This document shows positions 1 to 64,000 of a DNA stretch of 64,000 nt, one piece after another. The notes beneath the pieces were generated by a model. It searched no databases. It saw nothing but the letters and a program-made list of their open reading frames with translations, and was not told the DNA's origin. The stretch is taken from assembly GCA_938743325.2 (NCBI GenBank), contig OW568877.1:124001-188000 (forward strand). Reading direction: 5' to 3'. Each line of letters starts with the position of its first letter. Position 1 is the first letter of the stretch. Both the position numbers and the translations under genes were made by a program. The stretch is from Pycnococcus provasolii (lineage: Eukaryota; Chlorophyta; Pseudoscourfieldiophyceae; Pseudoscourfieldiales; Pycnococcaceae).

Positions 1-2
1 CC

Positions 3-3000
3 GTCAGTGTGCCCGCGGCGGCGCAGGCCAATCAAGTACAGTTTATGCTTTCGCACAGCAAGTGCGAATTCATCCCGAAATTTTGCCAAGAGTACAGTTC
101 CACGGTCTCGTTCACGCTGCCCGCGGCAGAACCCGACTTCTTCGTTTCGGTCGTGACGAAGGCTGTTGACGACCAACTCGCTGAGGGTGACCATAACATC
201 GGTATTTCGGTGTCGTACACGACAACGGATCCCACCTACGCGGGCTATGGCAAACCTTCTGACGTGACGGCTCAAATCGCGGACAACGACGAGGCGCGTG
301 TACTCCTCACACCTCAAGAGCAGATTGTGAACGAGGGTGAAAGGGGCAAGCTTGTCGTCTCGCTGTTTGCTGGACCGCCACCGGGAGAAACTGTCACGGT
401 GAAACTTACCTCGGGCGAACCGAATCGGATGTATCTAGGCACTTCGGCTGACGATGAGGGGAAGTCGTCGCAGACGGTCGTGCTGGACAACAGCAACTGG
501 AGCACGGGCGTGCCATTAGACGCCATTGCTCGCAGGACGCCTGGCGCAAATGAAGACACGGACATTCCTGTCGTTGCTGCGGTGCAGAGCACGGTTACGG
601 CATACAACGGTCTCCCCGTGGATAATGCCATCATCACGATCAAAGACTTAACGCCGCCAGGTATCGTGCTTGATCGACCGCGCATCGCGCTGAACTTTGA
701 CACTCCGCGCCAGGAACTTCGCGTGACGCTGTCGACGCAGCCTACGGCACTTGTGGATGTGCGCACGGGTGAAATTGCCGGCCCGGCATTTAACATTTCA
801 TCGCCTGATGCCGGCGATGCTATCTGTCCCAGCTGCTCGACGCGACAGCTTATGTACACACCATCGCGGCTCCAATTTGCGCCGGACACCTGGGATGTGC
901 CCCAGCTGGTTATTGTCGAGAGGATCTCCGACGCTGTGGCATGTGGCACGTGGTGCACCGTGGACTGTTGCCTTGAAGCCGTGTCTTTTGAAGTTACGAC
1001 CGCATTTAAGGGAGCCTCTCAGGGTGATACGGACTACAACGGCACAACTACAAACCTCATCTCCGATGTCATGGACATGGACAGGCCAGGCATTCGCACT
1101 AGCGCAGCACTCAGCCGACGCTCGAAATCGTTTGGTACATCGGGAGATTTCGAAACGCTCATCTCAAGGGCGTACGGCAAGGTTCTGCCAATCAGCAGTG
1201 TGGTGAACGCGCAGGGTGTCCTGTCGGTGAGCTCCATGCTTTCGATTTTTGAGGGACAGGCTGATTCGTATACAGCCGTGCTCCTCACACGCCCGAGCAG
1301 CTACGTCAACGTTACGATGACTGTCGAGGAGGTGACGCCATTTTTGGGTTGGGATGCGGACAAGCCTACGGCTGGATCTGCGAGCCGCCGCCGATTACAA
1401 GGCGAGTGGCTGACGGATGACCTTGCCATGAATCCAGGTCGTCTCCGCGATTCCTTCCGATCGAACGCCGGTGGACTCCGCCACCTGCTCCAAGACGCGA
1501 GATTTGGGGAGAACAACGTGCGTACCAATCGCATCACCGTGGGTCCGGTGAAGTTCACAGTCCAACCTGACGAGTGGAGAGATGGGGTTCGGTACATCAT
1601 CGATACAATCAACGATCAAACGCTATCAGGCGATGGACTCTACAGCATTCAGGCAAGAACGGAGTCGTACGACGAGAACTACAACAATCTGCAGATCCCA
1701 CTTGTGCTGTTCGCTTTGATTGAGAATGATGCCGCGCACATCATCGTCGCGCCTCAGTACATCGAACTCGCGGGGGGGAGCACGGGTTATGTGCAAGTAT
1801 CGCTGCAGTCGCAGCCTCTGCAACCCGTGACGGTTGACGTCGTTCTGCCCAACTATCTTCAGGGATGGTCGACAGTCAGCTTCGACTCGACGAACTGGGG
1901 TCAACCGCAATTCGTACCAATTCGACAGAATATGGCAGTTGCCGCCCCGGCAGATGGCCGAGGCGAAGCGTGCTTCAGAGTCAACAAGCAGCTCACCGAT
2001 GATTATTGGTACAGAACTGACGGTGACGAAGTGTGCATCTCAGTTTTGGTGCAGAGTTACGGCTGCGAGATGGAGGGTGAAATTGGACCCGAGGGTGGAT
2101 CGCTCTGTTGTCCAACAGGATCGTGCATCGAAATCCCGCCCAATGCTCTGCCGAAGACGTGCGGTGTTTACCTCAAGGACCATAATACGTACCTCGATCT
2201 GGTTTCGAAAAGCAGCGCAAATCCGACGTGCCCGTGCCACGACTGCATGCAGATGGGCCCGATAGTGGAATGGGGCTTCCTCGACCCGTCGTGCTCGCTG
2301 CAGGGTGACCTCTCGGCGGCCGTCATCCTCCCCGTGCCAAACTCGAGTCCCGCCGGAATTCGCACGCCGCCCATCTACGGCGTGTACAACGACGGTGTTC
2401 CCGCGCAACAGCCTCTCTGGGATAATCTGGGCGCGGATGCCATGACGTCGACGTATGACGAGGAGTTGTCAATCAACAAGGCGCGGTTAATAGCCAAAGC
2501 GGAGGGCTTGTACGGCGTGATGGAATACCGTGTACTCGTGCGCGTGACCTTCGACCCTGAGAAAACGGAGCTCAACGGCGACCTGCGCATTACCTTTGTG
2601 GAAGGTCCGCAGGCGCTTGTGATCGATCCGCTCTTGCGCATCGATGGTAAGCCGAGCGAAGGGTGCGTCGTTAGTGCGACGGTCGTGATCGATCAGAACC
2701 TTGAGACCGCAGAGGATAGGCTCCTATACGACGGCAATGATGCGACGGTAGACGGCGGATTTATGGACACCGTGCTGCTGCCCGATGGCGAGGGTAAGGA
2801 GTTTGTCTCTGCAAGCTACGTGAATGGACAAATGGTGATCATCATGAGCGAGATCGCGCTGACGAGTAGCGCGGGCAATAACACCGCGGCCGCGAGGCGC
2901 CAGGGCATCGAGGGTGTCCCGAACGTGCCAGTGGACGTATTTGAATCTGCTCTTCGCAACATCGGCTATCTGAATATTCACGACAATCCCAATGCGTCAC

Positions 3001-6000
3001 CGCGTGTTTTGCGCTTTTTGCTTGCAACGCCGTACGCGGTGTCGATGTCGCCAGCCGTTCACATATCCATCACGCCCACGAACGACTTGCCAAGTGTGCG
3101 CCTTTCGACGACTCCTCTCGAGGTGACTGAGGCGGAGATGCGGTTCATTGACACGGGGGCTCTTCTTTATGAGCCTGACAGCCCCGCCTGCCAGGGCGCA
3201 GAGATCTGGATCACGGGTGCGGAGCGCGACAAGCAGAGTGCGGCTGACATCTTGTACTTCGTCACGGAGGCTGCTCAGGCGGATGCAACTGGCCGCGATG
3301 TGCTTAACATACAAGCGCAATTCGATTCGGATAATACGATGCTCATCCTTTCGGGCATAGCGGCGCCCACGGAGTACCAGAAGGCTCTCCGAAGCATCGC
3401 CTTTGAACAACCTGGCCCTCTGGTGAAGAATAAGCCGGAGACACGCGTTGCGCACGTTCGTGTGAAGGACGAGTACGGCTGGGGCGAGGTTGAGACGCGC
3501 GAAATTCGAATCAAGCCGCGCACGCTGCCGCCAATCTTCACGGAAACAGAAACCTTGTTTATCCTCGAGGACACGGTGGGGTATGGGCAGCTGTACGCGG
3601 AGGACCCGCAGGGTCTTGAGGTGGTGTACGAGGTGGTCTGCGAGGGAAGTAAGGGTGTCGTTACGCTCGATGACTCCACTGGCGCGTTCACCTACACGCC
3701 ATATCCCAACGAGAATGGCAAGGATCAATTCCTCGTCCGTGCTCGCAACGTTGACGCGGCTTCCCCCGTGCAGATCGTTCGTGTGGAAATCGAACCCGTG
3801 AACGACGCGCCGACGGTGAAGGATATGATGATCCGCGCGTACGAGGACGAGAAACGCATCGTGGAATTCGAAGTCGAGGACGTTGATGGTCCCGACGAGA
3901 TTGCGTACATCAGCATCGTGCGCGAGCCACTGGAGGCTAGCACCCTGAGCTTGATGAACGAGTCGTCGGCCGACGACACGCTCTTCCGCCGAGGCGCCCT
4001 GGGCCCTTTCACATATCTCGTGACGATGACCAGCAGCGCGACGCGATCTGGTAAGGACTCCTTCCAGTACAAGGCTGTTGATGTGAATGGCGCGCCGTCT
4101 GAAATTGCGATCGTGTCGATCACCGTGAAGCGCTCGAATGAGAATATCACCGCTCCGGTGGTGAGCGACGTGACGGTCAGGATGAAGGAGGGCGCGAGAT
4201 TCAACGGCGCGCTGAGCGCGCCTGGGTACGTGGAGCCGGACTACCTAATCTTCTCGCTCGACGACCCGAAGCCTTCGCGCGGAACGGTCAAGCTGCAGAA
4301 CAACATCACCGGCTCCTACACATTTTCAGCACCTCCTTTCTTCTACGGCCAAGATGCCTTTGGCTACTACGCTGAGGGTCTCTACGCCATGCGCTCGGAA
4401 ACGGCCAACGTTACGGTGATCGTCGAATCGAAGAATGACTTGCCAAATCCAGCGTGCGGCACCGCGAGCGTACTGCCCGTCTACTTGCGCGGCAACATCA
4501 CCGCGAGCATCACAGATCTCCTGACACCACCGTCGAGCGTCATTGCGGAGAATATCACAAGAGCGTTTGCGAACAATGCGTACCTTAAGTACGCGGAGAG
4601 CTCGCTGCTTCTCAAGCACCTTAATGGGCTTCCCGCCGACGTTTCTCTGGACACGCACGTGCAGCGATCGCTGGCGCAACCTGACTATGAGCCGCTTGCA
4701 TTTGTGGCATGCAATGACGTGACGGAAATCTCGTGTGACATGGCAAGCACCGCGGTGGTGCTTCCTCTCGCGTATGATCCGGACGAGAAGGAGCAGCTCG
4801 TGTACACAATCGTCGACCTACCGAAGCGGGGCAAGCTGTATGTGCACGATCCATCATCTGAAGGTTTAAGTTACGACGTGGAGGTAACGGAGGCTGGCAA
4901 CAAGGTGCTGCCCCCAACCCGCTCCGCGGTTCTGCTCTACCGCGCACCGCCCACGGCGCGAGGCACACCGCTCGACACCTTCACCTGGCGTGCTGCAGAT
5001 TCCACGGGAGCGCTTGGACAAAAGGCGACGGTTCATGTGACGGTTCGCTGCGCTTCAGGCTACCGCTACTCGGGTGCAGAAAACGCGTCGTCGACATGTG
5101 TTCCATGCCCGGGTGGAACCTTCAATCAGGCTGGCGTGCTCGACCAGACGGAGTGCTACCCCTGCGAAATGGGATCGCACGCGCCGAGTGTTGGCTCGAC
5201 GTCGTGCATTCCGTGCCCGTCGGGGACGTACAGCGACGCAGAAGGCATGGTGAAGTGCAAGCCTTGCTCGCACAGCAGCATGGTTTCGATCGTGGGTTCG
5301 ACTCAGGCGAGTCAGTGCATGTGCGACGTCGGCAACTGGCAGCCCAACGCGACAACATGCTCGCCATGCGGCGATCGCACGGTGTGCGAGCAGCCAGGTC
5401 AGGCGCTCCCAATGCCCAAGGATGGTCACTGGGTGAATCCCTCGAATGGCTATGAAGTACTTCTGTGCTTCCCATCCGAATCGTGCCTGGCACATCGATC
5501 TGTGGAGCAGGTTCGCGAGGGCAAGTGCGCCGGCGTGGACGGCCCGGGTGATCCGGCGTACGAAAAGGTGGCGTGCCGACACTGCCGCGAGGGCTTTTTC
5601 CGCTCCGCAGGTAAATGCGAGAAGTGCCCTGGCACGAGCGCAACGTTTTACCTCTTCTTCCTTTACCTGCTCGCTCTCGGCGTTGTTCTCATGTTTGTCA
5701 GCCAGGCGGAATACGTGTTCGGTGCTTTGAACGTGCTAGTCAACTTCACACAGATTAACGCAAGCATGTACTACTTCGACTACGACTGGGGTATTGGCCT
5801 GATGACGTGGTTCAAGATTCTGTCTCTTGCCAACCTGAACATCGAACTGGCAAGCCCGGAGTGCACGCTGTCCGAGTACATGTACCTGAACGGATTCGTC
5901 ATTTCCGTCGCTCTTCCATTCGTCTACACGTTTCTCTTTGCGCTGCGCGCTCTGTACGGCGTCGTGCGTGACAAGATGTTCAGCCATGCCAGTAGCGAGC

Positions 6001-8516
6001 ACGGCAACCCTGGACTCGCGAACAGCATCATCGGGAAGATTAGTCAGTTGCTTGGCCGTCCCGCGGGCGAAAGTCTCTCCGACTTCCTCGACCGGTGCAT
6101 CTCCGCGAACACCCTGTTCTACGTGTGGGGCTACTACTACCTCGGCCTCATGTCGCTGGAATTCTTCGACTGCCGCAAGGCGGATGATCGCTTCTCGATG
6201 CGCTCTGCGCCAGACGTGACATGCTGGCGCTGGGGTTCGAGCGATACGCACACGGCGCTGTTCCCCATGGCGGTGGCTGCGCTCGTCTTGTTCCCCTTTG
6301 GCATCCTGGCCTCCATCTGTCTGCTCCTGTACATCAACCGACCATCAGGCAATCGCGCGGTGATTGGTGCAATGCGAAGGGCGCAGCAAGCTACGAAGGA
6401 GAAGGGGCACACGACGGAGGGAGCGCTGGCTGTGAACAAGGCTAAAATCAACCGCTTCCGCATTCGATTCGGCTTCCTGTATCGTGGCTACGAGTTTGAG
6501 TGGTACTTCTTCGAGGCTGTGACAATGGCATTTAAGCTTGGGCTGCTGCTGACGCGCTTCTTCGTGAGCGACCCGATGAGTCAGGGTATGCTTAACATGG
6601 TGCTACTTCTCGCTCGCACTCTGATTGTGGTGTTCTCACGTCCATTCGACCGCGATCGCCTGGACGTTATGGAGTGCATCTCTACCGTGGGCAACAACGT
6701 GATTCTGTTCATCGGCCTTGTGCTTTACTCCGGGGTGCTTTCTGAGGCCGGTACCACGGGTCTCCGTGCGTTTGGCTCGATCCTTCTGCTTGTGCTGTAC
6801 ATTGTGCTTGGCATGTTTGTCGTCGTTGACACCTTCCCCGGACTGCTCACGATATGGAAGTCCTACAAGCGTGCGCTGCTGCGTGCGAAGCTTGCCGACG
6901 AGGGTCCGGCGGCGCTTTGGAAGCGGCAGTTCCAGGGTGGTGGCGCGTTCCAGCGCATCATGGGCCTGCGCGCGATGGGCCTGGTCGGCTCGCAGACGAA
7001 GGCTGATCAGGCTATGGAGGAGGCTAGGTCTCTCTTCATTCCGAATGTGGCTGAGGAATTTGAGGACTACGTACGATCCGCGGCGGACGGAGAACTTGAG
7101 AAGGCGATTGAATTCGTGCAGATGCTCAAGCAGATTCGACAGGAGCGAGAGGAACGGCTCGACGAGGGTGGCGTGTACTCCAAGATGCTCGGCGAGCCGT
7201 ACATCAGGCCTGACAAGGCGCTTGACATCTACAGCTATCTGGCCTTGGAGGCTACCGACGACAAGCGTTCGTATCTGATCAACGCGTTCCGCTTGATGGC
7301 TGATCCCCCGGATGATATCAAGGAAAAGATTAACCGTGGTCCGGCGATTCCCGAGAGGAGTGCTGCTGGCGGTGATGCTGCAGTCGCGGCTGCGGGTGAT
7401 AATGGGCTGGAAGACGACGATGCGGACAAGATCAGGAAGCTCATGTCAGGTGGTTTGAAGTCGGCTGCATCGGGATCAGCGGACAAGAAGGTGAAGCTCT
7501 TCCAGATTTTGCCGGTAAAGTCGACGGAGGCGCCGAAGGAGGAGAAGGAGGAGGAGAAGGAGGAGGTGAAGCCTGCCATAGAGCCTGCCTCCGTAGAGTC
7601 GACACCCACGAAAGGGCCTGCTGCTGATTTCGACCCGAACAGCGCGCTTGTGCACATTGACGCACCTGTGGCACCGCAGGAACAGGATGGAGATATTCAG
7701 CCCGTTAAGGCGCAATACAGCGATGAGACGGCAATGTTGTCAACACCACCACCGCCACCTCCGCTACAACAACAACAACAACAACAACAACAAGCTGATT
7801 CGCCAAATCTGCTTGCCGAACCTATGTTCATGTCCCCACCGAGCGCTGAACGGCCACCCACCGCAAAGGAGGCTGATCAAGCGGTGGCTATTACTGGCAA
7901 GGTTGCGGCGTCGAAGTACGTCGTTTCCTCGGCACCGTCTGCGGCACCGTCTCCCGCTCCCGCCGCCGCTGGACCTGCCATCCCACAGCGTATCGATTAC
8001 GATAACGAGTCAAGCGACTTTTTCACAATCATCACGTTGTACGGCATGGAAAACACGGCGCGAGAGCAGCTCAGCGCCGCGCTGAAATTCCAGAAGATTG
8101 CCCTGAATTTGAGCGTGGAGGAGGTGGATGAAGACGAGATCGACGCTTCAAGTGCGGATAATGGCGCACTTGTTCAATTCCAGGTCACGAGGAATGGACG
8201 CAAGTTGGATCGGTTGACGATGAGCCGGCTGAAGCAAAGATTGGCGGGGCACACGCCAGGTATGTCTGGCACGGGTGGCAGCCGTCTGTACACAAGCACG
8301 GGTATGGTTGGTCCCGGTGGATCGGCACAGGGACGCTCGTACATGCGCCACTCGCACGGTTCGATGGTGCCAGACTCGGTGCCGAGGACGGCACCTACTG
8401 AAGCGGTGAGACTGAGCCTCCCGCCGGCCACCTTGCCAGAAAGGCATCGGTTGTCACGAGGTGGTGGTCGTGCGGAGGGTGCAAGCCGTGTGCAGAATTG
8501 GCTGAATGAAACTTGA
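3..8516 (+). CDS. Giant multi-domain cell-surface membrane protein, 5' partial
   Basis: The frame is open from the left edge of the window, so the true start lies outside; the visible part is about 2837 residues. The first ~1650 residues are beta-rich extracellular repeats with Asp/Asn-rich calcium-type motifs (NDAP, ENGKDQF, DVDGPDE) typical of cadherin-like, Calx-beta and VCBS domains. At nt 5047-5330 a Cys-rich block with repeated CxPCPxGT motifs matches the GCC2/GCC3 (ephrin-receptor-like) family. From nt ~5640 to ~6850 there are about eight hydrophobic membrane segments. The remaining ~550 residues are cytoplasmic, charged and low-complexity, including a run of ten Gln from CAA codons near nt 7770. 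Role inferred: adhesion, sensing or channel-like function at the plasma or flagellar membrane; the ligand is unknown. No intron is evident in 8.5 kb. Confidence 0.85.
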   Translation, partial: VSVPAAAQANQVQFMLSHSKCEFIPKFCQEYSSTVSFTLPAAEPDFFVSVVTKAVDDQLAEGDHNIGISVSYTTTDPTYAGYGKPSDVTAQIADNDEARVLLTPQEQIVNEGERGKLVVSLFAGPPPGETVTVKLTSGEPNRMYLGTSADDEGKSSQTVVLDNSNWSTGVPLDAIARRTPGANEDTDIPVVAAVQSTVTAYNGLPVDNAIITIKDLTPPGIVLDRPRIALNFDTPRQELRVTLSTQPTALVDVRTGEIAGPAFNISSPDAGDAICPSCSTRQLMYTPSRLQFAPDTWDVPQLVIVERISDAVACGTWCTVDCCLEAVSFEVTTAFKGASQGDTDYNGTTTNLISDVMDMDRPGIRTSAALSRRSKSFGTSGDFETLISRAYGKVLPISSVVNAQGVLSVSSMLSIFEGQADSYTAVLLTRPSSYVNVTMTVEEVTPFLGWDADKPTAGSASRRRLQGEWLTDDLAMNPGRLRDSFRSNAGGLRHLLQDARFGENNVRTNRITVGPVKFTVQPDEWRDGVRYIIDTINDQTLSGDGLYSIQARTESYDENYNNLQIPLVLFALIENDAAHIIVAPQYIELAGGSTGYVQVSLQSQPLQPVTVDVVLPNYLQGWSTVSFDSTNWGQPQFVPIRQNMAVAAPADGRGEACFRVNKQLTDDYWYRTDGDEVCISVLVQSYGCEMEGEIGPEGGSLCCPTGSCIEIPPNALPKTCGVYLKDHNTYLDLVSKSSANPTCPCHDCMQMGPIVEWGFLDPSCSLQGDLSAAVILPVPNSSPAGIRTPPIYGVYNDGVPAQQPLWDNLGADAMTSTYDEELSINKARLIAKAEGLYGVMEYRVLVRVTFDPEKTELNGDLRITFVEGPQALVIDPLLRIDGKPSEGCVVSATVVIDQNLETAEDRLLYDGNDATVDGGFMDTVLLPDGEGKEFVSASYVNGQMVIIMSEIALTSSAGNNTAAARRQGIEGVPNVPVDVFESALRNIGYLNIHDNPNASPRVLRFLLATPYAVSMSPAVHISITPTNDLPSVRLSTTPLEVTEAEMRFIDTGALLYEPDSPACQGAEIWITGAERDKQSAADILYFVTEAAQADATGRDVLNIQAQFDSDNTMLILSGIAAPTEYQKALRSIAFEQPGPLVKNKPETRVAHVRVKDEYGWGEVETREIRIKPRTLPPIFTETETLFILEDTVGYGQLYAEDPQGLEVVYEVVCEGSKGVVTLDDSTGAFTYTPYPNENGKDQFLVRARNVDAASPVQIVRVEIEPVNDAPTVKDMMIRAYEDEKRIVEFEVEDVDGPDEIAYISIVREPLEASTLSLMNESSADDTLFRRGALGPFTYLVTMTSSATRSGKDSFQYKAVDVNGAPSEIAIVSITVKRSNENITAPVVSDVTVRMKEGARFNGALSAPGYVEPDYLIFSLDDPKPSRGTVKLQNNITGSYTFSAPPFFYGQDAFGYYAEGLYAMRSETANVTVIVESKNDLPNPACGTASVLPVYLRGNITASITDLLTPPSSVIAENITRAFANNAYLKYAESSLLLKHLNGLPADVSLDTHVQRSLAQPDYEPLAFVACNDVTEISCDMASTAVVLPLAYDPDEKEQLVYTIVDLPKRGKLYVHDPSSEGLSYDVEVTEAGNKVLPPTRSAVLLYRAPPTARGTPLDTFTWRAADSTGALGQKATVHVTVRCASGYRYSGAENASSTCVPCPGGTFNQAGVLDQTECYPCEMGSHAPSVGSTSCIPCPSGTYSDAEGMVKCKPCSHSSMVSIVGSTQASQCMCDVGNWQPNATTCSPCGDRTVCEQPGQALPMPKDGHWVNPSNGYEVLLCFPSESCLAHRSVEQVREGKCAGVDGPGDPAYEKVACRHCREGFFRSAGKCEKCPGTSATFYLFFLYLLALGVVLMFVSQAEYVFGALNVLVNFTQINASMYYFDYDWGIGLMTWFKILSLANLNIELASPECTLSEYMYLNGFVISVALPFVYTFLFALRALYGVVRDKMFSHASSEHGNPGLANSIIGKISQLLGRPAGESLSDFLDRCISANTLFYVWGYYYLGLMSLEFFDCRKADDRFSMRSAPDVTCWRWGSSDTHTALFPMAVAALVLFPFGILASICLLLYINRPSGNRAVIGAMRRAQQATKEKGHTTEGALAVNKAKINRFRIRFGFLYRGYEFEWYFFEAVTMAFKLGLLLTRFFVSDPMSQGMLNMVLLLARTLIVVFSRPFDRDRLDVMECISTVGNNVILFIGLVLYSGVLSEAGTTGLRAFGSILLLVLYIVLGMFVVVDTFPGLLTIWKSYKRALLRAKLADEGPAALWKRQFQGGGAFQRIMGLRAMGLVGSQTKADQAMEEARSLFIPNVAEEFEDYVRSAADGELEKAIEFVQMLKQIRQEREERLDEGGVYSKMLGEPYIRPDKALDIYSYLALEATDDKRSYLINAFRLMADPPDDIKEKINRGPAIPERSAAGGDAAVAAAGDNGLEDDDADKIRKLMSGGLKSAASGSADKKVKLFQILPVKSTEAPKEEKEEEKEEVKPAIEPASVESTPTKGPAADFDPNSALVHIDAPVAPQEQDGDIQPVKAQYSDETAMLSTPPPPPPLQQQQQQQQQADSPNLLAEPMFMSPPSAERPPTAKEADQAVAITGKVAASKYVVSSAPSAAPSPAPAAAGPAIPQRIDYDNESSDFFTIITLYGMENTAREQLSAALKFQKIALNLSVEEVDEDEIDASSADNGALVQFQVTRNGRKLDRLTMSRLKQRLAGHTPGMSGTGGSRLYTSTGMVGPGGSAQGRSYMRHSHGSMVPDSVPRTAPTEAVRLSLPPATLPERHRLSRGGGRAEGASRVQNWLNET

Positions 8517-9178
8517 TTTTGAAAGGATTAGGAATATAGGAGGAAAGAACAACAGCAAGCAAGCAAGTGGTGGTTGAGCTTCTTGATTGAACACTTGATT
8601 GAACAACAGTATGATACTTAAGTTACGTGAAAACATTTCTTTTTTCAATTTTTATTATTTTGTTGGTACTTTGCAAGCTTGACATCCCCATTTTTTGCAG
8701 GGCGGACATCATCGCGATTCTCGTCGTCGCTTGCGTCGTCATAAACCTTGTCCAAACATTTTGTCTTCGTTCTTGGGACACCCACTAAAAATTGACTGAG
8801 CCTGAGTGGACCGATGTCGTGACGACGAGGAAGAGAGCGGCAAAGATCGTAGTAAGCAGCAGCGTGAACGCGACACGTGTGACACCGACACGTGTGCTGA
8901 AGTCGTTCATCATCATCACGCTGATCGGTCCAGTGACGATGACAAATTTCAAGAACAGCTCCAGGGTCAATATTCAATGGGGACGGGGAGCGATGTGCAA
9001 GTGGGAAGCTGAAAATCTGAAACTGATTTGGGGTTGGATCCGTTATGGGGACTCTTTGCAAAGTGCGGGGCAATTAAATATTTAGTCGCTGTGCACATAG
9101 TCTACTGACTGCATTATTGCCCCCCCGGACGTTGTAGTGTATTTTCCCCTCCATTTCCACCATTGATTGACTGGTTCC
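8517..9178. other. Intergenic region, 662 bp
   Basis: This holds the 3' flank of the giant membrane protein gene and the 5' flank of the double protease gene. An AT-rich stretch (TTAAATATTT, about 9074-9083) lies ~95 bp before the protease ATG and could be a core promoter element. No TGTAA was found close to the stop at 8516. The only coding-like signal is a weak hydrophobic minus-strand reading frame, listed separately. Confidence 0.5.
8788..8970 (-). pseudogene. Weak hydrophobic reading frame resembling a Cys-loop channel M1-M2 segment
   Basis: A 61-codon minus-strand frame without an ATG start encodes two hydrophobic stretches separated by NDFSTRVGVT. Spacing and residues recall the M1-loop-M2 part of pentameric ligand-gated channels, in which an Asp-x-x-x-Arg-(Val/Leu)-Gly loop precedes a Leu/Thr-rich pore helix. 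Just downstream, in a different frame, VPRTKTKCLDKVY loosely resembles the post-M2 segment. No extracellular domain and no convincing M3 are visible. It could equally be a chance open frame in GC-rich DNA. If real, it is a broken host-gene remnant. Confidence 0.18.
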
Positions 9179-12100
9179 ATGCGCCCGCTCCTGCTCCTAA
9201 TACAGATCCTGCTGCTTCATGGTGTTGTCGTCTACGCGGCGAAGTGCAAAGATGGTGAACCGTGCAAACAAGTGGGAAGCTCGTTATATCCCATATCAGC
9301 ATCAGCTTCTTTGGGCGCACTCGGAAATGTCACGCTCTCGCAGGCAGGTCCGGAAGATCCCGTACGCATCAACGTCACGTACGACGACACCGGCTCGTTT
9401 CTTGGCGCGATGGGCGCATTTGAAGTGCACATCGCCGCGGATCCTATCGACAGGGTGGACGCAGGTATGACACTCGACGAGTGTCGCGGCGCGCTCGCAA
9501 CAATGTACGATCCGTATAAGAGTGCTCCGCCACACGTCAAGTGGCGCGTTTACGTCGTCAACGGGTGTGACAGCAGCACGAGCGCGCCAGACCAGGAAGA
9601 GACGCGAGCACGAGAGGAAGTGTGTGCACTTGGTGACTTGAGCGGTAAGCACGGGTCGCTGCCTGGACCAAGCGGAACACGCACAATCGAGGATCGAAGC
9701 AGCCTATCCGTGCACGACGTGATTGGACGAGCGGTCGTGCTTGTGAATGAAAAGTCGGAAAGTGTGGCATGTGCAAACATTGCCATGAATATCGATGATG
9801 TCGACATCAACAACAAGCCGCAGCTTGTCATTGAGGAAGAACCGCCTCAGGATACTGTCAGGGCGCTGAGCGAGGAGGATACCAGCAGGAGCGTTGGTGG
9901 CATAACGCAGCAGTGTTCTACTCCGACGCCAAAGTGCACGAGTGGTCAGCTGCTCTCAGCCAATGAAGATGACGCCGACGACACACAATCCGAGGATGTG
10001 CCAAGGATCATGTCGCCCGAGCCAATCGTGGTGAAGCGTGGCGCGTATCCGTGGATTGTTAATATGCGCGTTTGCAGCGGAACGCTCATCGCACCGACTG
10101 TCATCTTGACCGCCGCGCACTGCGTAACACCGCACGGGGGAAAATATTCGATCCGACTTGGACAGGCCGTACACATGGGGTGCAATGACGTGATCAATCA
10201 AGCGTGTAAGGAGTCTGGGCGTATCACAGGCATCTTCGCACATGAAAAGTACAAGGATGCGTCACTTGAAAAACATGCATACGACATCGCTGTGCTGATT
10301 CTCGAAAAGCCGTCACTCGTGCCCGTGGCGACGCTTGCGACACGTGACGATGATCCGGCGTATTGTGCGACGAGCATGAGCACGGTAGCTGGCTGGGGCC
10401 GAGACGAGAACGGGCAACCATCCGGCGTTCTGCTGGAGGTGAATGTGCCGGTGACGTCACGCGAGCGCTGTGAGGAGGCGTGGGGCAAGGGTCGCATAGG
10501 CCGGATGATGATCTGTGCAGGCTTTGACGATGGCAAGTGCGATGCTTGTCGGGGCGACTCTGGCGGTCCGATTTTCACGTCGACACGATGCGCGCCTCCT
10601 GACACGCCTCCACGCGTGTTCGGGGTCGTGAGCTGGGGTGCACCATGCGACAAGGCGAATCGCAAGCCGTATGGCGTGTACACGTCCGTGGCATCGGTGC
10701 GCGACTGGATCGCATCGAAGATGCCGGGAGGCGAGCTTGCCGATCCTGACGAGCGCGTGCTTCCGTACGTGGTGCGTTCGGTCGATCCGACAGCATTAGA
10801 TGATGAAATATGTGCTTATTTTGACGACTCTCAGTGTTCTTCGCAGTCGATTGCGGATCGGTGTCCGAAGCTCTGCGGTAAATCATGCGAGTTGGTGCGA
10901 AATCTGAAGACTACCACTACTACTACGACGACGACGACCACTACTACTACGACCACTACCACTACCACTACCACTACGACGACGACGACCACTACTACTA
11001 CTACACAGCCTACGACGACGACGACGACCACCACCACTAGAACAACACGCCCGTATTTTGGTGGCATAACAACGCAGTGTTCTATTCCGACGCCAAAGTG
11101 CACGAGTGGTCAGCAGCCCTCAGCCAATGAAGATGACGCCCCACGGCGTATGTTGATCATGTCGCCCGAGCCAAACGTGGTGACGCGTGACGCGTATCCG
11201 TGGATTGTTTTCATGGGCGTTTGCAGCGGAACGCTCATCGCACCGACTGTCATCTTGACTGCCGCGCACTGCGTAGCACCGCACGGGGGAAAGAATTCGA
11301 TCCGACTTGGACAGGCCGTACACATGGGGTGCAATGACGTGGTCAATCAAGCGTGTAAGGAGTCTGGGCGTATCACAGGCATCTTCGCACATGAAAAGTA
11401 CAAGGATGCGTCACTTGAAAAACATGCATACAACGTCGCCGTGCTGATTCTCGAAAAGCCGTCACGAGTGCCCGTGGCGACGCTTGCGACACGTGAAGAC
11501 GATCCGGCGTATTGCGCGACGAGCTTGAGCACGGTAGCTGGCTGGGGCAAAGACGAGACCGGGCGATCATCCAGTGCTCTGCTGGAGGTGGATTTGCCGG
11601 TGACATCTCACGAGAGCTGCGAGAAGGTGTGGGGCAAGGGTCGCATCGGTCCCACGATGATCTGCGCAGGCTTCGACGACGGCAAGTGCGATGCTTGTAG
11701 GGGCGACTCTGGCGGCCCGATTTTCACGTCGACACAATGCGCGCCGCCTGGCACGCCTCCACGCGTGTTCGGGATCGTGAGCTGGGGTGATAGCTGCAAC
11801 AAATTGAATCGCAAGCCATACGGCGTGTACACGTCCGTGGCATCGGTGCGCGACTGGATCGCATCGAAGATGCCGGGAGGCGAGCTTGCCGATCCTGACG
11901 AGCGCGTGCTTCCGTACGTGGTGCGTTCGGTCGATCCGACAGCATCAGACAATGAAATATGTGCTTATGTTGACGCCTCTGCGTGTTCCGTGCAATCGAT
12001 TGCTGATCAGTGTCCGAAGCTCTGCGGAAAATCATCATCATGCGAGTTGGTGCGAAGAAATCTGAAGGCCGCCACTACTACGACGGCCACGACGGACGAC

Positions 12101-12631
12101 GACGAAGGGTTAGTGTTTGATGAGAAGAGGTGTGGGACGGTGAAGAAGATTGTGACGAGCGACACGAAAGCCGAGGACCTGGTGGGCGTGACATGGGTGG
12201 TTGGTGACCTCAGATTTGGGCGAGAAGACACCTCGTGGTCGATTGACGACGACTGGCACTTTGTGGATGAGGACGTACCTGTGCAGGCGAGCGGCATACG
12301 TTGTGTGGAAGGCGATCTTAGTATATCGAATACTATGTCAACGGTGGACCTTTCTCCCTTGGCGAATCTCGCAGTGATCGGAGGCAACCTGAGGATCTAT
12401 AACAACGCCCAGCTGACGACTCTCACAGGTCTCGACGGCATTACGACCGTCGGAGGCGACCTGTGGATCATTAAAAACGCCCAGCTGACGACTCTCACAG
12501 CTCTCGACGGCATCACGACCATTGGAGGCGACCTGGACATCTATCGCAACGCTAAGCTGACGGATCTCGCCGGTCTCGACAGCATCCCGACCGTCGGAGG
12601 CGGCAGGTCGATCAATAATAACGCCGACTGA
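9179..12631 (+). CDS. Secreted tandem trypsin-like serine protease with LRR tail
   Basis: 1150 residues. ATG 9179 is preferred because it gives a clean signal peptide (MRPLLLLIQILLLHGVVVYA). After a ~230-residue N-terminal domain come two S1 peptidase domains. Domain 1 has His314 (TAAHC), Asp369 (AYDIAVL) and Ser461 (GDSGGP). Domain 2 has His697 and Ser844, but the Asp position is Asn752 (AYNVAVL), so it is predicted nearly inactive. Both have Asp six residues before the serine, giving trypsin-like preference for Arg/Lys. Each domain is followed by a short Cys-rich ShKT-like motif (CPKLCGK). A mucin-like poly-Thr linker joins the two halves. The C-terminus holds a Receptor-L/leucine-rich-type repeat with a ~24-residue period. 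It is related to the minus-strand protease at 26043-27767. Role inferred: extracellular or wall proteolysis. Confidence 0.88.
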   Translation: MRPLLLLIQILLLHGVVVYAAKCKDGEPCKQVGSSLYPISASASLGALGNVTLSQAGPEDPVRINVTYDDTGSFLGAMGAFEVHIAADPIDRVDAGMTLDECRGALATMYDPYKSAPPHVKWRVYVVNGCDSSTSAPDQEETRAREEVCALGDLSGKHGSLPGPSGTRTIEDRSSLSVHDVIGRAVVLVNEKSESVACANIAMNIDDVDINNKPQLVIEEEPPQDTVRALSEEDTSRSVGGITQQCSTPTPKCTSGQLLSANEDDADDTQSEDVPRIMSPEPIVVKRGAYPWIVNMRVCSGTLIAPTVILTAAHCVTPHGGKYSIRLGQAVHMGCNDVINQACKESGRITGIFAHEKYKDASLEKHAYDIAVLILEKPSLVPVATLATRDDDPAYCATSMSTVAGWGRDENGQPSGVLLEVNVPVTSRERCEEAWGKGRIGRMMICAGFDDGKCDACRGDSGGPIFTSTRCAPPDTPPRVFGVVSWGAPCDKANRKPYGVYTSVASVRDWIASKMPGGELADPDERVLPYVVRSVDPTALDDEICAYFDDSQCSSQSIADRCPKLCGKSCELVRNLKTTTTTTTTTTTTTTTTTTTTTTTTTTTTTTTTQPTTTTTTTTTRTTRPYFGGITTQCSIPTPKCTSGQQPSANEDDAPRRMLIMSPEPNVVTRDAYPWIVFMGVCSGTLIAPTVILTAAHCVAPHGGKNSIRLGQAVHMGCNDVVNQACKESGRITGIFAHEKYKDASLEKHAYNVAVLILEKPSRVPVATLATREDDPAYCATSLSTVAGWGKDETGRSSSALLEVDLPVTSHESCEKVWGKGRIGPTMICAGFDDGKCDACRGDSGGPIFTSTQCAPPGTPPRVFGIVSWGDSCNKLNRKPYGVYTSVASVRDWIASKMPGGELADPDERVLPYVVRSVDPTASDNEICAYVDASACSVQSIADQCPKLCGKSSSCELVRRNLKAATTTTATTDDDEGLVFDEKRCGTVKKIVTSDTKAEDLVGVTWVVGDLRFGREDTSWSIDDDWHFVDEDVPVQASGIRCVEGDLSISNTMSTVDLSPLANLAVIGGNLRIYNNAQLTTLTGLDGITTVGGDLWIIKNAQLTTLTALDGITTIGGDLDIYRNAKLTDLAGLDSIPTVGGGRSINNNAD
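9896..10914 (+). repeat. Intragenic duplication, unit 1 (first protease domain)
   Basis: This ~1.0 kb segment begins at GGTGGCATAAC and encodes protease domain 1 plus its ShKT-like tail. It matches 11060-12075 at the DNA level with only scattered substitutions, so the second domain arose by a fairly recent tandem duplication within the gene. Confidence 0.85.
10908..11040 (+). repeat. ACN trinucleotide array encoding a poly-Thr linker
   Basis: ACT/ACG/ACC codons repeat almost without interruption and encode more than 40 threonines between the two protease domains. In a secreted protein such a stretch is a likely site of dense O-glycosylation, making a stiff spacer. The array is also likely to vary in length between strains. 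Confidence 0.9.
11060..12075 (+). repeat. Intragenic duplication, unit 2 (second protease domain)
   Basis: Second copy of the ~1.0 kb unit starting at 9896. It keeps the reading frame, cysteines, His and Ser, but the codon for the catalytic Asp is AAC instead of GAC at 11432-11434. Confidence 0.85.
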
Positions 12632-13051
12632 CTCCTCAGTTCTTTTTCTGAAAGCCAAACAAATTTTTGACAAACATGCATGTTTCAAGATTCTTCCTCC
12701 AGTCATTGTTTCGTTTCATGATCATGCCGTTGTTTTTTGCTAAATATTACCACCCATAAGGTGAAGTATCTTGAAACATTTCTTTCGGTGTTATGGACAC
12801 GGGAGGAGGGAGGGCCCCATTACCACCCATTATTACACTGGGGGTGGTAGTTGGTACCAACCTAGTAGGGGAGGGCGCCGAGCGAGGCCCCATTAGGGTT
12901 AGGGTTACGACGAGCAATTCCAACCAAGGGGAACAACCCCCCGGCTGCCAGGTTCTCCAGGCAGCTCCAGGTCCAGGCAGCCACGTGTTCTCCCCCATCA
13001 GGCAGCCTTAAAAAGAAGGCGTTGACTTTTCCGAGCACCAGAAAGAAATCA
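12632..13051. other. Intergenic region with inverted and telomere-like short repeats
   Basis: ATTACCACCCAT occurs twice (near 12746 and 12821). The second copy pairs with GGGTGGTA at 12842-12849 to form a hairpin, followed by the palindrome TTGGTACCAA. Near 12892-12907 there are two and a half TTAGGG units in a row, too short to be a telomere. No gene was seen. Confidence 0.5.
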
Positions 13052-15907
13052 ATGGAAATGCACGTGACAACACCACCACCAATGACAATGCGTGAAGATG
13101 TCAACTTGCCATCTTCATCCTCCCCATTCTCAGACGACCTTGATGCGGCCATGGCCTTCTCAACCTCACCACATTTACATTTATCTCCATGGGCGGATTC
13201 TTCATCCTCGGCATTTTTCTTACCTCAAGGTTCATCTTCATCCATGGCCTTAACGGCCTTATTACCTGCTACGCCGCCGGCTTCGGCTTCCCTGAGGACA
13301 TTTGCACCCTTGCCGATGCCTAAGAAGCAAAGGAAGAAAATGTCGAAGAAAACGTACATCCAAAGCAAACAAGTCCCTTACGCGTTCGGGTCGTGCCAAG
13401 CACCACCGCCGCGGTGGACAACAACAGCAGCAACAGCAACGGCAACGACTCGATTAAAATCAAAGAAAGATGCTGCTGCAGCAGCACCAGCAGCAGGACT
13501 CACGAGAGACGAAAGAAAGTCGTACAAACAGCCTACGGCGGCAGAGTTTCACACGAACGCCTCGGCGCTCTGGCAAGGGGTGACCGACGACGGTACAGCG
13601 TCGACATCCGTAACAACAACCTTCGCCGCCCCACATTCAGACTTGGAGTCTCCACAGCAGCTGCAAATGCAAAGAGCACTCCTACTCGCGTCCACAGCAG
13701 CTGCACAACATGCAGCTGCAGCCGCGCAGCACGCTCAGAGAAGATCGGATGCCGAGGCGGCGCTGCAGGACATCAAAGCGCAAAGTCTGTTTCACACCAG
13801 CGTCGAGTCGGAGGTGCACGCAGACCTACAGAGAAGAATACAACAGCAAGAACTCGATGTGCAGCGCGTCACGGCGGAGAGGAACGAACAGGCGCACGCG
13901 AGGAGGCTGCTCGACGACGAGAAGTGTAGACTCAAGGCTGAGGTTGAGGCACTGCGACGTGCACGATCGTCGGAGGTAGACGCCGCCGTTGCCGAAGGAC
14001 GTGCGCAGAACAAGGCTGCGCAGTCGATGCTCGCGGAAACACGCGAGAAAAATGCCGAGCTCAACTCGCAGGTTGCACAACTAAGCGCACAGATTGCTGA
14101 GCTCAACTCGCGCGATACGGTGCTGAAGAAAAAGCTTAAGCACGTCGAAAATGACCGCACTGCGCGTGTTCAAATCGCCGAGGAAGAACTCAACGTGACG
14201 AGCGACCAGCTGAACAACACCAGCGACCTCTTAAAGCAATCGCAGGGGGAACTTAGCCTTGCACTCGAGACGATTGCCAAGCAGCAAGCGCAGCACGTGG
14301 ACGAAATGGCTGCAGCCACGCAGGCGGTGAATGCGCACAGGCAGGCACTGGAGTCGATGCGAAACGAGACGGCGAGCATCATCGTGCGGAAGGAGAATCT
14401 TGATGAATCGCGCGTGGCGACGTCAGCTGAGATTCAAGCTCTGCATACCCGTCTCGGGGAGGCAGAGCGCGATCGAGCGAACGCCACAGCCGCGGCGGAG
14501 GAGGCTGACAGACGTGCATCGTCCGCACAGGCGCGAGCGGCGGTAGCTGAGGGTGCACGAGCAAACGCAGACGCGGAAGCCAAATATCAAACAGATCGTG
14601 CCGTGGCACTCAATCTGGCCGCAGAGACAGCGGCAAGCGAGCGCGACGCCGCACGCGACATGGCGGCAAAGCTACAGGGTCAGCTTGCGGCGAGCGAAGC
14701 GGCTGTGCAACAGCTTGAGTCAGACGTCTTGAAACAAGATGATGACCATGGCATGCAGGAAATGATATCCAGCCTCTCCTCGGAGCTTGGGCAAGCACGA
14801 GATGAGCTGGATCGACTACGTAGCTCCGCGTCACGTGTCCCGGCACTCGAGGAACGTGCCGTCGAGGCAGAGCGTGCCCGCAGAGATGCCGATGCTCGCG
14901 CGGGTACTGCGGAGGAGCGATGTGCAAGCCTGTCTCAAGAAATCGTGGATTTGGAGAAACGCGTGCACGACTCTGAGGCGCGTGCAATGCGCTCCGCGGA
15001 AGAGATTTTGCAGCGGCACAACGACCAGGAAGAATCGTCCTCTAAAATGTTGCGCATCAACGCGGAGCTCAAGGACGTTACCGCGGAGCTTGTGCGTGCA
15101 AACTTGAAAATCACGACTCTCGAGCGCAAAAATGGACACCTGGAGCACCAACGGATCCAACGGGACAAGAAGCAAAAGGAGGAAGCTAACGACGCCGGAA
15201 GTGCTGCTGTCATTGATCAACTCAATCAGCAAATCAAGGAGCAAGACGCGGAGCTGGCAAAGGTCAGACATGCTCTCGAGGAGAGCGAGGCGGCTGCACG
15301 AGCATCGCAGAGCGAGGAAGAGGTGCGTGCCAAGCTTGCGGATCTGAGCATGAAATTCGCACTTTCCGAGCAGGAGATTGGCGAGCTCACTCTGCAGCTC
15401 AGGAATGCTCGCTTTCACGTCGATCGCTTGAAGGCTCTATGCGGGGACGACATTCCATCTGAATCGCTCGCAGGCGCCACGCCTGCGCAGATTGTCGAGA
15501 GGTTCTCATCGCAGGCACAATTCCATGCGTCGTTCGTATGTCGCGTTGCATTTGGCGCCATTGGCGCAACGGAGAGGCCTCAAGTAGAATCAAGCACCCC
15601 ACTTTCGCTAGTTCACGTGGGTGTGGGTGGAATCGCCGTCGAGCCGCATGACAAGAACGAAACCAACGAGCACGAAATCTTGATCTACAATATGAGCTCC
15701 ATCAAACAGTACGTTCCCAAGGACGAACGCTTCGTCTTCTCAGTGGCTGTCGGCAAGCAGTCAGGGCAGGAGCAAACACGCGTGATCGCGCTGTACGCTC
15801 ACCCGATCATCTGCGCGGCGATCTCCGGAAGCTTTGACCGAGCAATTGCCGTGAAGATGGAACAATCAAAATTAGACTTTGAGGGTGCGAACAACACGCC
15901 CAAGTGA
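13052..15907 (+). CDS. Long coiled-coil protein with a C-terminal PH/FERM-like domain
   Basis: 951 residues from ATG 13052; a second ATG two codons later is equally possible. Residues 1-230 are low-complexity (Pro, Ser, Ala) and basic. Residues ~230-790 are a nearly continuous heptad-repeat coiled coil rich in Ala, Glu, Gln and Arg. The last ~150 residues are globular, with alternating strands (VGVGGIAV, HEILIYNMSSI, RFVFSVAV) and a terminal helix, an order that recalls a PH/PTB fold such as a FERM C-lobe. This suggests a cytoskeletal, basal-body or trafficking scaffold that docks to membrane or a receptor tail. No motor or kinase motif is visible. The C-terminal fold is inference from the strand pattern only. 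Confidence 0.75.
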   Translation: MEMHVTTPPPMTMREDVNLPSSSSPFSDDLDAAMAFSTSPHLHLSPWADSSSSAFFLPQGSSSSMALTALLPATPPASASLRTFAPLPMPKKQRKKMSKKTYIQSKQVPYAFGSCQAPPPRWTTTAATATATTRLKSKKDAAAAAPAAGLTRDERKSYKQPTAAEFHTNASALWQGVTDDGTASTSVTTTFAAPHSDLESPQQLQMQRALLLASTAAAQHAAAAAQHAQRRSDAEAALQDIKAQSLFHTSVESEVHADLQRRIQQQELDVQRVTAERNEQAHARRLLDDEKCRLKAEVEALRRARSSEVDAAVAEGRAQNKAAQSMLAETREKNAELNSQVAQLSAQIAELNSRDTVLKKKLKHVENDRTARVQIAEEELNVTSDQLNNTSDLLKQSQGELSLALETIAKQQAQHVDEMAAATQAVNAHRQALESMRNETASIIVRKENLDESRVATSAEIQALHTRLGEAERDRANATAAAEEADRRASSAQARAAVAEGARANADAEAKYQTDRAVALNLAAETAASERDAARDMAAKLQGQLAASEAAVQQLESDVLKQDDDHGMQEMISSLSSELGQARDELDRLRSSASRVPALEERAVEAERARRDADARAGTAEERCASLSQEIVDLEKRVHDSEARAMRSAEEILQRHNDQEESSSKMLRINAELKDVTAELVRANLKITTLERKNGHLEHQRIQRDKKQKEEANDAGSAAVIDQLNQQIKEQDAELAKVRHALEESEAAARASQSEEEVRAKLADLSMKFALSEQEIGELTLQLRNARFHVDRLKALCGDDIPSESLAGATPAQIVERFSSQAQFHASFVCRVAFGAIGATERPQVESSTPLSLVHVGVGGIAVEPHDKNETNEHEILIYNMSSIKQYVPKDERFVFSVAVGKQSGQEQTRVIALYAHPIICAAISGSFDRAIAVKMEQSKLDFEGANNTPK

Positions 15908-15916
15908 AGAAGCCAA

Positions 15917-15921
15917 TGTAA
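15917..15921 (+). promoter_or_regulatory. TGTAA polyadenylation signal
   Basis: The motif lies 10 bp after the stop codon of the coiled-coil gene. TGTAA is the standard nuclear polyadenylation signal of chlorophyte algae. Confidence 0.55.
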
Positions 15922-16032
15922 CATAAACTTGATGCCAAAAATCAAATGGAAAAAGAATTTAAGAGGTATGTAATTTCAAAAACAAAACTTTAAGACTCAT
16001 TCATTCTGCCCCTGTGTGTTTCTTCCCCCACA

Positions 16033-17883
16033 TCAGAAGAAGAGAGGACTTGGTGCGACACGTCTTCGCGGAGCGTCGCTGTACACGTCGCCGCTGAGAG
16101 CGTGCATCGAATGAAAAGGAAAGGATGAGCCAATCTGGCCGTCGAGGCTGCTTTGGCTTCGAATTGCATTGTCGAGTGACAGCTCACGTACCTGCGTCTG
16201 CGCGGAGAGGTGCAGCTTGACACTGCTCTTCGCCGGCGCATCCATCGGCTCATCCATCCTACTGCGGCGTTCCTTACGACTCCTCGCACCAGTAGTGCTA
16301 CCTCGCGACACCCGTGGCTCGCCAGGCAAACCAAGGCTGCTCGCCGCCCGTCTTGGAGCTGGACTTGCAAAGTCAGGTCGATTCACGTACTTGTAACGCT
16401 TATGCGGCAGAACGGAATTCATACTCGCGCGCGATGGCGAGTGCACCGGTGGTATGATGTCGGCGGGTGTGCGAAAAAGAGCCGGCGCGGACGCTTCTTC
16501 TCTCAGCGGTCGCTGTGGCGTCTGCGAGTTGAGATGAGGCAGTTGTGCGATCGCGAGATGCGAGGCGACTTGCCGCGGATGCACTCCGTTATATGCCGCA
16601 GCACTTTCCCCCTCCATATCTTCCCCTTCCTCGAAGCTTGAATGAATGTATCCGCCCTGATCCCGCACCTGGCGCACTTTTGCGTTGACGTGACGTCGTC
16701 GCGCACGATCTTCCACCGCCATCACCGCGCTCGCAGCAGCCTTGCCGAGTCCCATTGGCAGCGTCTGCTGTATTCTCTGTGCACGACCTCTGGGAACTTG
16801 TGCCGCGATGATGTCACCCGTTTCAAAATTCACGGTTGGCACGAAGTCATTGAATGATCCGGTGTACGTGTGGCTTGGTGGCATAATCTGGCGATTCCGC
16901 GCGGCGGCAGCCTCAGAATCCGACTCGCGGCGATCAATGCTCGGCAACTTGGTCAGCATAGCCTCAGGTTCACCCGGCGTGATTCCGGCAAAGCCAAACT
17001 TCTTCTCCGCCTTGAGCTTGTCACTCGCGTCGACGGGAGGTACGACGTTTGCTCGCGACCGCACCGGCGCTGGCGATATTCCCGCGGAACTGCTTTTGCG
17101 CCCAGCACTTTTTTTCGCCGTCGTCGACTTTGTGCCTTTTTCTTCCGCAGCCGCCGCCTTTTGCTTCTCCTCCTCCTCCTCCTCCTCGTTCTCCTCAGCC
17201 TTGAGGGCGAGCTTGGCGCGCATACCATTCTCGTCGTGTATAACAGCTTCGAGCATTCTCTTGCGCCTGTACGCCGTGGCAAGCAGCTGAAAGGGCAAGG
17301 CTTTTTTCTTGGCGCGTGCAGCGTCCGCCTTGACGGCGTCGGAGACGTCGTCGTCATCCTCGTCGTTCCTTTTTGACAGTTTCGTCGTCATAATTTCGAC
17401 AAATTCGGGATATTCCACCTCTCCCGACCCGTCGCGGTCCACCTCGGCGAGCAGAGCTTCGCACTCCTTCCTTTTGATGTGGTACCCGAGTACCTTGAAG
17501 GCCTCGATGAGCTCGTCCGCGTCGATGGCGCCGCTTCCATCCGCGTCTATGAGGTTGAAGCACTCCCTCAGTTCATCTCTCTGTTCTTTCGAGAGCACGG
17601 GTCTCACGGCTTTCCCTCTTTTCCGCAGCCACGCCGCTATCGAGCTTGCGACGTCAACAGACGCGGCGTCTTGTTTGGCGTCCCGTTTCTTCTTAATCAC
17701 GGTATCAACAACACTCTTAAACCCGTCCGCACCGAGCGCACCCCAGAGGCCCCCAAGGCCACCAGCAGAAGCACCACCAGGCGAGACCTCCTCACGCGAT
17801 ACCTCACGCGACAACGACAAGGAGGGAGAGACTTCACCACCACCACTTGCAGGAGAACTATTATAGGAGTCCATGGCGGCCAT
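16033..17883 (-). CDS. EF-hand calcium-binding protein with long disordered tail
   Basis: 616 residues from the ATG at 17883 (MAAMDSYN). The frame stays open to 18192, but that extension crosses a simple tandem repeat and looks non-coding. Two canonical EF-hand loops are present: residues 113-124 (DADGSGAIDADE) and 149-160 (DRDGSGEVEYPE), each with Asp at position 1 and Glu at position 12, and spaced as a pair as in centrin and calmodulin. The rest is charged and low-complexity: a Glu-rich helix after the EF-hands, then Ser/Arg/Pro-rich sequence without a known domain. It is much longer than centrin (~170 residues), so it is a calcium sensor fused to a scaffold-like tail. It converges with the coiled-coil gene, leaving 125 bp between the stops. 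Confidence 0.85.
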   Translation of the reverse strand: MAAMDSYNSSPASGGGEVSPSLSLSREVSREEVSPGGASAGGLGGLWGALGADGFKSVVDTVIKKKRDAKQDAASVDVASSIAAWLRKRGKAVRPVLSKEQRDELRECFNLIDADGSGAIDADELIEAFKVLGYHIKRKECEALLAEVDRDGSGEVEYPEFVEIMTTKLSKRNDEDDDDVSDAVKADAARAKKKALPFQLLATAYRRKRMLEAVIHDENGMRAKLALKAEENEEEEEEEKQKAAAAEEKGTKSTTAKKSAGRKSSSAGISPAPVRSRANVVPPVDASDKLKAEKKFGFAGITPGEPEAMLTKLPSIDRRESDSEAAAARNRQIMPPSHTYTGSFNDFVPTVNFETGDIIAAQVPRGRAQRIQQTLPMGLGKAAASAVMAVEDRARRRHVNAKVRQVRDQGGYIHSSFEEGEDMEGESAAAYNGVHPRQVASHLAIAQLPHLNSQTPQRPLREEASAPALFRTPADIIPPVHSPSRASMNSVLPHKRYKYVNRPDFASPAPRRAASSLGLPGEPRVSRGSTTGARSRKERRSRMDEPMDAPAKSSVKLHLSAQTQVRELSLDNAIRSQSSLDGQIGSSFPFHSMHALSGDVYSDAPRRRVAPSPLFF

Positions 17884-17920
17884 CACTTGCTTGAGAAGAA
17901 AAATATCACACACGTTAAGG

Positions 17921-17995
17921 GAGTGATGGGGAAGTGATGGGGAAGTGATGGGGCGAGGGGTGATGGGGGAGTGATGGGCCCCTGTGATGGGATGG
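17921..17995. repeat. Short tandem repeat of GTGATGGGG units
   Basis: Imperfect 9-11 bp units (GTGATGGGGAA and variants) repeat about six times directly upstream of the EF-hand gene. Expansion of this array is probably what keeps the upstream reading frame open. Confidence 0.8.
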
Positions 17996-18659
17996 GGGAG
18001 GCCTTTCATGGATTTCACGTCCCGAAAATTCATCCTTACCCCCGGGGTCCCGGGCGGACGGAATTCACCGCCTCGGACAACCTCCCCCCTCAGGTTCCCC
18101 CCTCCTGCCCTCCAGTGACTCCTCCCTCCCTCAGGCTTTCCCACTACAGGCTCTCCACAGGTGCTCTCCACCAGAAGGACGACTTCGCCCACCTACTTAC
18201 CTTTCCTTCGTGGGACCCGCGGGGGAGAAGGACGACTTCGCTCGGACTTCCTAGTACTACCCGGTACGCCTTCTTCTTCCTTTCCTCCTTGATGATCATC
18301 TCCACCGGTCTGGTCTGTAACGTACTTGCTTCAGGTCATCAGGTGGGAATCACTCCCCCGGATTTTCATCTCATCACACCTATGAAACACGCACAAAGGC
18401 CGGCTTGTCCGGGATACATCAGTGAGTGGTAGCACCTATGGGAGTACGGGGCGCGTTCGTTGTCACGACGCACTACCGCGTCACAGCGTCACCTTCGACC
18501 AAAAAGTGCATATTCTCCTAACTCACCACGTCACACACTCCAACGTAATGTCACTCCACACACACACTCCAATCACAATCTCCCTCCACACCACCAGCGC
18601 CACCACCACCCCAGGACAACCCTTGGCCCACCGTGGCGCAGTTGCGCGGCGATGAGAGG
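17996..18659. other. Intergenic DNA without recognised genes
   Basis: Open frames here are short, Pro/His/Ser-rich and lack domain signals. Several CACACTC-type simple repeats occur near 18530-18590. Nothing else was recognised. Confidence 0.4.
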
Positions 18660-19205
18660 AGTGATTATGTTATTTTCACCTTGTTACAAAAATATAGCAA
18701 TTTTTGCAACACTTTCGATTTGGGTGAACTCAGAAGCGGCCGCGGAAATACTGCGCGGAATGCAGCTTCTTCACTTACGCTTAGGGCACTTCTCGGAGAG
18801 AAAAATCTATGATTCTATTCTCGCTGGAGCAAAATTCGGCCCTGAAGCACTCACTGCAAAACCAACCAAGCCGAAAGTACCGTGCGCCGGATGTCTCAAA
18901 GGCAAATGCAAAAAACCGCATAAGCCCAGACACGGAGAACGCGCGGAGCTGGAGCCTATCTGTAACGACATCATTATGTGCTATTTTAAAAGAATCATTC
19001 GCGAGACGAACAAGATTGGACCAAACAAACGACAGGTTCTTCCTCTACCATACTGGTCATTTGGATAATTAAGAAACGCACAGACGTTTCGAACGTCGTC
19101 CTGGCGATGGATGGAGAGCACATTGAAGCTCGCCGCGGCGCTACGGGCAGCAAGTGTTGGAAGTCCGCACACATAGTACTCAAGTTTTAAAAGAGTAATA
19201 CAAAG
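18660..19205 (+). mobile_element. Ty1/copia retrotransposon fossil (GAG-pre-integrase region)
   Basis: The translated sequence contains LLHLRLGHFSERKI followed by a CAGCLKGKC zinc-binding cluster, the HHCC-type GAG-pre-integrase domain that sits between protease and integrase in Ty1/copia polyproteins. No reverse transcriptase or flanking LTRs were recognised, so this is a broken internal fragment. Confidence 0.7.
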
Positions 19206-19509
19206 AATCGATACAGATTTTCTACTTCAATCAACTTTCTAATCAACATGGAGCCGGAAGAAGAAGAACTTCTACCTCCCGCGAGGCCGCAAAGAATCAC
19301 GCGACACATGAGGTCAGGTGATATGCTTAAGCTTCAACGCGAAACTTCGAAAGCCAAACCTCTCGCCTTAGCGAGCGCCGCAGAGAGAGCTCGGGCCTCG
19401 GGGTCCGGGAGGCGGGGTCCGGATAGTTCGGGCCCGCCGGGCCCCGGCCCGGGGAAAGGGAAGGAAAAAGATTCCCTGGCCGCGATGACGTCGTCCAGTC
19501 TCTTCTTCC
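19206..19509. other. Intergenic region with a short acidic open frame
   Basis: A 93-codon plus-strand frame (19248-19529) begins MEPEEEELLPP and becomes Gly/Pro-rich. It has no known domain and may be a remnant of the neighbouring retroelement or chance coding. A C/G-rich stretch at 19425-19450 could form strong secondary structure. Confidence 0.3.
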
Positions 19510-19526
19510 TACCACCCAAGGTGGTA
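19510..19526. repeat. Intergenic hairpin TACCACC/GGTGGTA
   Basis: Perfect 7-bp arms flank a CAA loop. Related arms occur at 12823-12849 and 21323-21342, each in spacer DNA at a gene boundary. Confidence 0.6.
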
Positions 19527-19627
19527 TGATATTTTTGCCCTCCGCGGGTTCCTCCCGTGTGCGTCCGGGCAAACGAACGCGCCGAATCATTCCCCCCGTC
19601 CGGTGGTGGCCGGCGTCTCTGGGCACG

Positions 19628-21316
19628 ATGCCCTCCGCCCGCTCGGCGGAGGGCGGCCTCTTCGCGGCCTCGTCGGCGAAGAGAAACGGCGTCGCGAAGC
19701 TGCTGGCGTGCACGTCCTCGCAAGCGACGGCGCGCGGCCTGCGCGAGGCGACGGAGGCACTCGAGCAAGCGAGCACGGCATCGGCGGCTTCTGAGCTGTT
19801 GATGGCGTTTCGAAACCCGGCAGCGTTCGAGCACCTGATGCACCTGCAGTGCATGGTGCTTGACTCGTGTGCATTTCCAGACGCGAACGACAAGAGATCG
19901 ATGCGCCGCTGGGCCGTGAGACTGGTCGCGGCCGTGGCTCTGCCGGTTGATACCGTAGCGTGGGCGGTCCGCGTGCTGCAGGCACTCGACTTGGAAGGGG
20001 AACTCAAGGCGGAGGCACTCGCGGAGATGCACGCGCGCACCAATGCAAAGGTGGCGGATGGCACGGACGTCCCCGAGCCGGACTCGCCTCCGCTTCACTT
20101 CTCCGTGCTGCTCGCTCTGTCTCGGTGCATCGGCGGGCGCATAAGCGGCTCGGACGTGCTCGAGCTGTGCGATGACGACGTTGCGCGGAGCTCCTGGGCC
20201 GTGCTCGTCTTGATGGTAACGGGCGCTAATCTGACAGATGGGAGAAACCTCGTCGTGCTGAGCACGCGACTCCTCTTCAGCCTCACCACCTTTGACGCGC
20301 ACTGCGGCGTTGCGACGGAGGTGGCGACGAACAAGCACCTCAAAGAGCTTACGTGTCGATTCGCGAGGCGCAACACCGAGCTATTGAGGGCGGTGATTGA
20401 GCTCGACGCGTTTGATTCCATCGCAAGCGCTGTGCACCCGTTGTTTTCACGAAGCGACGCAGCCGAGGAGGCACACGCAGCGGCGCGGAACGCCTGCAGG
20501 CTTGTGCACAACCTGCTCCTCTTCTCGACGGAATCGTCGTGCCAGCTCCGAAAGTGCCTCGCGCACTCGCGCTTCTTTTCCGCGGTGCTCGACCCGCACC
20601 TTGACGCCGTCGCCAAAAGTAAGGATGTGGACGCGCGCCCGGCACTCAAGGCTCTCTGCGCGATCACCTTCAAGGTTGGCCCTCTCCGACAACACTACCT
20701 CACGAATGCGCCGCTGCTTGCGAGTGTGCTGGAAACGAGGGAAGACGATGCAACCACGGTTGAGTTGGTGTGCCGCGTCGCTTGCATCCTCGGGCTGCTT
20801 CATGCGTCAGAGGATCATGTCGCATGCCTGAAGGTGACGGTGGAGGCGACCGTAGCAGCGCTTTCGGCAGAGACGCGAGCGTCGGCGTTGAAGCGGTTCT
20901 GGATCGATACCGCGACAGCTCCCGTGACGCGAGGCGAGAAGACGCACGCGTGGGTGGTTTCCGTGCTTGGCGACGCGGAGTTTTGCAAGGTGGAGGTGGG
21001 AGGATGGCCCTCTGAGGATGGCTTGAGCCGGAGGCAGCGCCGAAACAGGGTGAGGAAGCAGCGCAGGCAACAATGGATTAAGCGGTCAGCGATGAGCCTT
21101 GCCGATAAGCTCGTCGCCGCCGCGACGGAGACGGAGACGCGCCTGGTGCATGTGCAGCCGCGCGACATCATGGTATCCCACGAGCACGAGCACGACGAGC
21201 ACGATTATGCTATGGAGTATGAGGATGCGGGCGAAGGCTGGAGCGACTTTGACTTGAACGAGGACGTGCTAGACGAGCTAGACGAGGACGAGAACGAGTC
21301 GGAGAAGGATTTGTAA
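19628..21316 (+). CDS. Helical (ARM-like) protein of unknown function with acidic tail
   Basis: 562 residues from ATG 19628; an upstream in-frame ATG at 19526 sits inside a hairpin and would add an unlikely Arg/Pro-rich leader. The body is almost entirely alpha-helical with repeated Leu/Ala/Val patterns and Cys-rich helices, resembling armadillo/HEAT solenoids without clear consensus repeats. Near the end is a basic cluster (RRQRRNRVRKQRRQQW), a likely nuclear or nucleolar localisation signal or RNA-binding patch, followed by a His/Glu/Asp-rich tail ending NESEKDL. A scaffold or nuclear role would fit, but no family was recognised. The stop codon overlaps a TGTAA signal (21312-21316), and a second TGTAA lies at 21344-21348. 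Confidence 0.75.
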   Translation: MPSARSAEGGLFAASSAKRNGVAKLLACTSSQATARGLREATEALEQASTASAASELLMAFRNPAAFEHLMHLQCMVLDSCAFPDANDKRSMRRWAVRLVAAVALPVDTVAWAVRVLQALDLEGELKAEALAEMHARTNAKVADGTDVPEPDSPPLHFSVLLALSRCIGGRISGSDVLELCDDDVARSSWAVLVLMVTGANLTDGRNLVVLSTRLLFSLTTFDAHCGVATEVATNKHLKELTCRFARRNTELLRAVIELDAFDSIASAVHPLFSRSDAAEEAHAAARNACRLVHNLLLFSTESSCQLRKCLAHSRFFSAVLDPHLDAVAKSKDVDARPALKALCAITFKVGPLRQHYLTNAPLLASVLETREDDATTVELVCRVACILGLLHASEDHVACLKVTVEATVAALSAETRASALKRFWIDTATAPVTRGEKTHAWVVSVLGDAEFCKVEVGGWPSEDGLSRRQRRNRVRKQRRQQWIKRSAMSLADKLVAAATETETRLVHVQPRDIMVSHEHEHDEHDYAMEYEDAGEGWSDFDLNEDVLDELDEDENESEKDL

Positions 21317-21322
21317 GTGCCA

Positions 21323-21342
21323 CTACCACTAAGAAGTGGTAG
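21323..21342. repeat. 3'-end hairpin CTACCACT/AGTGGTAG
   Basis: Eight-base perfect arms flank a 4-nt loop (AAGA), just after the stop of the preceding gene and just before a TGTAA. It could influence 3'-end formation. Confidence 0.6.
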
Positions 21343-21366
21343 GTGTAATAACTACTACTAAGGTTG

Positions 21367-22112
21367 TTAAAAGTCACGCCAATTACAATTTCTCCAACCA
21401 CTAAGTACTAACTTACGTGACAATTGTACCACTAGGAAGATAGTGTACCACCATGGATACCAACAACACGGGAGAGGACGAGTGGCGCCTCTCCCCCTCC
21501 CCCCGTGCACGAGATCGACCGCCACATCTTTGTACTTTGCGGTGGCAGAGTTCTTGACGACGGCGCGGATGAAACCAGTGAGCATCGTCGCTTGCGATCG
21601 TGTAGTTTGGAGCTCTGGTATGAGCCAACCCATGAACGCGTTGTCGCCGTCGGTGTCTAAGAAGACTGACCTTGTGGCAAGATAGTCTGCTAAAGCGAGA
21701 AACCAACATAGCCAAACCACCTGTTCAACCTAACCTTGTTCGTATCCTTGATGACACTCATCATCGCGACGACGCTTTCACCACCTGCTTCAAGCAACTT
21801 GTCTGCCGGAAAGAAGCGCATGGCAATGGTCAAGACATGCATGTCCTTGATTTTCTTGGCTTCTGCGATGTCAGCCGCGGAGGGAACATTGCCTTGCATA
21901 GTTGCAGGCATCTTCCAAGTACTCGTGGCGTGAACGGGCGCCGGGGCTTCGCCGCCGCGGCTGCGAGTGCTGTCGTGCGTGCTTCGCGTGCTGTGGTACT
22001 TGCACCGAAGCGCTTGATGCGCTCCTTGAGAGCTTCGTATTACCGTAGTAAGTACGAGTCCCGACCGGGATCCCCCACGAACGGGCCCTTTGCTTGTTGT
22101 CGGATCCAGCAT
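21367..22112 (-). pseudogene. Unidentified protein-coding relic
   Basis: On the minus strand two neighbouring open frames have protein-like composition: one around 21690-21930 (for example KKIKDMHVLTIAMRFFPADKLL) and one around 21500-21715 (for example LADYLATRSVFLDTDGDNAF). Both read as helical, globular sequence unlike the low-complexity shadows seen elsewhere. No start, domain or family was recognised. It may be a decayed gene or part of a mobile element. The intergenic space 21317-22224 holds nothing else I can support. Confidence 0.35.
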
Positions 22113-22224
22113 ACAGTGCAGCGCCAGCGATCCAACGACGTATCCCCATTACCCCGGACCCCACTGCAAGGGTGACGTGTCTGCCTGGAGCCGCCTAATA
22201 ATCCGAATAATCCGAAGAATCCGA

Positions 22225-23150
22225 ATGGCGGACGCCGATGACAATGACGCCGATGACAATGACAACGCGTCGTTCCCGTCCCTGCCGTTTTGTGTTTTAT
22301 TAGAGGTGCTAAAGAAGCTCAATGGGCGTGACCTGGCAGTTTTGTCATTATCGGCAAAGACGTTTGGCCTTGGGATCCAACCTTCGTCGTCGTCGTTAGC
22401 TGCGTCGTCGTCGTTGGCATCATCGTTGTCGGCTAATGATGACGCCTCATCCTTAACGGAGACCGCGGCGTTCATGGCGCTGCGCGCGTTCGCAGCAAGC
22501 GTTCAAACGCAAAGAAGCGTCGTCGCACGCCTCCAGAACGAAAGCTGGAAGCTACTCTGGCATACCGTCTGCGCCGTCGTACAGGCGGTTGACACGCTTC
22601 GCGACGATGACAAACAAAGGGACCGCGAACTCTCGAACCACGGACTCCAAAACACCGACGCCAAACGACAAGAGGTCTTCGCGAATCTGCCCGCACCGTC
22701 GACTGGACGTCACATGGATGAAGTGCGAAAGTGTGCCATGTGGCTCTGCTTCGAAGGCGTACAAGTCGAGCGGAAGCACCTCAACGACCGCAAACCGTGG
22801 GTGAAACGAGCTGTGAAGGGATACCAGGAGATGCTCTCACGTCTACAACCACATAACATGGCACGAGCGATCCCGCGCGTCGCGCTCGCTGCAAGGAGAC
22901 TAGCTGAAGAAGGGATGTGGGAGGCGGCGGCGGAGCTTCTCCTCGCCGTCTTCCCCGCCATCGACGTGCTCGGCGGCGATGTCGCCGCCATCGAAGCTAG
23001 AGTACACGTCTCGACATTTCTCATTGATCGTATGTACGCCTCGACTTACGTTCGCAGGGGCAACCAACGTGACTCGGAGGACCTCGTCGTCTCCCTCATA
23101 TGCAGCAGTGAGGCGGTGCACGCCGCGCGAAGATCATTGGCCAGCAACAC

Positions 23151-23184
<34 letters not shown>

Positions 23185-24165
23185 ACGGGTGGTGCCATGA
23201 ATGATGCGAGTGCATTGAATGACGAATGCACTGGCGATAAGAAGGACGCTGGAGAAGCACCAACCACGCTTGCTCCTCAGCACGCGGATAAGGAGGAGCG
23301 ACTCGCTGCGGCGCTGATTGCCCATGCGCGCGCGCTTACGCTCACTGCACAGCACATTGGACTGAACGCGATGCCGGAGAACATGTGGCCAAAGATTGAG
23401 CCAGTCGTCAAAATACAGCACCTTTTTGGGGCGGTTGCCCAGCAGCGTTCCGACAGTGCACAAGTTGCTTCGGCGCGATTCGTCGAGGCACACGCCGTCG
23501 CAGAATCCGCTATGCAGATCTACCGCAGGAAGGGAAATGCTCACAGTTTGGCGGTTGCAAAGGCTGTCAACGCGGAGACGAACTATTGCGAGGCGAGCGC
23601 TACGGTATCTCAGTTGAGAAACGCACCCGTCGACGTGGCTATTGTGATGCGAATCTTGCGGCTGTGTGCACGAAGCATTCAAGGCTTTCGTGAAGCCATC
23701 GATGAAATGACGGCGGGCGGCCAGGGTGAGAGCTCAGATTCTGCCATGGCAATGAAGGATCTCGGCAAGACGTACCGATTTTCGAGTCAGCTCTCGACGC
23801 TGTTGCCTCTTGATGCACGACGAACGATTTTCGGCGACGTTGACATGGATCACGAGTCGACACGTTGGTTGCAACGCGCGAAGGATGTGCATGTCGCTCT
23901 GAAGGGCGAACGGCATCCGTTAGCAAGAAATGCGATAAGGCTGGGAGGAGAAGTCAATAGGCAGGGCGATTCCGAATCTGATGAGGAATCAGAGGGTGAA
24001 GGAGGAGATGTGCCGCAGCAGAGACTAGCACGTGAGGAGACGGGTGCGACGATGCGTTCGAGCACGTTTGCACGCCATCAAAGTCGCGGTCTAAGTGCTC
24101 ATCACCTTGATGCCTCATCATCGCCACATCGGCAGCATGGTGACGGTAGGTGCACCGTGCAGTAG
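22225..24165 (+). CDS. F-box-like protein with helical repeats
   Basis: 646 residues from ATG 22225 (MADADDND). An upstream open stretch from 22090 lacks sensible coding character. Residues ~17-47 (LPFCVLLEVLKKLNGRDLAVLSLSAKTF) fit an F-box: a Leu-Pro start, the LxxLxxxDL core and a following Ser-Lys. The central and C-terminal parts are helical with TPR-like pairs (for example around nt 23460-23700). An Asp homopolymer from GAC codons lies near nt 23155-23185. F-box proteins recruit substrates to SCF ubiquitin ligases, so this could be a substrate adaptor; the target is unknown. A TGTAA (24175-24179) lies 10 bp past the stop. Confidence 0.7.
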
Positions 24166-24174
24166 CAGTAGTCA

Positions 24175-24179
24175 TGTAA
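24175..24179 (+). promoter_or_regulatory. TGTAA polyadenylation signal
   Basis: Chlorophyte-type signal 10 bp after the stop of the F-box-like gene. Only ~155 bp separate it from the next ATG, so the glutamate decarboxylase promoter must be short or overlap this 3' end. Confidence 0.55.
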
Positions 24180-24333
24180 TATGTACACATTTTTCACACC
24201 CCTGAAGATTGATCCCCGAGAATTTCATGCTGTTGGTGCTGTACGTGCCGTAGAGTGCGAACGAACCCTGGTACGACGCCTTGCACTCCTTCGTCGACGC
24301 ACATTATATTCCTTCACTCCACTCAACAGCATC

Positions 24334-25899
24334 ATGGCGGACTCACCGGCGGCTGTGGCAGCGGCTGCGGCGGGCTCTTCAGACTACCCGCTGTTCGCTT
24401 CCACTGACGGTCGTTTCGTTCCCGCTACCGCGACGTCGTTCCCTGCAAAAGGCGTCCCACGCGCGCACGCAGAAGACTTCATAGAACAGTATCATTTGCT
24501 TGATTACAAGCCGCGTCTCAACACGTCTTCATACGTGAATGTGGAGTTTGATGGACACGAAAAGAGACTGATGGAGTGCGCGTCGCGCGTGAATATCGCG
24601 GATCAAACGATATACCCAGGGAGCTGGGCACTGCACAACGATACCTTGTCGATGGTGGCGCGGCTGTGGAATGCGCCTGAGGATGCATTCGATGCCATCA
24701 ACAGCTTTCCTGGTGCCCAGACGGTCGGATCTACCGAGGCGTGTCTCCTCGCAGGATTGGCGCTAAAGATGCGATGGAGGTCTTGGTATTCGAAGCGATA
24801 CGGAGTGGACAAGAGCACCACGCGTGGCATCTTGCCAAATATCGTCATCTCGTCGTGCTATCAAGCGGCTTGGGAAAAGTTCACTCGCTACATGGACGTC
24901 GACCTGAAAATCGTGCGCCCTCAATTTGACAAGAACGGATTTCGCATTTCCAGCGACGACGTTGCGGAAGCATGCGACGAACGCACGATCGGCGTCGTGG
25001 CTATCTTCGGCAATCACTACTCGGGTGACTTCGATCCAGTCGGCGAGATTTCGAGGCGCCTCGAGCAGCTCAACACTGAAATGGATTGGCAGATTGCAAT
25101 CCACGTCGACGCCGCGAGCGGAGGCTTCGTCGCACCATTTCTTCCAGAGGGATCGGTGGAAGCGTGGGATTTTCGCCTACCGAACGTGGTCTCGATTAGT
25201 GCGTCTGGTCACAAGTTTGGCCTGTCGTCATGCGGAACTGGATGGATCGTGTGGCGTCGTCGTCACGACCTAGCTGAGCATGTCGCAACGTCTGTGACCT
25301 ACCTCGGGGGATGCGGCGAGTCGTACACGCTAAACTTTTCTCGCCCAGCTACGGGCTCCTACATCCAAATGTACAAATTCGCAACGCTTGGCATGGAGGG
25401 ATACTCACGTGCAATCGAGAACCAAATGCAGGTTGCATCGTTGATCCGCAAGAAGTTGAGCGAGATGCGTGGCGAGGACAGCGTGACACCTCGCTTCCTC
25501 ATTCTGGATAGTGCTTATGACACGAGCGAATGCTGCTTGCCCGTCGTATGCGCGATGCTGAATCCTGAATTGGATTTGCCGTACAACGACCAAGATTTGC
25601 AGCACGTCGTGGCTGAAAGGCATTGGTACGTCAGCGCGTACCAGTTGAGCTTTGTGCATCCTAGTACAGATGATGTACAAGCTCTTCTTGACAACGGTCC
25701 AACGCAAGATCAGACGTGCTTTCGCATCGTGGTGAAGTGTTCGCTCACTGCTCATCTTGCAACAGACCTCATTGACACGATTCGCGAGACTGTAAGCTTT
25801 TTGGATGTCGCCGGTGCTGGATACGCGAAAATGCACCGAGTCAAGCCGGGTCATGTTCGAAGGGTGTGGACGAAGCCCAACGAGCACGCAGCGTGCTGA
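24334..25899 (+). CDS. GAD: Glutamate decarboxylase (PLP-dependent)
   Basis: 521 residues from ATG 24334. It converts L-glutamate to GABA and CO2 and consumes a proton; expected in the cytosol. Group II decarboxylase motifs are in order: TVGSTEACLLAGLALK (substrate/PLP region), HVDAASGGFVAPF (Asp contacting the pyridine nitrogen), and SASGHKFGL, in which Lys294 is the PLP-binding lysine. Length fits plant and bacterial GADs (~460-510). The start is supported by the following Ala-rich leader; the 51 codons upstream in frame look like 5' UTR. Plant enzymes end in a Trp/Lys-rich calmodulin-binding segment; here the end contains KPGHVRRVWTK, which might serve that role but is short. The identification is firm; calmodulin control is inference. 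Confidence 0.93.
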   Translation: MADSPAAVAAAAAGSSDYPLFASTDGRFVPATATSFPAKGVPRAHAEDFIEQYHLLDYKPRLNTSSYVNVEFDGHEKRLMECASRVNIADQTIYPGSWALHNDTLSMVARLWNAPEDAFDAINSFPGAQTVGSTEACLLAGLALKMRWRSWYSKRYGVDKSTTRGILPNIVISSCYQAAWEKFTRYMDVDLKIVRPQFDKNGFRISSDDVAEACDERTIGVVAIFGNHYSGDFDPVGEISRRLEQLNTEMDWQIAIHVDAASGGFVAPFLPEGSVEAWDFRLPNVVSISASGHKFGLSSCGTGWIVWRRRHDLAEHVATSVTYLGGCGESYTLNFSRPATGSYIQMYKFATLGMEGYSRAIENQMQVASLIRKKLSEMRGEDSVTPRFLILDSAYDTSECCLPVVCAMLNPELDLPYNDQDLQHVVAERHWYVSAYQLSFVHPSTDDVQALLDNGPTQDQTCFRIVVKCSLTAHLATDLIDTIRETVSFLDVAGAGYAKMHRVKPGHVRRVWTKPNEHAAC

Positions 25900-26042
25900 A
25901 GTTCTTGCTGCTTGTTGTCAACTGTTGCACATACCAAGTTACCAACTGACCTCTGGTAGTGAAGAAGGAGAATAGAAGGGACTGGAGGGAGGGATTCATG
26001 AGTCTGTCACGAAGAATCATATAACAACACGTTAAAGTTCAT

Positions 26043-27767
26043 TCACTCATTTTTAACTAGTGGACACGAGCCTGTGCAAAGCTTTGGACAATACTGTGCC
26101 ACCACATTGACTCTGCACCACGACTCATCGAAGAATCCACAAGTAGCATGATTTGACGCTGTTTCATCGATCGCACGTACCACGTACGGAAGCACGCGCT
26201 CGTCAAGATCGGCAAGCTGATCTCCAGGTGGCATTTTCGATGCAATCCAGTCGCGTACCGATGCCACGGACGTGTACACGCCGTAAGGCTTTCGGCCCGC
26301 CTTGTTGCACTCTGACCCCCAGCTGACGATGCCAAAGACGCGTGGAGGTGTGCCAGGCGGCGTACATCGCGTCGACGTGAACATGGGCCCACCCGAATCG
26401 CCTTGACATGCATCGCATCCGCCGTCGTCGAAGCCTGCGCAGATCATCGTAGGACCAATCAATCCAACACCCCACTTCGCCTCGCATCGGTCTCGCGAGA
26501 TGACAGGCACCTCCACCTCGTTCAGCGTCTCCGTTGGTGTACCGCTCGCATCGCTTCCCCATCCAGCTACCGTGCTCGCACTCGATTCGCAGTACGCTGG
26601 ATCGTCTTCACGAGTGGCAAGCGTTGCCACAGGCGTTCGAGATGTCGGCTTTTCGAGAATCAGCACGGCGACGTCGTAGGCATTTGCAGCGCGCGGCATC
26701 CCGTCTCCCGTTTGCTCAGGTTTCAGTGCGACTCTCGTGAATTTTTCATGCGCCCAGATTTGCACGATGCGTCGTGCTTCCTGGCAGACTCTATCTTTCA
26801 TGCTGTGACAGCCCATGTACACGACTTGATTCACGTGGATCGGACCATGCGGTTTGACGCAGTGCGCGGCTGTTAAAACGACGGTGGGAGCGATGAGCGT
26901 GCCGCTGCACTGACCCATGTACACGAGCCAAGGATACGCACCGCGTGTCGCCTCCTTCGCGATTGGTGACATGATACGAAGTGATAAATCGATCGGCGGG
27001 TCGTCTTGACGTTGTTCTTGAATTTCGTGACCGCTCGTGCATTTCGCCTCAGGCTGGCTGCACGACGTGATGGTGACGCCTTCTTCCCATCGCTGCGTAT
27101 CGACGTCAGCGCGATATGGTACTGCCCGGCTTACGAGCTGTGCGTTGTTGTTGGTGGTGTTGATGGTGGTGGTGGTGGTGCTGTTGCCTCCTCCAACATT
27201 CTGTTCGATGTTCGCACATCCCACAGTCCTGTCGTAAACGTTTCGCGCGACGATAGGAAGCCCAATGATCTCGCACAGGTTGATGCTACTGTCTTCGATT
27301 GTGCGCGTCCGCCGCGTCGTGACCCTACTGCTGCTAGTCGGTGGAGCGGGCGGTAGCAGTCCATACTTGCCCGTGATGTCCCCAATTGCACAGGCGTACT
27401 CACGTGCTCTCGTCGTTGTCGTGACCACGGCTTCTTCTTGCTGCCGCATGATTTCGTACGCACCGTTACACCCTCCTCGTGTGTAGTCGTTGAAGTTGGT
27501 CCAGCCGAGGTACCTTCGATATGGATCGTACATGTTCATTTTGAGAGCCTCTTGACATTCTTGCGTACTTGTTCCCGCGCCGAATCTGCTCATGGGTTTG
27601 TCGGCGATGTACATCAGAGTCGTCGTCGTGCCGTACTGTCCTCCGGTGGCGTCGTAGTTCACTTGCAGGCGCACGGGACTGTACGGATGGACTTGCGTGA
27701 GCGAGACATTCGCGATGGCACCTAAGTAGGCGAAGGCGGACAGCGGGTACGAACAAGCAGAAGACAT
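26043..27767 (-). CDS. Trypsin-like serine protease, paralogue of the tandem protease
   Basis: 574 residues. It has the same N-terminal domain (YPLSAFAYLGAIANVSLTQ compared with YPISASASLGALGNVTLSQ), a single S1 domain and a ShKT-like Cys-rich tail (YCPKLCTGSC) as the gene at 9179-12631. The full triad is present: TAAHC, NAYDVAVL and CDACQGDSGGP, with Asp six residues before the active Ser (trypsin-like specificity). The first ATG falls where the mature protein of the paralogue begins, so no clear signal peptide is encoded; a short upstream exon or loss of secretion are the options. An AT-rich TATA-like element lies about 55 bp upstream (around 27823). It is convergent with glutamate decarboxylase. 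Confidence 0.87.
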   Translation of the reverse strand: MSSACSYPLSAFAYLGAIANVSLTQVHPYSPVRLQVNYDATGGQYGTTTTLMYIADKPMSRFGAGTSTQECQEALKMNMYDPYRRYLGWTNFNDYTRGGCNGAYEIMRQQEEAVVTTTTRAREYACAIGDITGKYGLLPPAPPTSSSRVTTRRTRTIEDSSINLCEIIGLPIVARNVYDRTVGCANIEQNVGGGNSTTTTTINTTNNNAQLVSRAVPYRADVDTQRWEEGVTITSCSQPEAKCTSGHEIQEQRQDDPPIDLSLRIMSPIAKEATRGAYPWLVYMGQCSGTLIAPTVVLTAAHCVKPHGPIHVNQVVYMGCHSMKDRVCQEARRIVQIWAHEKFTRVALKPEQTGDGMPRAANAYDVAVLILEKPTSRTPVATLATREDDPAYCESSASTVAGWGSDASGTPTETLNEVEVPVISRDRCEAKWGVGLIGPTMICAGFDDGGCDACQGDSGGPMFTSTRCTPPGTPPRVFGIVSWGSECNKAGRKPYGVYTSVASVRDWIASKMPPGDQLADLDERVLPYVVRAIDETASNHATCGFFDESWCRVNVVAQYCPKLCTGSCPLVKNE

Positions 27768-27908
27768 GGATCTGTTTCGCAGTATGAGAATTATGTGACT
27801 TCACAGGTCCTGCTCAAAATGATATAAGGAGGGAGGATCGGAGGGAAGCTGTAGGGGTAGGGGATTGATGAATCGGGGAAACCAAGGAGGAAGTTGCGGA
27901 ACAACATG

Positions 27909-27913
27909 TTACA
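27909..27913 (-). promoter_or_regulatory. TGTAA polyadenylation signal (minus strand)
   Basis: It reads TGTAA on the minus strand, 44 bp past the stop of the OPR-RAP gene. Confidence 0.5.
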
Positions 27914-27956
27914 GTACTATGGTAACTCCTCTGTGGCTTATTCGTCGACGTCGTCA

Positions 27957-30764
27957 TCATCTGGAGAAGACAACGATGCCACGCTCCTGCAGCTCCCTAC
28001 TCAGGTACGCGTCACGCTCGTCCTTCTTCAGACTTATCCAATTGTGCACCGCTACGCACAAAACGTCCAGGCCAAGCTTGCGCAAGTCGCAATTGCGCGC
28101 GTACGTCGATCCGTCAATGCGGTACGTGCCATCAGATGATCGCAAGAAGTGCGTGGGACCGTCGCATTCGATCGCAAGCAGCCTCTCGCCACCGTCGTCG
28201 GTACGACCACGCACGAGCATGTCGATACGGTGCATGCCATTCTCAGTAAGCGCTTTAACGTCGTAAGTGATGCTGAGACGATCGAGGCATGCGACGACTT
28301 CCTTCTCTAAGGATGAACGAGATGATGAAGAAACACTCGCGAGCTGCTTCGCCCATGCCTCGCGTGCCTGATCGAGCAAGGCCACTGATGGTTTGAAGCG
28401 ATCGCCGAGCATGTGATGCGCCTGAAAAATTTGCTGATAGTCTTTCACATCGAGCGATCTCAATTGTGCGGCATGCTCCAATCGACGCAGTAGTCGATCC
28501 AAGACGTTCTGGTCGATAGTGATATTATCGCTCTCGATGTTGTTCATTAGCATCGCAACCGCCCACACCGTGTTCGCGAGATTTTGTGGCTTGAAGTCGT
28601 CGACGCAAACGAGCATGCGACGCTCCAGTGCAGTCATCGCCTTAGCTGACGGCTGGTGTCGCATCGTCGCCCACGCCCATACCGTGTTCGCGAGTGCCTG
28701 CGGCTTGAAGTCGTCGACGCAAACGAGCACGCGGCGCTCCAGTGCAGTCATCGCCTTAGCTGACGGCTGGTGTCGCATCGTCGCCCACGCCCATACCGTG
28801 TTCGAGAGATGCTGCGGCTTGAAGTCGTCGACGCAAGCGAGCATGCGACGCTCAAGAGCAGTCATCGCCTTAGCTGACGGCTGGTGTCCCATCGTCGCCC
28901 ACGCCCACACCGTATTCGCGAGCTCCTGCGGCTTGAAGTCGTCGACGCAAGCGAGCATGCGATGCTCGAGAGCAGCAAGCGCATCAGCTGACGGCTGGTG
29001 TCGCATCGTCGCCCACGCCCATACCGTGTTCGCGAGTGCCTGCGGATTGAAGTCGTCGACGCAAACGAGCATGCGGCGCTCCATAGCAGCAAGCGCCTTA
29101 GCTGACGGCTCGTGTCCCATCGTCGCCCACGCCCATACCGTGTTCGACAGATGCTGTGGCTTGAAGTCGTCGACGCAAGCGAGCATGCGGCGCTCAAGAG
29201 CAGCAAGCACCTGAGGTGACGGCTGATGTCCCATCGTCGCCCACGCCCATACCGTGTTCGAGAGATGCTGCGGCTTGAAGTCGTCGACGCAAGCGAGCAT
29301 GCGGCGCTCGAGAGCAGTCATCGCCTTAGCTGACGGCTGATGTCCCATCGTCGCCCACGCCCATACCGTGTTCGACAGATGCTGCGGCTTGAAGTCGTCG
29401 ACGCAAGCGAGCATGCGACGCTCAAGAGCAGCAAGCGCATCAGCTGACGGCTGGTGCCGCATCGTCGCCCACGCCCACACCGTGTTCGCGAGTGCTTGCG
29501 GCTTGAAGTCGTCGACGCAAGCGAGCATGCGACGCTCAAGAGCAGCAAGCACCTGAGGTGACGGCTGGTGCCGCATCGTCGCCCACGCCCACACCGTATT
29601 CGCGAGTGCTTGCGGATTGAAGTCGTCGACGCAAGCGAGCACGCGGCGCTCCAGTGCAGCAAGCGCATCAGCTGACGGCTGGTGTCGCATCGTCGCCCAC
29701 GCCCATACCGTGTTCGCGAGATTCTGCGGATTGAAGTCGTCGACGCAAACGAGCATGCGACGCTCAAGAGCAGCAAGCACCTGAGGTGACGGCTGGTGCC
29801 GCATCGTCGCCCACGCCCACACCGTGTTCGCGAGTGCTTGCGGCTTGAAGTCGTCGACGCAAGCGAGCATGCGACGCTCGAGAGCATCTAGCGCCTTAGC
29901 TGACGGCTGATGTCCCATCGTCGCCCACGCCCACACCGTGTTCGCGAGATTTTGTGGCTTGAAGTCGTCGACGCAAGCGAGCATGCGGCGCTCCATAGCA
30001 GCAAGCGCCTTAGCTGACGGCTGGTGCCGCATCGTCGCCCACGCCCATACCGTGTTCGCGATGTCCATCGCATTGAAGTCGTCAACCACGCGAAGTACGT
30101 GATCGCTCACGCACTGCACTGCTGAGTGGTTCCCTGGGTACCGAAGCTTCGCATATGACCAGAGCAGGCCGGCAACATTACGTGCACGAATTCTCTCGAA
30201 GTCTTGCAGGCGCTCCTCCAACAGAAGAAGCACGAGGTCACGCTGACTCTTGCCGAGCGTTCTCGTGTGACGCCTCGCCGTGAGCTTTGCGAGTTTGTTT
30301 GCTGCTGTACTCACGTGAATCTCGTTGAATTCGCCGACGTGCTGCTTGACGATGTCCGCGACTTCACCGTCGTTTCGCGCCTTCATGATACGCGCGTTGA
30401 GTAATTTCGCCGCCGAGTCCTTGTTCGAGGTGCGCTGACTGCTTTTCCGTCGCGACTGCTTCGCATCGTCATCGTAGCGTTTGTTTGATTTGTCGTCACC
30501 GGCGGCAGCGAACGCGACGAGCGACGTACGCGATGATGCACAATAACCATAATCGCGGCGAGAAAGCGATCCCAAACCAACCGCCAAACCACCACCCAAA
30601 CCACGACGATCTGACGAACGAACACGAACACCACCACGATCGATGCGACGAATACGAATACGACGACGGAGAGCAAGTGCAGGTGACCATGTGGACTTTA
30701 CAGAAACGCGTGACCATGTGGATGGTGACGGTGACGTGGCATGACAAGGGCGCGACATTAACAT
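27957..30764 (-). CDS. OPR-RAP organelle RNA-binding protein with 13 near-identical modules
   Basis: 935 residues from the ATG at 30764 (MLMSRPCH); this start leaves a 111-bp divergent promoter shared with the MFS gene. The N-terminus is Arg/Ser-rich, as in chloroplast or mitochondrial transit peptides. The core is an array of 38-residue octotricopeptide repeats (NTVWAWATMxHQPS ... LERRML), 13 almost identical plus divergent flanking copies. The C-terminus is a RAP domain (LAIECDGPTHF ... GLDVLCVAVHNW), a fold related to PD-(D/E)XK nucleases. In chlorophytes such proteins bind specific organelle transcripts and control their stability, splicing or translation. The target here is unknown. Homogeneous repeats are unusual, since OPR arrays are normally quite divergent. 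Confidence 0.9.
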   Translation of the reverse strand: MLMSRPCHATSPSPSTWSRVSVKSTWSPALALRRRIRIRRIDRGGVRVRSSDRRGLGGGLAVGLGSLSRRDYGYCASSRTSLVAFAAAGDDKSNKRYDDDAKQSRRKSSQRTSNKDSAAKLLNARIMKARNDGEVADIVKQHVGEFNEIHVSTAANKLAKLTARRHTRTLGKSQRDLVLLLLEERLQDFERIRARNVAGLLWSYAKLRYPGNHSAVQCVSDHVLRVVDDFNAMDIANTVWAWATMRHQPSAKALAAMERRMLACVDDFKPQNLANTVWAWATMGHQPSAKALDALERRMLACVDDFKPQALANTVWAWATMRHQPSPQVLAALERRMLVCVDDFNPQNLANTVWAWATMRHQPSADALAALERRVLACVDDFNPQALANTVWAWATMRHQPSPQVLAALERRMLACVDDFKPQALANTVWAWATMRHQPSADALAALERRMLACVDDFKPQHLSNTVWAWATMGHQPSAKAMTALERRMLACVDDFKPQHLSNTVWAWATMGHQPSPQVLAALERRMLACVDDFKPQHLSNTVWAWATMGHEPSAKALAAMERRMLVCVDDFNPQALANTVWAWATMRHQPSADALAALEHRMLACVDDFKPQELANTVWAWATMGHQPSAKAMTALERRMLACVDDFKPQHLSNTVWAWATMRHQPSAKAMTALERRVLVCVDDFKPQALANTVWAWATMRHQPSAKAMTALERRMLVCVDDFKPQNLANTVWAVAMLMNNIESDNITIDQNVLDRLLRRLEHAAQLRSLDVKDYQQIFQAHHMLGDRFKPSVALLDQAREAWAKQLASVSSSSRSSLEKEVVACLDRLSITYDVKALTENGMHRIDMLVRGRTDDGGERLLAIECDGPTHFLRSSDGTYRIDGSTYARNCDLRKLGLDVLCVAVHNWISLKKDERDAYLSRELQERGIVVFSR
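28602..30083 (-). repeat. Tandem array of 13 x 114 bp OPR modules
   Basis: Thirteen in-frame 114-bp units (38 codons each) run without spacers. Protein differences cluster at few sites: position 4 (Lys/Asn), 7 (Asn/Ala/His/Glu), 9 (Ala/Ser), 19 (Arg/Gly), a block at 24-30 with four recurrent versions, and 36 (Ala/Val). A degenerate fourteenth unit follows at 28488-28601. Several combinations recur along the array, as expected from unit duplication and gene conversion. Confidence 0.92.
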
Positions 30765-30875
30765 GCGGAGGATGAAAGGGACGAGGTAGGTGTGGCACAG
30801 GGAGGAAAGGAAGGGGGAGGAAAAAAGGGGATTGACAAAAGTTGAAAACTCAAAATCATCAAGAACACAGTGGGG
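30765..30875. promoter_or_regulatory. Compact divergent promoter region
   Basis: Only 111 bp separate the start codons of the OPR-RAP gene (minus) and the MFS gene (plus). Both core promoters and both 5' leaders must fit here or extend into the neighbouring coding sequence. No convincing TATA box was seen; the plus side is rich in GGGAGGAAAGGAAGGGGG-type purine tracts. Confidence 0.45.
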
Positions 30876-32297
30876 ATGGCGGACGCATCGGCCTCCCATG
30901 GTGAGCGTGATGAGTGTGATGACGACGATGGAGAAGCCGCGCTACTGCTTTCACATGCACATGCACCACCTGGACCTCTCACTTTCTCATCTCACGATAT
31001 GCACTTGCACGTCGAGTTGCCGTTGGAATCATCATCCACATCCACCTCGTTGGAAGATGACTCCATCAGACGCAAACGTAGGTCCGTCTCGTACGTCTTG
31101 TGCTTCGTATGCATGGGACTCGCTGTGGGAAGCACGGGACCCGCGTTCGCGGATATCACAAAACATATTCACGTGAACCTATCGCCCGCGTTCGTAGCGA
31201 GAGGAGCTGGTGGCATCATGGGAGGGACGCTAGGTGGACTCATCTTGCAGAAGTTTAACACGAAAGGACACGCCATCGTCGCGGCGGGCGCGGCGTCCAC
31301 AGCACTCGCTGCACTCCTTATACCGCAAGCTCGAGTGCTCTGGCAAGCAGGTGTCGCGCTCTTCCTGCTAGACGCGGGATGCGGACTTCTTCAGCAAGCG
31401 AACACGCTCATCGTTTGGGCGCAACCAACCAACAGGCACACCATATGGCTGAACATCCTCAACGGAACGTTTGGATTTGGAAGCCTTCTTGCACCGCTCG
31501 CCGTCGCCGCCGTTGCCTTCATGTTTCAACTGAACCACCAAACGGCGGTGGGCTACGCCTCCACTGGCGCCGCAGCTGTCGCACTTGCGTCAGGCGTTGG
31601 GCTCGTCTCCATTGATAGCCCAACACAGCCGAAAATAACAACAACTACATCATCATCATCATCACCATCATCACCATCATCACCAACCCCATCATCATCC
31701 TACGGCAGACAAATCGTCCAGGTGATCGCAACGGCGCTTGCGCTCAACGCCAGCGTGGGTGCCGAGACAACGTTCGGCGCGTTCGCTGAGGCGTACGTGA
31801 TTGGACAACAAACAAAACACCCTGGACGTCTTGCGAACATCTCCGAAAGTGAACGTGACATTCTGTCATCAGCCTTCTGGTGCTCGTTCACCTTTGGGCG
31901 ATTTGCCTGTGCATTCGCGCTGGATCGGTACATTCAGCGCAAAGCGACGAAGGGTGCGGAGGAGATTGCGCTTCTTATGCAAGCTTTCCTGGCTCTCGTG
32001 GGTGCTCTCATGCCCGTCGTAGCACCCGCGAGCCGCGCGGCGCTGTGGGCGAGTGCACTGTGCGTGGGCGCGGGAGTTGCAGGTCTCGTCGCGGGCTTTC
32101 TCGCGCAAGTGGCACGCGCAATGCCTGTCAGTGGCAACGTTGCGGCAGCCACCGCATTAGGAACAATGACCGGTGTTTCGTTGTGGCAGACGATCACGAC
32201 GGCATTAGGTGCTGAGCACATGATGGAGATCATCTCCGTCGCCACGGGTGTCGCACTTGTCATACAGGCATGTTTTGTTGCTGAAAAGCTTACATAA
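30876..32297 (+). CDS. Major facilitator superfamily transporter (MFSD4/FucP-like)
   Basis: 473 residues from ATG 30876. A ~75-residue acidic, Ser/His-rich cytosolic N-terminus precedes twelve predicted membrane helices arranged 6+6. The first helix (CFVCMGLAVGSTGPAF) and the Gly-rich second helix region (GAGGIMGGTLGG) resemble the FucP/MFSD4/Na-glucose transporter 1 group. The central cytosolic loop (nt ~31620-31700) is a Ser/Thr/Pro run from TCA/CCA repeats. Substrate is probably a sugar or small metabolite, but it cannot be read from the sequence. The usual family charge motif between helices 2 and 3 is weak. It is divergent from the OPR-RAP gene and convergent with the Tudor-like gene. 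Confidence 0.8.
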   Translation: MADASASHGERDECDDDDGEAALLLSHAHAPPGPLTFSSHDMHLHVELPLESSSTSTSLEDDSIRRKRRSVSYVLCFVCMGLAVGSTGPAFADITKHIHVNLSPAFVARGAGGIMGGTLGGLILQKFNTKGHAIVAAGAASTALAALLIPQARVLWQAGVALFLLDAGCGLLQQANTLIVWAQPTNRHTIWLNILNGTFGFGSLLAPLAVAAVAFMFQLNHQTAVGYASTGAAAVALASGVGLVSIDSPTQPKITTTTSSSSSPSSPSSPTPSSSYGRQIVQVIATALALNASVGAETTFGAFAEAYVIGQQTKHPGRLANISESERDILSSAFWCSFTFGRFACAFALDRYIQRKATKGAEEIALLMQAFLALVGALMPVVAPASRAALWASALCVGAGVAGLVAGFLAQVARAMPVSGNVAAATALGTMTGVSLWQTITTALGAEHMMEIISVATGVALVIQACFVAEKLT

Positions 32298-32306
32298 AAT
32301 GTGTAG

Positions 32307-32323
32307 TGTAAATAATTTTTACA
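32307..32323. promoter_or_regulatory. Paired TGTAA polyadenylation signals of two convergent genes
   Basis: The plus-strand TGTAA (32307-32311) lies 10 bp past the MFS stop. The minus-strand TGTAA (32323-32319) lies about 16 bp past the Tudor-like stop. The stops are only 41 bp apart, so cleavage downstream of either signal would make the two mRNAs overlap at their 3' ends. Confidence 0.55.
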
Positions 32324-32338
32324 ATGTACATACATGAT

Positions 32339-33547
32339 TCAGTCACGTCGCTTCGGCGGTCGTCCACCGCGACCACCTCCTCCACGTCTTTCGAATCCCT
32401 CAGGCTTTTCTCCATCCTCAAACTTCAGCGAGCCGTTCCGAAACTCCTCCTTGATCTCGTTGATGCGAAGCCACTCGCCCCACGCGTGGCTCTCCGAGAA
32501 CAGGTGGTACATGCTCGGATGTCCATACACGCCGTCCGTGTCGTACGCCGTAAACGTCATGCCGTCACACCACCCGTCGCCTTCGTAGTAGAGGCTTGCC
32601 TTCTTACCAAGAAGTCCTGATGGATCGGCACGCGCGCCAACGTCCGCATCGCTGCCAAGCGCCTTGAGCGCCTTTCGCATCGAATCTGTGTTTCCTGCAG
32701 CCGCACCTCCTCTTCCTCCTCGCCCACCTCCTCGTCCTCCTCCTGCACCCGCCCCTCGTCCACCGCCACCTGCGCCCGCCCCACGTCCACCACCACCTGA
32801 GGCGGCCGCGACGGCATTCCCACGTCCCTTGGCGGTGTTCCCCGCGGCGGCGTTCTTGCGTTGCTTTTTGGCGTCGTCGTCGAGCTTGACACTTGCCGTT
32901 CCACGCTTCGAAGATGGCAAGATGTCGAGATCGTTCAGTTCCGCCGCCCTTCTCCTCTTATTTCCGGCGGGCAGGACGTCAGGGGGAAGGACTTCTGGGT
33001 TATCAGTCTCGACGACGTCCGCGAGTTTCGAGGCTTCCTCTGGCTTATGCTTTTTGAGCGCGCCTACGGCGTCGTCAAACGTCTTCTCAGCGACTTTGAG
33101 CTGTGCCTCCACTGTTTTCCGCAGCTTTCTTGTCGCGAGTACCTGACGCGCACACAGCGCGAGCCACGCTGCGTACTGCTTGCGTGCGTCTTCGTCCACT
33201 TCGTTCGTGTTTTGCTGTGTTCTTTTAAACGTCGCTTCGCGTGCTTTTTTCGACACGGCTTGCGTTTCCGTGTCCAACTTAGAGAGCTGCGTCGTGTACG
33301 ACTCCATGAGTCTGTGGAGTGCTGCCGCTGACGCTGATGCTACAGCCTCTGATATCGTCATAACTGGAGGATCTGCGTCCATGTCCATCGTGACGTTGTT
33401 TTCCGTTTTTGGAGGCGTAGGACCACCACCACCACCACCGAGACCACCACCACCACCACGAGCGTCGTCCTCACCATGACAAGGGGAGGAAGGGAAGTCT
33501 TCTTGAAGAGCGTTCTCCGTAACGTCCATCCTCACGGGATCCGGCAT
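32339..33547 (-). CDS. Tudor-like/RGG-box protein, probable chromatin or RNA factor
   Basis: 402 residues from the ATG at 33547; an ATG six codons later is also possible, and the frame extends to 33610. Order: Gly-rich acidic N-terminus; a helical, charged middle (about nt 32980-33340) suited to a coiled coil; basic KRRR and SSKRG patches (likely nuclear signals); an RGG-type Gly/Arg stretch (nt ~32700-32810); then a C-terminal domain of ~60 residues (GKKASLYYEGDGWCDG, FTAYDTDGVYGH, EWLRINE). That pattern of aromatic strands with W-x-x-G and a YD turn resembles Tudor/Agenet-like barrels that read methylated histones. It ends in a second RGG stretch. Function is inferred; no catalytic motif is present. 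Confidence 0.72.
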   Translation of the reverse strand: MPDPVRMDVTENALQEDFPSSPCHGEDDARGGGGGLGGGGGGPTPPKTENNVTMDMDADPPVMTISEAVASASAAALHRLMESYTTQLSKLDTETQAVSKKAREATFKRTQQNTNEVDEDARKQYAAWLALCARQVLATRKLRKTVEAQLKVAEKTFDDAVGALKKHKPEEASKLADVVETDNPEVLPPDVLPAGNKRRRAAELNDLDILPSSKRGTASVKLDDDAKKQRKNAAAGNTAKGRGNAVAAASGGGGRGAGAGGGGRGAGAGGGRGGGRGGRGGAAAGNTDSMRKALKALGSDADVGARADPSGLLGKKASLYYEGDGWCDGMTFTAYDTDGVYGHPSMYHLFSESHAWGEWLRINEIKEEFRNGSLKFEDGEKPEGFERRGGGGRGGRPPKRRD

Positions 33548-33879
33548 GGAGGCGTCGTGTACACGGACGCCACTACTGCCCCTGCGGCGAAGAAGAATGA
33601 CAAAACGCACCGGACGTTCTGGAGGCGGCGGAAGTTACACAGGGTTCGGTCTTCTGGATGGGGTTTCTGGGGATACTCTGTTGGACGGAATTATGGGGTG
33701 GGATTCGTGGGTCCTTTTTCAATCCCAAACATAACCGGACCCTTTTCCCCGGTACACCTGTATACATCTGAGCCCGACATACACGGCTGCGAAGCTAAGT
33801 GGATATACCACCTGGAGAATGCTGCTTTCTTTCGCGAAGGCATCTCGCCACTGGGAGACGGGAAACGCATTGGCGAAAT
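33548..33879. other. 5' flank of the Tudor-like gene; no gene recognised
   Basis: Only short chance frames are present. From ~33800 the sequence changes character toward the transposon pieces that follow. Confidence 0.35.
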
Positions 33880-33965
33880 CAAATGGCAGCAGGTTTTCAT
33901 CACCCGGAGCTTCAGCCGATAGAGAAGTTGTGGAGAGATGTGAAAATGTACGTCGCCGACCTTGG
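33880..33965 (+). mobile_element. Tc1/mariner-type DDE transposase fragment
   Basis: A short coding stretch reads HHPELQPIEKLWRDVKMYVA. This matches the third catalytic block of IS630/Tc1/mariner DDE transposases (PPYSPELNPIE-x-xWxxxK), where the Glu after Pro-Ile is the last acidic catalytic residue. The upstream two catalytic Asp blocks are not visible nearby, and similarity stops about 25 residues on. It is a truncated remnant directly abutting a Ty3/gypsy fragment. Confidence 0.6.
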
Positions 33966-34034
33966 CGCAACTGACCACATCACAGGACGACAGCAGCAGC
34001 AGCAACGGACCGCGATCCCAAGGAGCAAGGACGA

Positions 34035-34739
34035 CAGCAGCAGGAAGCAGGTGATGTTTACACCGATTTTAGCTCTTATGGGATAGCAGCGGTGTTGGCA
34101 CAGGTGGGACCTGACGGGAAGGAGAGACTTTGCGCATGCATTTCTCGCAGCCTGAACGTCCACGAGGCGAAGTACCCCTCGTACTACGGCGAGTTGCTCG
34201 CCGTGACGTGGGCGTTGCGGTCATTTCATCCGTACGTGTGGGGGCGGCCAATCAAACTGATAACCGACCATCAACCGTTGGTGTGGCTGATGGACTCAAC
34301 GCAACGGAAAAACGCGCATCACACGAGGTGGGCACTGATGGTGGACCAGTACGAGCTGGTGGTGGTGCACCGAGCCGGAGCGGCGCATGCTAATGCGGAC
34401 GTACCGTCGAGGTTCCCGCTGGCGACGGATGAGGACAACACAGGCGCAAGACTGGACAGCGGAGAGGAACGAAATTTGGGTACCGGTGTGCGACTCGCCA
34501 CCCCTGAGGAGTACGCGCGTTGGTACGAAGCGGTGGAGGCGAACCCGGGCAATCATTTGGCGGGGTCGACGGAACAGGCACGAGTGGCAGCTACATGCAT
34601 CAGGCGGCTGGGAACCAAGTCGAGGCTTCTTTCCGAGACCTTAGTCGGGAAAATAGGTCCAGTCCTTTTTCCTTCACATAACGAAGTCCAGTTGTCCTGG
34701 CAACGAAGTCATGCCAGCTGTCCTTCGCATCTCAAATAG
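34035..34739 (+). mobile_element. Ty3/gypsy retrotransposon fossil (RNase H region)
   Basis: The translation contains YTDFSSYGIAAVLAQ, ISRSLNVHEAKYPSYYGELLA, KLITDHQPLVWL and VVHRAGAAHANADVPSR. These are the ordered motifs of the RNase H domain that follows reverse transcriptase in Ty3/gypsy (chromovirus-like) polyproteins. No LTRs, reverse transcriptase core or integrase core were recognised here; it is a broken internal piece. Confidence 0.82.
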
Positions 34740-35362
34740 ATCGTAGCCCTCCAATCACTGACCTTCCAAACGGACAGATCCCTGCCGTCCAATTCACACA
34801 GTTATTCCAGTCCCGCGAGGATCCATTGTTGAACGGACAACCTCCACCAATAACCCATAACCAAACCCCTAACTGATCCATTATTGGACCATACAGACAT
34901 ACTTAACCACTGCATCAGTCACGGAGGCAATAGCGGCCAAGGCGGCCAAGGCGGCCGCGGCGGTGGCATCTTGAAGGAGACCTTGGCAACAATCTTGCGA
35001 CATGGATGCCAGCGCACTTTCGAGGCAGCGGAGGAGCAAGGCATCTCTCTCATGAAACTTCTCACGCTTCCGTCCGCGTGATCTCACTCCCTGCGAAGGC
35101 CCCCGGCTGCCCGGGGCCCCGATGTGAAGTCCGTTGACGTGGACCTCCAACCCGGACCCCCCAGGCGTTGTTGATTAGGTTTTGGACCACGCCGATCCCC
35201 GCCCCCGGGGGAGTTCCGGGGGGCCGGGATTCGGATTCGCTTTTGAGGGAGGGTCCGGTTCAAAGCAGGCAGCAGGAGCCCAGGGGGGGGGGGGGTTTCG
35301 CCGCGGCGTTTTGTGCGCCTTCATTCTCATTCTCTGCGCCGTGCCGTTTGGTTTTTGCTTGA
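34740..35362. other. Intergenic region upstream of exportin-1
   Basis: It contains GGCCAAGGCGGCC-type short repeats near 34932-34958, a C/G-rich block at 35090-35240, and a run of 13 G at 35283-35295 about 70 bp before the exportin ATG. No gene is supported; the G tract may form a quadruplex near the 5' UTR. Confidence 0.45.
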
Positions 35363-38300
35363 ATGGCGTCTTCCCCTCCTCCTGCAGGGGCTTCAGTAGT
35401 GGCATCTCCAGGGGCTTTATCTTCACAACCTGCTTCATTTGGGGTGCTTGCCGGGGCTTCTCCAGGGGCGTCTGCTTCCGTTCCATTGTCTTCATGTGGT
35501 GGGGATAATGACCCCACCTCTCTCGCTCTCCTGGACTTCTCCGCGCCCCTGAATGTCGCCCTCCTGGACGACGTGATAAACGCCTTCTACGGTGCGGCTT
35601 CGATGGAACAACGCGTCGCGGCGGAAAAAGTCATGAACGCACTGCAGGCACACCAAGACTTCTGGCAGAGGGCGGACGCGATTTTGTCGCAGTCCAAGTC
35701 GGCGAGCACAAAGTTCTTCGCACTGCAAGTGCTCGAAAGCGTCATACGGTACCGCTGGAACACCCTCCCAGACGTACAACGGGAAGGGATCAAAACCTTC
35801 ATCAGCAACCTTGTCATCTCGCTCAGCACCGACGAAGAGACGTTCCGCAAGGAAAGAAGCTACGTCGGAAAACTCAACGTCGTGCTCGTGCAGCTCGCGA
35901 AGCAGGACTGGCCGCACAGGTGGGCAAGCTTCATACCCGACCTCGTGGGCGCGGCAAAGAGCTCAGAGGGACTGTGCGAGAACGTCATGGTCATTCTCAA
36001 GCTCGTCTCCGAGGAAGTGTTCGACTTCAGCGAAGGGGAGATGCTCTCAGGCAAGGTGAAAAACCTCAAGGCGCAGCTAAACAGCGAGTTTCAGAGCGTC
36101 TACCAGCTCTGCGAGTACGTCCTGCACAACTCCCGCAAGCCTGAGCTCGTCTCCGCGACGCTCGAAACGCTTCACGCGTACTTGAGCTGGGTTCCCATGG
36201 GGTACATCTTCGAGACGAACATTGTCGAGACGATCCTCGCCCTGTTCCCTCACCCACCATTCCGAAGCCACGCACTTCGATGCATCACCGAGGTGGCAAA
36301 CCTGCAGGTGGGCCCCGCATTCGACCAGCACTTCGTTCACGTGTACCGCGTCTTCATGGGGCATCTCGCCACGCTGCTCCCCGCGACGGTGAATGTCAAG
36401 GAGGCGTACGACCGAGGAACGGACGTCGAGCAGGCGTTCGTGCAGAACTTGGCGATGTTCTTTGGCGCATTCTTCAAGAATCACCTGGGCGCGCTCGAGG
36501 CGGCGTTGCTGCCACAGTTCGCGGGGGGAGGTGCCGCCGACGGCACGGCGGCGCTCGACGTTGCCAGCAACCCGCTCATGGCGGGGCTTGACGCGCTGCT
36601 ACGCATAAGCTACGTCGACGACATCGAGACGTTCAAGGTTTGCCTCGACTACTGGCACCTTTTCGTCTGCGACCTCTTCTCTTCCGAGGAGGTTGGACTG
36701 CTTGCCATGGGATCGGGAGGGGCGCAGGCATCCTGGGGCGGAGCACAGCAGAAGTCCCCATTCGCCAACTTGGGCGGCGTGGCGGGCGGGCAACCAGGGC
36801 CCAGCGGTCCGCCGAAGTCGCGCAAGGTTGCGTACACTCCAGTTCTCAGCGCGCTGCGTCTGCTGATGATCAGCCGCATGGCAAAGCCCGAGGAGGTGTT
36901 AATCGTCGAGGACGAGAACGGGCACATCGTTCGAGAGAGCATGAAAGACAACGACACGCTCGTTCGATACAAGATCATGCGCGAGACGCTTATTTATCTC
37001 AGCCACCTCGATCGCATCGACACGGAAACGCAGATGATCGACAAGCTGTCAATGCAGATTGACGGCAGCGAGTGGAGCTGGAACAACGTAAACACTCTTT
37101 GCTGGGCGATCGGGTCAATCAGCGGGAGCATGGTGGAGGAGCAGGAGAACCGATTCCTGGTGAACGTGATTCGCGATCTCCTCAACCTGTGCGAGATTAC
37201 ACGAGGCAAGGACAACAAGGCGGTCATCGCGTCGAACATCATGTACGTCGTTGGCCAGTACCCGCGTTTTTTGCGAGCGCACTGGAAGTTCCTCAAAACG
37301 GTGGTCAACAAGCTCTTCGAGTTCATGCACGAGATGCACCCTGGCGTGCAGGACATGGCGTGCGACACCTTCCTGAAGATTGTACGGCAGTGCCGCCGCA
37401 AGTTTATCACCACGCAGGTGGGTGAGACGGAGGCGTTCATCTCCGAGCTGCTCAGAGACCTGCCGACGACGATTCACGACCTGCAGCCTCACCAGATTCA
37501 CAGCTTCTACGAGAGCGTCGCGTTTGTCATCAACGCAGAGGAGAGGGAGGTGACGCTTCGTGACAACCACCTCATGCAGCTGATGGACATGCCGAACCAG
37601 ATGTGGTCCGCGATCCTCACGTCTGCGCGCCAGGATCCCGGCATCCTCAAGCAGCCTGAGACGACGAGGCGGCTGTCTCACCTGCTCAAGACGAACACCG
37701 CGGTGTGCCACAGCCTGGGGCACCCGTTTGGCGTGCAGATGCAGCGCATCTTCCTCGACACCATGCAGATGTACCGCGCGTACAGCGACCTCGTCTCCGC
37801 CGCCATCAAGGAGGCGGCGGCGTCGGGAATGGCCGCGCAGCACTCGTCCAAGACGACAGTCGTGAAGAGCCTTCGCAGCGTGAAGCGCGAGACGCTGCTA
37901 CTGTCCGAGGCTTTCGTGGTGGCGACTGACGACGTCAACACGCTGCTGAGCTCGTACGTGCCCAGCATGATGGACGCCATCTTGGGCGACTACGCGCGCA
38001 ACGAGCCTGATGCGCGTGATGCCGAGGTGCTGAGCTTGTTCAGCCAGATTATCAAGAAGCTCGGCTCCGCGATGCTGCCTCAGATTCCGTTTGTGTTCCA
38101 GGGCACGTTCGAGTGCACGCTGGCGATGATCGCTAAGAACTACTCCGACTACCCCGAGATACGCCTCCACTTCTTCGGGATGCTGCGTGCCATCACGCAG
38201 AACTGCTTCCCCGCGATCCTGGGACTTTCCAGCGCACAGATTAACCACCTCCTCGACGCCGTGGTGTGGGCGATGCGCCACACGGAGTACCACGTGGCGG

Positions 38301-38953
38301 AGGAGGGCCTGAACCTTCTTGAGGAGCTCTTGCACTACTTCGCGGAGAGCGAGCACGCTTCAGCCTTCTACCGCGCGTATTTCCACCAGATTCTCCAAGT
38401 GACGCTCGGCCTGCTGACGGATACCATGCACAAGCCTGGTTTCAAGCACCACGTTCGCATTCTGAGCAACGTGCTCGCTTACCTGGATGCACCTCAGAAG
38501 GATCCACTGTGGGACGTTGACGCGTCGGCGACTGTCGCGGCGGCGACGGCGGCGTCGAGGGGCGAGGCGATTCCCGAGGGATCGCCTGCTCCTGAGCCTG
38601 CGGCTGCGGCGGCTGCAGCTGCGTTGTATACCGACAATGCGACGTACGTGCGCGACTACCTGCATGCCATTCTTCTGCGCAGCTTCCCCAACCTGGGCAG
38701 TGCGACGAGCTTGGAGCTGGCGAAGGGAATGATTGAGCGTCGTTCGGACTACCGTGCCTTCAAGCAGCTGATTCGCGACTTTTTGGTCGCCTCGAAGGTG
38801 TACGGCGGCACGGAAGCTGGCAGTCTGTTTGACGAGGAGGCTGCCGCCGCAGCCCGTCGCGAGGAGGAGGCTTTGCATACACGCGTGCCAGGCATGATGC
38901 CCGTGAGCGCCTTGCCTCCGGACTCGATGGACGGCCAGCCTGGCTTCGCATAG
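35363..38953 (+). CDS. XPO1: Exportin-1 (CRM1), nuclear export receptor
   Basis: 1196 residues, slightly longer than human CRM1 (1071) because of a ~65-residue Pro/Ala/Ser-rich N-terminal extension. It is a HEAT-repeat karyopherin that binds leucine-rich export signals together with Ran-GTP and carries cargo through nuclear pores. The CRIME/importin-beta N-terminal region ([17 protein letters not shown]) and the central hallmark ([20 protein letters not shown], then [20 protein letters not shown]) are nearly identical to other CRM1 proteins. Cys610 in [15 protein letters not shown] aligns with human Cys528, the cysteine alkylated by leptomycin B. The C-terminal acidic tail is replaced by a Pro/Met-rich end. 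It is intronless over 3.6 kb. TGTAA signals lie at 39151-39155 and near 39211. Confidence 0.96.
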   Translation: [1196 protein letters not shown]

Positions 38954-39004
38954 GCGAGGAGAAAGAGTCAGGGTTAGGGTCGTGGTGCGCAGATGCGCGC
39001 GCGT

Positions 39005-39120
39005 CTCTCTCCCCGTCTCTGGTTTCTATCGTCCGTCTCTCTCTCTCTCCTTCTCCTTCTCTCTCTCTGTCTTTCTTTCTCCCTCTCTCTTCTCTCCCTC
39101 TCTCTCTCCTTCCTCCTCCT
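39005..39120. repeat. CT-rich microsatellite
   Basis: About 115 bp of CTCT, CTTT and CCTT units lie in the exportin-1 3' region, followed by T-rich sequence at 39176-39205. Confidence 0.85.
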
Positions 39121-39192
39121 CTTTCCTACCAAAAAAATTCACATACCTGCTGTAAACAACAACTACTACTACATCTTTTTTTTCTTCTTTTT

Positions 39193-39477
39193 TTAACTTT
39201 TTTTCTTCTCTGTAATAAAGGGCACCACAGTATCCGATACGGGCGCGTGAGTGTCGTCGATGTATGCTAGAAGAGCACCATCCTGCTCGGGGTCTGTGAA
39301 GTCGAATGATGCACACGGTCGGCGGTGGTCGATGTGCCACGTTCCCTTGTTTTCCCACGTCATACCCGTGGTGAACTGCGACTCGAGGTAAGCCCTGAAC
39401 TCGACGATCGAGCATCCGAGCAACTCTATCGTGTGCATGTCGTCTTGTTTTCTCTTCTTACTCCATGGTATCTTCAT
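39193..39477 (-). pseudogene. HNH nuclease fossil of giant-virus/phage type
   Basis: The minus-strand translation contains ELLGCSIVEFRAYLESQF and MTWENKGTWHIDHRRPCASF. This is the signature of the HNH endonuclease family common in large algal DNA viruses and phages (LLGC-x-FR-x-hLE-x-QFT-x-GMTW-x-N-x-G-x-WHIDH-x-x-PC). The sequence is a fragment and looks broken. Upstream minus-strand sequence to ~39700 has some coding character and may belong to the same insertion. It is most simply an old transfer from a virus or intron-borne element. Confidence 0.6.
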
Positions 39478-39699
39478 GCCGGTTTGATGGCGTGGCGCGT
39501 CTTTTTTTGCAGTGATTGGTCTTTTTCATGGCTCTCAGGGACGTTCTTGACGTACCCTTCCTCGAGCACCACAGCTGACAAGAAGGGTTGCTTGCGCAAT
39601 CTTCAAGACCGTTTCGTCGTTGTCTGAATCGTCGACGTAGTTGTTTTCCCTCAGCCATGCGATTAATTTTTTCGGTAGTTCGTTTTTGTTGTTGTTGGC

Positions 39700-40288
39700 C
39701 GCTTGGAGGGCGCCTGCCCAAGACGGGCGGCTCGCGTGAGCCCATGACCCCTTCGCTACTGACGGAGACCCGCGGTTGCACGCCGTGGAGTGCCGGCGCC
39801 ATCCTAATGACTTTGCCGATCGATGTCGACGTCGGGAAAGTCCTTGAGTGATTGGAGTACGTCGGGTGAAAGAAACGTTCCTTCCCTTGGCGCGAACTAC
39901 CTATATAACTGTTCAAGAATCAAGAAGGAGCGCGACCGGGATCCCCAAACCAACCCTCCCCAACCTCCCCAAAAAATCCCCCAAAACCTACGATAAAGAG
40001 GGAAAGGTATCCCAAAAGATATCCCCCAACCTCGAGCCCCAACCAGTTCCCCAAACCCGAGGAATTATCCCCATATGGTGGATCCCCAGAAACCCCGAGG
40101 AGACCAAATCAGGGACTAAACTTCAGATGACGTGGCATTTGGGGTTGAATTCCCTGACCAACCCCGATCGTGCTGGGTCCCATTTTTTTTCTTTTCTGCT
40201 CCGCCATTGACGTCACTCGTTTTTTTGTTTTTTTTCAGTTTTTTGTTTTTTGGTTTTTTGGTTTTTCTGAGCTCATTCATTCTCCGCA
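39700..40288. other. Intergenic region upstream of the RelA/SpoT gene
   Basis: A stretch rich in CCCC and AAAAA blocks (about 39940-40090) and a T-rich, TTTTTTG-repeat stretch (40185-40266) lie just before the ATG. No gene was recognised. Confidence 0.4.
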
Positions 40289-42340
40289 ATGACAATGCCT
40301 CCGCCGATGTCGTCTCTCAATCCGCAGCATCATCAATCATGTCGGTGTCCCAGGGCTCATGGTAGACCCGTGGACTTGACCCATGGACGCCTCGCTTCTT
40401 TTAGACGCCAGAGGCTGCATGGACTGATATCGTCATTGTCGTTTGACCACTCTTCCACTCCGCAGCACTACTGTTTGCATTCTTCCCGTGGTTTGGTTTG
40501 GCGTCTTCATGGTTCGGCGTCAGAATCGGCATCGCCGTCACCGCCCTTTCTGATGGAGTCGTCCGATTCCAATAATGCAAATGACATTAGTCGGAGGAGT
40601 CTATCCTTAGCAGGAGGAGGAGGAGGAGGAGGAGGAGAGTCTGCTGTGAGCTGGTTGTCGTCGCCTTTGACGTCTCAGGCCATTAAGACGTGCGAACCGC
40701 TCCTGCGAAGACACCCAAGTTCGCAGTCCCAACTTCAACCTCGAGAAGACGCGAATCTCCAAAACGCACTCGTGCTCGCAAACATACTGCACGAAGACGT
40801 GCAGGCGCAGGACGACGTGTGCGCAGCAGCCATCTACGCGGAAACCATCGCACTCGGATACGAAAAACACCTCACAGCCGACGGACTGTGCACAACAGAC
40901 CACGTCTGGAGAATGGCGAAACGCATACACGAAGTGAGAGAAATTCTTGGCGACCCCGCCGTCGTGCGCGACGACGCGCTCGCCAAGGAGGCACGGAGAA
41001 AGGCTCTGCGAAACGCGGGCACGAGGGCGGTGGCTGTCGACTGCGCACGCACGCTGCTTGCGATGAGACTCGCGGCGAACAACACGCCAGGAGCCGCGGC
41101 TGGGCCGGGAAAGCAGGAACTCGCGCTGCGCGCCGCGCAGCTTCACGCGCCACTCGCAAGATCCCTGCGTCTCGGCGTCGTGCCTCTGGTGTCGAGCAGA
41201 GATCGAGCAAGCGTCAACAACAGGGGGACGGCGGCAACCATCGCGGGGAGCACCGCTGCCGGCGTGGGCGTGGAACTCGAAAGCCTTGCTCTAGCCGCAC
41301 TCGTGCCACGTGCTTGGCACAGGGCGCTTAGACAGCTTGCGCTGCAAGGTGAGACGTACGACGAACTGCTCGACTCTCTTGCTCGCACCCTCGCTTCTGC
41401 CATCGAGCGAGCGCCGTGGGTTGACGAGGCGAAATTTCTGACGCGGATGGCACACGAAGAGGCTTGCGTTGAGCCGTTGGCGTTGAGAGCCGACAACGAG
41501 TGCATTTCAGTGTACCGCAACGGCGGCGACGGCAGCGGCAGCGGTAGCAGCAGCTCCGTGTCATCGCGCATCCCGCTCGCGGAAGTGCACACGGCATTTG
41601 AGGACCTCCCCTGGCCTCTCGCCGCGCGCCTGGAGGTGTTTCACAGGCGCAAGACGCTGACGAGCGCGGTGCGCAAGATGCTGCGCACGGGAGTCGAGGC
41701 ACCGTCGAACTTGCGTGACCTTCTCGGAATTCGCGTCGTTGTGCACCCTCCGAACAAGTGCAAGACGGTAGACGACGACGACATCTGGCGCGAGGCGAGA
41801 GCATGTGCAGCGTGCTACGCGGTGAAGGCTATCATGGACGCCCTGCAGGAGTTTGGCGAGGTTGTGCCTCTGCGCACGAAGGACTACATCGCCTCGCCGA
41901 AGCTGGAGAATGGATACCAAAGCCTGCATGCGACGTACCGCATCACGACGACGGGTGACGAGAAGCACGACCAGGAGGTTGTTTTCCTGGAGGTTCAGAT
42001 TCGCACGGCAGGTATGCACCGCGAGGCTGAGTATGGCGCTGCGCGCCACGAATGGTACAAAGGTGGTGTCGTTCGCGTGAGCGATTGGCATGCCGCTGCT
42101 CTTGCGAGTCTTCCTTCGAGCGACTCGATGGACGACGGCGGCGGCGGCATTCCGTCGGCGAACGAGGAGGCTATGTTTGCTTCCCTCCCTTCTTCAGACG
42201 TCTCCTTACGCCGCAGCTTTCGCAGCGACGAGCCGTCGGACATGACAGCCGAGCAAGCTCACCTCGCAGACCGGGAAGCGGCACGCGTTGCCGCAGCCCT
42301 CCGTGGCGCAGTTCGCAATGCGAACCGTGTTACTGGATGA
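40289..42340 (+). CDS. RelA/SpoT homologue, (p)ppGpp synthetase, probably plastid
   Basis: 683 residues. The first ~100 are Ser/Arg/His-rich and fit a transit peptide. Residues ~155-230 align with the HD hydrolase region, but the His-Asp pair is gone (AAAIYAETIA where family members have ALLHDVVED), so (p)ppGpp hydrolysis is not expected. The synthetase half is intact: FHRRKTLTSAVRKM (nucleotide-binding basic block), LRDLLGIRVVV (metal-binding Asp), KDYIASPKLENGYQSLHAT and LEVQIRTAGMHREAEYG (catalytic Glu). No TGS/ACT regulatory domains and no EF-hands follow, unlike long RSH proteins and plant CRSH. It transfers pyrophosphate from ATP to GDP/GTP and would adjust plastid transcription and translation. 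Poly-Gly and Ser/Gly runs near nt 40615 and 41530 are simple-repeat insertions. Confidence 0.88.
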   Translation: MTMPPPMSSLNPQHHQSCRCPRAHGRPVDLTHGRLASFRRQRLHGLISSLSFDHSSTPQHYCLHSSRGLVWRLHGSASESASPSPPFLMESSDSNNANDISRRSLSLAGGGGGGGGESAVSWLSSPLTSQAIKTCEPLLRRHPSSQSQLQPREDANLQNALVLANILHEDVQAQDDVCAAAIYAETIALGYEKHLTADGLCTTDHVWRMAKRIHEVREILGDPAVVRDDALAKEARRKALRNAGTRAVAVDCARTLLAMRLAANNTPGAAAGPGKQELALRAAQLHAPLARSLRLGVVPLVSSRDRASVNNRGTAATIAGSTAAGVGVELESLALAALVPRAWHRALRQLALQGETYDELLDSLARTLASAIERAPWVDEAKFLTRMAHEEACVEPLALRADNECISVYRNGGDGSGSGSSSSVSSRIPLAEVHTAFEDLPWPLAARLEVFHRRKTLTSAVRKMLRTGVEAPSNLRDLLGIRVVVHPPNKCKTVDDDDIWREARACAACYAVKAIMDALQEFGEVVPLRTKDYIASPKLENGYQSLHATYRITTTGDEKHDQEVVFLEVQIRTAGMHREAEYGAARHEWYKGGVVRVSDWHAAALASLPSSDSMDDGGGGIPSANEEAMFASLPSSDVSLRRSFRSDEPSDMTAEQAHLADREAARVAAALRGAVRNANRVTG

Positions 42341-42395
42341 AGTATGAAGAGTAACGTGTTCTTTTTTTGTTTGTATTCAACGTACGTTATTTCTT

Positions 42396-42400
42396 TTACA
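42396..42400 (-). promoter_or_regulatory. TGTAA polyadenylation signal (minus strand)
   Basis: It reads TGTAA on the minus strand, 112 bp past the stop of the small acidic protein gene, and lies inside the 3' flank of the convergent RelA/SpoT gene. Confidence 0.4.
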
Positions 42401-42511
42401 CAAGCAAGCACCGACCGAAAAAAAAACTAAAAAAAACTAAAAAGAAGAAGAAGAAGATTCGTTTATCCTTTCCCGTAAGTAAGTGAAATGCACCCTGGTT
42501 TTCCGTTAAAG

Positions 42512-43102
42512 TTAGTCCAGTTCCACGGATTCTGTCGCTTCTATGCTCGCGAATGCGTCAAAGTCGTCGTCGTCCTGCGATCCTTTCTTGTTCTTTTGCC
42601 CCTTTGATTCTTTTTTGTTTCCTTTTGTCTTATCCTGCGTTTCGTCGCCCCAGTCTGCTTCCCAGTCATCTTCATTGTAGCTCTGCATGAGCGTCGCCGT
42701 CTTTGGCTTATTGTTCTTCGGCATCTTTTTGGGCATGGCTTTTTTCAGAATCTCTTTTTGTTTTTCCAGTTCTTCTTCGTCGACACTTTCCCACGGGTCT
42801 TTGAGAGGCAGATCCTCGTCATCGTCGTCGTCTTCATCTAGGTAGTCCAAGTACGCGCGTGACTTGTTACATCGAGAGACATCACGAGCACGAGCACGAA
42901 GAAGTCGTCGTGATCCCAACGCAGGGGAACGCATCATCATCATCGATGGTGATGATGATGATGAGGATGATGGTCGGAGCAAAGACTTAAGAGGAGAGCG
43001 TTGATGAATGCTCTGAAAAGAGAGAGGACCCAGAGGAGCTGCTGTCTTCATCCTCACACACGGAGGAGCAGGAGCGTGAGTCGTCATCATCGCGGCGGAC
43101 AT
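42512..43102 (-). CDS. Small acidic/lysine-rich protein, probably organelle-targeted
   Basis: 196 residues. The N-terminal ~80 residues are Ser/Arg/Met-rich and lack acidic residues, typical of a chloroplast transit peptide. The rest alternates acidic blocks (EDDDDDEDLP, YNEDDWEADWGDE) and lysine-rich segments (KKAMPKKMPKNNKPK), and looks disordered. No family was recognised. The DPWESVDEEELEKQKEIL segment is the most protein-like and may be a short helix binding another factor. It converges with the RelA/SpoT gene. Confidence 0.65.
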   Translation of the reverse strand: MSAAMMTTHAPAPPCVRMKTAAPLGPLSFQSIHQRSPLKSLLRPSSSSSSSPSMMMMRSPALGSRRLLRARARDVSRCNKSRAYLDYLDEDDDDDEDLPLKDPWESVDEEELEKQKEILKKAMPKKMPKNNKPKTATLMQSYNEDDWEADWGDETQDKTKGNKKESKGQKNKKGSQDDDDFDAFASIEATESVELD

Positions 43103-43413
43103 TTAATTAAGAGGCACCGAAGATAAATGATGGTGTGCAACACTTCTCCTACTGAATGTGTATAATATCACGGGCCCCCCCCTAGCTAGGAAGAGGGGGG
43201 ATTCGTTCGGCCTGCCTGACCGGACTGACTGGATTCCAGGGAGGGAGTTGAAAAAGATTTTAAGATTGAGCCCCGAGATCAGATTTCCTCATTATTCAGG
43301 GATACACCTTGTCGACGAAGGCCGTTTTGAAAATAAGGTCGCCTAGCTAGTATCCCTACCCGTACCCCCTCCCTCCCCCCACGCCACCTTATTTTTCTGT
43401 CGTCGACAAGGTC
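43103..43413. other. Upstream flank of the terminal-repeat element; no gene seen
   Basis: It contains a C-run near 43172 and the sequence GTCGACGAAGGCC/GTCGTCGACAAGG on both sides of 43310-43410. Nothing coding was recognised. Confidence 0.35.
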
Positions 43414-43652
43414 AGAGAGCGGAGCAAGGTATGGCAGTGACGGCACGCCCGTCACCATATACCCACGTTTCCGCAGTGCATGCAAGGTGTTTGGCACCTA
43501 GCGGTCTGAGCATCGGGGGACCGTTCAGGGATGGGAAGGGTCCCCGAGTGCGCGAACAGACAGGGTTAACATTGGTTAATAGTTGGGAGAGCCGGCTAGG
43601 TACTGGAGAGCCGGCACGTTGTCCTAGGTCTTTTAGTTTTTCTTTAATACAC
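43414..43652 (+). repeat. 239-bp direct repeat A, left copy
   Basis: Identical by eye to 44485-44723. It ends AATACAC six bases before the ATG of the internal ORF. Confidence 0.9.
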
Positions 43653-43657
43653 TGGTT

Positions 43658-44149
43658 ATGGCGGACGTCGCCTCCGCTGTAGAAGAAGATTCCTCGCCGG
43701 CTGGCTCCTCGCCCGTTCTGGTAGCGTCTGTAGTGGCGCCACCAGAGGCGGCGGAGGCCGTGGTCCCGAGCGAGGAAACGCCGGCTCCTAGCGGAGCTAT
43801 ACCGTCCACCTTAGAGCGCGCGAGCGCGCTTTGGCCGCTGTCGAGCGGAGCTGAGTCCGACGGCGTATCTCTAGGAGAGAGCGTGTACGCTCTCCTGGCC
43901 CAGCTTGAGGCTGGAGGTGCGAACTTTCTATACGCGCGCGGACCAAGCAGAGCGGAGCGTGTAGAGCTACTTGCCCAACTGAGCGAGGCGAGCGCACAGT
44001 GGAGAGCGGGACGCACCTTTGCTAGCGACAACACTGCCACGGAGCTAGGCGCGCTCTTCGACGAGCTGAGTCAGCTGGGAAAGGAGACACCGACGGCTGC
44101 ACTGGACTTCTTTGGGGGGTCAGTCAAGCTAAACCCTGCTCTGGAATGA
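43658..44149 (+). CDS. Internal ORF of the terminal-repeat element, Gag-like, unknown
   Basis: 163 residues beginning MADVASAVEEDSSPAG. The first half is Ala/Pro/Ser/Glu-rich and disordered; the second half is helical (ESVYALLAQLEAG, AERVELLAQLSEASAQW). There is no zinc knuckle, protease or polymerase motif. Its position directly after the left repeat and its composition fit the N-terminal part of a Gag protein, but a domesticated or host-derived ORF is possible. The minus strand around 44130-44330 also has a protein-like frame (TEMRKRIEDGIRVRLE), so the coding strand of the 3' half is uncertain. Confidence 0.45.
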   Translation: MADVASAVEEDSSPAGSSPVLVASVVAPPEAAEAVVPSEETPAPSGAIPSTLERASALWPLSSGAESDGVSLGESVYALLAQLEAGGANFLYARGPSRAERVELLAQLSEASAQWRAGRTFASDNTATELGALFDELSQLGKETPTAALDFFGGSVKLNPALE

Positions 44150-44352
44150 TGGATGGTGCCGCCGGGTTATTGCGGATGCCGGAGGGTGGTTCATGAAGCG
44201 TGATGCCGTGGATCTGTACTTCAAGACGGACCCGGATACCATCCTCTATGCGCTTTCGCATCTCGGTGAACGTCTCGGCCTGCAGCGCGTCGGCGCCGCG
44301 CCATTGCCCGCCTCGTGACCCGCCCGCCCTCCCTTCTTCTGTTGGTGAGATG

Positions 44353-44482
44353 GTGGGCAACATGGACGGTAGGCGATCAGCAGCCAGCCTGGCACTGTCA
44401 CCTGCTCCCATGTTGGAAGGGTATAGGGTCTTTTTTTGGGCACACCTTCTTCCCTCACAGCCCATCCGGCTGGGCCAGGAAA
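44353..44482 (+). repeat. 130-bp direct repeat B, first copy
   Basis: Identical by eye to 44739-44868. Two bases separate it from the right copy of repeat A. Both B copies are preceded by CCGCCCTCCC-type sequence. Confidence 0.9.
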
Positions 44483-44484
44483 GA

Positions 44485-44723
44485 AGAGAGCGGAGCAAGG
44501 TATGGCAGTGACGGCACGCCCGTCACCATATACCCACGTTTCCGCAGTGCATGCAAGGTGTTTGGCACCTAGCGGTCTGAGCATCGGGGGACCGTTCAGG
44601 GATGGGAAGGGTCCCCGAGTGCGCGAACAGACAGGGTTAACATTGGTTAATAGTTGGGAGAGCCGGCTAGGTACTGGAGAGCCGGCACGTTGTCCTAGGT
44701 CTTTTAGTTTTTCTTTAATACAC
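44485..44723 (+). repeat. 239-bp direct repeat A, right copy
   Basis: Identical by eye to 43414-43652; offset between copies is 1071 bp. Confidence 0.9.
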
Positions 44724-44738
44724 CCGCCCTCCCACCCA

Positions 44739-44868
44739 GTGGGCAACATGGACGGTAGGCGATCAGCAGCCAGCCTGGCACTGTCACCTGCTCCCATGTT
44801 GGAAGGGTATAGGGTCTTTTTTTGGGCACACCTTCTTCCCTCACAGCCCATCCGGCTGGGCCAGGAAA
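44739..44868 (+). repeat. 130-bp direct repeat B, second copy
   Basis: Identical by eye to 44353-44482; offset between copies is 386 bp. It is followed by unrelated sequence (TCTAAAGG). Confidence 0.9.
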
Positions 44869-46102
44869 TCTAAAGGTTTATGGGATGGGATGGGACCACC
44901 ATGGCACATGGAGAGGTGTTCGACGACTATCATAGTCTACCGGGTAGGAAGGACTACCCTTTACCGTAGGAAGGACTTCCTAAAGCCTAAAGGTAAGGAC
45001 CCTTAAGGTAGTTATTAGGGCTACCCGCTACCTTAGGGCTATGTTACTTACTTTACAATAAAATACCACAGGTCAGTGTGTTGTTGCCGTTCACCGGTCC
45101 GGTCGTAGCTTAACACTATTCGTTCCGGGTAGAATTGGGGGGAAAACTCCAGGCAGCCTGGGAAAAACTCCACTCAAACCCTCAGCCTTTTCCCGGTTTG
45201 AATTCTGCCCGACTTGTCCCTACGACCAAGTCCCTGTTAGACGAGACATGTCGGCAGATGTCATGGCGTCGACGTTGAGCGGCCGACAAGGCCACAAAGT
45301 GTCGCTGGCTGAGTGGCTGAGTGGCTAGCTGAGATACTCAGTGGCTGGCGCGTTGGTTTTGGTCAACATGTAAGTACATGTAACGACATCTCATCTTTCT
45401 CGAGCCAACGTGGGTAGGTGGTGTCGACCTTAAGGGAGAGGGACATCTTAAGGCACCTTAAGAAGAGAGAGAGGTGAAGTTTTTATACACATGTTACAAG
45501 ATGTTGTTACTTAAAGACCACCAACACCCAAACAGATAGTCTGCCGGCCTGAGAGCCAGCCGGTCAGCTCATGTGAGCCGTCGGCGTCGGTGTCGGCGTC
45601 GCACCCCATGTCGCCATCGCCGTCGCACCCCATGTCGCCGTCGCCGTCGCGAGCGTTGTCGTGGTCGTCGTTTTCGCAAATGTGTGCCTTAACACCTTCA
45701 GGACGTGCTAAACCTTCGCGCGAATACAAGGAACCCTGTCTGAAAAGCACAGGTGACGTGCACACCGTGTGCGCCGCCACAGCGAAAACGACGCCACGGA
45801 TCGGCGAGAATGGGCAAGACCTCTCCGTTCTGTTTGGTCGGGGAAGGGAGGGGAGGGGAGTCGGATTTTTAGGGGTGTGCGAATTCGCACACTTGGAACG
45901 AATAGTGTTAATGCTTATTAGGATGGTAGAGTGGTAGACTACCTTAACAGCGGGTTTCCTTTTGTGGGTGGGCCCCAACCTGCCAACAACACCAGGGTTG
46001 CAGTCTTGCCCAGTAGGGTAAGACCACTGGCAACTGGCGACTCTCCAGGGAGGGGAGGGGTGTCCCGAACCAACCAGGCACCACGCCGTTTTCTCAAACG
46101 CC
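44869..46102. other. Repeat-rich intergenic DNA, no supported gene
   Basis: Short repeats dominate: GTAGGAAGGACT twice near 44943-44975; CCTTAAGG/CTAAAGG palindromic pieces at 44960-45020; GTGGCTGAGTGGCTGAG at about 45305-45330; and a CCCCATGTCGCCRTCGCCGTC duplication at 45600-45655. Long minus-strand frames over 45511-46128 are Asp/Gly-rich products of this microsatellite. No tRNA or rRNA was found. Confidence 0.45.
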
Positions 46103-46804
46103 ATGATGGCGGATAATAACAACCACAACTCCTCCGCTTCCGCCGGCCCTCGTCATGCAGCTCGTGTACATGCTCGTCCTCTCTCTCTTTCGAGCAGTCA
46201 AACTCCACTCATGAAGTTCATTGAGAGAAATTCCTTTGTACCTCCTAACCTTAATGTTGTTAAACAACATAGTCATAGTAGGGTTAGTACTACAGACTTC
46301 TCGCTCAAGTTCAGGGACAGATTCGCATACCGCACGTGGTTAAAGCAGCGTCGGAAACAGCTCTTCGAAACGTCCGCCACCGCACCTAGAAACACGTACA
46401 TACCCGCAAGACCGCTCAGCGCGATTTTAAGAGGAGGCGCGTCAGGAAACGCAAAGGGAGGAATCGCGTTCGGGACGGACCAAGGCGCGCGCATTGACGC
46501 GGAGGTGAAACGAAGACTCGAACGGGCAAACGACGTGCACGAAACAATCAAGGCGCTACCGCCGCTCGCGGAACGTGTGTCTGCGGCAGTCCACGACGTC
46601 AACCTCGAGAAAAGTCTAGTTCGAAGGGACGAGTCCGTCGCGCGCGCAGCGAGCAGAGGCTCCTCTCGCGTACTCGTCGCAGGACAGACCATGGCCAGGA
46701 ACGACAGGCGCGTGCACAGCGCGCTTTCCGACCTCACGAGGCAGAGCGAACGACTCAAGAAGTGGGAAAATGCCATGCGAACGAGCAGAACCATGTACTT
46801 GTAA
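46103..46804 (+). CDS. Small basic protein of unknown function
   Basis: 233 residues from ATG 46103 (a second ATG follows at once). The N-terminus is Asn/His/Ser-rich. The middle has a basic patch (FRDRFAYRTWLKQRRKQLF), and the C-terminal ~110 residues are helical and charged (DAEVKRRLERANDVHETIKAL, ALSDLTRQSERLKKWENAM), fitting a short coiled coil. No known family was seen; a cytoskeletal, basal-body or nucleic-acid-associated role would match composition but is guesswork. The stop codon is part of a TGTAA signal (46800-46804). It converges with the Pro-rich glycoprotein gene, with 92 bp between stops. Confidence 0.65.
   Translation: MMADNNNHNSSASAGPRHAARVHARPLSLSSSQTPLMKFIERNSFVPPNLNVVKQHSHSRVSTTDFSLKFRDRFAYRTWLKQRRKQLFETSATAPRNTYIPARPLSAILRGGASGNAKGGIAFGTDQGARIDAEVKRRLERANDVHETIKALPPLAERVSAAVHDVNLEKSLVRRDESVARAASRGSSRVLVAGQTMARNDRRVHSALSDLTRQSERLKKWENAMRTSRTMYL
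46800..46804 (+). promoter_or_regulatory. TGTAA polyadenylation signal overlapping a stop codon
   Basis: The TAA stop of the small basic protein gene is itself the last three bases of TGTAA. If it is used, the 3' UTR would be only ~15 nt. On the other strand, TGTAA for the glycoprotein gene reads at 46856-46852, about 40 bp past that stop. Confidence 0.4.
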
Positions 46805-46896
46805 ATGATGGAACTACATATATATATATATTTAGCTTTACGATAGAATATTTACAAAAATGTACAAACCTACGGTACACCACGCAGAAACAGTAG

Positions 46897-49800
46897 CTAC
46901 TCCTCCTCCTCATCTTCTTGCTGCTGCTGCTGCTGCTGCATCCACGGAAATGGTGGTGGAGGAGGCGCCGACGTCGATGCGCCAGAATCCTCGTTGTTAG
47001 ATTCTTCCTCCCCTTCCTCTCGCGTCATCTCGAGCTCGTCGTCGTCGAACAGCGCGTTGTCCCTCATCATGTAAGGCGACACTTCTTCAGCAGGCGGAGG
47101 CGACTCATCATGATTCGTGCTCATTTGCCAGTGCTGACCTAGCGCGTCGTCAATAGAACCGCCAGCCTGACCTCCCGCGGGAAAAGCCTCGAGATCACGA
47201 GGAGGCGGAGAACTTAGCGGCTCGCCGCCGACAGCATCAGCATCAATCTCAAGATCAAAGCCTTGCATCGCTGGCAGGATGTCGTCGAGTGGCACGCTGT
47301 CCTCCACTCGGCGCAGCTCTTCAGGCTGTGCGGCAAGTGCCGCGCTCTGACGTAGGTAAGGAGCGAGCGGTCGTGGCCGGCTACCTCCAACGCCGCTAGG
47401 AGGCAGAAGTGGTGGAGGTGCAGGCGCAGGCGCATGTCGCGCCACTCCCATTCCGCTCTGCGGTTCATCTGCACCGGGCACGAACCAGCTGTCTGGATCC
47501 GCTAGGCGGCGGCGCGCATCCAAATGTGCAGGATCCATCGGACGCTTCTTTTTCTTCGCCTTCAGGCGCCTCTCCTTCGCCCCTCCGCCCGCCGCGGCGG
47601 TGGCAGCCCTCGAACTCTTCAACCTGGTATCCGCGGGAGACGTGGCGCGTGACATCTCCTCGTCGCCCTCGGCAATGCTTGCAAGCCCCTTTCCATCCGC
47701 CGTTGCGGGAGGGGGCGCTTTCGCCTTCGTGGATGCAGAGACATCAATCTCAGCACTTAACTCAGAACCGTCTGCCGCCGAAGCAAGCGTCACCCAGGTG
47801 TTAGATGCCGCATCCCATCTCAGCAGGCTACGCGGCGGCTCGGTGGGTCCACTCAAAGATGCATCCGCATCCGCCGGCGGCGCCGATGTCAGTTTCGCAA
47901 GGTCCTCCTCGTCGTCGTCATCGTCGCCGCCGCCGCGATCGCCCACCACGACACCGCCGCTAGAGACGTGATCACCGGCCGCGCGCCTGCGGCCTGGTTT
48001 GTGCAGCAGGTCACGCTCTTCCTCGTCTTCATCCGACGTCTCGCCTGATCCGAGCTTCGATGCGTCGGCGTGCTTGCGCATGCGCCTGCGATGTCGGTAT
48101 CGCTTGCGCAAGATGCGTGCTGCATAGACGGACAGAAAGACGAAGAGCACACCAAAAAACGATGCCACGATAACATCCGTGCGGCGCCAACTTCCGACCC
48201 GCCCGTCATCCGCGCCGGGCGCGTCTTTCACCTCCGTCGCTACGATGCTGGCATTCGCCATGTCCGGCGGCGGCGATGACGGTGGCGACGGCGGCGGAGT
48301 ATCCGGGGCGGGAGGTGCAAGCCTAAGTGCACCTCGTTCCAAAAAGTCGTACGTAGAGAGGCGTCCTCGCGCGAGCTCGACGGTGTCCACGAGAACGGCG
48401 TCACCGAGCGCAAACGTTGCAGCCTCTGACAGAGCTGCGGTAGCCTCGCGCGCCGATGTCTTCGCCGCGGACTGCGACACTGTCGCAGGTAGCAGTTGTT
48501 CCGTGACGCGCGCTATGGTCTTGCTGTGCGTCGCCACCGCGAGTGCGGCGATGCGGTTGAGCGGCTTATTGAGCTCCGCAGATGACCAGCGAGGAGGAGG
48601 CGGCGAGGGCGGTGGAGATGGCGGCGGTGGGGATGGAAAAAGTGGAGGCGGAGGAGGCGCCCTTGCCTTCGCCTCCTCCGGAGAAGTTCCATTCATTGGA
48701 GGGGGAGGGGGAGGAGGTGGCGGCGGTGGGGGAGGCGGCGGTGGCGGAGGAGGGGGTGGTGGTGGGGGAGAGCGTGCCGGCGCAGGGGCAGGAATCTCTG
48801 CCGCAGCCAACGACATATCAAGTACCGCCGAAACGTCCGTCTCATCGCGGAACATACGACGCACCGATGCAAGAAGCTCTGTACCCGACGATGTGGCTGA
48901 GCGTGTCAACAGCTGCGATGCCAGGCCAGCGTAGCACGGCACGCTCGCGGTTGTCGTGTTCAGCACACTCCCTCCTCCATTCGATTCGGCGTTGCGACTC
49001 GCACCTGATACAAACGCCGCGCAGTACGTAATTAGCAGCTGAACCATAGATGAAGCCACGAGCGCCTGCACAGCTGCACGACTTCCCGTTGCCGCCTCAA
49101 ACGGGAGATCCATGTGAAGCAAATCACTAGCCTTGGGCAACGCAAGCCCGAATGCACTAGACACGAGCTGAACTTCGGCATCGAACGCTTTCTCGGCTTG
49201 GCCCTTCATCACACCAAAGTTAGTTGGAAGGTGACCTCGAAGACGCCGACGAGCGCCGCTCTTCTCCCTGCCATGTCGCAGACTTACGATCAGCGACGTC
49301 AGCGGAGATACAACGGTGGCTGTGGACGGCGCTTCCAAAGCAATCGGCATTGGTGCCTGCGTGCTTGCGTCGATGCACGAACTATTCTCTCCCGGCCTCA
49401 CCGAGATGTACCATTGCTTCTCCCATGCAAGACGTGGATCAGCACCCTGGATCGTGAAAACACCCTTGGTTGTGCCCGCACCCGTCGGCACGACATGTGC
49501 GTCTCGCGTGCCATCGGAATATAGGAAGGTTGCGTCGCATCCGATGGCACCACCAACGGCGAAAGCGATGGCAGTAACCCGACGAGCGATCCACATTTCT
49601 GTTACCGCCATTTGCGTAAGGACAGTGCCCTTGCGCGCGATGGCGCGCAGCTCGGTGCGACCTGGTGTGCTCAAGAAGATCGTGCCCTCCGTGTCCAGCT
49701 TGTGCGTTAAGTCGGTGTCAAACACCGGATCAGAGCCGTCGGTCGTGTAGGCTATCTCCGCACCAGAATTGGAAGATATGGTGACGAGAATGCTATCCAG

Positions 49801-52800
49801 GAAAGCGTCTTGTGGTTCATTCCCAGGTGGAGAGAATCGCGGGGTTGTCGGTGGTGCCGGCGGCGGAGGATGAGGCGGCGACGGAGGCGGCGGCGGCGGT
49901 GGGCTTGGCGGCGGCGGCGGCGACGGATTTCGAAAAATTGAAATCCCGTACGTGCGATTGGAAACGCCGTCCGGCGCGATCACGAGCACAAGCGCATAGC
50001 TCCAACCGTACGAAATCGAGAGCATCTCACCACGCAGATTGTCAGTCGATCGGAGGTCGACGCGCGACCAGGCGTATCGATCTTTCAAGTGGCCGTCGAA
50101 CGGCGTCGTTGCGTTGCCCCCGTGGAAGGATCCTTCGTTGTAGAATCCAATAGTCACGCGCTTTGGCATAGCCGACGGATTGGCCATACGCACGCTAATT
50201 TGCGCACGATCGTTGTCGTGTGGCAGTAGGACTGTGTACTCTTCGGGATCCCTTGCGACACTATCGCCACTCTGTAAGGGACGCTGTTCGAATGATGGCT
50301 CGAGTTGTGGGCAGCACCTCACTGTAGTTAGCACATTCAATTCCGCCAGTGCGTAATTCTCCCAAGGTGAGACACGGAGAACGTTGATTTGGTAATACCC
50401 GCGCATGATTCCCGTGAATTGTGGCAGCAGATTTGGCAGCTGCCCAGGTGGAAGTGGTGGAGGCGGAGTTGGCGGAGTTGGCGGAGTTGGCGGAGGAGCA
50501 TCGGTGTTGTTGTTTTCATTGCTTGTGGCATTCATCAGGTGCCTACGACCACCTTGACCGTACGTTCTCGGCGGAAATGGCGGTCGAGGTGGTGGTCGAG
50601 GCGGTGGACTGGGTGATGGAGCTGCTGTCGTTGATGTGGTCGTGGTCGTGGGCAAATTCGGCGGTGGTGGCGGCTCCACAGAACCCGAACCGCTCTGCGA
50701 TGGAACCTCGAAAGGGGTCATGGGCGGGCGTGGTGGGCGTAATGGAAGCGGCGGTGGAGAGGAAGCGGACGGACCACTCTGCGAAGGAGCCTCGAAAGGG
50801 ACCATGGGCGGGCGTGGTGGCGGTGGAGCTTGCGTCTCCGCACCTTCGTTCGTAGGTGATGCAGGACCCGCACCCTCTGCCGGCGCTTCGGCGGATGGCT
50901 GTGGTGGTGGTACTGTTCCTCCTGCTGGTGCTTCCTGCACGGAGGGCCCTGGCGGCGGAGGGGGAGACGCAGCGTCCGTTTCAAGCAAAAGTGTTGACCA
51001 TCCTTCCTGCAAGGCAACCCTCCATCTCCCGGAAACATCGGAAGGGGGCAAGGGTGGTGGCGGCAGTGGTGGCGGTGGCAACGGTGGTGGTGGTGGTGGT
51101 GGAGGTGGTGGAGGCATCGGCGGCGGCGACGGCGGCGGTAACGGTGGTGGTGATGGCAGCAGCGGCGGTGACGGTGGCAGAGTTGGTGCTGGTGGCGGCG
51201 ACGCGACTGCGCTATCGTTGAGCATGCGCCGTCGATTCCCCGCCTCTGGACTCTCCGTCGCCGGGAATATGTACGGCTCACCCATGTCAACGCCATTGAG
51301 AAGTAATGACACCGTTCTCACACCCTGGGCAAGCATGAAGCTGAGGTAGTAAAATTCGCCCATCGTTCCTCCCCAGCCACGTGGCGGGAGCGTAACTCTG
51401 TAGGGACCTGAGCTGATGGCGAGGAAGCGAGGATTGACCTCAAAACGCTTGCCGTCAGCACCCTCAAACCACGTGGCAACGATTGAGCCGTCGGCGGTTT
51501 TGTATGGCGGCGGCGGCGGCGGCGGACTGGGTGGCGGCGGCGGCGGTGGAGGCGGCGGTGGCGGCGGTGGGGCGCCGGGTGGAGGCAGCGGTGGACCCGG
51601 AGGGGGTGGTGGGCTGGGAATACTCGGTGGTGGTGCAGGTGGTTGCAGAGGCGTTGGCGGTGGCGGCGGGCTTGTCTGATTCCACGGCGGCGGCGAAGGC
51701 TGAGCGGGCGTCGGTGGCGGTGGACTGCACACGCAGAGCGCAACCGCGTGCTGCGCCAGGCTGAGTGCGCGTCTCCGACGTCCGCCGAAGCCAGGGCCGA
51801 TGAAAGGAGCTCTGGGAGGTGGACTCGATGGCGGTACGGGAGGCGGCGTCGGTGGTGGTGACGGACATACGCAGCTTTGGCCTGGCACATTCGGCGGAGG
51901 CGGCGATAGGTGGCATGCCGCGGCACCGCACCCACCCGTCACGTTGATGGTCGCCACAGGTCGCATCGGTCCAAACTTTGCGAAGTCGATCGTCGAGAAG
52001 CCAACGCACGCCTGATCAACGCCCAGCGCTGGCATGGTGGCTGCCATGAGTGCATCGCGGAACGCACCGAGCGCGTCACTGTCCGTGCAGCAAAGGCTGA
52101 ACGCGACGTCGACTGTCACGCGCACGAGCTCGTAGCCGTCGCACGAAGAGACGCCAGCAGCGTCGATGATGGGGTCGCCACCATCTTTCCAAGCTTTCGT
52201 GCACTGAACACGGTCGGTGGATGCGATTGGCCTGCCTTGCACGGTGAGGGAAGGGTCGAGCAGTCGATCCGCGCAGAATCCGCCTGGCGGTGGCGGCGGT
52301 GGAGAAGGAGGTGCTTGTGGAGGAGGCACGTCCGGCGCATCGGGTGGCGCGGTGGGTGGTGGGGGGAACGTGTATCCTGGCGGATGCGGCGGCGGCGAAG
52401 GCTGAAAATTTGGCAACGGCGGAGGCGACTTTGTGGGTGCCTGTGGCGGTGGCGATGGCGGCGGTGGAGGGCTTGCCGGCGGTGGCGGTGGCGGCTGCTC
52501 GCCTTCGTAAGGTGGCATCGGCGGCGGTGGTGGCGGTGGAGACGGCAGGGGCGGCGCAGGACTTTGCGGTGGACTTGGCGGTGTGGGTGGCGGCGGCGGC
52601 GACGCCGGCTTCGGCGGCGGCGGTCTCGGTGGCGGCGGCGACTTTGGCGGCGGTAACGGCGGCGGTGGCGACGTCACGTCCGTCGTTGAGACGACGACCG
52701 TCGTAACGGGCAGGTGCTCGCCCTTGAAGTCGCCCCAAGTTCCCTCCTGTGCGCTTGCATACAACACGTACGTCGTTTTCGCGACGAGTCCTTGTATTTG

Positions 52801-53478
52801 CTCGCGTGCGACGTACCCCTCGGCGAGCAAGTTCCGCCGCCGTCCTCCGTAGTACACGGGTGGCGGCGACGGCGGCGTCGGCGGTTGTGGTGGTGGTGGT
52901 TGCGACGGCGGCAGTGGTGGTGGAGACGGTAGCGGTGGTGGTGCGTTTGGTGTCGGCGGTGAAGACGGAGGTTGCGGTGGCGAAGGAGGAGGGGGTGAAG
53001 GTGGCGGAGTTGGCGGTGGCATTGTTGTGGTTGGCGGTTGTGGTGGTCTAGCCGGCGGTGCTGCCGTGGGTGGTGGCGACGGCGGGTTCAAGGTGATTGT
53101 TTCAGTCATCAGTCCATTGAACTTGACGCACGGCGGCCGTCCATCCTTTCCCTTGCACCAGTGGCCGAGTCTCGCCGCCGAGCTGAGGTCCGCGACGGCT
53201 GGCGGCGCGCCAGCGTGGTTGACGTTCATGATCGCATACGTGACGAGTCCGTTAGCTTTCGTGAGCACGAAGTCGACGGTGATTGCCGTCGTTGCGGTAT
53301 GCGCGACGGAAGCGGACAGGGTGAAGGCTGCTTCATCATTTTGTTGGAGCAAAAGGCGTCCTCGTCTATGAGGAGGCGAATACGAAGAAGCGTGAGTGGC
53401 AAGTGGTGTGCGAGGGAGCACGAGCACGAGCACCAGCACGAGCACTACGACGACGTGCGTGAAGGGGGAGGAGGCCAT
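46897..53478 (-). CDS. Giant Pro-rich (SPPP) membrane-anchored extracellular glycoprotein
   Basis: 2193 residues from the ATG at 53478, with a signal peptide (hydrophobic VVVVLVLVLVLVLP core). More than ten long SPPPP/PPPPP tracts, typical of hydroxyproline-rich wall proteins and pherophorins of green algae, separate folded islands. One island is a Cys-rich domain (about nt 51900-52280; CADRLL ... CTKAW ... SLCCTDSDA). Another is a Cadherin-like beta-sandwich repeat ending DGVSNRTYGISIFR (nt ~49950-50340). A third is a chitobiase C-terminal-like strand domain (AEIAYTTDGSDPVFDTD, nt ~49690-49770). One membrane helix (VIVASFFGVLFVFLSVYAA) followed by KRYRHRRR lies near residue 1770. The ~400-residue cytosolic tail is acidic with a terminal poly-Gln/Glu stretch. 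Role inferred: cell-wall or matrix attachment with signalling through the tail. It is intronless over 6.6 kb. Confidence 0.88.
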   Translation of the reverse strand: MASSPFTHVVVVLVLVLVLVLPRTPLATHASSYSPPHRRGRLLLQQNDEAAFTLSASVAHTATTAITVDFVLTKANGLVTYAIMNVNHAGAPPAVADLSSAARLGHWCKGKDGRPPCVKFNGLMTETITLNPPSPPPTAAPPARPPQPPTTTMPPPTPPPSPPPPSPPQPPSSPPTPNAPPPLPSPPPLPPSQPPPPQPPTPPSPPPVYYGGRRRNLLAEGYVAREQIQGLVAKTTYVLYASAQEGTWGDFKGEHLPVTTVVVSTTDVTSPPPPLPPPKSPPPPRPPPPKPASPPPPPTPPSPPQSPAPPLPSPPPPPPPMPPYEGEQPPPPPPASPPPPPSPPPQAPTKSPPPLPNFQPSPPPHPPGYTFPPPPTAPPDAPDVPPPQAPPSPPPPPPGGFCADRLLDPSLTVQGRPIASTDRVQCTKAWKDGGDPIIDAAGVSSCDGYELVRVTVDVAFSLCCTDSDALGAFRDALMAATMPALGVDQACVGFSTIDFAKFGPMRPVATINVTGGCGAAACHLSPPPPNVPGQSCVCPSPPPTPPPVPPSSPPPRAPFIGPGFGGRRRRALSLAQHAVALCVCSPPPPTPAQPSPPPWNQTSPPPPPTPLQPPAPPPSIPSPPPPPGPPLPPPGAPPPPPPPPPPPPPPSPPPPPPPYKTADGSIVATWFEGADGKRFEVNPRFLAISSGPYRVTLPPRGWGGTMGEFYYLSFMLAQGVRTVSLLLNGVDMGEPYIFPATESPEAGNRRRMLNDSAVASPPPAPTLPPSPPLLPSPPPLPPPSPPPMPPPPPPPPPPPLPPPPLPPPPLPPSDVSGRWRVALQEGWSTLLLETDAASPPPPPGPSVQEAPAGGTVPPPQPSAEAPAEGAGPASPTNEGAETQAPPPPRPPMVPFEAPSQSGPSASSPPPLPLRPPRPPMTPFEVPSQSGSGSVEPPPPPNLPTTTTTSTTAAPSPSPPPRPPPRPPFPPRTYGQGGRRHLMNATSNENNNTDAPPPTPPTPPTPPPPLPPGQLPNLLPQFTGIMRGYYQINVLRVSPWENYALAELNVLTTVRCCPQLEPSFEQRPLQSGDSVARDPEEYTVLLPHDNDRAQISVRMANPSAMPKRVTIGFYNEGSFHGGNATTPFDGHLKDRYAWSRVDLRSTDNLRGEMLSISYGWSYALVLVIAPDGVSNRTYGISIFRNPSPPPPPSPPPPPPPSPPHPPPPAPPTTPRFSPPGNEPQDAFLDSILVTISSNSGAEIAYTTDGSDPVFDTDLTHKLDTEGTIFLSTPGRTELRAIARKGTVLTQMAVTEMWIARRVTAIAFAVGGAIGCDATFLYSDGTRDAHVVPTGAGTTKGVFTIQGADPRLAWEKQWYISVRPGENSSCIDASTQAPMPIALEAPSTATVVSPLTSLIVSLRHGREKSGARRRLRGHLPTNFGVMKGQAEKAFDAEVQLVSSAFGLALPKASDLLHMDLPFEAATGSRAAVQALVASSMVQLLITYCAAFVSGASRNAESNGGGSVLNTTTASVPCYAGLASQLLTRSATSSGTELLASVRRMFRDETDVSAVLDMSLAAAEIPAPAPARSPPPPPPPPPPPPPPPPPPPPPPPPMNGTSPEEAKARAPPPPPLFPSPPPPSPPPSPPPPRWSSAELNKPLNRIAALAVATHSKTIARVTEQLLPATVSQSAAKTSAREATAALSEAATFALGDAVLVDTVELARGRLSTYDFLERGALRLAPPAPDTPPPSPPSSPPPDMANASIVATEVKDAPGADDGRVGSWRRTDVIVASFFGVLFVFLSVYAARILRKRYRHRRRMRKHADASKLGSGETSDEDEEERDLLHKPGRRRAAGDHVSSGGVVVGDRGGGDDDDDEEDLAKLTSAPPADADASLSGPTEPPRSLLRWDAASNTWVTLASAADGSELSAEIDVSASTKAKAPPPATADGKGLASIAEGDEEMSRATSPADTRLKSSRAATAAAGGGAKERRLKAKKKKRPMDPAHLDARRRLADPDSWFVPGADEPQSGMGVARHAPAPAPPPLLPPSGVGGSRPRPLAPYLRQSAALAAQPEELRRVEDSVPLDDILPAMQGFDLEIDADAVGGEPLSSPPPRDLEAFPAGGQAGGSIDDALGQHWQMSTNHDESPPPAEEVSPYMMRDNALFDDDELEMTREEGEEESNNEDSGASTSAPPPPPFPWMQQQQQQQEDEEEE

Positions 53479-54287
53479 GGCCAAGGCGCGAGGGGGGCAA
53501 GTCAGGACTCAGGAGAAGTTTGAACCCGTGCGAAGCATCGATGAGATGAGATGAGATGGGGGTTTGTTTGGGGTTTGCCACGCGTTGCGAAAGCAACGAT
53601 TCGCGTTGCGCAGTTTCGCAGTTTCGCATATTACCTCTCGATGGTACAGTAATGGTGGGAATGGTGGTACCCGGTAGGGTCCTTTAGGGCGAGCACGGCA
53701 AGTTCATGCAACTCGATGCATAAAGCAGTAAACTGAGGTGGTCAAGGAGGGATTTATACCATAACAGGTAAGATTAGTTTGCGACGTTGCGGCCGGTGTT
53801 TTATTAGGTTGATTCGATTCATCCAATACACCCAATTTTCTCCTGAGCATTCGAGCAATGAGTGGTAATGAGCTTGCAAGTTGAACCACCGGCCGGCCAG
53901 AGCCCAAATGGTCCCAAAGGTGCCGGCCAATACTCAATAGTAGAGCGGTTGGTTCCTGACCACCATCTAGAGCAAAGTAGACTCCCAGGGCCAGGGAGTG
54001 GGCCAGGGCCAGGAGTCCTGCTTGGAACCCCGAATTTTAATGTCGAAGGAAGCAAGGGCATCGCTCCTAAACCTTTAAAGGTTTAACCTGTTCTCCTAAC
54101 CCCGAGTAAAGGTATGGGCACTCACGCGATCCCTGGAAAGATCTTTTGCCGTCATCTTTTTTGTGTTCTTTTTCTAGAGAGAACAACAAGAGGGACCCTT
54201 TATCCACTCAGCAGCACCCTACTGTATTGTGTTCTTTTTGCCCCCGGAATTACCATTAGTGGACCACTCCTTCTCCCCCGAAGTAAC
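53479..54287. other. Divergent intergenic region with palindromes
   Basis: It holds an 18-bp perfect palindrome TAAACCTTTAAAGGTTTA at 54068-54085, a CCAGGGCCAGGG duplication near 53988-54012, and CCGGCCGGCC at ~53892. A plus-strand frame from ATG 54114 continues into the FNR-like gene but is more likely 5' UTR. No other gene was seen. Confidence 0.45.
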
Positions 54288-55604
54288 ATGTCAGCGCTCT
54301 CCATGTCCTATGGTCTATGCAGGAGCCGTCCTACTACAGGGATCCAGCGTCCCTATGTCTGCGTTCCTAAAGGGAGAAAGGTCTCTGGTTTCTCTAATGG
54401 TGGTCATGCTTCTTTTCCTCGCAGCAATGTTACTTCTGCTCGTCGTCACTCACCTTCATCGTTGAGGGCCGTGGAAAATGACGTTGACGAACTCGACTAC
54501 GAGACGTTCGAGGAAGCGACTTTGATGAACGTAAACCTCGACGACGGAGATGACCCAAGCAGTGGTGTCGATGACGCGCAAAGCGCCTTGAAAAAGAAAA
54601 AGAAGTCGAACGCGCCGAAGGTGGGAATCACAGTGGACCCAAGGCCGGAGTCCGAACGAGGAGCGTGGTACATCTCTCTGCCGGCGGCGCACGATAGCCC
54701 CGAGTGGAGGAACGTCGAGGTCGTCAACACGGCCGATGTCGCGCCGGGAGTACGCGTCATCACACTCAAGGCGGAGACGTCGAGGCAGATGGTGGCGCGC
54801 GAACGAACGTACAACGCCGTCGGACAAATTGCCAAGGTGAAAATCGACGGAGGGGACGAAGTTCTCGTCAGGCCGTGCTCGCCACCTTTCGAACAGGGAC
54901 TAAAACAACGTGAGGCGCTCTTCCGACTGCGACACGACGTCTTCGCTCACCAGGAAAAAAGCGAACCAGATCCTGACGTCAGCGCGCCGTGCAACCTCGA
55001 ACTGTACGTCGAGCAGTACAAGGCACCCGAGGTGTACGCGCTTGGCGACGATGCTGGCGCACTTGTGGAAATTGGACCATTCCAAGGCGGCGGGTTGAAT
55101 CTCAAGGATCGCGCCGCGGCTGTCTTTCTCTTTCCCACGGTGCTCATCTTCGCATCGGGAGATGGAATTGCCACCGCCAAGGCTCTAGTCGAGAGCGAAA
55201 TGCAGGCGCAGCCGGCGCAACCGTTGGCACTTCGTATGCGACAGCAGGTACACCTCTTCTACAAAACGGACGGTGCGAAGCAGGAGACGGAAGATGGCTC
55301 GCTCCCAGAGTCGGGGGGCACGAAGCCGCACTTCGAGAAGAGCTTCTCGACGTGGGGACAGAAGTGCAACGTTCAGGTTCACCACGAGAAGAACGTCAGC
55401 CTCGTGGACATGTTCGAGGATGGCGACTTTGCGTACCATCCGGCGACCACAGTTGCGATCGTGCTGTCGGAGAGCGAGGAGGAGGAGGAGGAACTTGTTA
55501 CCCATCTCCTTGGAGATGGTGAACTGTCAGACGAGGCGGTGCTGAGTCTGCGCCGTAGCGAGCAGATACCGGTGCGCGAGGTGAGCGCGTCGAAGCAGGT
55601 TTGA
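54288..55604 (+). CDS. FNR-like FAD/NAD(P)-binding oxidoreductase, plastid-targeted
   Basis: 438 residues from ATG 54288; the frame is open from 54114, but the extra 58 residues look like translated leader. Residues ~1-70 are Ser/Arg/Gly-rich without acidic residues (transit peptide). After an acidic, Lys-rich spacer, a ferredoxin-reductase-type module begins (WRNVEVVNTADVAPGVRVITLKAE, then a flavin-domain barrel). It is followed by a nucleotide-binding segment (FPTVLIFASGDGIATAKALVES) in place of the canonical GTGIAP loop. The overall order matches the small plant plastid oxidoreductase family annotated as FAD/NAD(P)-binding oxidoreductase. The flavin RxYS motif is not obvious, so cofactor use is uncertain. 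Role inferred: plastid redox chemistry. Confidence 0.68.
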   Translation: MSALSMSYGLCRSRPTTGIQRPYVCVPKGRKVSGFSNGGHASFPRSNVTSARRHSPSSLRAVENDVDELDYETFEEATLMNVNLDDGDDPSSGVDDAQSALKKKKKSNAPKVGITVDPRPESERGAWYISLPAAHDSPEWRNVEVVNTADVAPGVRVITLKAETSRQMVARERTYNAVGQIAKVKIDGGDEVLVRPCSPPFEQGLKQREALFRLRHDVFAHQEKSEPDPDVSAPCNLELYVEQYKAPEVYALGDDAGALVEIGPFQGGGLNLKDRAAAVFLFPTVLIFASGDGIATAKALVESEMQAQPAQPLALRMRQQVHLFYKTDGAKQETEDGSLPESGGTKPHFEKSFSTWGQKCNVQVHHEKNVSLVDMFEDGDFAYHPATTVAIVLSESEEEEEELVTHLLGDGELSDEAVLSLRRSEQIPVREVSASKQV

Positions 55605-55612
55605 CGAACCGG

Positions 55613-55634
55613 AGAGAGAGAGAGAGAGAGAGAA
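55613..55634. repeat. GA dinucleotide microsatellite
   Basis: Eleven or so GA units lie directly in the 3' UTR of the FNR-like gene. The rest of the 366-bp spacer to SHMT is T-rich with no gene. Confidence 0.85.
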
Positions 55635-55970
55635 GAGACGAATAAAATAACCAATGATTTGCGTACCTGGAGTTGGGGGGGCTTGTTGTTACTCATTTTT
55701 TAATTTTCACCTTCCCGCTCCCGCACCCGCACCCGCGCCATCCTCGGGCCAATTTTCGACGTTGACTTAGTGTCGCAGTATTTTTTTTTGGACTTTGTAC
55801 GCACGCTTACGTGCGTCCGTGCTGTTAAATACTGTACGATACGAGGTTGTCATCACTCACTACCCTTAAAAAGCTAAAGTCATTTCTTCTTCTAAGGTTA
55901 TTTACTTCTTATCTATACTTTTTCTCTCTTCTACCTCGTCTCACAACCCCGTTTAAAAACAATTCTGAAT

Positions 55971-57377
55971 TTAGCTAAGCTTCGAGACGTCGAAGCCGGG
56001 CATCTCGAACTTCTTCGCGAACGCCTCGACGCGCGTGCGAAGGTTGAGGATGTCCTGGTTCTGCTCGATGCCCTCCATGAACTGCTTGAGCATCTTGCCC
56101 TTCTCCGCCTGGATCTTCAGGCCGATCTGCACAACCTCGTGCAAGAACTCGGCAACCTGAACGAAGTCAGACTCAACGAGGCCGCGGCTCGTCATCGCGG
56201 GCGCGCCAATGCGCACGCCACCTGGGCTGAGCGCGGATGCATCTCCGAACACGGCGTTTTTGTTCAGCGTGATGTGCGCGAGGTCGCACAGCTTCTCCAC
56301 CTTGTTTCCCGTGAGTCCCTGCGGGCGGAGGTCCCAGAGAAGCAGGTGGTTCTCCGTGCCGTCCGTGACGAGCTTGTATCCCTTGCTCATGAGCGAGACG
56401 CCGCACGCCGCGGCGTTCTTCTTCACCTGCACGATATACGTCTTGAACGCCGGCTCGTTCACCTGCTTCAGCGCAACCGCGAGCGCGCCAATCTGGTGGT
56501 TGTGCGGTCCACCCTGCAGCGCGGGGAAAACCGCCATGTCGATGCGCTCCTCGTAGTCGTACACCTGGCCCTCGGGCTCGCCCTTCTTGGACGGGCGCGG
56601 CCCGCGGCGGTAGAACACCATGCCCGCACGCGGTCCACGCAGGCTCTTGTGCGTCGTGGACGTGACGATGTCGCAGTACTCGAACGGGTTGTTCGCCTCC
56701 TGCGCCGCAACGAGTCCGGAGATGTGCGCCATGTCCGCCATGAGGATGGCACCCACCTTGTCGCAGATGGCGCGGAACCTCGCGTAGTCCCAGTCGCGCG
56801 GGTACGCGCTTCCTCCGCAGATGATCATCGCGGGGCGGAAGTCGAGCGCCTTCTCCTCGAGCTTGTCGTAGTCGATGAATCCGGTGGTGCTGTTCACCTT
56901 GTAGGGCAGGGACTCGAAGTAGATGGACGTGGCCGAGATGCGCTTACCTCCCGCGGTGTAGTACCCGTGCGTGAGGTGTCCGCCGCTGGGCAGATCGAGT
57001 CCCATGACGCGGTCGTGCGGGCGCAGCAGTCCGGTGTAGACGGCGAAGTTTGCGGGCGATCCGGAGTACGGCTGTACGTTGACGCCCCACTTGGCGTTGT
57101 CGAGGCGGTAGGCGGCGAGCGCGCGGGATCGGCAGAGGTTCTCCACCTGATCGATGACTTCGTTTCCTCCGTAGTACCTCTTTCCCGGCATACCCTCGGA
57201 GTACTTGTTGGTCAAGCACGAGCCGAGCGCCTCCATGACGGCTTGTGAGGTGAAGTTTTCGGACGCGATGAGTTCGATGCCGGTGTACTGGCGTCTCTTC
57301 TCCTTCTGGATGAGCCCGTACACTTCCGGGTCCGCGACATCAAGCGTCTTCAGGCCGTCGGGGAACACGCTCTGCAT
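55971..57377 (-). CDS. SHMT: Serine hydroxymethyltransferase
   Basis: 468 residues from the ATG at 57377. It interconverts serine plus tetrahydrofolate with glycine plus 5,10-methylene-tetrahydrofolate, supplying one-carbon units. Motifs: [11 protein letters not shown] near the start, [19 protein letters not shown], the PLP region [15 protein letters not shown], and [13 protein letters not shown] with Lys244 as the PLP lysine. Length and the lack of a transit peptide point to the cytosolic isoform. Codon use is strongly biased to C/G endings, as in highly expressed genes; this bias also leaves the antisense strand open for 369 codons, which is a shadow. It is convergent with the FNR-like gene. 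Confidence 0.97.
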
Positions 57378-58782
57378 GATTGATGTGAGTGTGATGTGAT
57401 CTAAAACAAAAATCGGTGGTGATCCGGTGACGTCGATGCCAATGATGGGACGAAAAGGGACGGACGATCGCCGCCGGTTTAACCAAGGGGAGAGGAGAGT
57501 GGGTAGACTACCGTAACTATGAGCAAGGGGAAGGAACCGGTATCCCCCCCCCGGTCCCTGGATGGTCTCTTCTCTCTTTCCGCCCGCTCATCGCTTTTTT
57601 TGGGGGGTTCGTCAATTCGCTTTTCCCGTGTCTGCCTGTCTGCTGTCTGGTATTTATTGGTTGCGTTGCTTGGTTTGGTTCGGTTGGTAATTACCAACTA
57701 TTACAGTACTTGGTGACTTCCCTGCGTTGTTTTTTTTTTTTTTTTTTTTTTTTTTTCACCGTCGGTATTAATATGAATAACTTTTCTAAGCACCGGGTAG
57801 GTGAGCGAAGATTTTTTGGGAGCTGATAAACTTGATCCTACGATCGTGGAGGTGGTCGGAAATGTCGGAACACCCCAAATGTCGAAGCACCTGGTCGGCA
57901 GGCTGCGGGAAAGCCGGGAAAGTGGGAAACACCGGCGCCACTGCGCCTTTCGGTCGAAGCCCTCTGAAATCATCAAATGGAAACACACACAGAAGCCAAC
58001 GATGGCACAGGTAAAAGACAATAATAAAAACTTAAAAAGTAGGGAATTACCACGGCAGACCCAACAAACCACGAGAAATACATAGTCTAAGGACTACCTT
58101 TACGACGGAGGGATCCGCCATTGCATGGTTTGACGTGCTGTGAAGACGACGACGCCCACGGGAAACGGAACGAAATGCCGAATTGAATAGAAAGGAGAGG
58201 AAGGCGAGCGCAGAGAAGCTCACTCATCCGAGAGCTCATGCAAATCCGCGTGCAAGTAAGTGCCCTTCAAGGGATCCCCTCCCCTCCCTCTCGCCAGGTC
58301 CTCTCGCCTTGTTTTTGATCTGGCTGTCTGGGAGAGCTCCAACCCAAACTCCATCGCAAACGAAATACAGTAAAAACTTTTTAGGCGCCACCCAGTATGT
58401 ACTCTCAACTGGATCCTAGACTAGGAGTAGTACTGGTGGTAGGACAAAACCTCGCTTTGTCCTTCCTTTCCGCTACCCTACGCTGCCCTTCGCCGGACCG
58501 GACCTGTTCTGAGCTCCGGCCCCCCTACTTCCTAAGGCTATTAGGCGCGATCGCATCACGCGCCTTCATCCCCATCCGCCATCCCCACCCGCCTCTTCTT
58601 AAGGCTCTTCATTAAGCCTCCTCTCTGTCTCACAGGGGAGGATCACTCGCAGCGGCCGACACTCGTTGCGTCCCACAAGCGACCCTGCTTATCGATTGCC
58701 GTTCCTTGTGATTGACTGCCGTTGTCGTCTGGTTTGGGTTGGGTTGGTGTTGCAACATTATTAGGAATTCATTACGACTATT
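57378..58782. other. Long intergenic region between SHMT and the GT29 gene
   Basis: This 1.4-kb stretch has no supported gene. It contains a run of 27 T at 57730-57756, short open frames without domains, and a C/T-rich block at 58270-58330. A TAGTCTAAGGACTACC palindromic piece lies near 58082-58098, and C-rich sequence appears near the 3' end. The long T run would be a poly(A) tail on the minus strand, as left by retroposition, but no parent sequence was recognised. Confidence 0.45.
57730..57756 (-). repeat. Poly(T) run of 27, possible poly(A) tail on the minus strand
   Basis: Uninterrupted T homopolymer in otherwise mixed sequence. It could be slippage or the tail of a retroposed sequence reading on the minus strand from ~58080. 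Confidence 0.6.
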
Positions 58783-60663
58783 ATGGACACGGAAGGAAAG
58801 CACCGCGCGGAGCGGCCGACGCTCTGGCAGCGCATCACGCCAGAACTCATGTACTGCTTCCTCTTTGGCGCACTCGTACGTTATCTTCGGACGGATCTGC
58901 GGATTCGGAACACGTCGTGCTCTACGGAGCGAACGTACCGAACCACACCGACAGAACCGATCGCTCACCAAAAACACAATTCACACACACTTACCTAGTT
59001 CACACTCGTTCTGGAGGAGACGCTCTTCCGCAGCGGGTATCACCCCGCAGCTGTGAAGATCAACCCCAACTTACTCAAGTCCGCCGTTCCCAACGACCCA
59101 GAGCTCGAATCGCTGCTGAACATTCACGAGCTGCGGAAGCAAAATGCCGAGCAGCAGAAGGCGCTGCAGAGTGCGCGCGAACAGTTCGAGGCACTCGAGG
59201 AGAAGTACCGAACGCTTGAGGGAGACTTCCACGCGGCTGTCAGCTCCAAGCGACAGGTGGACCCCAACGCGCCGCGCATCCCGCTCTCCGCAGACTGCGT
59301 GCTCGCCGTGCGCGCCGCGCGCGCGCGCGCATGCCCGTGCGACAAGTCGATGTGCCCCGTCTTCTTCAAGGGCGAGCGGTGCGACTTCCCGCAGGAAAAC
59401 ATCCCGCAGTGCCTTGCGGCATGGAGGCCGCCGTACGCGGAGGATGTGCCGTACACGCTCAACCGCGAGTCGATCCTCGAGCGTGGAGACTCGGAGCGCA
59501 TGGTGCTCGACCTTGGCACGTACCAGAACGAGCTCATGCGCCTCGAGTTCACGCAAGACCTGCTCGGCCTTCTGCCCGCGCGCGCATCCATTCGCAACGA
59601 CACGTACCGAAGCTGCGCGATGGTTGGCTCGAGCGACATCCTTCTGCGCGAGTACCTCGGCGACGAGATCACGGACCACGACCTCGTCATCCGCTTCAAC
59701 GGCGCGACGACCAAGGGTTACGAGAAGCACGTCGGGCGCGTGACGAACATCCGATTCGTCACCAGCAACTGGCTCGGATTCCGCGAGTTCCCGCAGGAGA
59801 CGGTGATCCACCTCGACGACCACACCGGCGACCCTCTGTGGCAGTGTGACGTGCAGACGGAGTGCACGAACTCGACCACCACGATCTGGAAGTTTGTCGA
59901 AGAGCTCAAGTTGTTCCGAGAGCTGCGCGTCACTTCTCTGCACCCCAAGGTTGGACGGTGGCTCAACACGCCGTACAACAGCGGCCGCGAGGTGGGCCGC
60001 GCGTCGACGGGATTCAAGGTGATGATGCTGCTCATGAACGTCTGCCAGAAGGTTGACATGTACGGATTCGCGGGCACGGAATTCAAGCGGTATTACGATG
60101 CTGGCAAGATCCAGGAGCAATTCGCCGCGGCTGTTTCCAAGTGGATCCAGGAGCACCGCGCAGGCGAGCCTGTTTCTTACCCGTACGCCTCGAACAACTT
60201 CCGCCGGCGGCTGACGGAGGACGTCAAGAAGACGTCCGCATCATCATCACGGCGTCTGGCTAGCATGCCCGCGATGAAGCGTCGTGCGGCGACCGCGGAT
60301 GAGCTGGCGTCGGAGGAGGCTGCGGAGATCAGCATGGGTGGTGGTGACAGCATGCCTTCGAACGAGTGGCACTCCGTGCACTCGTCGATGGAGCGTGAGT
60401 CGTGGGATTCATCGAGCGACGGTGCGGGACGTCACCTGCTGGGCAAGAAAGGACGTCCTCGGCCTGTCGTTCCTGCAGCGGCGGCGGCGGCGGCGGCGGG
60501 TGCGGGTGGCGATGCAGGCCACAACGTGGCTTGGGAGCGCGACTGCCAACAACAGCTCGTTGACGTGGGTATGCTTGCCGTGCACGGCGTTCACGTCGAG
60601 TTTCCCACCGAGGAGGCGGCCGCGGAAGCTCAAGCAGCTCTTCAGGCGCAGGTTGTTGGTTAG
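58783..60663 (+). CDS. GT29 sialyltransferase-like glycosyltransferase (two exons)
   Basis: Join 58783-58875 and 58999-60663, 585 residues. Exon 1 gives a short cytosolic tail and, once spliced, completes a type II signal anchor (ELMYCFLFGALFTLVLEE) for the Golgi. A coiled-coil stem follows (nt ~59100-59225, LEEKYRTLEGDF). The catalytic domain carries sialylmotif L (CAMVGSSDILL, DHDLVIRFNGATTKGYEKHVG) near residue 236 and sialylmotif S (GRASTGFKVMMLLMNVCQKVDMYGF) near residue 365. A clear motif VS (H-x4-E) was not found. The C-terminal ~150 residues are Ser/Arg/Ala/Gly-rich and unusual for the family. Family members transfer sialic acid or Kdo-like sugars; the algal donor is unknown. Confidence 0.86.
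58876..58998 (+). other. Spliceosomal intron, 123 bp, phase 0
   Basis: Donor GTACGT at 58876 and acceptor ACCTAG ending 58998. Removing it joins ...FGAL to FTLV... in frame and restores a continuous transmembrane anchor. It is the only well-supported intron in the window. Confidence 0.85.
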
Positions 60664-60958
60664 TGCGTGACGCAGCTTTACCAATTTGGGTATCAATTTG
60701 GGGAGAGAGTGTGTGCGTGTACGTGTGCGCGCGCGTGTGTGTTTGGTGACTTATGATTAAAATCCTTTATTTAATTAAAAAAAAAGAAAATGATTCGGTA
60801 TACATATTTTTTTATGGTGCGCCATTGAACTTTGACCCTTTTTGAAGATCGTTTTGAAAACTTGAGCAAGACCGGGGTCCCAACCCACATCTTTCATGAC
60901 TTTTTTGGGGTTTTCCGACAATCCCGAAAGAAGACCAATCAATCACTTTTTCATCATC
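60664..60958. other. Intergenic region with TG/CG microsatellite
   Basis: GTGTGCGTGTACGTGTGCGCGCGCGTGTGTG at 60710-60740 is a mixed TG/CG repeat, followed by an A/T-rich stretch. No TGTAA was seen; no gene. Confidence 0.5.
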
Positions 60959-61606
60959 ATGGGCTCCGCCTTCTCGCTGACGCAGTGCGGCGCTTGTTTC
61001 GTCGCGCCTCGGCAGAACGACGACGATGCTGGTGGGACTGTGGAGAAAAACGTGCGTGATGAGCAGCACGGAGAAGGGCAGAAGAAGAGCGACGGGTCAT
61101 CTTCTGCTATCATCAGCAAGGAGGAGGAGCTCTTTAGGCACGGGCATGAAGTGCATGTAACCGCCATGGCGGTGACGAGACGCTCGATCGATGACGACCG
61201 GCACGTGTCATTTGAGGTGGGAGTGGGTGGTGCATCGGATGATGAGGATGCGACGTGGGAATGCGTTGCTACGCAAACCAAAGCGAGCGGCGGTCGCAGC
61301 GACTCGCTTGAAAGATTTACATTCTGGGCTGCGCAACCTCAGGAGGAGCCGACGAATGACGATCGACCCGTGCCACCCCAACCTCCAGTCGCAGACGATC
61401 GCGGTAGCATGCATAGGATCATGTATCCAGGTCGCAGGTCCTCTTCTTGCAGCAGCAGTAGTGGGGGCATTCTTTTGAGCAACCGCAGCAGCAGTGACCG
61501 TCGTGGTGGTTGTGGTGGTGGTATGCTCAGCGACCGCAGCGATCGCATCCAGAGTGTTTTGACAACTTTAGCCGAAGACAAGAGCGTTCATTCATTTGAA
61601 GTTTAG
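60959..61606 (+). CDS. Small probably myristoylated and palmitoylated protein, unknown
   Basis: 215 residues from ATG 60959; an upstream in-frame stretch from 60896 is less likely. The start MGSAFS fits the N-myristoylation consensus (Gly2, Ser6), and Cys11 and Cys14 nearby could be palmitoylated, which would anchor the protein to a membrane, for example plasma or flagellar. The rest is polar and probably disordered, with His-, Ser- and Gly-rich stretches and repeated SSSDR/NRSSSDR motifs that could be phosphorylated. No enzyme domain is visible. TGTAA (61633-61637) lies 27 bp after the stop. Confidence 0.6.
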   Translation: MGSAFSLTQCGACFVAPRQNDDDAGGTVEKNVRDEQHGEGQKKSDGSSSAIISKEEELFRHGHEVHVTAMAVTRRSIDDDRHVSFEVGVGGASDDEDATWECVATQTKASGGRSDSLERFTFWAAQPQEEPTNDDRPVPPQPPVADDRGSMHRIMYPGRRSSSCSSSSGGILLSNRSSSDRRGGCGGGMLSDRSDRIQSVLTTLAEDKSVHSFEV

Positions 61607-61632
61607 TAAATGGAATCAATTGATCTTCTTCT

Positions 61633-61637
61633 TGTAA
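61633..61637 (+). promoter_or_regulatory. TGTAA polyadenylation signal
   Basis: Chlorophyte-type signal 27 bp past the stop of the small acylated-protein gene. Confidence 0.5.
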
Positions 61638-61746
61638 CAACTAACTTGTCAACTGGCAACACTGCAACAGTTCTTGGCAACACTCACTCACTTGCTCACT
61701 CAACAACGCACCATCTACACCTGCAAATGGATTCATTCTTTCTTCT

Positions 61747-63270
61747 TCAGCCCGCACGAGTCCCTTCCGTCTGAGCTCGACGACGTCCCATGTCGGCGAG
61801 GCGGAGACGTGCCACATCTGGGTGGCGAACGAGCTCCGCACCGCGATCGCGGGCGGCAGTCACGCTGCTGTCGAACGACTCAACAGCTTTGTAGCTGTAA
61901 CCTAGCTTTTCCTGCGGGAACTCCTGGCCATGGATAGGCGCTTCTCCTGCCTGCCCGGTGAGGATGTTCGCCGTGTTTCGAAGAGCGGCATTGACGACAG
62001 CATCGCCCATCTCTGGCTCGTATCCCTCTTCGAGCATGTCGGCCCACTCCTCCAGTCCCTCCTGGGTTTGCATCAAAACGAAAGAGAGTGCATACACGCG
62101 GTACGGTCCTCCGACGGGTGGGCGGTTGGGCCCGCTGAACGGACGCACGTACATGCGGCCGAAGAACAAGCCCGGCATTTCCGGCACTTCGCGAATCTCG
62201 TCGCGGTAGTCTGGGAAAGAGCCTGGCATGGTCCCAAGGGTGTACAACTGGCTGACTCCGCTCCAGTACGGGTCAATTGGGTACTGCACGAGCATTGTGC
62301 TCTCACTCGTGTTCAGCCACGAGCGTCCTAATCCCAGGTACCCAGGTACCGTCTCTGTCCCAAACCCGGCAATGTTCACAAGATTGTTCATTTTTCCCTC
62401 AAAGGGGGTGAACACCTTTCCGTCCCACGGCATTCCCTCTGCCTGACGCGCACGATCATCGACACGGGAACCAACAACACAGCCACGCGTCTTTCCTTTT
62501 GGCATTTTCCCAGTGAGCGGATATGACGTCTTAAAGAACTCCGTCGCGACGTCGCGCGTCATGTTTGCAAAGAAGTGACGGCACAGCGCATCTGTTGACG
62601 TGAACTTACCCAAAGGAAGCGTGATGGAGACGTCTCCAGTTTTGCGATCACGTTTCGGACTCAGGTCTCCAACGTTGGCAAACGGGGATTGCTTGTACTC
62701 TTTGATGATCGACCACGCGAGTTCCTGATTTTTGATGTCGTAATTCTTCACCTCGAAGGGCTTTGCGGTTGTCTGCGAATCATCTAACCCAAACGCTTCA
62801 GGCAGTTTGTAGTAGCTCCACTCGTCCGAGGGAGGTAGTTCGCTGGGACGTAAATCACACTGGCACACTTCCTTGGCCCTGCTGAGGTAGTACTCACCGC
62901 ATGTCATGTTGAAATTCATCCGGCATACAGGCTGACCTAGAAGTTCACCTCCGAACATGAACGGAATCGCGTTCACAAATTGGTAGCCTCCGTCGAGAAT
63001 CACTGGCGGCTTCTCACCGCGGAGACCCGCATCGTCCTCGACGACGTCCGCACCAGCAGCACTTTGTTCTTCTTCGTCACGCCTGTTACGCACCACGGCA
63101 TCGAAGAAACCCGCAAGCGGCTGAGACGACGACTGAGACGCCTCTTCATCTAATTCTGGCACAGGACTTGCTGTGCTCTGCGCACGAGTCGCCGGCGCGA
63201 CCGCGAGCACGACGACGGTCATTGCGACGGCGAGCAGCATCTTCCTGTTCATCTTCATCTTCGCGGACAT
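61747..63270 (-). CDS. Secreted protein of unknown function, conserved-looking
   Basis: 507 residues from the ATG at 63270; in-frame sequence to 63372 lacks leader character. The start MSAKMKMNRKMLLAVAMTVVVLAVAPATRAQ is a clean signal peptide with cleavage expected after Ala. A disordered acidic region (residues ~35-85) is followed by a globular domain of ~400 residues. That domain has a Cys cluster near its start (CRMNFNMTC, CQCDLR), N-glycosylation sites (NMT, NTS) and many aromatic/Pro turns (PYWSG, PGLFFGRMYVRPFSGP). No transmembrane helix or catalytic motif was recognised. Composition resembles periplasmic or lumenal proteins. It is convergent with the preceding gene. Confidence 0.75.
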   Translation of the reverse strand: MSAKMKMNRKMLLAVAMTVVVLAVAPATRAQSTASPVPELDEEASQSSSQPLAGFFDAVVRNRRDEEEQSAAGADVVEDDAGLRGEKPPVILDGGYQFVNAIPFMFGGELLGQPVCRMNFNMTCGEYYLSRAKEVCQCDLRPSELPPSDEWSYYKLPEAFGLDDSQTTAKPFEVKNYDIKNQELAWSIIKEYKQSPFANVGDLSPKRDRKTGDVSITLPLGKFTSTDALCRHFFANMTRDVATEFFKTSYPLTGKMPKGKTRGCVVGSRVDDRARQAEGMPWDGKVFTPFEGKMNNLVNIAGFGTETVPGYLGLGRSWLNTSESTMLVQYPIDPYWSGVSQLYTLGTMPGSFPDYRDEIREVPEMPGLFFGRMYVRPFSGPNRPPVGGPYRVYALSFVLMQTQEGLEEWADMLEEGYEPEMGDAVVNAALRNTANILTGQAGEAPIHGQEFPQEKLGYSYKAVESFDSSVTAARDRGAELVRHPDVARLRLADMGRRRAQTEGTRAG

Positions 63271-63505
63271 GTTGTTGCTGTTGTTGTTGTCGTACGAGGT
63301 TGTGAAAGACGAATAATGTGACACGATGTACGGGAAGGGAAGGGAAAGGGAAGGCGAGAAACCAAAGCGCACTTCTTCTAAGGAAGGGAGGGGCAGAGGA
63401 GGCCGAGGGGGAAATTCAGTGGTCCGAGAAATATCAACGGGAACCGATCAAGGGAACAGAACAAGGGAACCGATTCGTGTTCGCTTTCGGGTTTCGGCTT
63501 TCGGG

Positions 63506-63543
63506 TAAAAATCTACTGGGTTTGAAAACCCAGTGAATTTTTA
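63506..63543. repeat. 38-nt inverted repeat (hairpin)
   Basis: TAAAAAT-ct-ACTGGGTTT pairs with AAACCCAGT-ga-ATTTTTA around a 2-nt loop: 16 paired bases with a 2-nt internal mismatch. This is the sort of structure left by a snap-back or MITE-type insertion. Confidence 0.8.
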
Positions 63544-63891
63544 CTACTATGGTTAGTCACATACACATTGAGCGTATCATACACAGTCCACTACTGTGAA
63601 GCCTTTTAAGGCACTACTCACATGTATCGACGGTACGCATCATCAGCGTCGTAGTCGTCGCCGATCTCTTTCTTTGCATGATTGTTTGCTCTCTCAGAGA
63701 TTCCTTGGCCACTGACTTGCGAACATACATAACTTCCTCGCTACCTCAAATATCATCTTCTTCTTCCCAGATTCATGAGCACGAGCATAAAAGAGCTGCA
63801 CCTAGGGTTACCCGTAATAATGCTCATCGCATGCTACACCGAGAACACGTGCCCCTGTGTACTTCCGAGCATCTGTGTCGATAGTACATTT

Positions 63892-63922
63892 CGAAGATGA
63901 CACCGCCGCGGTGTCATCTTCG
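63892..63922. repeat. 31-nt near-perfect palindrome
   Basis: CGAAGATGACACCGC and GCGGTGTCATCTTCG are exact reverse complements separated by a single C. It could be a dimeric regulator-binding site or an extruding cruciform. Confidence 0.85.
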
Positions 63923-64000
63923 GCCGTTCCATGTAAGGTCGCGCCCCCTCCTCCTCCAAGAGATATGCCGATCCCTCTTTCCATTTCGCTCCCCGTCTGC

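Follow-up and report, generated by a model that had tools for sequence, protein, structure and literature searches.

In OPR proteins, degenerate repeats hide the residues that confer specificity, and the recognition code of these proteins has been called a pending task (PMC8635915); the phrase "OPR code" occurs in the title of a 2019 thesis cited in PMC13126933. The locus described here, in which 13 near-constant modules are followed by a RAP domain, raises the question of whether a few variable positions in an otherwise uniform array could make up such a code. With modules this constant, the candidates are narrowed to a few positions in the 95 modules of one gene family.

The window, by which we mean the whole stretch of 64,000 nucleotides that was analyzed, is C17:124001-188000 of Pycnococcus provasolii CCAP190/2 (assembly ucPycProv1.2; 32.3 Mb in 46 contigs). 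Pycnococcus provasolii and Pseudoscourfieldia marina were named among the nearest protein matches, and the 51 light-harvesting matches in the genome are what an alga should have. Twelve matches to PF00504 (light-harvesting) share one score, 92.2; they lie on both strands in two clusters at C31:133072-142609 and 360395-366434 and may represent a large array that is duplicated or palindromic. The mitochondrial contig is 24,277 bp long and the plastid contig 80,243 bp. Mitochondrial COX1 (L052, C45:22144-23484) carries two in-frame TGA codons, which are probably read as Trp.

The array-bearing gene (Table 1) lies in a frame that is open from 27957 to 30941 on the minus strand; the likely ATG is at 30764, and other in-frame ATGs occur at 30758 and, upstream, at 30899. 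Tandem Repeats Finder reported a repeat at 28560-30083 with a period of 114, 13.4 copies, 88% matches, and a score of 2212. In the translation 13 full modules follow one another at an exact spacing of 38 residues, and a further module, the 14th, is conserved over its first half only. Modules are numbered here in the phase VDDF..., so that position n of the preliminary description becomes n+1; the 13 in-register modules which it placed at 28602-30083 fill exactly 13 × 114 bp, one codon off the phase used here.

Table 1. Coordinates of the array gene and its parts within the window.
Feature	Position	Strand	Basis or remark
OPR/FAST-type repeat and RAP protein gene	27957..30764	minus	uninterrupted frame (935 aa and stop codon; inferred start); sequence and fold matches in the PDB
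Low-confidence N-terminal region, residues 1-112	30429..30764	minus	pLDDT <50
Conserved N-terminal helical region ahead of the array, residues 113-226	30087..30428	minus	AlphaFold2 prediction and N-flank comparisons
13 modules of 38 aa/114 bp each (VDDF... phase)	28605..30086	minus	Tandem Repeats Finder, translation, module alignment
Terminal module, conserved in first half only, position 8 = N	28491..28604	minus	translation and alignment
RAP domain (Vsr/PD-(D/E)XK-like), motif IECDGPTHF	27996..28172	minus	29.5 bits versus cutoff of 24.2

The module consensus is VDDFKPQxLANTVWAWATMRHQPSxxALAALERRMLAC. No two of the 13 modules are identical, and their mean pairwise identity is 83.0% (amino acids) or 88.5% (nucleotides), for which the earlier wording "almost identical" is fair if a little strong. 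Entropy within the array is highest at position 8 (2.04 bits), followed by 26, 29, and 20 and then by 5, 10, 28, and 37. This is in broad agreement with the variable positions listed before, except that the former position 29 (30 here) is invariant and that position 35 in the present numbering also varies. From the N to the C terminus, position 8 reads D N A N A A H H H A E H A, which adds D to the N, A, H, and E already noted.

A Pfam scan of the window protein matched FAST_1 at 106.4 bits (cutoff, 27.4) and placed a RAP domain behind the array as had been claimed; none of the 10 families matched at an E value of ≤1 was a PPR family. The motif of the putative RAP endonuclease is present in the window gene; human FASTKD4 appears to be inactive as a RAP nuclease (PMC11879112). 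In the database proteins P0001 and P0124, which are relatives of the window gene, the motif reads IKCDGRARF, and conserved acidic and His residues are thereby altered. At C7:739474-742701 (L046), OPR/FAST_1 repeats and an FAD_binding_3 monooxygenase domain share a single open frame, and the pairing of FAST_1 with PF01494 recurs in P0068, P0074, P0079, P0141 (Cymbomonas), P0146, P0162, P0164, and P0171. Elsewhere in the window, positions 9167-12631 match a trypsin domain in two stretches and, over the 72-bp tandem repeats at 12378-12632, a Receptor L domain; another trypsin gene occupies 26043-27767 (minus strand), and a RelA/SpoT-type gene occupies 40289-42340.

AlphaFold2 predicted a two-helix solenoid (mean pLDDT, 83; pTM, 0.64), in which the 13 tandem modules of 38 residues form the two-helix repeats of ~37 to 40 residues of an alpha-solenoid. 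In the modules inspected, predicted helix A comprises positions 6 to 18 and helix B runs from 25 to 39 or 41. The nearest folds were chains of the Polytomella ATP synthase, of the Chlamydomonas, Polytomella, and Toxoplasma mitoribosomes, and of trypanosome RESC6, and the predicted model resembles solved OPR/HPR/FASTK-type proteins. Together with the profile matches, these predicted repeats support the original assignment to OPR-type modules. The unit of 38 residues departs from the 37-residue HPR unit and from the 35-residue motif of restorer-of-fertility-like (RFL) PPR proteins. The PPPEW motif was not found in the 95 family modules, in which only P23 is kept (95/95) and that stretch has no W; many accepted OPRs have only a degenerate form of it (PMC12691811). 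By analogy the window array may be a binder of single-stranded RNA (PMC8660880), and on a helical wheel position 8 lies outside the hydrophobic side of helix A, which is consistent with its facing the RNA.

With the array and the protein as queries, a genome search recovered 14 family open reading frames, on contigs C1, C8 (two), C9 (three), C11, C17 (the window), C21 (two), C23 (two), C30, and C31, with four tandem pairs among them. Of the 16 RAP matches listed in the genome, 13 belong to these reading frames, and these counts are minimum values. Eleven of the 14 are close paralogs that together hold 95 core modules with 94 distinct amino acid sequences; the arrays on C30 and C31 are degenerate, and the C11 member has two modules. 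The copy at C8:108327-109400 (L032), with eight modules and no RAP domain in frame, looks like a pseudogene. Among the close paralogs, modules from different genes are 86.8% (nucleotides) and 80.7% (amino acids) identical, compared with 88.3% and 82.8% within a gene. Similarity between genes that approaches similarity within them is the mark of concerted evolution of the modules among family loci, and the suggestion that the array had been expanded or homogenized therefore holds across genes as well as within the array. Exact tracts common to different genes reach 137 bp at most, and at that length no very recent large conversion between family genes was seen. Higher-order repeat units were considered and rejected because module identity barely shifts with distance, staying at 0.87 to 0.89 across distances of 1 to 11 modules.

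Across the 95 modules, entropy was highest at position 26 (2.80 bits), followed by positions 8 (2.40), 5 (2.06), 22 (1.68), 25 (1.41), 27 (1.19), 29 (1.09), and 20 (0.98), while T12, W14, W16, M19, and P23 are invariant. Position 8 is A, E, H, D, or N in 92 of the 95 modules and lies between Q7 (93/95) and L9 (86/95). Compared with 12 other variable positions, it showed no linkage at z > 4; linkage was found between positions 5 and 6 and among 25, 26, and 27. Overall pN/pS was 0.50. When pN at single positions was divided by mean pS, the ratio was 2.7 at position 26, 2.5 at position 8 (3.2 in the window array), and 1.9 at position 5, and it exceeded 1 at positions 5, 8, 20, 22, 25, 26, and 27. 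Silent diversity differs widely from codon to codon (0.02 to 0.55), and for this reason we rejected the excess as proof of diversifying selection. One-step missense routes lead to never-seen residues in 55% of cases at position 8 versus 29% at position 26, a contrast that is weak evidence alone, as the share at positions 5, 20, 27, and 29 is also 52 to 57%. To us the pN ratios indicate no less than a complete release from constraint, with the alphabet restricted at position 8.

Arrays outside the family offered a further view of these positions. The comparison set comprised at least 184 stored homologs from the matches listed, from which 14 Pycnococcaceae proteins were set aside to leave 170; 146 of these, again among the matches listed, had at least five in-register modules. 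Repeats are usually degenerate in known green-algal OPR proteins, as had been pointed out, and within-array identity had a median of 46% in the 170 of the 184 stored homologs (among the matches listed) with at least four strict modules. The contrast with the window array is not absolute, however, since 46 of the 146 outside proteins reach a mean module identity of at least 55%, 11 reach at least 70%, and 5 reach at least 75%, against 77% for the window array by the same measure. In 42 of these 46 homogeneous arrays, position 8 (24 arrays) or position 5 (18 arrays, ties going to the lower position) was the most variable of positions 4 to 19. The search pattern fixed Q7 and restricted positions 4, 9 to 11, 14, and 15, so that a fair comparison can be made only among the free positions; there, positions 8 and 5 still lead, with 24 and 16.5 of the 46 arrays when ties are split. 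Position 8 also had the best mean rank among the 21 positions compared. The 46 arrays are not independent and fall into eight clusters at 70% consensus identity, of which six are topped by position 8, one by position 5, and one by position 17.

The periods of the homogeneous relatives are 37 (33 arrays), 38 (6 arrays), and 39 residues (7 arrays). Position 8 leads in the first two groups; in the 39-residue arrays, positions 36, 25, and 28 rank above it. A different cut, of 32 arrays with at least 60% identity, gave position 8 a median rank of 2.5 among 37 to 39 positions and a place in the top four in 22 arrays. Its residue was E, A, N, D, G, or H in 1,100 of 1,160 strict modules from 169 proteins among the matches listed. 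Position 26 is not a leading position outside the family, where helix-B registers differ with the period. Among the variable positions, only 8 and 5 recur as leading helix-A positions elsewhere. Of the positions proposed earlier as code candidates, 7 and 4 in the old numbering are thus retained and the others do not lead in helix A; positions 25 to 31 and 37 (formerly 24 to 30 and 36) may represent surface variation of this lineage.

The family also differs between strains and close species. The gene at C21:555602 has close counterparts in P0007 (P. provasolii), P0123 (Ps. marina), and P0125 (a JGI record on a contig of 1,379 bases), with N-flanks 98 to 100% identical over 115 residues and C-flanks in lower agreement (95.4, 96.8, and 78.3%). 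Written as positions 5, 6, and 8 of each module with the terminal half-module last, the four arrays read KPE DPD KPA KPA KPE NSA in C21:555602, NPT DPD NPA NPD KPN in P0007, NPT KPE NSA in P0123, and KPE DPN NPE in P0125. In P0125 an N-flank that is 99% like that of C21:555602 is combined with a C-flank only 78% alike, a sign of paralog exchange or of a chimeric contig. At a second locus, C21:553300 reads EPH EPH IPN IPN KPN and P0008 reads EPH IPN RPN IPN KPN (flanks, 100 and 98.9%). The degenerate C31 array served as a control: it matched P0009 (flanks, 100 and 99.5%) at 7 of 7 modules. Module counts of database proteins may suffer from gene-model errors or short-read collapse, which hardly affect residue differences. 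Arrays are thus seen to be reshuffled, lengthened, or shortened, clearly at one locus and partially at a second, and the rapid evolution proposed for the window gene is supported by another family locus, where the flanks are near-identical and the arrays between them differ. Of the relatives, P0001 is nearest to the window gene itself; it has eight full modules in a different order. Its flanks are 90.4% (N) and 85.8% (C), against an N-flank of 95% for the paralog C8:105009, and it is no more than a candidate for a strict ortholog.

We attempted to decode nine position-8 strings with 1,024 residue-to-base maps, leaving out C21:553300, C8:108327, C30, C31, and C11 as short, truncated, or divergent. 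No code signal was detected in the mitochondrial genome, where the best score was 8.72 against 6.91 to 9.58 in 12 within-array shuffles (one higher), in a test that has little power should the code be degenerate, mismatches be tolerated, or position 5 be used. When 40 kb of the 80-kb plastid genome was added, the best score was 6.57, a value with no null distribution alongside it.

The best explanation for these observations, and one that we consider probable, is an OPR-RAP family of organelle RNA-binding proteins with a code at positions 8 and 5 and rapid turnover of its arrays. Tandem repeats as similar as these are well known to cause assembly errors; however, ucPycProv1.2 was built from 444× PacBio HiFi reads and Hi-C with a QV of 58.2 (PMC11130579), and because of this source a misassembly of the window array is unlikely. 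The check on misassembly that had been asked for is largely answered in this way, and, with the family spread over nine contigs and each window module different, we give hardly any credence to a collapsed or misjoined repeat. Neutral concerted evolution, in which conversion and unequal crossing-over homogenized the family and positions 5, 8, 20, 22, and 25 to 29 are merely exposed, would account for variation at several surface positions, for position 26 being more variable than position 8, and for a position-8 pN close to the silent diversity of the most diverse codons. We regard it as unlikely nonetheless, given the near-invariant Q7 and mostly invariant L9 on either side of position 8, the recurrence of the same position with nearly the same alphabet in arrays outside the family, and, with less force, the share of never-seen missense residues.

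The solenoid could instead be a structural or protein-binding scaffold that binds RNA nonspecifically or not at all, serving as a subunit or assembly factor like those in the Polytomella ATP synthase or in mitoribosomes. A structural subunit should not vary in the number and order of its modules between alleles with near-identical N-flanks, nor should it occur as 14 open reading frames with differing arrays, and we think this quite improbable. The site of action is a further point of divergence. Within its first 30 residues the window gene encodes three K/R and zero D/E, an N terminus which we infer to be organelle-targeting-like, and the N termini of C30 and C31 are likewise basic and acid free for 30 residues. 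In seven of the 11 close paralogs the conserved domain is reached almost directly after the start, with no obvious targeting extension; all of these features were read from the sequence. Members with short N termini (C1, C21 [two], C23 [two], and C9 [two of three, with C9:578161 ambiguous]) have 2 to 4 acidic residues in the first 30, and they might act in the cytosol or nucleus, for example against foreign or selfish RNA, leaving only the extended members (the window gene, C8:105009, C30, and C31) to the organelles. Rapid array turnover would fit such an arms race. However, the OPR and RAP proteins studied so far act in chloroplasts or mitochondria (PMC8635915, PMC8190603), targeting is still feasible with short basic N termini, and upstream exons are conceivable; we attach little likelihood to this alternative.

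Under the preferred reading of an organelle RNA-binding family, the OPR/FAST-type alpha-solenoid would hold single-stranded RNA at about one base per module. Position 8, in the first turn of helix A, would discriminate the base together with position 5 just ahead of it, and the Vsr-like RAP end would cut, anchor, or recruit on the bound transcript. Patterns of similarity suggest that modules are exchanged and homogenized within and between family genes, and such turnover would allow quick re-targeting, as for RFL-PPR proteins in plants. The likely site of action would be the mitochondrion or the plastid, less surely so for members with short N termini. A stronger version, in which recognition is nearly digital, with position 8 (A, E, H, D, or N, and G outside the family) tuned by position 5 to specify one base and with conversion-driven exchange writing new target strings, as an OPR counterpart of the TALE and RFL-PPR systems, is tentative and on balance doubtful.

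OPR-RAP proteins and their expansion in green algae are already known (PMC13126933). None of the titles and abstract openings listed by a literature search, which covered few subscription papers, dealt with near-identical OPR arrays or with Pycnococcus OPR proteins. What appears to be new is a homogenized, strain-variable array family that exposes two candidate code positions. If this is true, natural module variants stand ready for binding assays and for programmable RNA-binding proteins, and rapid re-targeting has evolved not only in PPR proteins but in OPR proteins too.

The window protein is like the OPR/HPR-RAP (FASTK-type) proteins in its two-helix repeats of 38 residues, its predicted alpha-solenoid, and its FAST_1 and RAP matches; it is unlike them in the likeness of its modules (83%, or 77% by the measure applied to homologs, versus the median of 46%) and in having no PPPEW. 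In TAL effectors, too, near-identical modules carry a hypervariable spot and arrays are reshuffled by recombination, but these are unrelated bacterial DNA-binding repeats of 33 to 35 residues. The NCL (NCC1/NCC2-like) family of Chlamydomonas consists of tandemly duplicated OPR-RAP paralogs with 7 to 12 repeats, and NCC1 and NCC2 mutants gain new RNA targets (PMC8635915, PMC13126933). By description only, the Pycnococcus family resembles it in its tandem OPR-RAP paralogs and rapid turnover (PMC8635915). The RFL-PPR genes of barley are clustered and show high intraspecific diversity, with diversifying selection on the specificity residues 5 and 35 (PMC7380019). The turnover of arrays in clustered paralogs is shared with the family described here, which is set apart from those 35-residue PPR repeats by its 38-residue modules and its RAP domain.
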